Positions 1 through 64,000 of a stretch of 64,000 nucleotides of DNA are shown here, piece by piece; within the stretch, counting starts at the first letter, position 1; every line of letters starts with the position of its first letter. Source of the DNA: Phorcus lineatus (lineage: Eukaryota; Mollusca; Gastropoda; Trochida; Trochidae); the NCBI GenBank assembly GCA_921293015.1, contig OV121091.1:26582839-26646838 (forward strand). The letters are read 5' to 3'. The notes beneath the pieces were generated by a model. That model worked only from the letters and a program-made list of their open reading frames with translations. It searched no databases and was not told the DNA's origin. The position numbers were made by a program, and so were the translations under genes.

Positions 1-378
1 TGCCTCACCTGCCACTGTGAGTTTTAGTTTTCATGGACTTCAACTGACTGATAAAGTGACTCCAATGAAGAAAAGTTTATATTACCAAGCTTCATGTTTC
101 CAAAAGCTGAATCTTGTTTGATATTGTGTAGTAAGCATACTTTATGATGTCAAAGTAAGAGATAAGCATGATTCCAATTTTCCAACAGTTATTGATATTT
201 AGTCTAAATTTTTACACTTTAATCAAATTAATTGTTTCTTACACAATAACCTTGTACTATCAGTTTATCACAGCTCTAGGTAAGCCATCTTTATCACAAT
301 CTTCATAAATGAGCTTCCCTGTTCTCATCAAAGTTATAGTTAAGAAGTAACCACCCACAATGTTGCATTATCCTGCAG
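1..378 (+). other. partial dynein intron at window edge
   Basis: Sequence ahead of window exon 1, ending in acceptor tcctgcag. It must be an intron, because the exon opens in mid-domain. Nothing else is seen in it. Confidence 0.85.
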
Positions 379-558
379 GTATCACGGTGTGGTATGATCT
401 ACATGGAGCCACTGTCCCTGGGCTGGAGACCACTGGTCAAGTCCTGGTTCTTCCACATGCCCTCCGCTGTCACTGAGATGCACAAGAGCGTCATCAACGA
501 CCTGTTTGAGAGATTTGTTGACTCCTGTCTGCAACTTGTCAGGAAAGGAGGCGTCAAG
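379..558 (+). CDS. DNAH7: DNAH7-like window exon 1: end of AAA2
   Basis: Encodes 60 residues (phase 0 to 0) starting [11 protein letters not shown], the conserved stretch at the end of AAA2 in dynein heavy chains. The acceptor is ...tcctgcag and the donor AAG|gtattt. The upstream exon lies outside the window, so the ATG inside this exon is not the start of translation. Confidence 0.93.
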
Positions 559-3500
559 GTATTTTCAGAGTGTACTTTGTAAATTATGTTTCAACAACAT
601 TATTGAGCTGAAATGTTACACAACCTCCTATGATTATAACCATTTAAGCTTGGCAGTCCCCTTATAATTTAGTTTTGTAAATCAAAATCCCAAATAAAAT
701 TTGAAATGGTCAGTGGATCTACACTATAGATGGAGTGTAGAGTTGATATTTGACAATGGTGTAATCTAAAAAATTGAGAACGTCATAACCCCTAAATAAT
801 TTTCTATTTTTGATTAATGACTTGTTTAGTTTAGAAATGGAATTGTGAACTGTTTGTCTGTGTTCTCCCCAGGAACTGTCTCCAACGAATGACTCAAATC
901 TGGTGAAATCCCTCATGAACCTGATGGACTGCCTAATGGATGAGTTCCAGGACGAGGCAAAGATAGCGCAGATGGAGGAAAGGGAGATAATCACTTGGCT
1001 TGAGGTTGGTTGGAGCTTAGTGAATTTATGTATGCATTGCCAGTTAATTACCACAGCTTTTGAGAAAAATATATTTTTTGATTTGAGCTACTTATGCTTG
1101 CAATGGTCTAAATCCAGTTAATTACCACAGCTTTTGAGAAAAATATATTTTTTGGTTAGAGCTACGTATGCTTGCAATGGTCTAAATCTGTTTCAAAAGA
1201 TGAACAGACTAAAGCCTTCACCATTCATCTTCCTACGCAAAGCTTAACTATTGCCAGTCTCAAACTGTCCAAGTTAACCCTTGCTGCCGACACAAGACTT
1301 TCCTGTGCTAGCTCTCTAGCTCACTGCAAAGGAATTAGATAGTCCAATCAGAAAGCTCCTAGCAAAGGCTACATCCGGGGACTCGAACAAACATGGCTGC
1401 GCCCATGTTGCAGTCCGTCGACTGAACTATTTGTGAAGAGAAAGTGCCGCCTCCAAAGCGATGAACAATATATTCAAGTTCATTTATGTTTATAGTCAAT
1501 TTGCGTCATTATTTTTCTACAACCCTATAGCGGACAGCGGCCTGTCAAAGAATTTATTCTTAAATTGTTTCGGTAAACTAATCAAGCTCGATAAAATTGA
1601 CCATGATTTGAAGGACCGACTCGATGCACTACGCCCGGCAAGACTTTATTTCCTGTCATCGTAGAATTGTTTTATCTTTCGTGCTTGCAAAAACTTTATT
1701 GTATACCCGTTGAACCGAAACATTGATTAAATTTTACATAAATTAACCGATAAAATTTGAACATCTCGCGATCTCGAAATGTAGTAGCCTGCGACCTCGT
1801 TGTATCGCGGTAGTAAACGTTACTCTCAACAAACTTTACTTCTTGCAGTCAAAAACCAGGTATGTTGACGTGTACCATTTAAATATCATGTCGTCAATAA
1901 ATCAAAAAAGTAAAACAATTGTTATATTTACTTCAATTTTCTCTGACTTTACTGGGTCATTTTCATCTTTGAAAATATTACTTTGTTACTTGGTATGTGC
2001 TTTGATATAAAAATTATTCTCTCTCCATGAAATATTTCCCGTTTGGCTTGTACGTGTTTTTGTGAACAGTTGGATAATAAAAAATGAGACTTGTGCACAT
2101 GATAAAGATAGACAATTGTTATGTTCTTGATATGGTGTCAAAGCTTACCAACTAAAAAGGTATGCCCGGTAAAACTAAGACAAGTTAAGTCCATTTTTGT
2201 AGTAATTGTACCAGAATATTTTTCGTAGTTTTGCAAATGCTTTTATCTAATCTTAATATCAACTAGAATTAAATTAAATTTATTGTAATGATAATATTAC
2301 TTTGTTTCGTTCACAAATATTAATTTTTCAATTAAATCATAATTGCCCTGAAAATAGGGCACCTCTGTTGCTATACAATGCATAGACAATATGTACTATT
2401 CATTGTATGTCTAAAATATTTTCTCCCCTATTAATTTGATTTTAACATATTTTCCAGGATAATTTTTCAGCTATTTAAAAATAAACAATGTGTAAACTGT
2501 ACTTATTTGATGATAAAATACAATTATATAATGGTAACGACCACGATAAATGGACCTACATACTTCCCTTTGAAAAATATAAGGGGCGCAGTCATATGTT
2601 AATTATTTTTCAAAACCGGTCCTAATAACAACAAAAACATCTTTTCCGTCCATCAATACATTTATAAACTGAATCTTCTTGTTTGAAAGGTTTGCAATGC
2701 CAACGTCTTTGTAACCTGATCAAACAGGTCACTTATAATGGGCGCGGCCATTTTGATTATATCGCAAATGACACGGCGTCGCCAATTGGCCATAGTAAGG
2801 GAGGTAACTGGAGATAACTAAAACTCGCCAGTGAGGGCGCTGGTATCAAACCAGAAAAGTCTTATGTCGGCAGCAAGGGTTAACTTGGACAGTTCGAGAC
2901 TGGCAATAATTAAGCTTTGCGTAGGAAGATGTCACCATTTTATTTGTCACTTTCTTCAAATTACTCATTATTCATGTTTGTGTTCTCCATTAAGTGCTCA
3001 TGCATGTATATGCTTGCTGTAGCTTCATATGTCCTTTGAACAATTTGCATGCAATACCCTCTGTGAATTACTTTAAATATGTTTAAGTAAGCTTGCCGAG
3101 GATTTTACATGGACTTCAAACAGTGAAGCTAAGCTGTAAACTTACAATGATCTCTAGTTTGCAGACTAGTGATTTTACAATATATCCTGCTTACACCAGA
3201 TTTGGTTTTGCAACAAAGTATTGTCAAACTACTTTCATTCTGTTACAAGACACATATTATTACTTATCATTTTCTTGATATTTTGACAATATATCTTTCA
3301 GAGCATTTTCTTCTTTGCTATTACCTGGTCTGTTGGTGCTAGCAGTGATGACAATGGCCGTGTCAAGTTTGACAAACTCCTCAGGGAACTTATTTCTGTA
3401 AGTTGAATAACACTTTTTCTTCAGATTAGATTTTTTCACTAATGATGAGGTTAAATTTTTGTGATGATAAATTAAATTGATACCAAAAGCAAGACTGTTC

Positions 3501-6500
3501 GTATAATATAGGATAGAAATGTTCATTCTTATTTAGGGTGACATTTAAAATGATTTGATGTTTGATAACTGTATACTTAAAAAAATATTTAAGTATCATA
3601 CAAATTCTTGTAGAATTTATCATTTTTAACTGAACGTTGTATTTGACTGATGATATATATTGCAGGGTGGAATGACAGAGGAGACGAGAATGGCTCTTAG
3701 TTTGGCAGAGCTTGTTGAGCCTCCCATGAAGCCCTACCTCAACCCATTCCCACCCAAGGGGAAAGTCTATGACTACCGATTCCACAAGGAGGTATATTGA
3801 AACTTATTTTATGAAAAAGATGTTTCCTGATTGGCACCTTAACAATATAGCAATTGCAAAAATGGGTGCAAAATTTTAAAAGTTTTTTTTCTTCAAAGTC
3901 AGTAACAGAAAGTTATACTCAAAGTGATACATATGGTTAACTTGCTACTTAAACATTTAATTTTATGAACTTTTTGAAAGTTGTATTCTTAGTATGATTT
4001 AGAATTTGCTTTATAAAAAATTTACTCTGTTGTATTCATTGAAGACAAAAATTGAAATGATGAAAAAAAATATGGCCATATCTTACCGAAAGACTTTTAA
4101 AAAACTGTAGCTCAGTACTCATTATTCTAATTAGATATGGCAATATTAATTTTCCACGTAGAAATGTACAGAGAACATAAAGAGTTAAGATTGTTATCAT
4201 TATCTTATCTATATCAATTGTTCTCTCCATAGGGTTCTGGCAAGTGGGTACAGTGGAGCGAGGAGATGAAAGATGCTCCCCCGATCCCCAAGGACGCTCT
4301 CTTCAACGAGATCATTGTGCCTACCATCGACACCGTGCGCTACACCAACCTGATGGCTATGCTGCTCCAACACAGCAAACCCTGTCTCTTTGTTGGGCCC
4401 ACTGGTACCGGCAAGAGTTGCTACATCATTGTGAGTTAATTCTTCTTTTTTGATTTAGAGTTAGGGCAAAAAAAAACAATTTCAAGTATTTTAATCTTAT
4501 TTCAACTGACTTCTTTTACCAGATTGCATCTCTTCCAATAGAGTAAAATGGAACTCATCACTTTTGAAATATTTAAAATGAAAAAGAGGGACTTGTCTTT
4601 GATTTCATCTTCATATTCCTTAAATCTGATTCCGCGCTTTGTTGCAGGATTTCCTTTTGAACAAGCTGGACAAAGAGGTCTACAAACCAAACATCATCAA
4701 CTTCTCAGCCCAGACTAGCGCCAACCAGTCTCAGAACATCATCATGTCCAAACTAGACAGGCGTAGAAAGGGAGTGTACGGACCACCACTTGGCAAGAAA
4801 GCTGTGAGTGTTATGACTTGGTATCAGTATTGATTTCTATAAAAGAATGGTCTGTTTGTGAAGTTAATAGACAAACAAGGCATCTATATAGGGCAAACAA
4901 TGAACAGCACCAACTTTGCGGATTTGCTAAGTTTAAGACTTCCTAGGTTTGACTTGCTAACTTCAGCATTCCCTCTTACTTGTCATTGTTGAAAGTTAAG
5001 GAGTTGGTTTTATGTTAAATCCTCCATTTGACTATTCATTAAGGTAACACTGTAGAGCTTTGCAATTCTCTTAGGAAAAAGGTTTCCAATGTTTTTGATG
5101 TTTTTTCTCTCTTCAGATTGCATTTGTGGATGACTTGAACATGCCAATGCGAGAGACGTACGGAGCACAGCCCCCGATTGAGCTGCTGCGTCAGTGGCTT
5201 GACCACTGGAACTGGTATGACCTGAAGGAAGTCGTCCCAATAAAACTGGTTGACTTGCAGTTCATAGGGGCCATGGGACCACCTGGTAAATTGATCATTG
5301 GTTTACATTTGATATTTCACATATCTCTCATTTAGTCTACCCTTTGTCTAGGACTTCATCAAGACATAAACTTTATTATCACAGCATGACATCCAAATAC
5401 TAAGGCCCAAAATATGCATCCTTCTGCAATGTAGCTGCATTATGATTGTAACTATACAAAGGTTTTGATGAATGAATGAATGTGAACTTTGTACCTTGAA
5501 TTATATAGGTGGAGGTCGTAATCCTGTAACTCCACGATTCCTGCGCCACCTGAATACAATCACGATCAACGAGTTTGATGACGACAGCATGACCACCATC
5601 TTCAGGAACATAATGGATTGGCACATCTCTGCTAGGTTTGCATTTTGACATAATTCTATCAACATCAATCGCTCTATTCACTCATTCAATTCATTTTACA
5701 AGTCAAAGGTTATTTTGGAAGTGTTTCTTCTATGGTTTCAGATAGTATCTATAAATACTTATCTTTTAACATAAACTTATTTTATTTGTTTTCTTGTTTT
5801 GCTTATATGTTTATACCCTACCTGTCTCTACCTGTATTGCAGAGGGTTCAGTAACGAGTTCAAGCCATGTGTGGACCAGGTAGTTAGTGCTACCCTACAG
5901 GTGTACAAGGAAGCCATGGTGAACCTGCTGCCAACACCTGCCAAGTCTCACTACCTGTTCAACTTGCGAGACTTTGCTCGTGTCATGCAGGGCGTCCTCC
6001 TTTCAACACCTGACACCATGGAGGAACCTGCTTCCATGAAGAGGCTCTGGGTCCATGAGGTAACTGATACATCTTCAAAGGATTTGATAGAGATTTGGGG
6101 TCCTTGAACTAACATTTAAATACTTGATAAGATTTCCATCTCATAGTTTTCACCTTTACGCCGACGACACGCAACTCTATATTGCATTTCAACCTTCGAA
6201 CAATCAGTCAGTTATGGATTCTGTTATATCTATAGAGACCTGCATTGGTAGAATCAAATCTTGGATGACGTCACATTTCTTAAAACTGAATGGGGACAAA
6301 ACCGAATTTCTAGTTATCAGTCCGAAACGCCTCAAACAACCCATCTCTTTCCAAGCAATCAACATCGACGGTCACGTCATCACCCCCAGTCAGGAAGCTA
6401 GAAATCTGGGTGTAACGTTTGATTCGACCATGTCCATGGAATCCCATGTTAACACGGTTTGCAGGTCATCATATTTCCACCTACGCAACATCGGTCTCAT

Positions 6501-9500
6501 AAGGAAATATATAAACAGCAGTACCGCATCTGCCCTTGTCCGTGCGCTTGTTCTATCGCGAATAGACTACTGCAATGCACTATTGTATGGTCTTCCACAA
6601 CATACTGTCAGTTCACTACAGCGTGTTCAGAACATGGCTGCACGTGTCGTGTCTCGTACCAGACGGCGTGAACACATAACGCCAGTCTTGAAAGAGCTTC
6701 ATTGGCTTCCGGTGAAATACAGAATCCAATACAAAGTACTGTTGCTAGTTTATAAGTGTCTGAACAATCTTGCACCTGGATATCTCTCTAGCATGTTGGT
6801 AAAATACCAACCGAACAGAAGTCTGCGATCTGAAGATCAATGCTTCCTGAAACTACCTTCATCAAAATCTCGCACCTACGGCGATCGATCGTTCCAAATT
6901 GCTGGACCCTGCCTATGGAATAAACTACCCATTCAGTTGAGATCTGCTGAAGACCTGGTCTGCTTCAAGTCACATCTGAAGACTTGGTTATTCCAAGAAG
7001 CATTCCCTTCTAGTATGTGATTGAATGTGACTTTTCTTTGTAGCTTTACTCCAAGCGCTGCTGAGCAGTGACAATGTTGTTGGAATCAGCGCTATACAAA
7101 TGTTTTCATGTATGTATGTATGTATAAAAGCCATTATCATCGGCATGATATTGTTTCGATATGTGCTATGGAAGGGATCTTGGTCCACAGAGTATCAGAG
7201 TATACCAACAATTGTATTTGCATGGTATTGCTTTAAGGTGTTCCTTTATCTTTTCTTTATGGTATCTTGGATAAAACTCTCGTGTTTTTCATGAATAACA
7301 GGGTATACAAATTAGGCCAATAATTTCAGATTTGTTTTATAAAGACATTATGTCCTAAGAAAGATAGAAAAATAGATTCTTGTAAAAGGATGATGTTAGA
7401 TACCTACTCAATCCTGTAAATGTTCTTGCAGGTGTATAGAGTCTACTATGATCGTCTTGTGGATGATGGCGACAGGGACTGGCTCTTTAACTACTCTCGA
7501 GAAGTCATCAAGACCAAGATGCGAGAAGATTTTGACCAACTGTTTATACACTTGGACTCTGATAGTGATGGTAAAGTCACTGAGGATGATCTGCGCAGTT
7601 TAATCTATTGTGACTTTGCGGACCCTAAATCAGACAAGAAAGATTATGTAGAAGTGAGAGACTTGGAGCAACTGCGTCACGTTGTGGAGGGATACCTCGA
7701 CGAGTTTAATAACCTTAGTAAGAAGCCAATGAATCTTGTACTCTTCAGGTATGCACTTTCATATTTCCTTTGTCATTTTATGTTGCTGGAAAATAGAAAA
7801 TCCATTCATCCATCCAATCTATTTGCATCCTCCTTCATGAAAATAAAAACGATTTTGAAAAATTGTAAGTTTATCAAATTAATGAAATAAATAATGTCTT
7901 AAATGCACTTAGTTATTTTCATTAAAAAATCTTAAATAAGTGATGACTAAACTCAAAATTAAGATTAGAAATTCTGTTTAACTTTCGTTATCTATTGTAT
8001 TATTCGTAACCTATCAAGGATTTTGATCTCCAATACATTTTTTGATATTGCTTTCAGATTTGCCATTGAGCATGTATCCCGTATTGCGCGTATAATCAAA
8101 CAACCAAGAAGCCACGCCCTGTTGGTGGGAGTGGGAGGGTCAGGACGTCAGTCCCTCACCAGGCTCGCTGCACATATGGCCGACTACGATCTCTTCCAGG
8201 CAAGTAACATAGCAAACCATACTTCATATCCAACAGTTATCTGCCTTCCTTTTACTAAACACTACAAGATACTTAGTACTTAGTAACGTTTCCTTCAAGA
8301 TTTATTACATCTAATTTTAACATCATCTTAATGGAATCAAAATGAATAGATGTAAAAATGATATGATTTCTAAGCACTCATATTGTTGGAGACAAGAGGA
8401 TATATATAGTCTTGATGAAATTTCTTTGTAAAAGTGTGGTAAATATGTATATATTTAGAACAGGCACTGCGATATGGGTAGTATAGATCTGTGTTAAAGA
8501 ACATCAACCTGCCTGAATGATAGATTCAGATAGCTGGAGTTATACAATCAAAACCCAGATTGATAGATCACTGCTGTTGATATGCTCATGTTAAATAGAG
8601 ATACATGCTTGTTTTAGGTCCAATAGCTGCAAATGTAACAGTTGCATGTTGTGTATGACTGGCTGTTGTAAACCAAGGCTCCATTTAGAAACTCATATGT
8701 TATAAGTATTGTCATTATTAACCATTTTATAGTAATGTCGTAAAAAATATAATCTTTTTGTTTATTTTTATGCAAATGATTAATAATTTCAATTTTGAAA
8801 AACTGGAGTTTCTTTTTACGTCTCAAGAATATATATAAATATATGTTGCAATCTATTGCGCTTTTGTGTAAAAGCATCATTTCATTTGAATATCAACTGT
8901 TGTATTGAAATTAAATTTTTATGAAGATTATTATGACTGACAATTTTAAGATTATTTTATGTGATAGTTGGGTTAAGACTAAGTTTTTACATTTTATGTG
9001 TAATAAATGTAAACTTTGTCATTTTGCATATCACAGGTAGGTACTATGGCTGCGCAGGTAGAGTTTCGCAATCCTTCCACATCGTCTCAGTTATCTGCCC
9101 TTGGCACAGTTTGAAAATTGGCGCGCTGAGATTAAAGATTTGTTTTTAGGATTTTTTATACTCAAAACTATTCAACCCTGTTGTGCTTAAATATTATACA
9201 ACTGGTGACATGGACTTTAACTGTCAACATGCTCTATCAGTTACTCAAACAATCACAACATAGCCCATTGTCTTTTAAAGAGAGAGTAATGTCAACTTTT
9301 GGCCGCCATCTTTATGTATTGGCATTGGTGACAAAAAAATAAGTGAAACTTTTACAAATGTAGCAACAAAATTAAGGTAAAATGTATATATATTGAGAGA
9401 ATATCATCAAATCGAACGATGAATATCTTGATTTCTCAGTGTCTTTCTTTTTGAGTGAATGTGCGTTATTCTCTGTCAAATTGTAAAATCTAAGCAACCA

Positions 9501-12500
9501 TATATTATATCCTATTACACTCACTAACATTCTTTGAATGAATTGAGAACAAAACCAAGATTTACTGACAGAAACAAGAATGCACCCTCGGATTTTAACG
9601 AAAAATACCCCGACCGGAAAGGTGTCATCATAATCGAAAGTAAAACCTATTTTATGTTTAGAGATAATAATTTCAAAATGTATTGTCTGTTATTAAATAA
9701 AGCACAACATGGTCCCTTGGTTTCCAGGGTGCAATGAATATCTTTATTAATATACTTCTAGCTTATGCATGGGTACGTTTTTCAGAACATGATTTTTAGT
9801 ACAATGATAGATAAGATTAGAATTTAAAACAATAGTTACAGAATCCAAGCAACAAATGACAAATAAATCATAAAAGAATTGGAATATATACAATTTATTG
9901 TTTTAACAATACCAAAATCATCAATAAATAGCTTCTCAAAACAAGTGCTTGGAACAATTTCAGAATAGTTTTTCTTCCATCTTTATATATAGCATGCTGA
10001 ATGGCCAGATATTTTTCTAAATTAAAAATTTAGAATGTTAGATTCTTAATTTAAGTGCTGTCCACAATATATTTTAGTACTTTGATTGATCATTGCCGAG
10101 TAATGTTTTCAAGGCTGTGATTGATTTAAGGCTGACTCTTATTGTGGCCAATACTGAAAGTGATGTCAGTTAGTAATCAGCAATAAAAAAACTAAGTGAA
10201 ATTTTTGCACTAAATAATTTCCTTCCTCACGTATTTCATTGAATTTTCACATATCAGTCAAAATTTTTCAACACAATTTCCCTCCCTCCACAATGTACCT
10301 TTTCTGCGTTTTGTGCTCTTGTTGATGGTTTTATGTCTTGAGGTGCTATATATTCATAATGGTAATATTGTTTAAAGCAAAATGTTCATCCATTTTATAT
10401 TCATCTGCAAATAATACATGATATAATTGCACCTCGGAAGATAAGATAATAAATGTAACTCTAAACTACTTCAATTATAATTGCTTGTTGTTTGTAAACT
10501 TGTTTGATTAAAGTAAAAATGCAAGACTGTGAATTAAGAAATTTATATTTAAAAACATAAAAATATAGTTGTTTTGATTATTGCATACATTTTGTTTCAA
10601 CTTAATAGTGTTCATGCAGGTATTATCATACCAATTTAAGAGCAATTTTGTGGATATGATTGAAATCTTAACGCGTCCTTTAAAACCTTATACAAGTATC
10701 AAACAATATCAGGAATTAAGATATTTGTATTATGTGTCATGTGTATGTTATCAACAAGATTCGGTAGATTGACTTTATATTCCCTTGAGCTTGACATGGT
10801 TCCCGTACAACAGACCAAGGCACCCGGTAGCAAGGTGGGTTGCATGTCACATGGCAAAGGTCAGGGTTCACAGGTCACAGGCTCAAGTTCAAGTCTACAC
10901 CCGTGTCACAATATTTATATGTTTTTATGTAGAGATGCTTCCATTAATTTTTTTATTTTTGATAAACTTAAAATATCAACCAGCAATAAGTTTAACTTTC
11001 TGTGTATTCCGTGAATACTGAGATTTTCAGTTGGATGAAATCAGTGCATTTTCTTTCCTAGCCCTTTTAATTTTTTTGCCTTCGTTACAAATTAATCTTT
11101 TTGTCAAATGCTATATCAATGTGACTCAATTTTCACTGAATCATTATATATGAAACTCAAATTAACCAATATCTAAAGTTGACAGTAATAAAATCCTTGT
11201 TTCTGTTGTCGTGGAGTATTTTATATTTAACTTTTGAATCACTCATAAAATATGTAGTCAATAATTCAGTTAGGTCAGTTTTGCTTTAGTTAATTGACAT
11301 TTCCATTTTAGAATTTATTTAATAACATATATTATTTCTTTTATTCTTGATTTATTTTTTTCAAAATTTATTAGATTTGGAAAAAAAAATTGTGGAAGCA
11401 TTTCTATATGAAAACAGCTGATGTAACACTTAAATGAAAGTGGCGTCAGTCAGTGTGAATTGTGAAAGAGACCTGTTGGGCTGACTGTTGTCTTCATCTG
11501 GCAAACAAACGCATGTGGAACAGAATGCCAGATTTATGCGTACAACTCCTTGGCTTTTTCTGTTGTAAACCCAATCACACACATGTATCTCTGTGTGTGT
11601 GCCCAAAGAGATACTTACTGTTTGACTTTGAATATATGTCATTATATTTCTCTTTCACAGGACAAGAATTGTATATGTATTGATGTTTTGATTGAGTTGT
11701 GATTCCTCAGAAAAAAATGGTGATTAAAAATAGATTGAAAGTTTCTATGTAATTTGACTGGCAAGCTATTCTATTTAATCTGAATGTGTAGTTTAATGTT
11801 AAATTCGTATATTACATCATTTCCTATTACCTAAAATTAATTTTGTTAGTTGATATTTCCTTTGAAGTTAGATATATACCCTTTGTATTGTTACTGATGT
11901 AAAAAAAAAATTTAAATCTATATAATATTGATGATCATCTCATGTAGAAAATTTAAGGGGAAATGGAAAAGCTTATTTCATGAAGTTTTAGATTACCTTT
12001 GAAGTAAGACATACTGTGTGCATTATGTAAAAATTAATTTTAGATGTATATGTTAATTATTATCATCTAATGATGAAGATTTTTTAGGAGGCATGGAAAA
12101 GAATATGACAATAATATACCTTTTTGATTAAAAGTTATATCAAGTAATGATTCTATTATTGCAATATAAATTTTTCACTGCTCCCATCACAATGTGTGCA
12201 AGTCACTAGTATCAGCATGGTAGGTAGGAAGGTGCATCACTAACGTCTTGTGAATGAAGATCTCACAGACATCTCACTTATATGTAAATCATTATGCCTT
12301 TTCCAGTGAAAACACACTCTTCACTGGGCAGTTTGACTCCATCCAATTCTTTGTATAAGGAATTACCTTCACTTTTTGATATGAATATATATTTTTCATA
12401 TTTTGTTCAGATGCATAAACAATGTATGAAAGTATCTTGAGAAGAAGCAATTAAGTCCTTTAATCATTTAGTCAAATGAAAGCTATACATAAAATATTTG

Positions 12501-15500
12501 TTGCTTTTTATCAGGAAGCCAATCTTTGTAACCATATTATGAATGTGTTTGCTGTTATATGTAAAATGTTGAATAATGGTATGATGCTGATCAATTTTGG
12601 TCTTATCACATGTGTTACATGGCATGTATCAGTTCAAAATAAATCTGTACTTTCTTTGAGTGAAATTGCATGTTATTATGCTTGCTTAAATGCCATTATG
12701 CCATTATAAAAAATGAGTAAATATTATTTATGTCGTGTTTCAAATTGAATGTCTGCTCTTTCTGCAGAAATATTTTTTCCATGATAACTTCACTCAATGA
12801 GATATACATGATATTCAACAAGAAATGTCATCTTGTATATATTCAAGTATGTAAAGCTGCATGTGTGTTGCATGGGAGTTTAGTGCATGTGTAGTCATGG
12901 TCATGTTCAACATAACTAATGTCATTTCATGTTTCAGCTGATTTATTACAATCATATCAATAAGTGAATAACATCTAAATATTTAAAGACTATTGCTATT
13001 CATCTTACTCACCTTTACTTTGTGATATATAGTGTTTAAAATAGTTTTCTTATATCAACAAGATATGTCACAGTGTATGAAGACATGATACAAGATATGA
13101 ATTTGTGCTTATGGAGATATATAAGATATCCCAAAGACGTGAAAAATAATATATCAATATGGTAAAATTTTCAAAGAGAATGATTTCAGGTGTAGGCAAT
13201 AGTATTCCCTGACACAGATATTCCAGAAATATAATGTGAGGTGTTGTGTTTGTTGTGCAGGTGGAGATTACAAAGAGTTACACGCCCATTGAGTGGAGAG
13301 AAGACTTGAAGAGAATCCTACGTAAAGCCACGGAGACCGATAACCATGCTGTCTTCCTCTTCTCAGATACTCAGGTTGTTATCAGAACTGTGCTGCAATT
13401 TTTCACGTCCAATCATGTTTCATTACCTCACAACACTTTATATCAAATTGATTTTTTCTTACTGAATCCCAGTGAATTCTTGCCCTGAAGAAGTAAATGG
13501 TCCTCGGTGAAATATCCTGTATTTAAGTCACATAATGCTCATAATTTAGTTTAAAACCCACAAGCTATAAAGTGTAGATCTAATAATGATGAATTCCTTG
13601 TGTCAAATTTCAGTAATGTTTTGTTCATGGCAATTATCATGTATTTACATTTGGCCATCATTGTTTATGACATGAGTGTTAATGGCTTGTTTCAGATTAA
13701 ACAAGAATCATTCCTGGAGGACATCAACAACCTGCTGAATGCTGGTGAAGTTCCTAACCTGTACCCTATAGACGAGAAGCAGGAGATCTGTGAGAAAATG
13801 AGGCAGATTGATAGGTAAATCTTCAGGTTTATACTGCTTTACATACAGGAGGCTATTAGATGTCAGTGTTACCCGCCTTACAGCTTAGGGGTATGTCATA
13901 TACAAACCTTACAGCTTAGCGGTATGTACTAGAAATCATTTCACTTAGATATGCTTTGCTATTTTAGAATTCTTTGAATTCAGGGCGGATCAATGGTGCG
14001 TGAAATCCGTTTGCTTCTGCACTTATTTGAAAAGCATGAGTGATGTAGTCATCAGTCGAGTAATATTACCCCAATTAAGGTGCTTATGAATTTTTCCTAT
14101 ATTTCAATTGCAGACAGCGAGACAAGACGAAGCAGACCGATGGCTCCCCGGTCGCACTGTTCAACTTCTTCATCCAGCGAGTGCGAGACCAGCTTCATGT
14201 GGTTCTAGCCATGAGTCCCATCGGAGACGCCTTCAGGAACAGACTGAGGAAGTTCCCCTCCCTTGTCAACTGCTGCACTATCGACTGGTTCCAGGTCAGC
14301 ATGGGCTGCTTTCTCAGACTTAACCTTTTAGCTTTGTAACCAGGCATTTTCTTGGCTTAGCTGGGCCTTGGGTTTCGCAATCTACCCCAAAGAAATTGTC
14401 TTCTCTAAATTTGCAATTTTACACAACTGATTCCAGTTTGTTAGAGGTCATCCCTTATGTGACCTGCATCATAGTTATTACCAGACCACAATCAAATAAT
14501 GATCTAAATGGTAAGAACTCACTGAAACCTCTCTCCTCCAGTCATGGCCCGAGGACGCCCTGCAGGCAGTTGCTCAGCGGTTCCTTGAAGACATTGAGAT
14601 GGCTGAGGAGGAGCACGCAGGCTGCATTACCATGTGTAAAGAGTTCCACCAGTCTACCCGTGATCTGTCAGAGCGCTTCCTCCTGGAGCTGGAGAGACAC
14701 AACTATGTGACGCCCACCTCGTATCTGGAGCTCATCAACACCTTCAAGACTCTGTTGGAGAAAAAGAGAGGGTAGGCATTAAGAGGCAGGAGTATTCATG
14801 ATGGTCATTTGTATTCATTAGTCGTTATCTTTTGTTATCAAAATAACAAATAAATCAAAACAGACAAAGGTAACCTTACTGCTTTGTACAAATAGGTTGT
14901 GGTGGTCCTAATGCTCGAAGCACTAAGGTAATCTTTGTCCGTTGTTGAAGAATGAGAGCATAATGAAAGGTTGCATGTGAAAGGAGCCTCTAGTGTTGTC
15001 AATTTTTTAACAATGACTGATGTAATACGGCTTCATACATCAAATTATTTTTGCCCCTTGATAAACTCATCATTTACTTGAACTCTCAGAATAACTTTTG
15101 AACATTTATTGGTTTAATATTTCATGGAATTATCTTAAGTCTAAGGAAGATCTTAGCAATTTCTTCATTTTTGTCATATTTTTAAATGTTATTTGTGATC
15201 ATAAAGTTTATTGAGGTATCATCAGGTATGGATTATGGAATAATTATGGATTATCATTAAAAGGATCATATTTCCTATGGCTCATTTCTCTCCATTCATT
15301 TAAGCCATAGGGGTCACCTGACATTTCAAGCAAGTCTTATTCAACTGCATGGTTAATACTGGACTTTTTCAATTTGTAAATCAACAATTTGAATCGGCTC
15401 TAAAAACAGTAAGACCTAGTTCATGAAAAGTTAGGTTAATTTTGAGAGCATGATATGAATGTTACAGAGAGGTGATGAAGCAGAAGCATCGGTATGAGAA

Positions 15501-18500
15501 GGGTCTGGAGAAGCTCGACTCGGCCTCGTCCCAGGTGGCCGTCATGCAGAAGGAGCTCACCGACCTACAGCCTCAGCTCATCGAGGCCACCAAGGACGTG
15601 TCAGAGATCATGATTGTCATTGAGAAGGACTCTATTGAAGTTGCTAAAGTAGAGAAGGTAATGATAGTTGATTTTGTGAAGATCATATATTTGTGTCTTT
15701 GTTCAATTAGCATCATTTTGTTTATTATCAACTTGGTTGTAACATTTAAAGTTAAAGTTCTGTATGCTTTCATGTTATTTTCTGGTGAAAAGGGTTTATT
15801 TTTAGGTTCATACTGAAATCTTCAAGACCAAATCCTGTTAATTTGTATTTCAATGACCTTGTGTTGACAAAATGACAAAAAGGTACTACATTTTTTAGAA
15901 GACAAGTCGACATGCAGTAACTCTGATCTATTATTTCCAGGTTGTGAAAGCAGATGAGGCTGTAGCCAATGAACAAGCTAAAGCTGCCATGGCCATCAAG
16001 AGTGAGTGTGACAACGACCTGGCGGAGGCTATCCCTGCTCTCAACGCTGCTCTCTCTGCTCTCGACACTCTCACCACTCAGGTAAGATGCTGCATGATTA
16101 AAGTTTTTTTTCACATTGAAATGTTGTCTTGTTCAATCAGTCAATAATTTCTTTAAGTTTTGCTTAATAAATTTTGTTTATGCCTTATAGCAGCTTATGA
16201 AATGAGCATGAAAGTTACCAGCCCTGTCAATAAGTAGCCAGGTTCTGGGCTAGGGAAGGGCCTCAATTTAATCACTGTTTAATGATTTGTTTTGGGATGT
16301 AATTGATATGAATTATAAATGATACTCATACTGCTCCTTGTGCTTGTACAGGATATCACTGTGGTGAAGAGTATGAAGTCGCCACCCTTCGGTGTAAGGC
16401 TTGTGATGGAGACCATCTGCGTACTGAAGGGAGTCAAGCCTGACAGGATCCCGGACCCTGCTGGTACAGGCAAAAAGATTGAAGACTACTGGGGTCCATC
16501 AAAGAAGATCCTTGGCGACATGAAGTTCCTTGAATCTCTCCACAACTATGATAAGGTCAGTTCTTATTATGAATCTCTAAAGAGGAAGTAAAGAATCATT
16601 TGTTGTGTGTGAATATCTCACCAAAGGAACCTTATACATCAAAATAATTAGAACATTTGCAAGATATAAAAAGCTCAGTTGCTCTCTTTATAACATAATT
16701 GCTAGATAAAATATGCCACACAATTGGACGTTTAGTGGTAAGGTCGAGGTTTAGGAGAGGAAATCTTGTCTTGACTGTGGATTGAAGAGTTGGCTATTTC
16801 CTTGTAATTTGTTAAAGGACATGGTTGATGTAAGATGTGGTTTGCAAGATTACTCTTAGAAGTTTATCGCAATGTATGGCCTCTGTTTAGTTGCAGGATC
16901 TTTTGATAGCAGTTAGTTTACAACATCACATCATGATTTGAGGGAGGTTTAGTTTTCATTAGTATCTGACCGTAAGAGTATTTTGCAAACATAAAGAAAA
17001 TCATAACAATGAGTTGATTTGTTGCAGGATAACATCCCAGTTGCCTACATGAAGACAATCAGAAGCAAGTACATCTCCAACCCTGACTTTGACCCCGATA
17101 AAATCAAGGTTGCATCCACTGCCTGTGAGGGCTTGTGTAAATGGGTGCGAGCCATGGATACATACGACAAGTAAGCTTTAATCATTCATCTTATCTCTTT
17201 GGGTAGTGTACAATACAGAAATAATTTCAAGATGTAACTGAGCAATAATAAACTCTCGATGTGATGATGTCTTGATGAAAGTAGTATGAATTTTCGATGA
17301 TTCTGATCTTTTTTGCTGAACATTGAGAGCAATAAATTAAGTCGTTTAACTCAACAAAGGAATTATGTGCTTAACTATCCATATTTGTACAAGAAGACAT
17401 TCTGCTTACCTCTGCTTGATCTCCACCACTACAGAGTTGCCAAGGTGGTGGCGCCAAAGAAGGAGGCCTTGAAGAAGGCTGAGGGAGAGTTGGCTGTTGC
17501 CATGGCATCCCTGGAGAAGAAGCGTGCCTCATTGCGGGAGGTGCAGGAGAAGCTGCACAAGCTGGAGGAGAAGCTGGAATCTAACAAGCAGAAGAAGGCG
17601 GACCTCGAGAACCAGGTGGACCTCTGCAGGAAGAAGTTGGAGCGAGCTGAACAGCTCATTGGTGGACTAGGAGGAGAGAGGGAAAGGTGTGTCATTTAGT
17701 GGAATTTATTCTCAGCTGTGCAGGAATAATTGACAAATCTTCATCTTTTAATAACAATATCTGAAATATTCAATGATAATCTCATATATAATTATTGCTT
17801 TGTTATGTTATGTCGGATTTTTGGGTATTGATAAGTAAACATATTAAACTTTTGTCACAACAAATATTAAAGTTCCATCCTACTATATTGAACATGTGTT
17901 TGTCAGTTCAGCCCAAATAATGAAACCTTTTCTTGCCTGATCACTTCAGATGGAGCATTGCAGCACGAGAGCTGGGTAAGAAATACATCAACCTGACAGG
18001 CGATGTGCTCATCTCATCTGGTATTGTAGCATACCTAGGCGCATTTACGTCTGCATTCCGACAGGACCAGGCCATTCAGTGGCAGAAGACAGTCAAAGAG
18101 CGTGGTATCCCTTGCTCAGATGACTTCACTCTCATCCAGACTCTTGGTGAACCAGTCAAGATCCGGGCCTGGAACATCGCTGGGCTGCCAACTGATAACT
18201 TTTCTGTTGAGAATGGAATCATCATCAGGTTTGTGTTTTTTCAAATAAATACAAATATAAAAAAAAAAACACTGATATTTTCAGCCCCAGGTCATTCTTA
18301 ATTATAAATGTTGTGAAATTATATCAAAGCAAAGATTTAAAAAAATTTAAAGCATAATACTGATTTGAGACAAAAGCATACAAAACTTTTTATAAAAAAT
18401 TCAACACTAACACCAATTTGAATGTTTTAAAAATGCTTTAAAATAAATGTGAACTCCCAAACGATCGAAATATCATTGAATCAAACATAAATATATTCAT

Positions 18501-21500
18501 AGCAATGCCCGGCGCTGGCCTCTGATGATTGACCCCCAGGGGCAGGCCAACAAGTGGGTGAAGAACATGGAGAAAGCCAACAATCTCCATCTCATCAAAC
18601 TGTCTGATGGAGACTTTGTCAGGACTCTTGAGAACTGCATCCAGTTTGGTACCCCTGTAAGTACCCGGACATAACCAAATAACATAGAAGTAACATAGAA
18701 ACCAAATATCAAGGAAGATTAGTTCCCTCTGCCAAGACATGTCATGAAAGTCAATCAGAACCAACTTTCTAATTCCAGTGCATAGCTTGCCCATTTCCCT
18801 TGACAGCCTCAATCTAAGAGCACAGTGTATTGATAATTTGTATGATTACAACCAGCTACATAACTGACCCAGTTCATGCTGGAGAACTCCAAGTTATGCA
18901 GTATTGGATGTCAAAATTACTAGGTTCATTAAGGATGAAGTAGCTTAGACAGAACTTGTAATGAATGACCAGCAGATTTCTGTGTAAGAGCCACAGTGTG
19001 TGAATGTGCTATACAACTAGCTGCATGTGTCTTTCCCACAGGTGATGCTGGAGAACATTGCTCAGGAATTGGACCCAATTCTGGAGCCACTGCTGTTGAA
19101 ACAGACCTTCAAGCAGGGCGGCAGCATGTGCATCAAGCTGGGAGACAGCACCATCGAGTACTCCCAGGACTTCAAGTTCTATATGACGACCAAACTCAGG
19201 AACCCGCACTACCTTCCTGAAGTTGCTGTCAAGGTTAGTCACTTTGACAACAACAAGTTTTTTTTCTGATTTGTTCTCACAGTTTCCTCAGCAATTTTTA
19301 CCTACCCTTTTCAATAGATTGATGTTACATTTTGTTTTGTATTTAGGTATGTCCTTTACAAAATTGCAAGATGTTGAAAAGAACAGCTTTTTGCTTTTCA
19401 TCAATTAAAATGCTGCCTTGTCCAACCTGAGCAATGAAGACCCAAGCGATGAAAGTATCAGATCAAAATGATATGATAGCTTTTTTCTGAGCTCAGTGAC
19501 CAACTATCCATCATGTCATATAGTAGCATTTCAAGTTTGACAGTTCTTACTCCTATTTATTTACAAAAGCTTATTAACATAAGATCTTGTATTAATAACC
19601 TTTTGATGATTATTGTTTGTTGCATCCCATTATCACAGAGATAACATTCATGAGGTATAGTTTGTAAAGAGACAGAATAATTTGGGATAGGCCTTGGACT
19701 AATGAAATTCTTACCTGGAATATTTGTAAGGTGCAGGGTTAAATTAGGAATAATTATCATGATTGGCATGCCTGTTAAAAAGTAAAAAGTTCAAACCTGT
19801 ATGCTACAAACAAAGAAAAGAATAAACTTTCTGTATGAAAAAAATTAAAGTATGTATTGACGGATGTTTTGCAGAGATAAGGATATATTTCACTAAGCCT
19901 TAGTTATCATTTGACCATTAATGTGTAGGTAACACTGCTGAACTTCATGATCACGCCGGAGGGTTTGTCAGATCAGCTGCTGGGTATCGTGGTGGCGCGG
20001 GAACGTCCAGAACTGGAGGAGGAGAAGAATGCTCTCATCCTGCAGAGTGCAGAGAATAAGAGGTAAGCAGTCAAAAGTATTCTGCTTATTGTTTATGAAT
20101 TTTAATTGAGGTAACTGATCAGGATCTTTTTGACTACTTGATTGTTTTACGCTGTGTGATGCCAATTATTATTGTCTGAATTCCTGAAACTATTTTTAAA
20201 AGATCCAAATATATGTCATGCATTGGTGAACGCCAGTAGCTGTCGATGTATGGTTTTAAATAAAAATTCACGAATTTTAACTTCTGATTGTCGTTATGCA
20301 GAAACTGTTAGATTTAGAATTATAATTTATAATTTTCTGCAACAGTGAACAGTCAGTACTTCTTGATAAGAAAGCACTGTTTATACAGTTTGGCATATTT
20401 GTTTCCAGTAACATGCTCTCTGTAACTTCAAGCATTTGATTTTAACCTCTGTTTTTTTCAGACAACTGCAGGAGATTGAAGACAAGATCCTTGAAGTGTT
20501 GTCCAGCTCCGAGGGTAACATCTTGGAGGATGAGACTGCAATCAAGGTTCTGTCTTCCTCCAAGAAACTTGCCAATGAAATCTCTGAGAAACAGGTAAGT
20601 GTATTTATCTCAACACCCTGTTTTTTAGGGTAGGTCATTCAGAGCTTCAAAAAAAATTTGCCATATTATTTTCACAAGCCAAGGGGAGACTATGTTAAGT
20701 TTCTGACATATTTAAACTTTACAGCTTCAATTTTGTAACTTAAGTGTACATTTTAACTTACTCTATAGACGTAATCAATGATGGCATTTTACAAAATATT
20801 TCTGTCTGTCCCATGTTCTGTTAGAGGATTTAACTATGCATACAGTGTGTAAAAGGCTATATCTAAAGTATATAAGAAGAAACTGATGTTGGCATGCTTA
20901 AAATCTCTAACACTGTTTATTGTTACTCATATTGATTGGAAACATGATAGTATTCAGAGACATTCAAACCAAAGTTTTTCTGACTGTCCTTTAACAATAA
21001 GTTGGGTTTTTTTTATTTGCTTGTCCAAGATAAATCAATCATTTAAAATAATTGAAATAAAAGTCAAGTACAAAAAAATCTTGTTGAAATAAGAAAGTGA
21101 AAGGTTATTATTTTTAACCCGCAGGTATAAGGATGTGTGGTAATTTCTGCATCAATCTTAGAAATGGGATGAACACTAATTCTCAAAAGCAAAAAATACT
21201 CAGAGCTTTCAAGTTTTCTGTTCTGGATGTTTTTTGCTTGTATATTTCAATTTACTCTATTTTCATCCTATTTCTAAATAGGGTAAGCTTGCATGTGATG
21301 ACATATCTATTTCATGTATGATGTAGATAACATGTATGTTACATGTAGATTTCAGTTCCTTTTGAAATAAGCATATATTCTTTAGCTGATGAAGCTTGTG
21401 AATGATCATTTTAAAAATGTTCATCAGAGAATTATTCATGTGATTGATCATGTTATTGATAATACTTTGTGTGCAATTGTAGCATGAAATTAGCATTAGA

Positions 21501-24500
21501 ATCAAAGTTGTTTTAATATCTTATACTCGTTTTAGAAATCATATCAAGCACACTTTTAATTTTTGTTATAATTTCTCTACACAATAAACTATCATGTACT
21601 TGTACTTTCACCTAATCATTGCATCAAACTGGCATACTTCAGCATGTGATTGGTTTAATAGCAAATATTTCATTGCCAAAATATCTTATTAAAAACATCT
21701 CAACCTTTTTTTTGCTGCATGTAAGAAATAAGAAAAATTGACATGCTAGTGTGAAAACTGAAAGACATGTTGTAGTGGTTAAGTGAAGTTAAACAATTCA
21801 CATTGTACTAAGTGATAAATGGCTTGATGAAAGGTTTCTTAGCTGCAATACAGCAGCATTTCTATTTATGGTTCTTGGGCACTCTGTATCTCTTAACATG
21901 TCCAAAAAGATTATGAATTTGTCAAAAATGAAAGTACTTTCAGGATTTTAAAAAAATCAATCACATTCTAATATGAAATTTTTTTCATGTAGATAGTCCA
22001 AAAAGAATTCATGATTATTCGAAACAGTTTTTTATAATTTCATAAAGGATTCCTGGAAAGTTTGACTAATGCATCGAGGATGACAGCTTTCATATACTAT
22101 AGTTTGTCTTTCGCATCTTAAATTTCTATAACCTATCAAAATTATAGTTATTTGAGGGTTATTTGAAAAGAATTCAACCCATGTCAATATTCTGTCACCG
22201 GATCAGTCATTAAATATTAATTATCAAAAATGAGGGATGTCCTATCCACAACCTGATACCTAGAATTTTGGTCAAAGTAAAGGATTCTTTTTAGATGTAC
22301 CATGGTGATCCAAAAATGTAGTATAACACAACTGATGTAATCTATCGTGCCTACCAGGCTATAGCTGAGGAGACAGAGAAGAAGATCGACACAGCTCGTA
22401 TGGGCTACACTCCGATTGCGACCCACAGCACCATCTTGTTCTTCTCCATTGCTGATCTGGCCAACATCGAGCCCATGTACCAGTACTCCTTGGCGTGGTT
22501 CATCAACCTCTTCAACCTCTCCATTGAGAATGCAGAAACCTCAGATGACCTCCCCACCCGTCTCAACAACCTCCATGACCACTTCACGTATTCACTCTAC
22601 TGTAATGTGTGTCGCTCTCTCTTTGAGAAGGATAAGGTGGGTCCATATGTCTTAGATCAGATTGACATAATTATTGATGCCCTCTCAGATTGTAACAACA
22701 TTTTTCCTCACATGTTTGTAAAAATCAATAATGAAATATAAAAAAAACCAACAAAAATTAATGGATACACAAGTTCCTTACTCTTTTAGGCATTTTTAAG
22801 AAAGAGTCACTTGTTGCGTATCCTAAACAAGGCCTGATATTTTAAATAACCAAAACCTTCAGACTATGCTTAATTCATATTGCACAGTTGCATAACTATT
22901 TTGTGTTAGTTCAGATTTATCCATCATTATTTGGAACAATTATAGTAAAATGTAGAACATTGTTATCAGCAAAAAAATGTCAACATTTCAATTATTCAAC
23001 ATTATAAGTCATAATCAGATGACAGTGTGGCCGCTAATGGCTGAAATATTGCCCAAGCGGTGTAAAACAATAAGTCACTCACTAGATGACAGTGCAACAT
23101 TCACTTATTTTACCAGAAATCACTGTAGGCTGTCTGAAACTTATTTAACATAATAAAGGTTATTACGGATAAAACTATTCAATATGAGCATCATACATCA
23201 CTTAATGAATAAGATAGGTGACATTAAAACAAAACCCAATATGTATTCTGTATGAATAAAAGTTTATTACCATGCCAGTTCTTTCTGTTTCTCAAACCTC
23301 TTCAACCTGTTCCTTTCTCCTGCAGCTCCTGTTCTCGTTCATCCTGTGTGTGAATATCCTGAAGAGCAAGAAGGAGATTGACGAGGATGAATGGCGCTTC
23401 CTGCTGACAGGCGGTATAGGTCTGGAGAACCCACACAGCAACCCCACCACCTGGCTCCCCTCCAAGTCCTGGGACGAGATATGCCGCCTTGACGACATGC
23501 CCCGCTTCAAAACCATGCGCCAGAAGTTTGTCAACTACAAGGATGCCTGGAAAACTGTTTATGACAGTCCCGTGAGTTGAATTGATACTTTGTGTTGCAG
23601 ATGTTCGGACAAAAATAGGAGGAATTCTTTTACATGGAATAACACATAGAATATGATTTCAGGATCCAAACTAAAAGACTCTTTGTTTCTAAAACTTGAA
23701 CAAAATTTATGCATGAATAAGGTCCAGGTTTTTTAAATTCCCATTGTACAATGATAATCCATAATTTTTCTTCATCTGAAGTTATCAGCTAACATGGGAC
23801 TTATGACTACTCATGCATAGACGAAGGAGACAAAAGGAGTATCCATCTATCAATTTCTCATAGTTATGACATGATTTCTGGTTAATCCTATGAGTAATGA
23901 AAACTTATAAACTGATTACACTTTGCTGTGTGAACAGGAGCCACAACACGTGAAGATGCCTGGAGAGTGGAATGAAAAGCTCGGCTCCTTCCAGAAAATC
24001 CTCGTTCTCAGATGTCTTCGTCCAGACAAGGTCAGAAACTCTCACATCATTTCTTCTCTAGCATCTCAGACAAAATGTTTCATGTCATAATAAATACTTG
24101 GAAAATAGTACCAAATGATAATTCTAAAATTAATCTGAAGTAACATGGTTCCACAAAAAGTAACGTGTCTACGGTTGTGTCACTTCACAAGTTGATGACC
24201 TTGACCTTATGATTTACATGATTGACATGACAGGTTATCCCAAGTGTACAAGAGTTTGTGACAGAGAAGATTGGCAAGAAGTTCATAGAGCCTCCACCGT
24301 TCGACCTGCCCAAGGCATTTGGAGACAGTAACTGCTGCGCTCCCCTGCTGTTTGTTCTCTCCCCTGGTGCAGATCCCATGGCAGCCCTCCTCAAATTTGC
24401 TGATGATCAGGTAATTCATTGATGTTAAAGATTGAATATGTCTGATCCTGCCAGGAGCATTCATTGAAAGAACTGTTCTGCATTTATGAAGTTAAAGTTC

Positions 24501-27500
24501 AGTGCTGTACCACCAATGACTTTTAATATTGAATGCCACTCACAGCTTTAACCACTGTGCTAAGCAATCAGGTTGATGTGCGCTTTCTCCTTAAAATAGT
24601 AAAAATATCTAAAGATTATACATTCTAGGTGTTCTTATTGTTTTCATACAAAAAGAACCATTCATTAGAATTTCCATGGGATTTGCGGATTTGCGGGATT
24701 TTTGTTTCATTTTGAACGATTTTGAGATCAATGTTAATTTGCAATAAACATTTTAGGGGGAGCTAGATTTTTAGTGTTTTTTTTTTCTATTTTCATGTCT
24801 GTATATGATTATGTTTGATGACTAGGTAACTGTATTGTGTTGTACAGGGATTCGGAGGACCCAAGTTTGACTCGTTGTCTCTGGGTCAGGGCCAGGGTCC
24901 TATTGCCCTGGCTATGATAGAGAAGGGAGTGAAGGAGGGAACGTGGGTCATGTTGCAGAACTGTCATCTGGCTGCGTCCTGGATGCCTACGCTGGAGAAA
25001 ATCTGTGAGGTGAGCTGTCACAGGGCCTTTGTAGTGATGATATTTGCATTCAATCATTTCTTTTTTGAAAAAAAATTGACAATGCCAATTTTTAGTGTAC
25101 AAAATGATGATAATAGAATAGAATAACCCATCCTCTAATGTTTTTCTTTTCTGCCATCATGTATCAAATAACAATATAAAAATAACACCCTGCTCAAAAC
25201 TGCTATCAAATGTTTTTGGGAAATTGATCTGTTTTAAAATAATGAAATTTTAATCAAATTTCACAGTACGTTGAGGGAGAATACTTATTATTGCTTAATG
25301 TACAAATTCTGTATACTCTGTTGATGGTAACTATCAATCAACTGATGCTCATACTCAAATCTATCTCTCGAAGGAATTTAACCCAGAGACGACCCACCCC
25401 GACTTCCGTCTATGGCTGACCAGCTACCCGTCCACCACGTTCCCTGTGTCCATCCTGCAGAACGGAGTCAAGATGACCAACGAGCCTCCCAAAGGTGTGC
25501 GGTTCAACGTCATCAAGTCCTATCTCAGTGATCCCATCTCAGATCCTGAGTTCTTCTCTAGCGTAAAGAACGAGGTAACTTATGAATTTATTGTTGGACA
25601 AAGTTAGCCAATTCTTTCATATTAAATCAAAATTGAAGTATTTCTTGGGTAATTTTTTTCTCAATAATTGATCAGATGTGACAAATGTCTGCTCAGTAGA
25701 AATGAGGTTTCTAAGTAGTCAATGATAGTCAATTATAAAGCATATCCATTTTTTTAAAATTGGACACTTACTTTTTTCAAATGACGAATTATCACATTGT
25801 CAAAAAGATGAAATGTGACTGTTCAAAATGAGACTAACATGGCCATGCCCAAGAAATATTTCATATATGTATTTTGCTTTATTGGCCTTGACATAGAGAA
25901 GATAGTGATGTTTCATGTTGGTTGAGATAGATGTATAGATATTGGTTAGATAAGTAACTAATTGATTTGTGTAACTGTTTGTCATCACATACTAATACAT
26001 TAATAATGAATAAAACTACTAACTTACAAATATATTGCATATGACTTTAATGAAAAATAATGTTTATAGTCACTTTAACTAAATTGCATGATTGAACTAA
26101 GACTCTCGAACTAACAACACTAACAATAATAATGTGTTTTCAGTGTAGCCTCTCATGTTTTCCTAATTTGTAAGATGTTTTAGCATTGTTACTGTTTAGT
26201 CAAGAGGATATACATGAATTTGCAACATATCTAACCAATTCATGTTTCTAACAGGCTTATGGTATAGATAAGGCGGTAAGTTAAATGAAAGTTCATTCTC
26301 AAGTTGCACAGTTTTGTGCATGTTACAAACTTATATGCAGTTTAAAGATCCTTTTCTGTTTTATCAAGGTGAGTGACTGAGTGAGCAATCCTTATTGAGT
26401 TTTAAATTCATAGTATCTCCTTTTTTCCCCCAATTCAGTTTTTGCAACATCAGCAATTTTTAGGAAATATATATTGATTTCAGAACACGAATGTAGTTTA
26501 GTATCATTTTGATATCTGAAATTTCAAATATTGTGAAGCACTTTAAAATGAATTTATATATCGTTTTTTAACAATTCAAATTGTAATAAATCATCATTTT
26601 TGCTAATCAATGAAACCTGGAAATTGTAAAGAAAATCAGTCAGGCGTTATTCCCAGTATTTGATGGTCAGATAGAAATCATTTCTTTAGTACATGACATA
26701 ATATATCAAATAGTAAAACTATTGGTAAGAAAATTGTTTTTAAGGAAAATCAAGATATATATATACCCTTGATTTGTCTTCCAGAAAATATTTCTGGTAA
26801 ATATGATATATAATGAGTTAGATATGAATTATTGCATGTGAAGGTATCAAGACTGCACTCTTTCCACAATCTTCCTGATATACACAAGTGTTTACCATAA
26901 ACTACTGCTTTTGTTACTTGAATATTGCCCATGTTGATCGAAGACAATCAGCTAGAATGCCCTTGTTGGTGAAATAAGAGTCCATTATGATCCATGGATA
27001 CTTATGCTCTTGATTTGAGAATGCCAATGTTAATCAAAGAACACTGGCATCATGTCGACACAGAGCAGCCCATTTAATTGAGAGATACCATGCTTACGTG
27101 AAAACACCCAACAATAATTTGTGGATCAAGAACATGTTGATTGGGATCATGATCAAGGCCTAGGTTCATTTAGAAGATCCCTGTTAGAGATAGTCCATGG
27201 TAATTGAAGACTTTCCATGTTGCCATTGTTACTCAGTTCCCCTTCATTGTGTTTCAGGCCTACTGGAAGAAGTTGCTGTATGGTCTGTGTTTCTTCCATG
27301 CTCTGGTTCAGGAGAGGAGAAAGTTTGGACCTCTTGGCTGGAACATTCCCTACGAGTTCAACGAGACTGATCTCAGGATCTCTGTCAGACAACTCGCCAT
27401 GTTCCTCAATGATTACGATGTAAGAATGCTGTACCTTGGGATGTCATCCTTTGCCCCATTATGTTTATATTCTTAGGCCAGTCCTGCATTATCTCTCTTG

Positions 27501-30500
27501 TTAACACCTTGTGATTCTTGTAAATTGGACTCTCAGAATGATGATAATTCAGCTGTTGACTTAATCTGTAGATTTGTTTAAACAAAGAAATGAAAATGTA
27601 ACATGAAACACCAATCATAAACAAATATATAACTGAATCTAATGAGAGACCTTCTTTTCAGCTACTTAGATTTATATATAGTCATCAATCATGTACTCAA
27701 TCAAAAAGTAAAAAGGACCTGTCAATTATTCAAATTTATCATTAAATGGGTCACACATGTAGTATAGAAACATTAAAGACTGGTGCTGTTCTCAATTTTT
27801 TGTTGAGAATATTTCCAAACAAATTATAGAAAGTTTTTTCTTCCCTAAACTGAGTGGTTTGCCCATCTCTCTCCAGACGGTCCAGTTTGACGCCCTGCGC
27901 TACCTGACAGGAGAATGTAACTACGGAGGTCGAGTGACAGACGATTGGGATCGTAGAACCCTCCTCACCATCCTCAACAAGTTCTACTGCTATGACATCA
28001 TAGAGAGGGAAGACTACTACTTTGATGATAGCGGACTCTTCTACGCTCCACCCACTGGAGATGTGAGTCCAATTCTGATATTTCTATCCCCAGTTAGAGC
28101 ATTCAGTATATCATCATTAATATTGTTAAATGACTTTAGATGCAGTGTATTGCTTTACGTGATAGGAAACTATAAAAAGTGTTGCATTATTTACAAACAG
28201 AAAATGTTTTTAATAACGAAATATTTGACTTACTGTCCATATTCGCACATTTACATATCTACAAAGTGTATGTACATATACAAATACTTTCCTCCCAGTA
28301 CGAGAGTTACCTGGAGTACACTAAGAACCTGCCGCTCAATCCCTCCCCCGAGATCTTTGGCATGAACGCCAACGCTGACATCACCAAGGACCAAAAGGAG
28401 ACTCAGATCCTGTTTGACAACATCCTCCTCACACAGGTCAGTGTCTACTTCGTATTAGATATAGAAGTTCTTGTGTCAGTTAGGTTTCCCTTTCTACTGT
28501 TTGAAATGTAACAGTTAGGGTTTTTAGAGACACTACTTTCAAGTTCATTTTAGAATATGGAACAAAGAGAGTACTGACCCTTATCAAAAAGAACTTGCAG
28601 AAGCTTCGGATGATATTAGATAGAGTATATATATTATTGTTTTGTATGAACTGCAAAATAAAACATTACTGAATTACATCCCAAGTGTTTAAAAGATTCC
28701 ATATGGAGCATTTGAACCTCCACACTAAATGTCCTGTAAGCCATCCCTTGAGAAAGATCATTGCTGTAGCTTGTCCAGTATAGGCCTTTTTAGAGTCAAT
28801 AAAATGTAATTGATGGTTCCTCCAGATTCACTGTGAAGTATCATTTGTTACTTGATATGAAGTTGTAATGTCTTGATTAAAAGCTTATGTAATTGTCTAT
28901 CAGCTTATGCATACATGCTCATCATTTACTCCAAACAAGATTTCAAACAGAATCAAAAACAGTTAAGAGTTGTAGAATATCAAGTAAAAACTTACTCTAT
29001 GTACACCTCAAAGAATTGCCCTGAATCATGAACTTGTACCAATTTAATTTGAAATGTCAAAAGGAATTCTGACTGATCATCTTCCAAAATAAAAAGAGTG
29101 TAAACTTTGAAGAACGTTCCGTAACAATTTTGTCCTGTAGCTGTAGTTGATTTAGCCTTGTAATCATAATCAAATGATAATTTATTGTGTGAAGTAGATG
29201 TGAACTTACAAGTTTTCATCATGCGCTATTGATACTAAACATGTTGTTTTAGCTTGCATGTTTGTGAATTTGCTTTATTTAGGATTTTGAGGATGATGGT
29301 ACTTATTGTCATTATTGAAAAGATGAGGCTTCATTAAAAAAAGTTCTTTTTCAAAATTATTTTTTAAATATTTTCACAAGTGACTAGTGAAATATGGATG
29401 TAATTCTATCAGATGATAATCTACTTTACTGAAAAGCATTGTTGCAGCGAGGCTCTGCATATCAGTGCAATACAACTCTTGTTCACTAGTTATAATTAAT
29501 ACACTCAGTTTCACTACAATGTCTTCTCACAGTGGTGTTGCAGGAATTCTCCCTGCAAAACACTAGCTGCGGTGACATAAATTAGATTATCTGGGTGTGA
29601 AGCCTCATCTTTATTCATTTATAAATATTCTCAAAAATGTCATTGTTGTTGATATCTAGAACCGTAAACTAATATCATGATATTTTGTCTTTTTTGCATG
29701 CTGTTACTATGATAAACATTGTACAACAATAAACATCATCGTAAACAACAAACTGGTGAAATGGCATGTTATGTGTGCTGTATTTCCTGGTTTGTAGAAA
29801 CGGGTAAGACAGCCAGATGTCTTCACTCAACTCCATCGTATACCTACCTACCTATCTATCCAACAATATTCTCTCTCTACTGGGCTGCACTTGATCTCTT
29901 GCCTACCAATGAAATACTTCTGGTCTAACATTATGTAGCTGTAAAGGAAAATCCTTGAAAGATTAGATGAATAAAGATAAATTAAGATTATTATTAAAAT
30001 ATCCTGACACTAAGAGGGCTTTGATCATCTTACCAGATGAAGATGAGTAAGATTTTGTTGATATATTTGGTATGCAAATTTTATTTATATAGGTGATTTG
30101 TCATTAATGTATTTTATCCTACAAATGCTGTTACCCAAATCCAAAACGTTAACTGAATAGTTTATATTGAAAGTGCAGCCCTTAATCTAATTCAGTATTC
30201 CTTTAGACTAATGTACAGCTGTATATGTATATATATTCTATATAGAGTAGATTTCTTTCTTAGAACAAGCTTTGAATTGTCTAAGGTCAACTAACGATCC
30301 ACGCTTATAGACTAAACACCTAACAAGCTTATGAACTAACATGACTGTATGTCACTTTTATCATCATTGTCTACATTTGGGCTGGGTGAATCCTAACATA
30401 AAATCCAAACTAAAAGAAAACTGAATAAACATTACTACTTTGCTGCAGTTTTCATGCTCTATGTTTATAAGGTTTATTATTTGGTGTATGAAAAAAGGTC

Positions 30501-33500
30501 TACCTGAATAAAGGTTTGAGGTGTGGGCTTTTTCCCAAATAAGATTGACAAAGCAACACTCTTTGCTGGTTGCTTTCCAGCTGATCCCATGATATATTGG
30601 CATTGATAAATTATTTGTAGTTCAATTTCAATTTTTATAAAGATTTAAAAGCAACTTAGAATATTGAAGAATGTTCATGCTCTAACTATTCTTGACATTA
30701 ATCAATATATATGTGTGTATTTATTATACTCCTTCAAAATTTGAAGGTGCTAGATTCCATGGCTGTAGAAATAGTAGCTCTCCATTAACTTGTATGTCCA
30801 GATTTATTTGAATATGTCAATAGCTATTCTTGAACATTTTCATTTTCATTAACAGTGTTTGAAGTTATATATTTTGATCGCTATAGATAATTCATATCAT
30901 TGATAACATCTATCTCTGTAATGTTTGGTCAACTAGGACACAAGTGTAAGTGACGGAGTGTGGCGGGTGTGAGGATTTCACTTGCATGAAATACACTTGA
31001 ATTGGGTGCAGACGTTATCAACTGCCTTTTCTTTTGAACATTCAAGCTTTATCCAGATATTGATTGAAATGTATAAACTATTGACAGTTATTTATTGAAA
31101 TCTACAAACTATTGGTGGTTATTTACTGAAATATATAAAAAAAAAATTGACGGTAATTTACTGAAATATACAAACTATTGAGGGTTATTCACTGAAATAT
31201 ATAAACTATTGACGGTTATTTATTAAAATATACAAACCATTGAGGGTTATTTACTGATATATACAAACTATTGACGGTTATTTACTGAAATATACAAACT
31301 ATTGACAGTTATTTACTGATATATACAAACTATTGCCTGGAGTATATCATGGTAATATTGACTGAAACATAAATTTTTTTGACTTTTTGCCGACAATTGT
31401 AACAATTGACTGCGATTTTATAGATGACTGAAATGAACAAGTTAACAACAGGCTTCTTACATTTTATGTTAAAGTATGGACAAATGACTTTATGATTAAA
31501 ATATGTTAGCTATTAAGGAAATAAAGCTTTTAATATCTAAGTTTTTTACTAAAATGATTCCACCTATCAGGAAGAGTTACAGGTAGTATAAACAGGACTA
31601 GCTAGAGGACAATGTGATTGAAATTCAAACCATGTTTGCTATGTATTCTGGATCTAACAGGTGTCAAGCCATGTCACACTGACATTCAGCTGTCTTCACT
31701 TTATTGTTTGATCCACAATACATGGTGATTTTGTTGTGTATTTCAGTCAGATTGAGCTAAAGGTATAATTGAGTTACATTGAATGAATATATGAATAGAA
31801 CATGCTTGGAAATATCATTTCATCTCACTTTCATTTATTGAGGTTCCACAATTTTTTATTATAATGAGAAATGGATTAAATATAAATGCAAATAAAGTTT
31901 CGGTTAAAGTGTATCTATTAGATTAAAATTTTTTTGAATGTTCATTTCTCATTAAATGAAAATCATTTATCTTCTTTATATCTACCTTATTTCTTTCAGG
32001 ACTTTTGCTTCTGTCTATAATAGTCTAGTATTTCAGTTACTGCCTAATTAAGAAACCTATGCATTGTAAAGTTTAAGCGGAATGACTTGATATTCTAGGT
32101 AACTGACAGTACTTATCTAGATTAAGATTTGAGTTTTAAAGATAAACCAAGGGGTATTTAATAGATGAAAATGAACTAAAACAGATTTTGTAAATAATGC
32201 TCATATGTATCCTTACAGATAAAATGTCACTGAGTACTTTGATTGTTAAAAACTTTCATTATTTTCTAAAAGTACTATTTAGCATTTGAATGAATTGAGT
32301 ATATTATCAAAAAATAATAGATAACAGATAAAACTTTCTCTTCTTTGCACTTGAATGTCTGGTATAGATTATAATGGTTGGAGAAAAGCATGTCTTTTCT
32401 TATTTAAATAAATTCGAACTTTAAGCATGTGATTTTAAGATCTGCATGAATTTTAAGAATGCATACTTTATTTTCGAATTGTTATTTACTTATTTCAAAC
32501 TTCATAAATTGTGTTAATTATTAGGTTAAAAGAAATTATGTGAAATGATTTAAAAACTTAATTCATAAAAATAAAATCTTGAAATGGTTGAAAAATAAAA
32601 AGTTTGCTAAAAAAATTAACTGGACATAAAATCATATCTATTCATGAATTATTAGCCCTCTATTTTAACAATACATTAAGATGTTCATCTGTTTTAAATT
32701 CTTGTATACTTCAAATCTATAATAAAAATACAACTTCTCCAGGCAAGAGCAACAGCAAAGGGAGGTAAATCAACTGATGACGTGGTGGATGAGGTTGCAG
32801 CTGATATTCTGTCTAAACTGCCGAGTAACTTCGACACAGATGCGGCACTGCGGAAGTACCCAACATCGTACAGCCAGAGCATGAACACAGTGCTGGTCCA
32901 GGAGATGGTGAGGTTTAACAGACTCCTCATCACCGTCCGATCATCTCTCATCAACATCAGGAAGGCCATCAAGGTGAGCTCAGGTTCCTCATGTAAAGTC
33001 ATTATTCTCTATGGTTAACTTGCTTGTGTGATAATTCATGCATTCCTCACATTACTTTATCATCAGTATTTGATAAGATTAAAGAAATCAGGGTTTTTTG
33101 TTTCGTTTTAAGAATCTATTTTTTAAATTGTAAAAAAAAATTGTTGTTGCATTCTGAAGAGGGTGACATCAGGATTTATTATTCCTATTTTAAGTTCAAT
33201 GCAGCTCTCCATCAGCTCTTGGATAAAAATGATAATTGAGGATATAAAAGTAATTTGTCTGAAAATGATAATAGATTGAATCAAAAAAAGTTTGGTTAAT
33301 CTTTATTTGCCTTTACTAAAACTGAATTTAGTACATCAGATTCAAATTAATATTTATATTGTAAATCAAATTAAAGAATTTCACCTTATTTTTTCTTTTA
33401 TCAATAAGCTGGGGATTGTTGAGTAAATAATGAATTAATATTTGAAACAAGTACCTGATGAACATTGAGTTGTAAGTATTTATAATCCTGTTCCTGATCT

Positions 33501-34890
33501 TGAGGCACAATGTGCTTTTCGAAAACATCCTCTTACTACGTCGAAAGCGGCAGTCTTTTCTTCTCATGTTTGGTTACATCTCCACATTAACTATTCTTCT
33601 ATATGTTTCTTGAAAGTTGATACATAATGCTTGACTCTGTCTCCACACAGGGCCTGGTTGTGATGTCCTCTGAGCTTGAGGACGTTGTGATGAGCATTCT
33701 GAAGGGTAAGATCCCGGGCATGTGGATGAAGCGCTCATATCCCTCCCTCAAACCGCTTGGCAGCTATGTGAGTGACTTCCTGGCTCGTCTGAAGTTCCTG
33801 CAGGACTGGTATGCTAATGGCCCTCCCACCTGTTTCTGGGTGTCAGGATTCTTCTTCACTCAGGCTTTCCTCACTGGCGCACAGCAGAACTACGCCAGGA
33901 AGTACACAATACCCATTGACTTGCTTGGCTTCGACTATGAGGTGATGGAGGACAAGGAGTATGATGTAGCACCGGATGATGGTGAGTGCACATTTGGAAT
34001 TCTATTGAGGAGTGTTTTCTGATCCCTGTTTGTCAATATTTTTAACTCTCTTAAACAAAGGTTTTGTTAAACACAACAATTTAATCACTACAGTGAGTAT
34101 CAATAACATGCATAGGTTTCTAATTTTTATCAGTTTCTCACAAAACAGCTTAAAAAGTTGTAAGATTCTAAAGACAAAATTTTAAACTTTGTACATTCTT
34201 TCTCTACAGGTGTGTTTGTTTATGGTTTGTTTGTGGATGGGGCTCGATGGGACAGAAAGGGAAAGAAGCTTGCAGAGTCCATGCCTAAAGTGCTCTTTGA
34301 TACACTCCCACCGGTAAGTCTTCATAATTGATCAGTGTTAACACTTTCAATCGCTTTCAATGAGTTAGCTACATCAGTTGTATCAATATAATTGCTCTGC
34401 AGATCAATGTCTTCTCTATCTGAATCAGCTTCCTGCATTTGACTGATCGTTTTCTCAATTGTTATATGTAGTTGAAGTGCAGTGTTTGTTGAAATCTAGC
34501 CATACTTTCATTAAATTAAAAAGAAATTAACTAGTTTTATCAAATCAAGTACAGCCCAAGTATGCAGTGCAAACTGTCCTTACATTTAAGAACTTGTTAT
34601 GGAGCTCACTGTTTACCATATGTTATTGTTACCATCAAAAAGTTATTCTTCATATTTTTATTCACTTCCATCTCTCCCAACAGATGTGGCTGAAGCCCAT
34701 CAAGCGGTCAGACATCCCTGACAAACCAACATACAAGTGTCCAGTTTACAAGACCAGTGAGAGACGAGGGACACTGTCCACTACTGGTCACTCCACCAAC
34801 TTTGTTATCGGCATGATGATCCCCTCGGACAAACCCGAACAACACTGGATCTGTAGGGGCGTGGCACTTCTCTGTCAGTTGGACAACTAG
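379..34890 (+). CDS. DNAH7: axonemal dynein heavy chain 7-like, C-terminal 2,280 aa (38 exons, 5' partial)
   Basis: Motor subunit of a ciliary/flagellar inner-arm dynein; it hydrolyses ATP in its AAA ring to slide axonemal microtubules. Exons, each joined in frame: 379-558, 873-1004, 3302-3397, 3666-3791, 4233-4430, 4648-4803, 5117-5285, 5509-5635, 5843-6059, 7432-7748, 8058-8199, 13261-13374, 13696-13814, 14114-14294, 14542-14771, 15468-15657, 15941-16081, 16352-16555, 17028-17170, 17435-17686, 17950-18228, 18503-18656, 19042-19233, 19929-20062, 20462-20594, 22358-22636, 23326-23571, 23938-24030, 24234-24410, 24848-25009, 25374-25574, 27258-27419, 27877-28062, 28299-28436, 32743-32973, 33651-33981, 34210-34313, 34684-34890. 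They sum to 6,843 nt, divisible by three, with only a terminal stop. Seen: AAA3 P-loop GPTGTGKS, Walker B FVDD, an EF-hand loop, AAA4 P-loop GVGGSGRQS, paired stalk helices, and C-terminal CQLDN. The EF-hand between AAA3 and AAA4 and the match along the whole length point to DNAH7 rather than DNAH3 or DNAH12 (from memory of the family). The first ~1,700 residues are outside the window. Confidence 0.95.
873..1004 (+). CDS. DNAH7: DNAH7-like window exon 2: AAA2-AAA3 linker
   Basis: Encodes 44 residues, phase 0 to 0, including [12 protein letters not shown] and EREIITWLE. The acceptor is ctccccag, the donor GAG|gttggt. The helical segment joins AAA2 to AAA3. Confidence 0.9.
1040..1187 (+). repeat. 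74-bp tandem duplication (2 copies)
   Basis: Units 1,040-1,113 and 1,114-1,187 both begin CCAGTTAATTACCACAGC and end GGTCTAAAT, with few differences. This is a recent local duplication just inside the intron after window exon 2. Confidence 0.93.
1226..2931. mobile_element. 1.7-kb non-autonomous DNA transposon with 80-bp inverted repeats and 8-bp TSD
   Basis: The ends 1,226-1,305 and 2,852-2,931 are inverted copies of ~80 bp with about 4 differences; both start CATCTTCCTACGCAAAGC. The flanks carry an exact 8-bp direct repeat, TCACCATT, at 1,218-1,225 and 2,932-2,939, the expected target-site duplication. No transposase is recognisable inside (the longest frame is ~67 codons with no known motif), so it would rely on enzyme supplied in trans. 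An 8-bp duplication fits the hAT or P superfamilies among others; the terminus does not settle which. Confidence 0.9.
3302..3397 (+). CDS. DNAH7: DNAH7-like window exon 3: AAA2-AAA3 linker
   Basis: Encodes 32 residues, [14 protein letters not shown] followed by [10 protein letters not shown], with acceptor tctttcag and donor TCT|gtaagt. The FxxxWSVGA pattern is typical of the segment before AAA3. The intron before it is 2.3 kb and carries the terminal-inverted-repeat element. Confidence 0.93.
3666..3791 (+). CDS. DNAH7: DNAH7-like window exon 4: start of AAA3
   Basis: Encodes 42 residues, phase 0 to 0, ending YDYRFHKE. The acceptor is atattgcag, the donor GAG|gtatat. It leads into the AAA3 nucleotide-binding exon. 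Confidence 0.93.
4233..4430 (+). CDS. DNAH7: DNAH7-like window exon 5: AAA3 P-loop
   Basis: Encodes 66 residues. The Walker A motif GPTGTGKS is at fragment residues 233-240 (from base 4,395), so this AAA3 site should bind nucleotide. Acceptor ctccatag, donor ATT|gtgagt, phase 0 to 0. Confidence 0.95.
4648..4803 (+). CDS. DNAH7: DNAH7-like window exon 6: AAA3
   Basis: Encodes 52 residues including [16 protein letters not shown] and [17 protein letters not shown], a block strongly conserved in axonemal dynein AAA3. Acceptor gttgcag, donor GCT|gtgagt. Confidence 0.95.
5117..5285 (+). CDS. DNAH7: DNAH7-like window exon 7: AAA3 Walker B
   Basis: Encodes the Walker B region [10 protein letters not shown] followed by [20 protein letters not shown]. 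Acceptor ctcttcag, phase 0; donor CCTG|gtaaat, phase 1, splitting the glycine codon of GPPGGGRNP. Confidence 0.95.
5509..5635 (+). CDS. DNAH7: DNAH7-like window exon 8: AAA3 sensor region
   Basis: Completes [20 protein letters not shown] and runs to WHISA. Phase 1 to 2; acceptor attatatag, donor GCTAG|gtttgc. Confidence 0.93.
5843..6059 (+). CDS. DNAH7: DNAH7-like window exon 9: end of AAA3
   Basis: Encodes [20 protein letters not shown], a dynein signature at the end of AAA3, then KRLWVHE. Phase 2 to 0; acceptor tattgcag, donor GAG|gtaact. The following intron holds the retrotransposon fragment. Confidence 0.95.
6124..7020 (+). pseudogene. reverse transcriptase, C-terminal part of a CR1/L2-like non-LTR retrotransposon
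   Basis: An open frame of 298 codons carries the catalytic RT motif YADDTQLYI near its start, then the thumb region and a C-terminal tail ([15 protein letters not shown], then [10 protein letters not shown]) typical of CR1/L2/Rex-type elements. The palm upstream of YADD is missing, so the copy is 5'-truncated and cannot act alone. The first ATG lies only just upstream of the homologous part and is probably host sequence. It sits in the intron between window exons 9 and 10, in the same orientation as the dynein gene. The frame has no stop, suggesting a fairly young insertion. The superfamily is from protein style only. Confidence 0.85.
6140..7125 (+). mobile_element. 5'-truncated CR1/L2-like LINE insertion
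   Basis: The element begins a few bases before the RT coding match and ends after a short 3' UTR (…cagcgctatacaaatg) with an (ATGT)n tail at about 7,100-7,125. A 3' end of the type GCGCTATACAAAT plus a short tandem repeat is usual for CR1/L2-type elements, which lack poly(A). I saw no clear target-site duplication, also common in this group. Edges are uncertain by ~20 bp. Confidence 0.75.
7432..7748 (+). CDS. DNAH7: DNAH7-like window exon 10: AAA3-AAA4 linker with EF-hand
   Basis: Encodes ~106 residues, [15 protein letters not shown] to KKPMNLVLF. Fragment residues 509-520 (bases 7,555-7,590) read [12 protein letters not shown], a 12-residue EF-hand loop with Asp at positions 1, 3 and 5, Gly at 6 and Asp instead of the usual Glu at 12. 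An EF-hand here is a feature I associate with DNAH7. Phase 0 to 2; acceptor cttgcag, donor TTCAG|gtatgc. Confidence 0.95.
8058..8199 (+). CDS. DNAH7: DNAH7-like window exon 11: AAA4 P-loop, GC donor
   Basis: Encodes [20 protein letters not shown] and the AAA4 Walker A motif GVGGSGRQS (fragment residues 597-605, from base 8,128; Arg replaces Lys, as I recall in DNAH7 relatives). Phase 2 to 0. The exon ends CAG and the intron starts gcaagt, a GC donor with otherwise ideal consensus. No nearby GT keeps the frame to GTG GAG ATT in the next exon. Confidence 0.93.
8200..13260 (+). other. largest dynein intron, GC-AG, 5.06 kb
   Basis: This intron splits AAA4. It starts gcaagtaac and ends tgttgtgcag. 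I found no convincing coding exon or complete transposon inside. It is very AT-rich with short open frames that look random. A short perfect inverted repeat (GTATCTCT … AGAGATAC, 11,585-11,614) is the only small structure I noted. Confidence 0.8.
13261..13374 (+). CDS. DNAH7: DNAH7-like window exon 12: AAA4
   Basis: Encodes 38 residues, [20 protein letters not shown] to AVFLFSDTQ, which carries the AAA4 Walker B-like strand. Phase 0 to 0; acceptor tgtgcag, donor CAG|gttgtt. Confidence 0.94.
13696..13814 (+). CDS. DNAH7: DNAH7-like window exon 13: AAA4
   Basis: Encodes [20 protein letters not shown] and [13 protein letters not shown], the conserved AAA4 core. Phase 0 to 2; acceptor tgtttcag, donor GATAG|gtaaat. 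Confidence 0.95.
14114..14294 (+). CDS. DNAH7: DNAH7-like window exon 14: AAA4 C-terminal half
   Basis: Encodes [20 protein letters not shown], then [20 protein letters not shown] and CCTIDWFQ, among the most conserved stretches in dynein heavy chains. Phase 2 to 0; acceptor caattgcag, donor CAG|gtcagc. Confidence 0.96.
14542..14771 (+). CDS. DNAH7: DNAH7-like window exon 15: AAA4 to stalk
   Basis: Starts [15 protein letters not shown] and ends [15 protein letters not shown], entering the first stalk helix. Phase 0 to 2; acceptor ctcctccag, donor AGAGG|gtaggc. Confidence 0.94.
15468..15657 (+). CDS. DNAH7: DNAH7-like window exon 16: stalk helix CC1
   Basis: Encodes [20 protein letters not shown], then [20 protein letters not shown], a heptad-patterned outgoing stalk helix. 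Phase 2 to 0; acceptor tgttacag, donor AAG|gtaatg. Confidence 0.95.
15941..16081 (+). CDS. DNAH7: DNAH7-like window exon 17: stalk helix CC1
   Basis: Encodes 47 residues, [20 protein letters not shown] to [11 protein letters not shown], the distal CC1 helix. Phase 0 to 0; acceptor atttccag, donor CAG|gtaaga. Confidence 0.95.
16352..16555 (+). CDS. DNAH7: DNAH7-like window exon 18: microtubule-binding domain
   Basis: Encodes 68 residues, [20 protein letters not shown] to [10 protein letters not shown]. This is the small globular tip that grips the microtubule; KSPP marks the turn out of CC1. Phase 0 to 0; acceptor ttgtacag, donor AAG|gtcagt. Confidence 0.95.
17028..17170 (+). CDS. DNAH7: DNAH7-like window exon 19: microtubule-binding domain
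   Basis: Encodes [20 protein letters not shown] to [12 protein letters not shown], the second half of the stalk tip. Phase 0 to 2; acceptor gttgcag, donor GACAA|gtaagc. Confidence 0.95.
17435..17686 (+). CDS. DNAH7: DNAH7-like window exon 20: stalk helix CC2
   Basis: Encodes [20 protein letters not shown], a long charged coiled coil, and [19 protein letters not shown], the returning stalk helix and its junction with AAA5. Phase 2 to 2; acceptor cactacag, donor AAAG|gtgtgt. The GC content is higher than in the flanking introns. Confidence 0.96.
17950..18228 (+). CDS. DNAH7: DNAH7-like window exon 21: AAA5
   Basis: Encodes [20 protein letters not shown] and [17 protein letters not shown], the AAA5 core. 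Phase 2 to 2; acceptor cacttcag, donor ATCAG|gtttgt. Confidence 0.96.
18503..18656 (+). CDS. DNAH7: DNAH7-like window exon 22: AAA5
   Basis: Encodes [20 protein letters not shown] and the start of the FGTPV strand. Phase 2 to 0; acceptor attcatag, donor CCT|gtaagt. Confidence 0.96.
19042..19233 (+). CDS. DNAH7: DNAH7-like window exon 23: AAA5
   Basis: Encodes 64 residues, [20 protein letters not shown] to [16 protein letters not shown], the end of AAA5. Phase 0 to 0; acceptor tcccacag, donor AAG|gttagt. Confidence 0.96.
19929..20062 (+). CDS. DNAH7: DNAH7-like window exon 24: AAA5-AAA6
   Basis: Encodes [20 protein letters not shown] and [20 protein letters not shown]. Phase 0 to 2; acceptor atgtgtag, donor AAGAG|gtaagc. 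Confidence 0.95.
20462..20594 (+). CDS. DNAH7: DNAH7-like window exon 25: AAA5-AAA6 linker
   Basis: Encodes [20 protein letters not shown], then [20 protein letters not shown]. Phase 2 to 0; acceptor tttttcag, donor CAG|gtaagt. Confidence 0.95.
20595..22357 (+). other. dynein intron, 1.76 kb
   Basis: AT-rich intron with many short open frames and no recognisable exon, RNA gene or transposon. A patch near 21,310-21,350 repeats CATGTA-type words but is too short to name. Confidence 0.7.
22358..22636 (+). CDS. DNAH7: DNAH7-like window exon 26: AAA6 start
   Basis: Encodes 93 residues, [40 protein letters not shown] to CRSLFEKDK, opening AAA6. Phase 0 to 0; acceptor ctaccag, donor AAG|gtgggt. 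Confidence 0.96.
23020..23095 (+). repeat. SINE-like tail fragment in intron
   Basis: The stretch reading …GGCTGAAATATTGCCCAAGC then GGTGTAAAAC and CACTCACT resembles the 3' end of short interspersed repeats I associate with gastropod genomes. The copy is short and isolated. Family name and limits are uncertain. Confidence 0.4.
23326..23571 (+). CDS. DNAH7: DNAH7-like window exon 27: AAA6
   Basis: Encodes 82 residues, [40 protein letters not shown] to WKTVYDSP. Phase 0 to 0; acceptor tcctgcag, donor CCC|gtgagt. Confidence 0.96.
23938..24030 (+). CDS. DNAH7: DNAH7-like window exon 28: AAA6
   Basis: Encodes 31 residues, [20 protein letters not shown] and [11 protein letters not shown]. Phase 0 to 0; acceptor gtgaacag, donor AAG|gtcaga. 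Confidence 0.95.
24234..24410 (+). CDS. DNAH7: DNAH7-like window exon 29: AAA6
   Basis: Encodes 59 residues, [20 protein letters not shown] then [20 protein letters not shown]. Phase 0 to 0; acceptor atgacag, donor CAG|gtaatt. Confidence 0.96.
24848..25009 (+). CDS. DNAH7: DNAH7-like window exon 30: AAA6
   Basis: Encodes 54 residues, including [20 protein letters not shown] and [18 protein letters not shown]. Phase 0 to 0; acceptor ttgtacag, donor GAG|gtgagc. Confidence 0.96.
25374..25574 (+). CDS. DNAH7: DNAH7-like window exon 31: AAA6
   Basis: Encodes 67 residues, [20 protein letters not shown] and [20 protein letters not shown] to FFSSVKNE. Phase 0 to 0; acceptor ctctcgaag, donor GAG|gtaact. 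The next constitutive exon begins AYWKKLLYG. Confidence 0.95.
26255..26275 (+). CDS. candidate 21-nt in-frame microexon of the dynein gene
   Basis: Inside the 1.68-kb intron 31, a pyrimidine-rich acceptor catgtttctaacag is followed by seven sense codons (AYGIDKA) and a strong donor GCG|gtaagtt. Inclusion would keep the reading frame and add seven residues between SSVKNE and AYWKKLLYG. Human DNAH7, as I recall it, aligns without them, so inclusion would be optional. The peptide begins AY, as does the next exon. Splice signals alone support this; chance cannot be excluded. Confidence 0.35.
26935..27240 (+). repeat. degenerate ~20-bp tandem repeat next to window exon 32
   Basis: Successive 19-23-bp segments share a loose pattern close to CCATGTTGATTGAAGACAC, for example near 26,928, 27,024, 27,133, 27,197 and 27,215. 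The array runs almost to the acceptor at 27,257. It looks like an old, decayed minisatellite. Confidence 0.4.
27258..27419 (+). CDS. DNAH7: DNAH7-like window exon 32: C-terminal domain
   Basis: Encodes 54 residues, [20 protein letters not shown] and [20 protein letters not shown], a hallmark of dynein heavy chain C-terminal regions. Phase 0 to 0; acceptor gtttcag, donor GAT|gtaaga. Confidence 0.97.
27877..28062 (+). CDS. DNAH7: DNAH7-like window exon 33: C-terminal domain
   Basis: Encodes 62 residues including [20 protein letters not shown] and the FYAPPTGD end. Phase 0 to 0; acceptor ctctccag, donor GAT|gtgagt. Confidence 0.97.
28299..28436 (+). CDS. DNAH7: DNAH7-like window exon 34: C-terminal domain
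   Basis: Encodes 46 residues including [20 protein letters not shown] and [10 protein letters not shown]. Phase 0 to 0; acceptor cctcccag, donor CAG|gtcagt. Confidence 0.97.
29445..29600 (+). repeat. degraded SINE-like copy
   Basis: Shares an ordered set of words with the copy at ~60,380-60,590: CTCCCTGCA after TGGTGTTGC, then ACTAGC, GCxG and GATATAA-like sequence. The upstream halves also align loosely. It lacks the clear 3' tail of the second copy. Confidence 0.5.
31065..31336 (+). repeat. 31-bp minisatellite, ~9 copies
   Basis: Tandem units of about 31 bp, with TGAAATATACAAACTATTGA followed by CGGTTATTTAC, repeat from 31,065 to the TATTG at 31,335. Units differ by a few substitutions (GACGG, GAGGG, GACAG), and one is altered by an A-run at ~31,137. 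It lies in the 4.3-kb dynein intron. Confidence 0.9.
32743..32973 (+). CDS. DNAH7: DNAH7-like window exon 35: C-terminal domain
   Basis: Encodes 77 residues, [58 protein letters not shown]. Phase 0 to 0; acceptor ttctccag, donor AAG|gtgagc. Confidence 0.96.
33651..33981 (+). CDS. DNAH7: DNAH7-like window exon 36: C-terminal domain
   Basis: Encodes ~110 residues with [40 protein letters not shown] and [13 protein letters not shown]. Phase 0 to 1; acceptor tccacacag, donor GATG|gtgagt. Confidence 0.97.
34210..34313 (+). CDS. DNAH7: DNAH7-like window exon 37: C-terminal domain
   Basis: Encodes [20 protein letters not shown] to VLFDTLPP. Phase 1 to 0; acceptor ctctacag, donor CCG|gtaagt. Confidence 0.97.
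34684..34890 (+). CDS. DNAH7: DNAH7-like terminal coding exon 38 and stop
   Basis: Encodes 68 residues: [49 protein letters not shown], then TAG. This is the normal C-terminus of the family (CQL plus two residues). Acceptor tcccaacag, phase 0. Confidence 0.97.
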
Positions 34891-35400
34891 TGCTTACCAT
34901 GGAAACACTAACTTTGGTTACTGGAACTTCTACACCTCTCACTGATAGTGGAACTTTAAAATTACCCTTGAATAATCTGACTTTATTGGTGTGGTTTTCG
35001 TTAAGAAAACAAAATTTGAATTATTATTCCTGCTGATTATATTAATTTTGTTGTTGTTTTTTAAGAAAAGAGTTTTGATATATCATTTTTCATGTAAATA
35101 ATGTTAATCTTCCAATTGCAGAGTGTAAAATTTGAAAGGTTTTGTCTATTTATATGACAATTAGATTTGACACACAAAGTTGCCAGACTGGATCATGAGC
35201 TCTTGTTGTTTTTTGTCTGAAGTGGCTATATTTATAATACTGTTAATTTTTTATTTATTCATATTTAATCATGTTGGTAGATTCTTGAATACTGCTGTTT
35301 TTTTATTGTTCATTTTGAAAATCATTTTGTAAACATTATTAAGAAGTCATTAAACTTTGTGTTTAAGTCGGTTGTCAATTCTGATTTTGTGTGTGTATTT
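34891..35400 (+). other. putative 3' UTR of the dynein gene
   Basis: AT-rich sequence after the stop, with no open frame of note, ending around the ATTAAA and GT-rich region. The end is inferred. Confidence 0.5.
35349..35354 (+). terminator. likely poly(A) signal ATTAAA of the dynein gene
   Basis: ATTAAA lies 459 bases after the dynein stop and is followed by a T/GT-rich stretch (GTGTGTGTATTTTT) at ~35,388-35,403, as expected of a downstream element. A canonical AATAAA is not seen between the stop and this point. Confidence 0.5.
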
Positions 35401-36849
35401 TTCCCCATAGGATGTGTACTTAAATATTTGTTGAGAGTATATAAAAACTATTTTATTACATCTGTGATATGTTGCATATTTGTGCTGATTAATTGTCAAC
35501 AGATCGTTCTGTTTTGTTCTCCTACAGTATTATTATTATTATTATGATCAAACTTTATATTTCATGCAGCCAAACATCAAAATCTGTCCTTGATGTCAAA
35601 ATTGTCAACAAGATTTTACTATTGTCTACAATGTACATTCAACTATTTACACAGTTGTACTTTTAATCCTTGTTGCAAGGATGACATTTTTTGTGAAAAT
35701 TGTCAAAATGGTATTTTTTAAATATGCACCTGTCTTTAAATGTGTTTTTTTTACTGCTCTTGCAAATTGCAGGTGTTTTCAAACTGCTGATAAGTCCATG
35801 CTGCACCTAGAACAAATATTTTATGCAACATATATTTTAGTTTCTTCCACTTGTTATAAATTACCTAACTTGTGGATCTAGATTTTATAGTAATAGATGT
35901 GACATGTGTTAAAATTTGTTATGTAAATACTTGGCCAATCTGTGATATTTATGATCCTGTATAAACAATTGTGTTCCTTGAGCTGCCATGGTAGGAAGTA
36001 TGTATGTGATAAGGTTGCAACAGGGGTGATAGCATGGCTAGTATTTCACCATGCAAGGCAGTCATATGATATTTGTGCAAAACATTAAACTATCAGAATG
36101 TCTATATATTTCAGTTTGTTGTCAGTCTTTATTCATCCCTGCAAAATCTCTAGATAAGATAAATTTTTAAAAACTTGATGACTTATGGTTGGTGAAAATG
36201 GACCTCTTAAATGGTTCAAAGTGTAAATTCTTAAAGGGACGGAACAACGTTGGCATCTTATATCATATTGAGACAAAATCAGAAGGATATTCTTGATTAA
36301 CAAATACTGAAAACGTCTGATTGATGAAACCTAATCAAATTAGGTTATCAAATTTTGTAGATAGAAAAGATACCCTGTGTTAATGTTCCTTTTAAGAATA
36401 GCTAAGTGTTACTGTGAGTTTCAAGTAAATTCGGCAATTGTATATGTCGCCTGACGAATGATATATGGTTATGTCATAATCTTCAGTTGCGCAGTCAGAT
36501 GTGGGCCAAGCAAATCATAATGTGTTTATGGATCACATATTGAGCAAAACAATCTCATATGAAAGAAAGAGTAAAATAAACCATATATAAACACTAAACA
36601 TTTAACATTTCATGTTATTCCAAAAGAAATCTTTGTTTTGAAGTCTCCTTGATACATGTATATGTGTAGACTTTATGAAAAAATGAATAGAAGTAGTTCT
36701 GGCAAACAACCAGATCTGAAGTTATTTTAATAAAACTGTAATTCCCATGACCATTATGAAACATGAAACTGGCATATTTGTGCCAGTTTTCGTAGGAATC
36801 TTCAGTAGGAACCATTCAATTAACAAATAGTTGCTATTTGTTATTCTGA
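35401..36849. other. intergenic, downstream of the dynein gene
   Basis: AT-rich sequence with no gene I can support. A possible - strand ATTAAA (36,726-36,731) would serve the candidate - strand exon next to it. Confidence 0.6.
35524..35545 (+). repeat. (ATT)n microsatellite
   Basis: Short run of about six ATT units (TATTATTATTATTATTAT) beyond the dynein 3' end. Confidence 0.85.
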
Positions 36850-37032
36850 TCAATGCCTCAATCTGTAGCCCATATAACAGGCTCCACCTCGTAACAACAA
36901 TGATTCAGTGGCTTCAATCCTATTGAAAACAGCTGCAGCAGTCTGTGTAACTGAAACTTGCAGAGCTTGGATCATTTCACCCCAGATGATTTCCTCACAT
37001 TCACAGGGATGCAGATGCAGCAAACAAAATTC
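36850..37032 (-). CDS. possible terminal exon of an unknown - strand gene
   Basis: Read on the - strand, a very good acceptor (T-rich tract, then ttttctag) at 37,033-37,034 is followed by 60 sense codons and TGA at 36,850-36,852. The peptide has a coding-like composition: EFCLLHLHPCECEEIIWGEM, then a helical stretch with VTQTAAAVFNRIEATESLLL and a CYMGYRLRH end. The flanks are much more AT-rich. ATTAAA on the same strand lies ~120 bases downstream. I do not recognise the protein and found no convincing upstream exon, so it may be a relic, a lineage-specific gene or chance. Confidence 0.35.
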   Translation of the reverse strand, partial: EFCLLHLHPCECEEIIWGEMIQALQVSVTQTAAAVFNRIEATESLLLRGGACYMGYRLRH

Positions 37033-40000
37033 CTAGAAAATAACAAGAAAAATGTATGTGGATTACACAATTAATATTTGTTCAATATGTAGGCATTAGT
37101 GATGTATAGACCTACATGTTATAACAACCTGAGTTGACATCTATGATTAAGAGCAGAATACTCTAATTTTGTTCATGATCGGAATCAACATTAGTGCACA
37201 TTCTCAACATATAATGTCATTTCCACTTAACAACACAATCCCTCCCCTTCCCATTGCTTCTACACCAGTCATTCCAGAGAGAAACTGCATTACTTTTCTC
37301 TCTGAGGACCAGGGTTCAGTATGTCAACAAGCATTTCTTATGCCCTCTTTCCATCTTGAGATAAACACCATCAACTCAAGGAACGGTTCACCATGTTATG
37401 CCTATGATTTATCTGATTTTAAAGTATATATTCAATTTCATTACAACATTGATATTAAATCTCAAAATGTTTGAAAGCTTTACCAATGCTGTATCTTGTA
37501 TTTAGCAGACATGAAAGGATAAATCCAATAGATATTTGTTAGTGAAATGTAATAAAGTACTTCTAAGATAATAATGGATATGACATTGTTATAATTTCAT
37601 GACATATGTTTCAATTGAATATATAGAAAATTGCGTTTCATTGAATATTAATATGAACTGAATGGTTTAGACTTAACATGCATGTATAGACATCCTACAA
37701 TTTAATATTAGGAGGCAATGAAGACATTTCTCTGGGAGTCCGAAAGCTTATTTTAATTGCAAACGAGAATGAAATCCAACAATTCATGCTAACCAATGAA
37801 CACCCTAAATTCATTGCATATTATATAAAACCACGTTCATTTTATATACACTTTGCACTGAGGAATTTGAAATGTACTGATGAAATCGTTTTCGTTTTTC
37901 AAAGATCATTACGCAATCTTGGAACAGTCTTCATGAAAACACTTTTTTAACCAATTTCAACCAAGCTTAACCCAAACACAATTGAAATCAAGTCAAACAG
38001 ATATCTCACAGTGCATCTTTACTCTGCCGTTCTGTCTCAAATACGCTTATATTTGTAATGTCTTGGAGAAGCTTTGCCATCCAGACCAGAGTACATGAAA
38101 TAAACAAATCTAGCATTTTAGCAAATAAGGAAAGCTCAGTAAAAAGAACTATTAGAGTTTTTGCTCATTAGATTTTTTAACTTTTATAATCTTTTCTAAA
38201 ATATGTATTTTAGTGACTTAACCTGAGTCGAAACACTGATGACAGTTCAAATAATTCAAACGGGCAAAACCTTGCTGATTTCTAGAAGGTTTGACTGCAT
38301 CAACACTTTAAAGCATTCTTTGTACTTAAAGTTTCTTGGTGTCCCCATTTTAAGTAAATGCTTATCGGTGTGATCAGAACGTGATAATTGGATCTGCCAA
38401 AGTCAGTGGAATATAAACAAGACAGGGATGACCACATCGTTACTGTTGACAAAAACGACATTTTTAGCTCTGAGATAAGCTTTATTCATCTACTGTTTGA
38501 GTGGATATCTTGAAGTTGTGAAAGAAGATGGTTCGAACTTATTGTTATATATATTGTTACTAACGTTTCGGGAGAGATCCTTTATCGAACGGCATACCGA
38601 AAGGTCTCAATCTTTCAATAAAGAAACTTGATATTTATTTATTCAAAAAGTAAGCGTCCATTCTGAAAGTTGTTTCCAAAAATAAATTTGCTTTCAATTT
38701 GTATATCAAAGTAGGCCTTTAGAAAAACCGCCTTACACATGAGACCATTAATATCTGATACCATTGAAATTCCGGAACCACAATTCGGACACTCGCCAGA
38801 CCAATTAACTGCTGTCACTTGCTATTAGTAGAACGACAGAAACATGTTCAAAATGCTGAGAGCTGGAAGAAAGTTCAGAACAGAGAGGTCAGAACAGAGG
38901 TTAATTTGGAGGTCTCGACCCATTCTGAACATCCTCGGGATTTCAACTGTCATCACCTGATCGTGTTGATTTTTTTGTCTTATTGAGATTTGCAAGACTG
39001 AGAAAGATTTGCCATTTAAATATCACTGTTCAATTTAGTAAAAAAGATTTTTAAAAAGGATTTTCAAATATGACAGAGGTAGCACTATTTTCATATTCCA
39101 ATCTTTAAGATAGTAATTTTCTGCTGAGACAAGTTAATGAGCTTAAGAATGTTCAATAAGCATTTGTATAATAGAAACTTTGATTTTAAAAAATTAAACA
39201 AATGGTATGTTAAACAATATAATCAATGATGATACCAAATAATACGATGTAAATAATTTATAAAGACTTTGGGATCCTTTTAGTTTCAAAATGATAAGAC
39301 TTAAAAAAAACCCAGACCACTTAGACGTTAGAAATGAAGTATAACGGAAACATAAAAACTTTTGAATCAAAATGTTGAGTTTGACTTTCATATACTTGTG
39401 GATGCAGTGATAAAGGAACCTCGATGTCCTAATGGCATTAATACCTATAGGAAATAAATGACAGTTACTCAGATATACATACAATTTTGGATTTGAACAT
39501 TTTCTATTTTAAAAAATGAATGCATTGCTTTCTGACTTAGTGATCGCTTAGTTTTTCCGCCGCTTGTTAGGTTGTGAACTTTTGTTGGTCCTTGATTGGA
39601 ACAACAAAAATTGTTCGTCTTATTTTGTTGTACAGTTTGCTAACTTCCAAATTGTTGATAAAAACAAACAACACATGATTGCTGACAGTACCTTTAGTCA
39701 CGTGCATATACTCATATGTAGTAATCATGCATTTCATACTATCAAAAGTGCCTTTAAAATATTCTAAATTTCTACTGTGTAATATCTGGTATGAAATGAA
39801 TTAATATCAGGCCTCGAGAACTCTCAAACAACGGGACGCACTTGCCAACATTTTCTCTACTTAAGAAGGTTACTTTGATATTTTGCTCTCAGGTCAGGTT
39901 GACAGACTATGAGAGCAAGACTAAACCATACCACACCCATTTCGTCTGAGCATGGCGGTATATGTACGTTGCTGGCAAAAAGCGTAACATCTCAGATTTC

Positions 40001-41003
40001 TCTCAGCTCGATGTGATTCGTCTGTTGTTATGCAAGACAGCATCAGCATGGATTGCCACTGACGTGCAAATTGGAACCACATGGAAGGCAGCCAGCGCAA
40101 GGTTTGAACACAGACGCACGCTAGCTCTCGTCTATACTGGTAATAACTTATGGATTTAACAATTGATGGAAATATGTAAGTACATTTGGTTGATTGGGAT
40201 TTATTGTGACATTTTAAGATGAGAACAGAAATGGAACATTTTGCATTTTTCTGAGATATTGATGGGCATTGCAACAGACGCTTGAAAGGTAGTACTTTTT
40301 TAAAAAGTTAGTGCTTAATAGGAAATTGCGAGAAAACATGTTGGATTCCCATATTAAATGGCGTTAAGATGGTGTCAGATGCGAATAGCCATGGATAAAT
40401 GTTAAGAATTAACAAAAAACAAAGAATCCCACTGCTTGTGACTTTTCATGTTTTAAATGTTAGAGATTTAGGATTTTGGAAAAGTTTATGTCAATATGTA
40501 AAATTTGAAGAAAAAGTGTATATATCATATCAAAACGTATATCTTCTATGGCGCTCATTGTGTCATTTTCACGTTTTACAATCATCAAATATCCAATATA
40601 CCCAATATCAAGAAAGATCCATTTTAAAGAGTTATTTAAGAAATTTGATCCTGACCTGTCATTCTATGTCATTTTATAAATATTTGAATAAATAATGATA
40701 GGGTTTGTTCTTCGAATGATTGTTTGGTTAGTAGAATGGGACCTAATACTAAATCGTCTTTATTGTTCACTAATTTAAAAAAAGGTTTGACATCATTATA
40801 CAAAAGTTTTAAGAATACAGCTGCATGCCAAAAGTTTGTTCACATACCTGAATATACTTGTGCAAATATCATGTAATTTGAGATGCCTTTGAGGTATCGT
40901 AGCGTTGCGAAAAAGATATGTATCATATTGAATGTTCAATACACACATGCATATCCATTCTTCTTTAAGGCAAAGGTTTATCGTACCCAAAAATTACCCC
41001 TAA

Positions 41004-41040
41004 CAAATTTTGCAGGTCATTGAAGTGACCAGGGGTCAAA
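41004..41040 (+). repeat. dispersed inverted repeat, copy A
   Basis: Core AATTTTGCAGGTCATTGAAG then TGACCAGGGGT matches, in inverted orientation, 53,106-53,144 with few differences. Weaker similarity continues on both sides. Confidence 0.7.
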
Positions 41041-41873
41041 ATTCCGAAAAGACTAATTTTATTTTTCTCCATGGAATCCTTTATAAGTTTTCAACTTCTT
41101 TAAGAGCTAGTCACATTTGTTTCTTAGCACAAAGTCAATGTTATTATGTTGGTTTTAATCTCAGAAAGTCGATATGGGAAATTTTATTTGACATTTAACG
41201 AAATCGAAATTTCTTGAAACGAAACCCAAATTACATGATATTTGCACTACGATTCAAACTTTCGGTATGCAGCTGTATGTTAGCCAAACGGCATAATGAC
41301 TGCTGTGATTTAAAACTAAAAGCGTCAAAATTAATTTGAGGGGTATGTTTGCAATTCATTTCACCCGCAATTCAAGTTGAGAACAAACTTTTCAGCTTTT
41401 ATCAGCTTTCATACGCTAACTTTGCTCATCTGCCAAAAAAGACAATGCCTTAATCCGCCTTCTCAACACTTCTTAAGCATTTTTGTAATTAATGTCAGTA
41501 TTTCCCAACGTTACGTGGTAAAATATACAAGCAAACATTACCTCATATTATGTACACTAATTACCGCTAATTCTTCGCTAAATTATGATAACATACTCGG
41601 CAAATGCAGCGAACAAATGGTAATAATTAGTAATTTATGCAGTCTGCAGGTTTGTGGCTGTGGTTTAATAACATGAAAGGTTCTGTACATTGTTTTGTTA
41701 TATTTTCACTTTCTTTTTATACATGTAGTGACAGTTAGAAGTTAAGACAATCTGCATTCCATGATGGTTTGACACTTTGATGGAAGTGTGATATAAGCTG
41801 CCTCGTACAAGTCCACCTTTGCTTAAAATAACCAATCAATTATACTTCAAAGTAAAATAACCTTTTTCTAACT

Positions 41874-41899
41874 GTAGGTGTATTGACCGATACACCTAC
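41874..41899. repeat. perfect 10-bp hairpin
   Basis: GTAGGTGTAT, six-base spacer TGACCG, ATACACCTAC. Perfect 10-bp arms in otherwise featureless sequence. Confidence 0.85.
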
Positions 41900-43379
41900 G
41901 CTACGCCTTGGAGACCCACGATTCAAACAGGAAGTGTGGGTATATCTAATACATATCCCTGTGTTTTATCCGACTTCAATCCCCATTTTCATATAGACAA
42001 TACATTCAAGTAAATAAAACACCAAACAGCGTTTCGATGCGTCCAGATATCGACCTCCATGCAAAAAGACAAATGTTTTTATGTTTCCTGCTTGTCACAC
42101 CTCCGTTACTCTCTCTCTGTAATGTCACTAAGGAAAACCAATCAAAGTGCAGGAACAATGGCAATTCTTGTAACGAAGGAAGGCTAAACTCATGATATTT
42201 TCTGAGGTTATTCACGATATTTTTTCTGCAACTTTAAATATGTGTTTTTGAAGGTTTTATCTCTGAGGGGGTGACAAACATTGATTATTGACATTGATTT
42301 TATGGACAGCTTTGAAACTTTTTGCGACGTGCCTTTCACCAGCAGCAAGATCAAATGCTTTCGCATTTTTGCATGATTATTGCTCCATTACAAGCTACAA
42401 AAATTAAGGTTTGCCCTTTGTCGGTTCGGTTACTGGCACTATCGATATAGTAGGATTTGTATCTAAGTTTTCAAATGTCTTAAGTTTCTTATGGATGTTA
42501 CTATTTTGAGCTCTTCTGTCAAATACATTGGTACAACGGAATGCGTTTTTTCAGTGAGAAAGGGGACGTTTTGCAGCAACAGTTTTATGATAATTCGGTT
42601 TACATAAAATACTCACTTTCTTGTTTTTGAATCTTCAGGAATCAGTCTATAGCAGTGAATGTCGAAATAAACCTCTGCTAAACAAACACTGTTCTAACAC
42701 CCAAGCTTTTTCTTCTATGATGTTTTTCTGTTTTACAAGGGTTATGTCGATAACTGTTTTTGTATTATATAAAGGGGTAATAACTGAGGATTCTGTAGGA
42801 TTTTATGTCTTCAGAAATGGTTAAACTGAAACACACTCATCAATATAAGTGAGATCATTTAAAAAAAAGGTAACATTTTGTATTTCGACAATCATTGAAA
42901 AAGCAAGCGTAGCAATACTTTTTCGACGGAAAAGATTACTCATTGAATGATATTTGTATTATGACTAATTAGACAACTAAGTAAATTATGTTTATATTCT
43001 TACTCTTCTGTGTTTGTAAGCATTCGACCTATGTTGTTAATGATATTTTTCATGGATCTAGACTAGGTTTAGACGGACATAATTTATTTCTTCTGCTGAG
43101 TTTGAAAACTGAACATCTCCTCTTAGTATACAAAAATAATAAATCCTTAAGAACGTCTATAAAATGGCCCTTCAGGCAAATCTGAAAGGGACTTCTCTAT
43201 CAATGACACCAATTTAACGGATTGTTTCCAAAAGCGCATATTATAGATTTCATTTCGGGATATTCTTACATCTTTACATGTTCAGGAATATTAAATCAAA
43301 ATGATGAAAGGGTAATATAGATTGAAATAAATCATTTGTTTCTGATGACAAGAGCAGTGGCAATGGTTTTAAGACAAAA

Positions 43380-43610
43380 AGTGTGTTGATAATGATGATA
43401 ATAATGACGACGATGAGGATGATATAATGGTGGAGTTGATGATTATGATGGCCAATTAATGACAATGAAAACATCAATAGTGATAATGATCATTGTTATA
43501 ACAGTGATGATGATGATAATGATAATAACGATAATAATTATAACAACAATTATAGAGATAATATTGGTGATGGTCATGCTGCTGCTGCTGATGATGATGA
43601 TTATTATTCG
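43380..43610. repeat. triplet-rich low-complexity block (GAT/AAT/ATA)
   Basis: Dense imperfect runs of GATGAT, AATAAT and TGATGA on the + strand, with a short CTGCTGCTG run near 43,579. The open frames here (rows of Ile and Met) are products of the repeat. Confidence 0.85.
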
Positions 43611-45269
43611 ATGGCATTTGACATTTATCCGAATGAATCAAAGAAGTCTCTTATAAACATTTGTATTTTCTTAGAGTGTTAAGGAGGCCAGTCCTGCTAT
43701 ACGAGAGGCCGAGAGATATATAGATGACGACTACCTAGCGAGCTGAGAAAGATATATCTAATTCCTTCCCAGCTGGGCATAGGTCTCAGGTAGTTCACCT
43801 GGTTTAGAGATTGAGATGAGAGGGTATAGAGTTTGACCTTGTTTTCTTAAAAATTACCTCTGTATCAGGGCGACTAGCTATATACGCTTGCTTACACAAA
43901 AAACCCATTGTGGCTTAGCATTGCAGCGAAACAAGCCAGCTTTGGCTGCAACTTTCAAACAATGGATAAAGTCTTAGAAAAGAGGGTTTTCTACTAAATT
44001 AATGTTAACACTTCGCTTACTCCTTGTAGGTAGAGAGTTATCAACAAAAATCTGACGATCCTCTTTCAGGTACATAAACACTCAGTCTCCTGAAGCATGA
44101 CTTTTTACGTCAATATGTGGAGAGAAAACACATGTTTCAAGCTTTGGTTAATGTATTTTGATGACACTACCTGATAACACTAAGGCGATTTCGTATACGG
44201 TTGTGCTTTCCCATATCTTACTTAATGATACTTAAGTAAACAGTTTATTGAAGAAGGTTAATGAAGCACTTGTTGAGGGTATCAACACTACCTCGGAGAC
44301 GTGAGAACCATCTATCTAATTGTCTCATAGGAGATCATTGAGTTTCTCCATCAATCACACGCACGCTGTTTAGAGACGGGTTTAGGTTCCGGGCATAGTC
44401 ATAATATTGTCTCTACAAATAACATGTTAACGTTGTTGTATGATACTCGTACTGACATTAACAGAATCATCCTTCAGAACAATTTCTTCTGGTTGAGTCA
44501 ACACATATGCATTAGAATAGATGCTTTGATGTATATATGATTCTTCGTTCTTAAAGTTATATGTGTAACTCGAACTGACAAGAAACTGATAAGCTGCTTA
44601 AAACAAGGTCATTGATGTGCTAGCATACCTGCACTTAGCGAAACAATGTTTAATGGTAAATCTAAATCATTTGTACATTTACACATAGAATGAAAACAAA
44701 ATTTTCGCGGAGCAAGCGTTTCTTTAGGAATGGTATCGTTATCTGTGTATATTTTCATTAACACTGACAAAAATAATAGAAGAGTTCAAACGTAGATTGT
44801 AAAGAGTATATTCATGCCCAAACACTGAGAAATTTTAGGAAGGAATCACTAGCAACCATTGATACACCTGGCGTCAGCATGTCCTCCATGAACGGTAGCA
44901 CTCACTTTTCACGTCTTCAATGTGTTTTTGATTTAATAACACCTAAAACCGGTAACGATTTTACAGAGAAAGAAGAAACTCATTTATTTGCTTAGAAAAA
45001 AAGAATCTTGAATGTTTTTCTTTAATGTATATAGACAATCCGATTGACTTCAACGACGACTTATCTTGGCAATATTGTTTCCAGATTCACTTTAAATTAA
45101 ACATTTTATGAATACATGTATCATGTTAAAACAAATGACATAAATACAGAGAGTATACGAACACCACAGCTGCAATTAACACGGCACCCCTGTTCTTGTT
45201 TGAAGAAAATATATGATGTAGTTTGCTTCACGCTTTAAACTGTTTAGCACCCAGAGGAGGTATGAAAAT

Positions 45270-45281
45270 GTTGACGTCAAC
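45270..45281. promoter_or_regulatory. CRE-like palindrome GTTGACGTCAAC
   Basis: Perfect 12-bp palindrome with the CREB/ATF core TGACGTCA, followed at once by a second palindrome CGGCCG. Intergenic, with no transcript known nearby; function is only a possibility. Confidence 0.3.
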
Positions 45282-48200
45282 CGGCCGTGACAAACTTCAA
45301 GTATTATCCATTTACAAAGTGCATGTAAAGTTGAATACTTGTTTATATTTTATTTATTAGCGTCTAAGGAATATAGAATAACAAACATCTCTGAAGTAAC
45401 GAGACGGCAAGTATATATATAAAACTATGTATACATGTATGTTATGGTATCATGGGAAATGATTATAGGCAAACTTACCTGGAGAACCGCTTCAAATTTT
45501 ACATAAAGATACCTTGTGTTTAACAACATGTTAATCTGTTGTTAAGATTTCTTATTGCGACCATGATCACGATCTTATAGTTCTGTTTTTATGCATTTCG
45601 TGAAAATAAGCTTTTATATATGGTATTCGCTTGAAAAATATTTTCCATCCGGAAAACACTTTGTGAGTCATGTCAATGTTGTCATACATACTCCGTTTTC
45701 AAAGTAAAGATAGACTCTAGCTCTGAATTTGTTTAGTGTGCTATGACATAGAAATATGATATAAAACAATGACAATTTTATTTATCAACTATGACCGTAT
45801 CATATATGATAAAGATTTGAGAGAAAGATTCGATTTAAGAACTGTAATTGTTTTATTATTATTTCTCTTTTACACGCTTAAAGCTGACGTGAATTTAAAA
45901 AATACGTGGAATTTTAAGGCATATCGACTTGATATTTGACAGAATTGAAAGATGTAGAAAAATTACCCTTTTTGTAATTTTTGAGAATGATTATGTTCGT
46001 TTTAAAGAAAGAAATGGGCATTGAATTTTATATAAAAGAATGTAAATAAGTAAAACCGATTACTTTTATGAAAGTAGCGAGAGTTCCATGTAAGTTATTT
46101 TGTATGCACTGGTTTTTTTAAACCCGTCAAACATAAAATGTAATTGTCAGATGTCCTGTTCCCACATTTGGAAGACTTTGTTACATAATTAACATTCAAT
46201 TCCTTTTGTGAAAAACATTTTTATTTCATTAGTTCTAAAATGCGAATTTTGCGACAAAAATCGCACGTAAAGCTAATGCAGTATGAAATTTGTCGATTGT
46301 ATGGCTCTTACCACTGAACCTGGTAACAGTTACACGTTCTCCACATGAAGTAATTTATTTTCTTCTAAATATTGTGAGTGTTTTGCACTATGTAATCCCC
46401 GCACACCTGTACATGCAAGCAAAACGATCGCACGCACCGAGATGTGTACGTGCATCTCGTGCAGTATGTCAGGTCAGATTCTGGTGTTGGTTCCAATTTG
46501 TTCATCAGTTAATCAACTAGTGTATCAGTCAAACAAAGCGAAACGGCGATGAGTTTTATGTAGCATTTCTAAGTGTGCTCCACTGATAAGGTTGGCAGGT
46601 TAACTGCCTGTCTATCTGGATACGATCAACACCTCTCAGCTTCTGGTGGCAATGTGCATCAATATATCAACCATTTGCTTTACATATCCGATATATAAAT
46701 GAGAAATGATATCTTTTCCAGACTCAAAATCTGTCAAAACCACAGTGCCTAGATAAAAATGAGTCACAATTCGTAAATCCCTATTGAATTAGTTTAATTC
46801 AACATTGAAGTCATTAAACTGTTGCAAGAATTCTTTTTGTCATTTGAACTTTGACAAAAAAGCTACCGAAATGATCTGCAATTTCAGAAATCCTCTCAGC
46901 TACAAATAAGTAATATTCATTTGATTATCGGATGAATGTTAAGAAAATTAAAGCTATTTAAAAATCGAATTTACAGCAAGTTACAGCAAATCAAACACAA
47001 TTACATGGCTGCCAATTTGACAGTGACATGAAGAGTTATATATGTATTGCTCAAACAGTTTGCATTTTAAAACAAATAAAAAGAAATGTACAAGTTGCAG
47101 AGATGCTTTTTAAGCGGTGTGTTATAAATGATAATATGTGCACGGCCTCTTCAAAATTCACGTATAATGTATGAATTCGTAAGAATATGGGAAGTTCACT
47201 AACATTGACCAATTCTTGGCCAAGTACTATAGCTCAATCAAACTAGGTATGTATATCAATCAGCACGTGTACATGAACATTTTTTGTTTTCAACTATCCG
47301 GGGTGTTTTTTACTTTAAGTGGCTTTATTCAAAAGCGATGGCCAATGAGACATGTGAATAAACATCTTGTCTAGAGTACATTTGAAAAAGTATGTTAGAA
47401 GTTCCATTCAAAAGCAATAATATTATTGCCAGTGGCACAATCATCTTACGTAGGTAAATTTATTAGCATTGACTAAAGCAATAATAGTTTAAACGCAAAA
47501 TATGTGAGAGACTGTTCAAAGATATAGCTTAGTCACAGCTATAGCACTACATATATATCCCAGTGGTGTGTCATGTCGAAAACAATGATCAAGAAACTTT
47601 TTGAGTCGACGATGAAGAACCTTTAACAGAGTAGTAAGTATGTAACGGGGTCAACACTCCCTGGTTCAACACTCCCTGAACATTGATACGTTAATTCAGA
47701 TGTTTGTCATGTTATAATATTTTCTGGAATCTGGCTCTGAGTTGGTAGAATGCAATTTGACTCAGTCTTACTGTTGTTTTCGTTAATAGTTCACAGTGTT
47801 TCTACTTGCGGTGGTTACCCCGTGTGCTTGTTCAATAAAGAAAGGCACAATGCATCTTGAACATTAAATAGGCATTGAACGTCGATGTTTCGTCATGATG
47901 TTAACGAAATTAAAAATATTATGTATGAAACAAGTACTCGTAGTAAACTCTTTTCAAGTTAACACAATATTCCATGATTAACTCTGAAAATTATTCTTAC
48001 TAAATGGCAACTTTAAACACAGCAACGTCCGGAAATAAAATGTGTACCATAATATCTTAAACGCACTAGTGCACACCAATATTTCTTTAACACAACGAAT
48101 GCACAGATACTGCATATCTCTCGACTTTGTTCAAGAACCTCACTCAAATAATCTACCTCGTAAGTTATTTAACGAATATTTACTTATTCAGGTAGTAAAG

Positions 48201-50830
48201 TTGATTTTTAAAGACCGGAAGTATTTAATGTTACGTTAGAATAAATCCGCATGAACTACGATATCGGAAATATTAAGATTTTGCTTATAACCAAAAAAGC
48301 GGAAACGGCATCCGCTTTGGTCAATCTAATAGCAATGCTAATGCTGTGTTATTAAGTCGGTTTATTTACAACATTGCTTTCATAAAACATAATTCTTTAT
48401 TTGTTCTCAGTTCAGAGTTTAGGTAAATACAACAGCTGCACATAATCAGTGTACAGCCGCTTGCAACTGTCTATAATTTATCCGTTTTGTGCACAGCTAA
48501 CCTTAGATTTGTTATAAGTCCAAGCCGACAGCGGGTGTCTAATTTTTTTCATTGTTGATTGCAGGTCACTTGTAAAGAATTTTAAGTATTTCATTGCATC
48601 GATAGAAAGCTGAAGTGATTGCATTAGTCCTCTTAAACCTTAAAATAGCCAATTTAAACCGTAAAAGCGTGCACTAGTGCCTTTAAATGCATCTTATTTT
48701 CAAAACTATATATAAGTGATGACATTGGAAATCGAGAATTTAAAAAATTGGCAAACTCAAAGCTCAGATCTTACTTCGATCAACATTTCTTATATAAGCA
48801 TATCATAATGGGTGTGCCTAATAGTATTGAACCATAGTAAGTACTAATGTGCAGTGCTTATCATTGTTTCAAAATCTTATCATGCTTCACAGTTTCAACT
48901 GTAGCCTATATCCAAGTTCAGGCATACGTATACCCAAACTTTACATTACTTTAATTGGTTAATGGGGTTTGCTTTGGTTGCAAATGTTGGTGTTGGAGTT
49001 TCCTTAAAAATTGTTTTCATGTATTAGAATTGAACAGTATTACTTTTACAAGGGGATGATTGTGTGCAAAATGAATGCACATGAAACCTAAATATGTAGA
49101 CAGCATTTACACCAGTCTAGCCCCTTCCTTGCCTTGTCTTACATGTAGCTGTACAACAGGTGATGTAAACATACTTGGTCTCAATGTGTGGCCCTACACG
49201 CTTGCCCTTTCCCTAAGAATAGACGCCAGGGGGATTGCTCGCGTAATCATAAGGGTGTAAAAACACTTAGTTCTACAGATGCAGCTACTATATGACGGAT
49301 ACATATAGTAACACAGAAACAAGAGTCATCAGAAAATGACATGTCCCATCGGTTTCCCATAATGTGTAACATATTCATGATAAAAAGATATAAAAAACAT
49401 TGAGTCCACATGCAGAAAGATACGGTAAGCCATTTGTGAGTTCTGCTCCAGAAACGGAGCAACCATGTACAGTCTAAATTGTACATATTTCAGTAGAAAC
49501 GGAATGGGTTTTTTCAGAACTTTGAATATATATAAAGGCACCATTTCAGTAGTTGGGCAATACTCATACCAAGATTCAGAAAAAAATGATGCATGGATTT
49601 TGAGGTCTGCTTCAGAAATGGAGCTTTTGGTGAACAGAGTCCAAATTCAACTTATATCCTTCTATATGAAAATATCAAAAGGCGACACCTCTATAGGTCG
49701 GTAATATGCGTTCAAAATTAGTGAAAGATATGATGCGTGGATTTTGAGTATGCATTAACTCGTATTTATTAGCGATTTCCCAGGAGTCTTATGGCACGTT
49801 CTCAAGTACTATTACCTCTTTTAACCTATGTCAGTCATCAGATTTTAGGCGACGACATTGTTTTTTGATGATATAATACCGGAACACATATCACATAATG
49901 ACATTTATTATGTTTTACATATTGCATTAAAAAGGTGTATGTGTCATATTAACCTTAGTTTACCTTACAGCGGTCTCTCTCTCAGTGTAGTAGTATTCTG
50001 CAAATTTACATTTCTTTAACATTTCTTTACCAGCATAAAATTATACAATCTATATCATATTGGTAATTAATAGATGATCCGTCATAAAGATAATAAGATA
50101 ATTATTCAGCAATATTACTCATTTGATAAAAAGATTTGATATACTTAGATACGTTTAGTAAGCCTTATTTATCAAATCAGTTTTAAACCTTATTTTCGTG
50201 CAGCATTTCTATTATATACACCTCCACCTTAAGATAAACAATAACTTCTTTGTCATGATTTTCCAGCTCATTTACGAGATATAAAGTATTTTCTGTATCT
50301 ATAAGCCTTACTCTCTTACCGGTCGTCGTTAAATATCAGTGGATCGAATTGCACAAGTATTCTCTGAACAATGTAATACGCTATACTAAACTTCTTCGCC
50401 GGGCGCATACCAACGTATGATAAGGCGAATCTCGTGTGATGTATAGGTAAAACAGGTAAGATACACTAAACACGTGCACCTGCAGAGGTGATATACAATG
50501 TAGGTATAACATCAGGTCAGAGTGACTTGTTATTGTTTGTGTATAATATTGATATCTAGAACATTCGCTTCTGTTTTTTGCGTAAGGGTTTATATTTCTT
50601 GTACTGCAAAAGATATAAAGGCAACACTGAAATGTGCAAGTAGTCATGCCATCATGGATAGCATAGCGTGTCGATATATAATCCTACCATTACCTATATG
50701 TTCTAGTACATGTAAAAGATGTATGTTCTTTAAAAGGTACTATTTTGTTTCTGTGGCTTGTATTCTGCAACATTTTATTATTCTACGAGAATATAAGGTA
50801 TGAACTTGTCTTTAACTCAACTTTCTGTTT

Positions 50831-50839
50831 ATCTTTCAG
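50831..50839 (+). promoter_or_regulatory. probable 5'-UTR splice acceptor of the CD225 gene (+)
   Basis: Pyrimidine-rich tract ending atctttcag, 59 bases upstream of the ATG. The upstream non-coding exon and promoter were not located. Confidence 0.5.
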
Positions 50840-50898
50840 TTCTGATGACTACATGCGCCTCTTGAAGTACAATAAATAATACTATCAAGAACCAAAGA

Positions 50899-51873
50899 AT
50901 GGAAAGGCCTTCAGACGACAAAAACTCTTCTCAGTCGCCAAGCGATGAAAACATCGAACTTATACAAACTCAAACACACTCTCATCCTTCAACGGAAAGG
51001 CTGAGTACTTTAGATGAACAGAATGATATGGACAATGTTCCATCTACTTGTGAAGTTCAAGAAACTCCGTCTAAAGAAATATCCGAAATTGAATGTAAAA
51101 CAGAAGGTTCTGCAAATCAACACGGTAACCCTAAAACCGGTTCCGAAGTGAGATCAGAACAACCGAGTGAAGAAGGTTCTAAGGCAGAAGGCAACACGAC
51201 AGCATGTGCAAACCTTCCTCCGAACTCCAAAACTGCACCAAAGCAAAGGAGTGAGGAACTACCAAGCGAGGAAACGTCACACATAGAAGATAACATCAAC
51301 ACATCTGTTAGTCCATATCGAAATTCCCAAAAGGTAGGTGGAGATTTACAGCAAGAGGAGAAACCATCAACGGAGGAGAGCGTCTCAGAAGGAGTAGAAA
51401 ACAGGAAAATATCTTCAAATCCTCCCCAAAAGTCTGAAAAACAAAGAAAAGATTTTCCTCAAAAGAAAAGACAACCGTCAACAGAGGAAGACCTCATTGA
51501 AGGTCCTGATACCATACAATCACATCCAAATCCACCAAAAGTTCAGATGATGGAAAGAGAACCCGAAGTCCCAAAGCCTTCGTCTCACATCCCTCACATC
51601 CCGAGCACAAACATTGGTGTGGCCATACTTGTGACTGTTTGCTTCAACCTACCGTTCGGTGTTCTTGCAATGTACTTCTCTCTGATGGCGACCAAGGCCT
51701 TCAGGGACGGACATCTGAAGAAGGGAGAGAAGAAGGCACGAATATCAGTGTACATTAGTCTCTTCTCTATTGTCTTGACTGTTCTCATTGTAATGGCCAT
51801 TGTGTTGATGAAGGCTATGGAGGGTCAGTCAGGTAGGAGACGATACGCCACAAAAACCAGCGTCAGTCTCTAG
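50899..51873 (+). CDS. CD225/dispanin-domain membrane protein (324 aa)
   Basis: The C-terminal ~90 residues form a CD225 domain, the two-helix fold of the IFITM/dispanin family. Helix 1 is at about residues 239-266 (NIGVAILVTVCFNLPFGVLA) and helix 2 at about 282-306 (ISVYISLFSIVLTVLIVMAI), joined by a charged loop with KKGEKKARISV. A Cys in helix 1 (VTVCFN) lies where family members can be palmitoylated. Residues 1-230 are polar, rich in Ser, Glu, Pro and Lys and probably disordered, with about four loose 33-37-residue repeats ending PSEE or PSTEE. The start is the first ATG after an in-frame TGA (50,863-50,865). A probable 5'-UTR acceptor (atctttcag) is at 50,831-50,839. It is convergent with the paralogue at 55,348-56,703. 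The exact cellular role is not readable from the sequence; membrane trafficking or vesicle roles are family-based guesses. Confidence 0.88.
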   Translation: MERPSDDKNSSQSPSDENIELIQTQTHSHPSTERLSTLDEQNDMDNVPSTCEVQETPSKEISEIECKTEGSANQHGNPKTGSEVRSEQPSEEGSKAEGNTTACANLPPNSKTAPKQRSEELPSEETSHIEDNINTSVSPYRNSQKVGGDLQQEEKPSTEESVSEGVENRKISSNPPQKSEKQRKDFPQKKRQPSTEEDLIEGPDTIQSHPNPPKVQMMEREPEVPKPSSHIPHIPSTNIGVAILVTVCFNLPFGVLAMYFSLMATKAFRDGHLKKGEKKARISVYISLFSIVLTVLIVMAIVLMKAMEGQSGRRRYATKTSVSL

Positions 51874-52229
51874 CTGTTCTAATTGATACCAGTGTCCTAG
51901 AGGTCCGGTGATCGTAACTCAATGTTATAGCTATGGGCTAAGGGCACGCTTAGAACTAAGGAGGCTTTGTAATATTAGGGCCTGGTACATTTGTAAGAGC
52001 ACACAAGGTATTTACGTTTCATTTAAAATTGCCTGACTTTGAGAATAACTTTTTCAGTTAGATTTGATTTTTATCACAAAATTACAAACAAATGTCACGA
52101 TAACAGTGTACAGTTTGATGTTAATAATGGTGACCTTAAATGATCTGCTCTGATCTTTATCTGCCTGTTTGTGTTCAATTTGTGAATATTTTCGAAGGAA
52201 CGGTACGATCTGAGAAAATTTTAAAACTA

Positions 52230-52235
52230 ATTAAA
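52230..52235 (+). terminator. possible poly(A) signal ATTAAA of the CD225 gene (+)
   Basis: ATTAAA 357 bases after the stop, followed by T/G-containing sequence. It is the best candidate in the near 3' flank, unproven. Confidence 0.35.
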
Positions 52236-53105
52236 GAAAGTATTCTCGTTGTGGATTTATGCTGTTTATACTCATTACAATGACATTATAACATTTTGTT
52301 TAAAGGTATCCCTGTCGCACTAACGTTTTTCATTATGCCTTGCCATTATATTACGTTTTCTTTATAATTCGTGTTCATTCCATTATGATACATACGTTGC
52401 ATGCCTTGTGTATTCCATAGGTTGCTATTCATTAATGTGCGTTTGATATTGTTTTTTGAACAACAAGTGATAGCAGACTAAAATGCTGAAATTCCTGGTT
52501 TAATGTGATTCCAAATATATCAGTCTAGGTTTATCTAGAGAATGTGTCTTACAGGATTTACACACTCCCTCTTGGAGGTATTTCCACAATTGAAAACACC
52601 GCATGTGCCAAATTCTTGTTGTGTAAGTGATACATTGTGTATGTAAGAGATAAAAGATTACACTCTGGGTAACTGTGTTTGTTTTACTTTCATAAAGATC
52701 ATGTTTACCACAGGTATGGAATCACCATTTTCACTTTCATTTCTATTACATAAAGGTGTATACCGAAAGGTTGTTCACCTACTACTCAGCGCAACTATAA
52801 TGTAATTATGGTTCAGTTTGGACGTCAAAATAACTTCAGCAGAACGGACAAAGGATCACCCACTGTCCATGTGTAAAATAGCCATTCTTCAACTTATTTT
52901 GATAACGTCTTGTTTCTTTTTCGAAAATTTTGCAGAGTGAAATAGCCAGAATGGGTAATATTTTCGAAATTGCGATTAAATATTCTATATTTTGAAAAAA
53001 AAATCAATACAATCACATTGACTTAATGCAAAGGAACAAACATGATTTACGTTTAAAGCTGTTGCTCACTTACAAAGGATTTTGTAAATAAAAATAAAAA
53101 TTTGA

Positions 53106-53144
53106 ATTATTTACCCCTGGTCACTTCAATTACCTGCAAAAATT
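53106..53144 (-). repeat. dispersed inverted repeat, copy B
   Basis: On the - strand reads AATTTTTGCAGGTAATTGAA then GTGACCAGGGGT, matching copy A at 41,004-41,040, 12 kb away and in opposite orientation. Confidence 0.7.
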
Positions 53145-55347
53145 GTGACAGTTGACTGTTGGCTATTATAAACGATTTCGTTAAGGTACAATGGATCTTC
53201 ATATTGGTTTTGAAAATCAATCATCAATATATATATTATCAAAAATATACTATTATAAAACTAATGACTATCATCTCTATGCTTTCCAAGTATAGTGTTC
53301 TGTTATTATGATGTTATTGATTTTGGTTGAACCTCGCTATGTACTAAGAATTTCAGCTATTGTGAAAATCATAGTCATAATGCTATGGCAAACTTTCTTC
53401 GTGATGTCATGCCATGATATTCGTAAACTATTCCTGAAAACGGAATTTGACTGCAATCCATCTCCATTTGTTTTCCAAGCGATTGATAAATTCATTGCAA
53501 TTAAACGCCCTTTTCCGGCAGTTATACTAGTTGTTGTGATAAAAAGCGTGATAATAAAAAATACACACAAATATGCGAAAAGAATTAACAAACATGGAAA
53601 TCATTCATTATTTATTTCGTTGTAAGAGAGATATAACATTCACTGAAATCAGTCGCAAATACAAAGTTTCAAACTTTGTCAAAATTGTTAAAGAAAATAT
53701 TGTAGCTTCAATGAAAAAGGCACAAAGGGCTCGTAAGAAAACACAGCATTGACAGTTTTAACAAATGGCACTTATTTGCAAAAATATACACAAAATTAAT
53801 TTTCTTAATTCGACTTGTCTATTCTATGTATTCTTATATAGAAAATATCTTATATTTGTTATTATGGATTGAAATTAGAAAGCCTATAACTTGATGAAAA
53901 ACAGAAACATATTGATTGGCAAAGCAAGAATGTTGATGAAAAGTGTTAGAAATAGAGAAATAGGTACATGATTGGCTGACATTATTGTCTCAAACGTCAT
54001 ATAGTAGTTAATTCGATAGTTATGCATAATTCCACAGAAGCTTCAATAAAAACATTGACTCATTTATCTCCTTTCATTAATAGCAACGAATGTAATTGGA
54101 GAAAGAAGTCAAACATCCGGAAAGACTGAAAATATTAAGATGAAGAAGTGTCTTTCCTCTCTGGTGCCAAGGAACAACCGTTCTTGTTTCAAACTTGTGC
54201 TTTTGGAAATAAAATCGTCATCATGTTCTTGCTTGGCTTTGTATCAGGTTATTCCAAGGATAATGTTAAATGTAAGTCCATTGTTGAACATTCAGTTTGG
54301 TTAATATGAATCTAGGGATGAGATCGTTTAATGGAACTTCCTCTGATACAATTGATACCCAGAAAATAACTCGGATGACACTCAAGGATATAGACCCCAA
54401 ACACCACTAGTATATTGATAATGGCCGTCAAGAAACGACAAACTAGAAAAGTTACATTTTCACAGTCTGGGATGAAGTTTCCTTTAAGTACACGGTATTC
54501 CGCCCTTGGTGGAACTGAACGTTCACAATCAATGCATTGGTTTATTGTGTAGTTTAATAAACATGAATTGCTCATATATATTGAGTAAACTCATGAAAAA
54601 AATTGCTTTCCATTGTCACTTTTTGCATAGGATTCTATAGTAGCACTTCCGCCTGCGTTCAGGGTGCTGTATCAGCATTTCCGCCTATGATCGAAGTTTT
54701 TTTTTCATCATAAATTACACGTTGAAACTGTTTTGTGTAATTCCCTATCAACTCAAACATAATTGCATAGTTTTGCAGTAAACCAAATAAGCGGTCATAT
54801 GTGAAACGGGCATTAAACAACCCTTTCTTTCTAAAAAATGGCATAGATAACACTTTCTCTTAATATGACACTCTATTTGGCTCTGCGTAAAGTCAAATGA
54901 ATAACGTCAACTTCTACCATTTCTGACAGAGACGGGTTCAGATACTCGAATAGAAATATGGCATTTTATCACTCTGCAATACGCCTACGAACTACATGCA
55001 ATTGGGAAACATCTCGGCTGCCCAAGGATTGATGCTTCGATCTTAAAACTCTAATTCAACATCGAAATCACATAAGTCGCCATTCTATCATGTAATGAAA
55101 ATAGCCAATGAAGAAGCTATGAACTTACTAAGATTCTTTTTTTTATGACTAAGTCCAACGTAAGTGGCAACTTGAACCGTTTAAATGCTCATCAATTTGA
55201 GTATGAGCTTGCCTTATTATAACTTCAAAGGGTAATAACTATTTAAAACTTAGTGAAAAGAATCGAAGCTCTAAGCTTTAGGTGACCGAGAATCAGTGAC
55301 ATGCTAATAGTGGGAACAGAGTGAAGGCACGAACACAAAGTTCACGC

Positions 55348-56703
55348 TCACAGACGTACACCAGACTTGGAACCATACTCTCGTTGTCTAGCCTGTCCCT
55401 CTATAGCTTTATACAGCACTACAGCCATCACAATAAGAACCGTCAACACGATGGAGAAGAGGCTGATGTAGATAGATATCCTTGCCTTTTTTGCACCTCT
55501 AACTTTATCACCGTCTCTGTATGCCTTAGTAGCCATAAGGGAGAAGTAAACAGCTAGGCAACCAAGGGGTAGGTTGAAGCACACAGTCACCAACAAGGCC
55601 ACAGCTATATTTGTATTTGGAATATATGGAACATCCAGTTGTTGAGCTCTGAAATTGGTATCAGCATTCTTAGGATCAGGAGATTTTAAGAATGGTGCTT
55701 CGATATCACCACCCGACTCTCTGGAAGTACTGGGCCCAGAGGTTCCTGGCTTAAAGCAGGAGGTATCTCTGTTATCTGCTTTGGAAGGAGCTAGAGGAAG
55801 TGCAGTTGGGGAGGAAGATCCTGATGCTCCGTCTGGCTCCCTGAGTTCCCTTCTGTTGGCCACAGCGCCTTCCGGACTAGCTGTGAGTCCGCCGTCTCTG
55901 AATGATGCTGAAGGCTCGTTATACCCAGCTGCATACTCTGACATCCCATCCGTGTGTTCACCGACTCCGGCTGGATCTGTCGTATATGGAGGGTCTAGAG
56001 ATGGACTCGGCACATACGGACCTGTGGGTACGACGTCTCGCTCCGGAGTGTCGTACCCATCATCGCATCTACTTGACATTGTGTGTTTGTTGTTTGCAAA
56101 AGTTCCACTGTAGACTAACAGTTTGTGATTGCTTGGATTTGGTTGGGTATTCACTACAGAATTGTTAGTCACGGAAAGAGGGATAGATCGTGTAACACTT
56201 GTGTTATCCGCAATAAACTTATCCCTTAGTTTTTGTATGGGAGAAGAGCTAGCTTTAGGACTCTGTTTAGGATGTTTGTCAAAATGACCTTTTTTTGGAT
56301 AAACCTTTGCACCGGATTTAGATTTGCCAGTTCTTTTGAGAGAAACCTTGGGGGAGGACTCAGTCGAAAGACTTAGATTTTGAGCAACAGTTGATCGGAA
56401 TGCTTCTTCGTCCTTCTCTCGGGACCGACTCCTAGGGGAGCTGCTTCGTCTGGAGCCGTCAAAGGTTACCCTGCTTCCTCGGGCCCTCGGGGATCTTCGT
56501 ACTCCCGGACTGTCTCTTGGGGATGTCCGTAAACCGGGACTGTCTCTCGGGGATTTCCGTACCCCAGGACTATCTTTTGAAGAATTCTGAGATCCGGGAC
56601 TCTCTCTGGGGGATCTTCGTATTCCAGGACTGTCTCTGGGGATGTGCGTCCTGTACACAGGTGGGAGACTGGCTGAACCTGCTGATACCGAGGAATGGTT
56701 CAT
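55348..56703 (-). CDS. CD225/dispanin-domain membrane protein with SP-rich repeats (451 aa)
   Basis: Paralogue of the 324-aa gene facing it. The CD225 domain occupies about residues 360-451: helix 1 at 366-391 (NIAVALLVTVCFNLPLGCLA), a basic loop, and helix 2 at 409-431 (ISIYISLFSIVLTVLIVMAV). The N-terminal 350 residues are probably disordered. Residues 24-73 are five perfect-length decapeptides of the form DSPGxRxSPR, followed by an Arg/Ser-rich stretch (RRSSSPRSRSREKDEE) and a basic Lys/Pro region. Such SP sites suit proline-directed kinases (inference). The start is fixed by an in-frame TGA at 56,725-56,727. A 7-codon upstream ORF overlaps the ATG, and a likely 5'-UTR acceptor (aacttcag on the - strand) puts the exon start at 56,746. 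The C-terminus is GVRL. The exact family member is not assignable; PRRT- and IFITM-type relatives share the fold. Confidence 0.9.
   Translation of the reverse strand: MNHSSVSAGSASLPPVYRTHIPRDSPGIRRSPRESPGSQNSSKDSPGVRKSPRDSPGLRTSPRDSPGVRRSPRARGSRVTFDGSRRSSSPRSRSREKDEEAFRSTVAQNLSLSTESSPKVSLKRTGKSKSGAKVYPKKGHFDKHPKQSPKASSSPIQKLRDKFIADNTSVTRSIPLSVTNNSVVNTQPNPSNHKLLVYSGTFANNKHTMSSRCDDGYDTPERDVVPTGPYVPSPSLDPPYTTDPAGVGEHTDGMSEYAAGYNEPSASFRDGGLTASPEGAVANRRELREPDGASGSSSPTALPLAPSKADNRDTSCFKPGTSGPSTSRESGGDIEAPFLKSPDPKNADTNFRAQQLDVPYIPNTNIAVALLVTVCFNLPLGCLAVYFSLMATKAYRDGDKVRGAKKARISIYISLFSIVLTVLIVMAVVLYKAIEGQARQREYGSKSGVRL
56485..56634 (-). repeat. in-frame 30-bp coding minisatellite (5 units, DSPGxRxSPR)
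   Basis: 150 bp = 5 x 30 bp encoding residues 24-73. Unit 2 is the most diverged (ESPGSQNSSK). The others keep SP pairs and the Arg after Gly-x. Confidence 0.9.
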
Positions 56704-56723
56704 TCCTTCATCTTCATCTTCAT
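56700..56723 (-). promoter_or_regulatory. upstream ORF overlapping the CD225 start codon
   Basis: ATG at 56,723 (with further in-frame ATGs at 56,717 and 56,711) encodes MKMKMKE and stops at a TGA that overlaps the main start as ATGA. Such an arrangement can lower or re-route initiation (reinitiation). It holds only if the exon starts at 56,746 as inferred. Confidence 0.55.
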
Positions 56724-56746
56724 CTCAATGTCTGCCTCAATGATAC

Positions 56747-57635
56747 CTGAAGTTAAAGGGAAAACACTAGTGAATCAATTACAAAGATATCAACGCAATA
56801 GAATACAACGCTGATCGAATAAGTTGTTACAAGGTAAAACATGTCACAGATGGTGGTTCAAACGACGTCAAGGCTACATGACAATATTCCAGTTTTATAT
56901 CTTGTGATATAGCTCTGTAAACTTTGTAAATGCCAGGCACTTTGCTATTTGAACATACTTTTGATGAGATATTGTCTAGAATACCGCGTGGAGTGTGACC
57001 GAATGACTCAAACGTAATTTTGGAAACCTATTTTCAGCAGACAAAGAGACAAACATAGATTGATATTGTTAAGTAGGTCTTTTAACTAATGCGCGTGTTG
57101 ATAAGACACAGAGTGTCATATTATCAATGAAAACAAGAAAATATCATAATATTTGCATTTAAGAGAAAAAGATGCACGTTTTGGGAGGCGATTCTGTAAA
57201 ACGTTTCTGAATCATTATCCAGTACATAAATATTTAGTACAAAAGTGAAAATCATTTGCTGGTTCTTATAACTGCAATACAAAATAACCCTACTAAGCAG
57301 CTATAACCATGTTAATGGAGTTCTAAACAAGTTCATGATGTGAACATACAGAAAGACTATTAAAAACATTGTTTAGTGCGACACAGAGTCATACGACTTT
57401 GGGAATTAATGTGATACCAGCGTGAAATAAATTTGTACGACTCATTAATTTTTTACGCTTACATGTATGAGGTTTAAAAAATTAATTATCAATCAAATTT
57501 TTAACAATTTGCAAAGAACAAAAACACATTCAATTCTTCCGTACGGAGTCTCAAGTGAAAGTTAAGAACTTAAAGTAGAGGATTTGATAGTGAACGTTCT
57601 ACCCGCATACGGTGCAATGCAATGCACGTGAACCA
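56747..57635. other. 5' flank or intron of the - strand CD225 gene
   Basis: AT-rich sequence without open frames of note. It probably includes part of the 5'-UTR intron. No promoter could be identified. Confidence 0.5.
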
Positions 57636-58080
57636 CATTCTCTCCCCACAAAGGTAGCTCCGCCATTAATTCCTATACGACCTCTGTTCTAAAACGGTCT
57701 CTAATCGGGCTTCCGGCAGATTCACTTTGCGGCAAAATATTGCAACAAAAAGTACCTTGCAATATTTCAGCCCATGAAAACACCGCATGCATGGATAACG
57801 TTGTTGTTGTCACAAAGGAATATGCAATGATGCAGTCGCTTAGTTAGCCAAATAGTGTTCTGTAAAGAAAAACTCAATGTTCAAAGTGCCTATACGAGTA
57901 AGATTTAGCTTTCCGAAAGCATACGGCAATAACTAAGGCGTTTTGACTGATAACCTTTGAAACGGCGTCACTGATTGCACAACTAACTTTGCATCCAATC
58001 AGGCTTCTGTACTTCGCTCGTATTAGAACAGAGGTTGTTTAGGAAATTTATGACGGAGTTACCTCTGTGGGGAGAGAATG
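57636..58080. mobile_element. 445-bp terminal-inverted-repeat element (MITE-like)
   Basis: Ends starting CATTCTCTCCCCACA are inverted copies over ~62 bp with roughly ten differences (arms about 57,636-57,697 and 58,019-58,080). Flanks GTGAACCA (left) and GTGAAGCA (right) make an 8-bp target duplication with one mismatch. No coding capacity. Confidence 0.75.
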
Positions 58081-60379
58081 GTGAAGCAAGGTATAAACTG
58101 GTTCAAGTATCATACATCTGTAACGGGTTATAATTCAACATACGGATAATAAAAGGCTACAGAAGTGTCTGACTTACGATTCAATCGTCTGTCAGTGATT
58201 GTAAACAAAATGGGTTTTTTTCAGTTAAGTAAAGGGAGGCGTCATTGGATACCGTTAACAGCTCCTTGCTTGATGAACATATAATCTAATGAACACTTCC
58301 TGAGAAGATATAACAGAGAAAAAATATGTGACATAGTTATTACCCGTGGCTAATGTGGAACAGGTGGGAGGAAAATGAGCGTGGTGTGTTCCAGTTGTAT
58401 ATCATACAGTTGTCTATAGTACTATGTTAAAAGGACAGTACACTAGCATTATTTTGTGATAATGAAAGACGAGGTAAAACTTCGCTTTTTGCATGAATGT
58501 TTTAAATGCTTAACGTTAAGACAATGAGCAGTATTTTTTTAAATGAATGTTGTTGTTTTTATTTTCACCCTAGGTCGCCCTGTCCACTTGAATTAATCAT
58601 TAAAATAAAATCCAACCATGGCGTAAGCAAATTAGTGCTGTATCTGCATTATAGTTCAGAGCTTTAACACCATGTTTCATTTGTTCAATGAGTGTTTTGA
58701 AATTCCAAACAATACGTATAGTGGCGATGCTATATTTCTCCCAACATTAATACTACTGAAATGTACTTGAAAAGTGACAAACCCCAAATTATCTTACCTC
58801 GTATCAAAAGCATGCATTACACTATATAAATAAGACAGGAAAACATCATGTAAAAGGCATTTAATCAATGGACACCGTAGTATCAAGTGGAATAAAGATT
58901 TAATTTTTTTGCATGGAAATAAAATGTACATAAAAACACAACATGTTTATTATCAGCGATAAATTTTAATCTTTAACGGGGGTACTCTATTTTTCTTAGC
59001 TGTATTAATCAATTATGGTACACAAATTTACAATTCTTAACTTACACTTTGACATGACATATTTGAAAATTAAAGCTGTAAGTAGCTGCCAATTAGTAAA
59101 AACAGCCTTAAAATCTTCAAAGTATTGTATGTCACCGCTAGGTATTGGAAGTTTTCGTGACGTTAAGTAAGTCCACAAGTATACATTTTGTATATGAATG
59201 ATGGAAAAAAGGAAACCAATTAGCTTTGTAAACGCTAACCTAATTCTATCAAGTAATTGCTTCCTTGATGTTGGCAAAAACCTTCACGAACTCAAATGAG
59301 CGATGTAGAACATAAGGTATTGCTAGGAATGAAATGACTACTTCAGCATATTCTTAATATTTAAAAAAACCGAATAGTTTGTCCTTAATAACCTCAAAGT
59401 ATGGAACAATTGTCATAGCTTCTCTGAGAATGTTTGATTGGGTATACACTCATGACCAAACGAAATTTGTCACAATTTTGAAACGATTCAACCAAAACAA
59501 CTAAAGAAGACAGAAATATAACATAAGGTACCTCTTATAAATACACCAATCCTTAAAATACCGAATCGCACAAATTTGACATTGATAACACCAGGTTTGC
59601 ATTATAACAACGCAAAGTCACCAAGGTCAGCATTTTCAATTTCCAGGTGTTTATTTTAATGTTTCAAAGCAACTTAAGTCGTTTAAAATTAAAATTTGTG
59701 TAACCAAAGTGCTGACAAATGCAATTCATGTTTCAACGTATCAAAAAAATTTGGTTTCTGAGAAATTGGAAACTTCGGATGGCGTCACAAGAGGGTTTCT
59801 GTAGTTCCTATGTACATCAGATAATGATAAATGCTCATCTGTTTAACGGTGCAGTTTGGAATCTAACGCGTATTTATAAAGGGTCTAAGAGTTAATCAAT
59901 CAGTAACACCCCGGCCTGAGTAATGCTTTAAAAGTACATGTACACTATTTCGACGTTGTCATCGTCATAAGATTATTGGTATTGTCTGAAAGTTTAGCTG
60001 TCTGAATGTGTCAACTATAAACAGTCCAACAAATCTGATTTCTTCTGAACACGGTCGTCCTGTGCACGAGTGCTTACCGGTATGTCGATCGACCTTATAT
60101 GTCCGGTTTGACACACAATTTTCTTCCATCATGAAATACTCAAATATCCTCCCGACAAAAATTAATTGTTGTCAATGAAAATGCGAGAAATAAGGCGATC
60201 TTTTTGTAACGAAGGGATCCGCCCAGTTTTGTCAGTTTTCAGAGACTATACTCTCATGTTTAACATGTACTTTTGTGTAGTTTATGTTCTGTGTATGCAA
60301 CGTTTAGTGCTTACATTCTTAAATTATTAATCCCGCCAGGGGCTCGGCAACTTTGTCTGCAGTAGTGAACTGTTCTACA
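58081..60379. other. intergenic sequence
   Basis: No gene, RNA gene or repeat I can support. The 90-codon - strand frame at 59,005-59,277 has no recognisable domain. Confidence 0.6.
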
Positions 60380-60592
60380 CGCAGTCAGGTTTGGATGCAA
60401 TGCTACACTGAATTTCAGCGCAGTACCACCCATGGTTCGCTAGTTCCAGCCGATGCTCGCAGGTCTCACCGCAATGCATAGCCATAATGGTGTTGCGGGC
60501 TTTCTCCCTGCAATAATACTAGCAGCCGCGATATAAGTGAAATAAGCTTGAAAGCGGCGTTAAACACCTAACACCTCACCTCACCTCTTTCA
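60380..60592 (+). repeat. SINE-like element with (CACCT)n tail
   Basis: GC-richer segment ending AAAGCGGCGTTAAACACC followed by repeated TCACC/TAACACC units. Its body shares ordered words with the degraded copy at 29,445-29,600 (TTGCxGGxxTTCTCCCTGCA). A tandem-repeat tail rather than poly(A) is seen in some invertebrate SINEs. I did not identify A and B boxes with confidence. Confidence 0.6.
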
Positions 60593-60644
60593 TTATTTTT
60601 CATAAATGCAGTTTAAAAACTTTCTTTTGATTGGAAACAAGCAT

Positions 60645-60810
60645 TTTTATTATTTCCTTCAATGGAGGACAACAGTATGAAGCTATTAATAGGAAGACGA
60701 CCGGAGCTTAAACTTATTTCCTTCAATGGAAGCATAAAACTAGTAGTAGAAAATCGACTGGGGTATATTTTTATTTCCTTCAATGGATGACGTAGATATA
60801 ACTAGTACAA
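60645..60810 (+). repeat. three spaced copies of TTATTTCCTTCAATGGA
   Basis: The 17-base word occurs at ~60,650, ~60,714 and ~60,771, spaced 57-64 bp. The sequence after each copy (GAC/AGTA/GAxGACxGG words) is also partly shared, so it is a short degenerate tandem array. Confidence 0.75.
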
Positions 60811-61525
60811 CAAAAGTTTGTTACTCGATTTGAGGAATATGGGAGTCAGATGATCAGAAACGAATGCACAGATGACGCCTTGATTAGCGTAAGGGAATCA
60901 AGTAAATACAGGGTGGGGAAACATATGTTTCAATACTTGGCTGATGCCAGAAGAGCTTGTGGGAGTTATTTCCAGCACCCATGACTGACACCTCCCCACA
61001 TATAAAGTGTTTACTTAAGTGCTAGAAGAATATGCTCCGTTGTCTGTTACCCACTCTAATGTATCTATAAGTACCGGATGTTATCCACTGTTTGAGGCAT
61101 TCAAAATAGTACACATCTTTTTACAAAACATATCCTCGGTACTTTGGATACATCGGTGTAACTGGGTTAATATTACTTTAGTTTACTCTGCCTCTATGAT
61201 AGTTAAGCATTTATGCATGAAAATTGCTTCAAAATATGTACTCACACAAGGGTAATTCGACAATTCAATTTCTTTATCCTTATATTGTTTAATGCGTTTT
61301 TCAATGACAGTTAAAAGATGGTGTAAATTTGTTTCCTATCTATAATTGAGTTAAGATGTTGAAAAAGAAAAATTAAGGCTTCTTTACTTCAAGTTCAACA
61401 ACATCTGCATCCTTTTAATGTGTTAAACTAGACCAGTTAACACAGATGTTAGGCCTGCACCGGTGAATGTGAGATAGTTCTTTCAAACTGGTTACGTCCT
61501 GTAGAGAATAGAGACAGTTTGCTTG

Positions 61526-61526
61526 T

Positions 61527-61578
<52 letters not shown>
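61526..61578. repeat. (TA)n microsatellite
   Basis: About 25 TA units, almost perfect, from 61,526 to 61,578. The Tyr/Ile open frames through it on both strands are artefacts. Confidence 0.97.
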
Positions 61579-61581
<3 letters not shown>

Positions 61582-64000
61582 CACTCTTTGCAAGACAGTG
61601 TTGGAAAAAGGAATCTAGTTAAAATAGCTGTAATATCATACGTCCATAGGTCCGTTATTACATCTAGAGAATTACGCACCTGTTCCGGGTCGCGCATGCG
61701 CGTACATCAGCTAATCAAATCTGAAAATGATAAATATAGACAAACGTAGAGCAAACGACAGCATGCGACAGTGGCCAAGATGCTCGTACTTGATTGGTTC
61801 AAAGCTGACTCACTGCCCTCATCTTAGTGGTCGGTTCATAGTTCGACAAAGGTCAGCTGAACATGACCTCAGTCAGTAAGTCCCTAGATATAATGACGGA
61901 TCATAACAGCTATTTTTGAACTAGATTGCAAATCGCGAGTTCTGTTCGAACAATCAACTTGAAAAAAGGCATAGCTTTTAAACGGACAACTGTTCAAAAC
62001 AGCACACAAAAGAATTGTAACTCCAGGCGCAATGACAGCACTGGTGGAAGTTTTAACCGACGATTGTTAATTGAACTTTATTCAATCAATAAATTTTATA
62101 AGCGCTTCAAACAGAGCCGAAATTAGCACTGCATAAAACATATTGCAAGATATAGACCCAGTTATATAGGTCCGTTGAGGAGGTCCATTCTGGTGCCACG
62201 AGGCGACGTCGAGGGCAAATTTAACTGACAGGGGACCCGTTTTTTTACGAATATTCAATCAGTGTCAGTACTTATCATTTTTACAAGAGAAAACAGTCTG
62301 TATCATAATCATCGGCGAACAGCACAGGTAAATGTTTTCACACAACTTGTACGACTGCGCATGTCCGGAATGTATTGGTTCCTACTTCAGAAAATAGGCA
62401 ACTCATATAGTCAAGAGAGTAAGTATTGTATAATGTTGATGCTTGATCCTAACTACAGTTTTACCTCTGAGGGCATTGCATGTACAAACATCTTATGTAG
62501 AAGTCGTGGTAACAAATTGCACGTTACGAAATTGCGTAAATAACAAGAATACCCTGAAGAAGTGTGTGTTGCTGCACTTCAGACTAATATATCTTGAACA
62601 GAACACCGTGTAGATAAGCATATGTCGTTAAAACACATGCTTCAGTTCATTTGGCATAACATGGAAGACTATTTTATAAAACCTAGTCCAAATGTACGCG
62701 TTTTTCACACTTTTATCATGCTAGTTTCTGGTACAATGCATACGGAACTGGCTCCTTCTCAAATATGTTGCATAAAATCTATGATTATCCTGAAAAACAC
62801 ACTTGCTTCGAAATCTTTCCAAAGTGTTAAAGTATGAAATTCAATCAACGATAAACCAACATCATTCTGAGAAAAAAATAGTTTATTTGCTATGATTATG
62901 TTTGTATTTCAGATGTTCAAACTTGTTCAAATGAAGTACTTTAACGTTACATTCTGTACGCGTGCTTATCGGCAACACTTCAAGTTGTGAGAAACGAGCT
63001 CGGTAGTCCTTAAGTTAAACATCTCACTTTTTCAGAGCATGTTTAAGTCGTAAGTGCATGCATTTATAGATAAAGATGTTGTATATTGTTCTTGTATAAT
63101 GGTTAAAAAATACCATTGTAACCTGTAATTTTCCGTTGCAGTCACGTGGTTTGCGCAACTGTTTGCCTAGTCAATTTCCATTACTCTGTTTGTGGACTCA
63201 AAGCCAATTATTTTATTTTTCAAAACAATTTTCTATGGCTTAATCTCAAAACCTGTTTCGGGAGTCTGTTACGTTTTTGTCTATAACTTGTAAGGTCATT
63301 CGTAGAGAACCCATAGTATCAGCAGAATCTTTTGGCTTGTCTCCAATTTGAGAATGTTATCAGAATTGCCAATCTGCAAACGCATTTATTTGCACGCTTC
63401 CATGTAATTCTCATCAAGCGAAGTATCATGAGTTCATACCTTTATATACAAAATGCACCATTTGTAAATGTATTTTGAAACAAAATCAATGTCATATTTA
63501 ACATAATTGACAAATGTGCATGCCTTTTGCCAGGCAACTATTGTTTCTGAACAAATTATCGCATTTGGTCATCTTTGGCGTTGTACATCAATTTCAAACA
63601 ACTTTTTAAAAAAAAGGACGTTACATTTGAGAAAGTCTGTGCTAAGGAAAATAATGTATGAAAAGACATATTTAGATGTATAACACATATTTCCATGATC
63701 TTCTCCAGAAGCCTAAAAGGCTTAAATCTTAAGTACCTTGGCCAATGGTGGTTATAAATTGTAGATCTGGTGCCTCTGTAGCCCCCAAAGAGAGGGTGTC
63801 CTCAAAAACGTTTTTCCTCTTCTACAGGTCTAAGCCTAAAAGGCCCTAGCCTGATATTGTAATTCACATGGGTCACGCTGTATGTCTGTTGTCTGTTACA
63901 AAGGCCTATCATCAAATTAAGATTGTAAATCGTGAATTATGATTCAAATCAAGGTCCCCAGCGGCCACACCTTAAGAAGTTATGACTTCTCTAGAATAAA
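61579..64000. other. intergenic sequence to window end
   Basis: No supportable gene. GC-richer patches occur at ~61,680-61,700 and ~62,160-62,240. Two copies of AAGCCTAAAAGGC lie at 63,711 and 63,831, perhaps part of an unnamed repeat cut by the window end. Confidence 0.5.

Follow-up and report, generated by a model that had tools for sequence, protein, structure and literature searches.

Dispanins, the proteins that carry a CD225 membrane domain, contribute to defence against viruses, to release at synapses and to the trafficking of receptors, and the roles of their tails are hard to separate from those of the membrane module. The locus analysed here raises this question in Phorcus lineatus: how did two neighbouring genes, A and B, come to join closely similar CD225 domains to wholly different N-terminal tails, and what might the resulting proteins do? 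The window, i.e. the whole stretch of 64,000 nucleotides, corresponds to G000:C17:26582839-26646838 in an assembly of 957.8 Mb and 74 contigs.

Gene organization and reading frames

50899..51873, forward strand: gene A, single coding exon, open reading frame of 324 aa; CD225 match of 37.8 bits
55348..56703, reverse strand: gene B, single coding exon, open reading frame of 451 aa; CD225 match of 34.9 bits
50822..50839, forward strand: probable 3' splice site of a leader intron of A, 59 nt 5' of the ATG; 13 of 15 pyrimidines followed by CAG
56747..56764, reverse strand: probable 3' splice site of a leader intron of B, 43 nt 5' of the ATG

Each gene is one unbroken reading frame, starting at the ATG at 50899 (+) for A and at 56703 (-) for B, and the two converge with 3,474 bases from stop to stop, so that the original prediction of a convergent neighbouring pair was exact in its coordinates. 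The open runs span 335 (A) and 458 (B) codons, whereas no run in 200 Markov shuffles of the 8 kb exceeded 191 codons; these reading frames are not chance products. Between its putative splice site and its ATG, gene A has two short upstream ORFs (50845-50865 and 50853-50879, +). Directly 5' of B, a tiny ORF at 56700-56723 (-) consists of ATG AAG three times followed by GAA TGA, and its stop overlaps the ATG of B (ATGA), an arrangement that can permit re-initiation.

The shared CD225 domain and its hallmarks

51601..51798, forward strand: CD225 domain of A, contiguous, its two hydrophobic segments not separated by an intron
55423..55620, reverse strand: CD225 domain of B, contiguous

That both proteins belong to the CD225 family, as had been proposed, was confirmed by a profile search with PF04505 (Pfam CD225, cut-off 27.1 bits), which exceeded the cut-off over residues 235-300 of A and 362-427 of B. 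The predicted close similarity of the two domains also holds, with 66 of the 91 C-terminal residues identical and 184 of 276 nt identical at the DNA level, stop codon included. When the DNA of A and B was compared, each gene extended by some 4 kb of flanking sequence, the sole match better than E 1.7 comprised 51607-51828 and its partner. The hydrophobic segments occupy residues 237-263 and 279-310 in A and 364-392 and 406-438 in B, and are followed by 14 and 13 residues, respectively, slightly above the 'under 10' given in the paper that defines dispanins (PMC3282796).

A profile of the five C17 domains searched against the PDB recovered PRRT1/SynDIG4 first, at E 1.1e-6, among seven matches at E <= 1, the next standing at 0.004; the domain of A alone again placed PRRT1 first (E 0.039). 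AlphaFold rendered a 94-residue piece of A as two helices (6-39 and 43-88) in a weak model (mean pLDDT 68.4, pTM 0.45, two sequences) from which a spanning first helix cannot be told from a re-entrant one, and the fold matches of this model are generic.

Most of the listed family hallmarks have been lost. Helix 1 of A and B carries a single Cys (VCFN), whereas adjacent Cys residues occur in six of the ten split-domain genes in the comparison; the Asp flanking this helix, a eukaryotic hallmark kept in six of the ten, is Thr in both proteins. In the loop, the G-D motif reads GD in B and GH in A (D in 9/10 split-domain genes), and the A-x6-A motif, each Ala of which is found in 9/10, has G and S in both. 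The helix-2 Gly, present in nine of the ten and in the other six one-exon genes, is absent from A and B. Their closest relatives are intermediate, as the helix-2 Gly is present in L010a, L010b and L011, and the SNARE-like central arginine and one Ala in L011. Both proteins read CFNLP, which is neither CCFWP nor CFCPMWP, described as the SynDIG1/4 and PRRT2 motifs, respectively (PMC8195862). A and B remain members of the family although most of the listed hallmarks are gone, among them the arginine proposed for SNARE mimicry and the conserved intron; undoubted dispanins can therefore fall outside the published list of hallmarks.

The arginine bears on one alternative, namely mimicry of an R-SNARE by the CD225 domain itself, an idea put forward for PRRT2 and IFITM3. 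An R-SNARE-like motif in CD225 has indeed been reported, by a source that also describes part of the family as lacking the SNARE-like arginine (PMC11730294); in A and B this central residue is Thr, while 6/10 split-domain genes retain the arginine, and we regard such mimicry by the pair as very improbable.

Origin and age of the pair

Searched against the whole assembly, the domain of A gave seven matches at E <= 10, comprising A itself, B (71%) and five at <=33%, four of them on the same contig (32-33%; three full-domain genes and one partial) and one, insignificant, on C9. A first tree held 19 rows (eight one-exon genes, ten split genes joined by hand and PRRT1 from the PDB); in a second, one joined row was revised and one gene added. 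In both trees, which cover the CD225 domains of this genome and PRRT1, A and B are sisters with support of 99/98, nested in a small clade with L010a, L010b and L011 (95/98 in the first tree, 95/96 in the second) that is confined to one chromosome, C17. The sister grouping indicates that the pair arose by duplication, in agreement with the original prediction and not with two separate old families. A third, partial copy of a short-tailed C17 CD225 gene, at L010:231-446 (-), is near-identical to the L010a domain. The one-exon CD225 genes L012, L013 and L014, located on C11 and C9, are very divergent, with approximately 84-160 residues before the hydrophobic part, and in the tree L012 and L014 sit on very long branches.

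Silent divergence indicates that the duplication is old. Over 94 aa, A and B differ with pS 0.84 and pN 0.18; in the shared domain 22 of 34 fourfold sites differ, which is near saturation. Where the two proteins share a residue, 35 of 63 codons have changed silently; the corresponding figure for the L010 pair is 17 of 72. With silent sites near saturation, the tails have had a long time to part; the rapid and perhaps adaptive tail divergence suggested in the original prediction stays conjectural.

Helix 2 has nevertheless barely changed. Between A and B, 23 of its 26 residues are identical, yet 13 of those 23 codons carry silent changes, which points to selection and rules out gene conversion as the source of the identity. 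In the L010 pair, the sole control pair, 15 of 26 helix-2 residues differ despite fewer silent changes (Fisher p 0.001), and the stretch ahead of the domain is nearly unchanged.

Such conservation has to be set against a further reading. IFITM3, a dispanin of subfamily A that shares the CD225 domain with A and B, is a short protein with a double Cys, R85 and G95, the latter two being needed for SNARE binding and antiviral action. With IFITMs the best-known members of the family, A and B could likewise be antiviral restriction factors whose tails diverged in conflict with pathogens, and the domain itself would fit. With the R85 column set by the PRRT1 alignment together with what we take to be the IFITM3 sequence, A and B lack the double Cys and carry Thr at the R85 equivalent and Lys or Arg at the G95 equivalent. 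The age of the duplication and the conserved domain also speak against this role, and the sole CD225 protein matched in the PDB was PRRT1, although the PDB may contain no IFITM domain. In the mollusc Aplysia, ten IFITM/dispanin-domain proteins are listed among antiviral genes via IPR007593 (PMC9334734), and even so we hold an antiviral function of A and B to be improbable.

A domain encoded in one exon

The CD225 family search of the genome returned at least 27 matches. When 27 of them were read in their loci, eight had the domain in one ORF, 15 were first halves and four were second halves, the match at C37:7956179, which scored from position 10, being nevertheless assigned to the second halves. 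In the DNA, a GT at one and the same codon closes all 15 first halves examined, and each of the 12 second halves examined directly follows CAG. This agrees with the published description of dispanins as split between the helices, in a survey that names only a Schistosoma mansoni dispanin and mouse Dspa2f as missing the splice site (PMC3282796); vertebrate IFITM genes likewise have two exons (PMC3499546). The clade of A and B therefore lacks the intron that divides nearly all dispanins, a trait that it shares with the Schistosoma and mouse exceptions.

How often the one-exon state arose depends on the tree. The first requires three changes, and 0% of its 200 bootstrap trees get by with one; the second requires two, and 10% of bootstrap trees get by with one. 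A single origin among the eight genes, judged from these sequences, is thus neither shown nor excluded. Upstream of the coding exon, a strong acceptor (>=12/15 pyrimidines) lies 14-77 nt 5' of the chosen ATG in all five C17 clade members tested (a sixth C17 place, L034, is partial), whereas an acceptor of >=12/15 within 80 nt accompanies 151 of 2,935 ATGs of the window. Acceptors near the ATG of L012-L014 are weaker (9-10/15 pyrimidines, within 1-27 nt). The plan of the clade is therefore likely to be a non-coding first exon followed by one coding exon.

Divergent tails with unrelated repeats

50899..51597, forward strand: tail A, 233 aa, net charge -19, low hydropathy, predicted to be disordered by the charge-hydropathy rule
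51100..51516, forward strand: four clear degenerate repeats with a PS(T/E)E core, approximately 33-37 residues each, from gapped self-alignment
55624..56703, reverse strand: tail B, 360 aa, Ser/Pro/Arg-rich, with a basic N-terminal half, predicted to be disordered by the same rule
56491..56640, reverse strand: five tandem decapeptides, mostly PRDSPG(V/I/L)R.S, residues 22-71; TRF array with a 30-bp unit at 56489-56643

The two tails are unrelated, as had been claimed, blastp giving nothing better than E 3.1 between them. Neither tail matched the N-termini of the remaining six one-exon CD225 genes at E <= 1, and tail A used as a genome query matched its own locus alone at that threshold.

Tail A was described in the original prediction as acidic with repeats of about 35 residues, and both traits were recovered. 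Its repeat cores begin at residues 89, 122, 156 and 193, a spacing of 33-37, and the gapped self-alignment scores 164, a value reached in none of 150 shuffles (mean 66.6, sd 11.1, max 107). The best ungapped self-match score was equalled in 5 of 500 shuffles; the repeats are real once gaps are permitted. Their cores differ with pS 0.84 and pN 0.49, little sign of constraint.

Tail B has a net charge of +15, rising to +24 over its first 190 residues, and contains 18 S/T-P sites where 9.3 are expected, a number reached in about 0.1% of 1,000 shuffles. Its decapeptides, also anticipated, give a self-match of 146 against a maximum of 66 among 500 shuffles of the tail (0/500), and silent differences between the units (pS 0.50) outweigh those that alter the residue (pN 0.18). 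A single PPxY motif, expected by chance in 11% of shuffles, is present in B and is also known in IFITM3. In the genome, tail B matched its own locus and gave 17 weak matches, the latter to the repeat part alone. At C9:16847901-16849295 (L041-L043), a 493-aa open frame contains tandem matches weakly resembling the B decapeptide (E 0.28-0.88).

The original prediction also held tails of 230-350 residues to be unusual for the family. This view is not supported: the dispanin N-terminus is described as often exceeding 100 aa (PMC3282796), and a large N terminus is counted among the traits that members share (PMC4813553). PRRT2 and PRRT1/SynDIG4 are examples of such long tails. Within this genome, the closest relatives of A and B have just ~53-60 residues ahead of the hydrophobic part. 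These short N-termini, the dissimilarity of the tails to each other and to the six other one-exon proteins, and the pS and pN of the A repeat cores are what would be expected if the tails were unconstrained linkers drifting neutrally beside a membrane domain that alone matters. Frames kept open across 233 and 360 codons, decapeptides of B that vary mainly at silent sites and S/T-P sites at twice their expectation argue the other way, and we judge neutral drift to be rather unlikely.

A putative pair of membrane adaptors

The reading that we favour, with some reserve, is that A and B are old convergent duplicates of a dispanin subfamily with one coding exon and would serve as membrane adaptors of the PRRT2/SynDIG4 type in trafficking. 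The first hydrophobic segment would dip into the membrane and the second would span it, leaving the short C-terminus outside and the long, disordered N-terminal tail in the cytosol, as in PRRT2 and SynDIG4/PRRT1. In its solved form SynDIG4 has a re-entrant H1a-H1b and one spanning helix, H2 (PMC13262616), and PRRT2 has an Ncyt/Cexo topology (PMC4813553). The near-frozen helix 2 suggests that A and B share an intramembrane partner or a self-contact. Their unrelated tails, acidic and repeat-bearing in A and basic in B, may recruit or block different cytosolic partners; the Ser-Pro-rich tail B would probably be tuned by proline-directed kinases, and the process served is most likely vesicle or receptor trafficking.

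PRRT2 (dispanin B3) resembles A and B in carrying a long N-terminal tail on a C-terminal CD225 module. Its proline-rich tail is described as the effector, being cytosolic and binding SH3 domains (PMC4813553) and, when held at the membrane, blocking SNARE assembly (PMC5792450). Dispanin B genes, in contrast, are reported to consist of two exons whose boundary falls within the domain and to encode a C-F-C motif (PMC3282796), whereas A and B have a one-exon domain and one Cys of the motif. They also lack the SNARE-like arginine, and enrichment of PxxP and SH3-ligand motifs was not found in tail A or tail B, which suggests partners different from those of PRRT2. PRRT1/SynDIG4 (dispanin D1), a 306-aa chain that ends in the domain, is by sequence the nearest protein of solved structure; A and B differ from it in lacking CCFWP, the helix-2 Gly and the intron, the comparison being one of the domains.

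A bolder version would make A and B halves of one device, a mixed complex of A with B formed through the nearly identical surfaces of helix 2, in which the oppositely charged tails, acidic in A and basic and phosphorylatable in B, pair in the cytosol as a kinase-controlled membrane switch. This would explain the frozen helix 2, the complementary tails and the fact that the genes stayed neighbours; we consider it highly speculative and would give it little credence.

A and B represent a modest, fairly derived form of the known dispanin family (IFITM/PRRT2), noteworthy for the derived one-exon subfamily, the frozen helix 2 and the wholly different tails. Open-licence literature on the dispanin family and its invertebrate members, at the level of titles and the openings of abstracts, does not describe the pair. 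The two genes amount to a natural tail-swap for assigning activities to the tail or to the membrane module.

Other features of the window

Dynein heavy chain exons extend over approximately 5.8-34.9 kb (+), with Pfam matches to the AAA lid, stalk, AAA_lid_11 and Dynein_C. Inside this gene, 6094-7017 (+) is a probable remnant of a reverse transcriptase ORF, which matches RVT_1 with 23.1 bits (E 7e-5) and so falls short of the 29.6-bit cut-off. Two tandem arrays are also present, one at 31058-31335 (31-bp unit, 8.8 copies, 82% match) and one at 1040-1188 (74-bp unit, 2.0 copies, 96% match).
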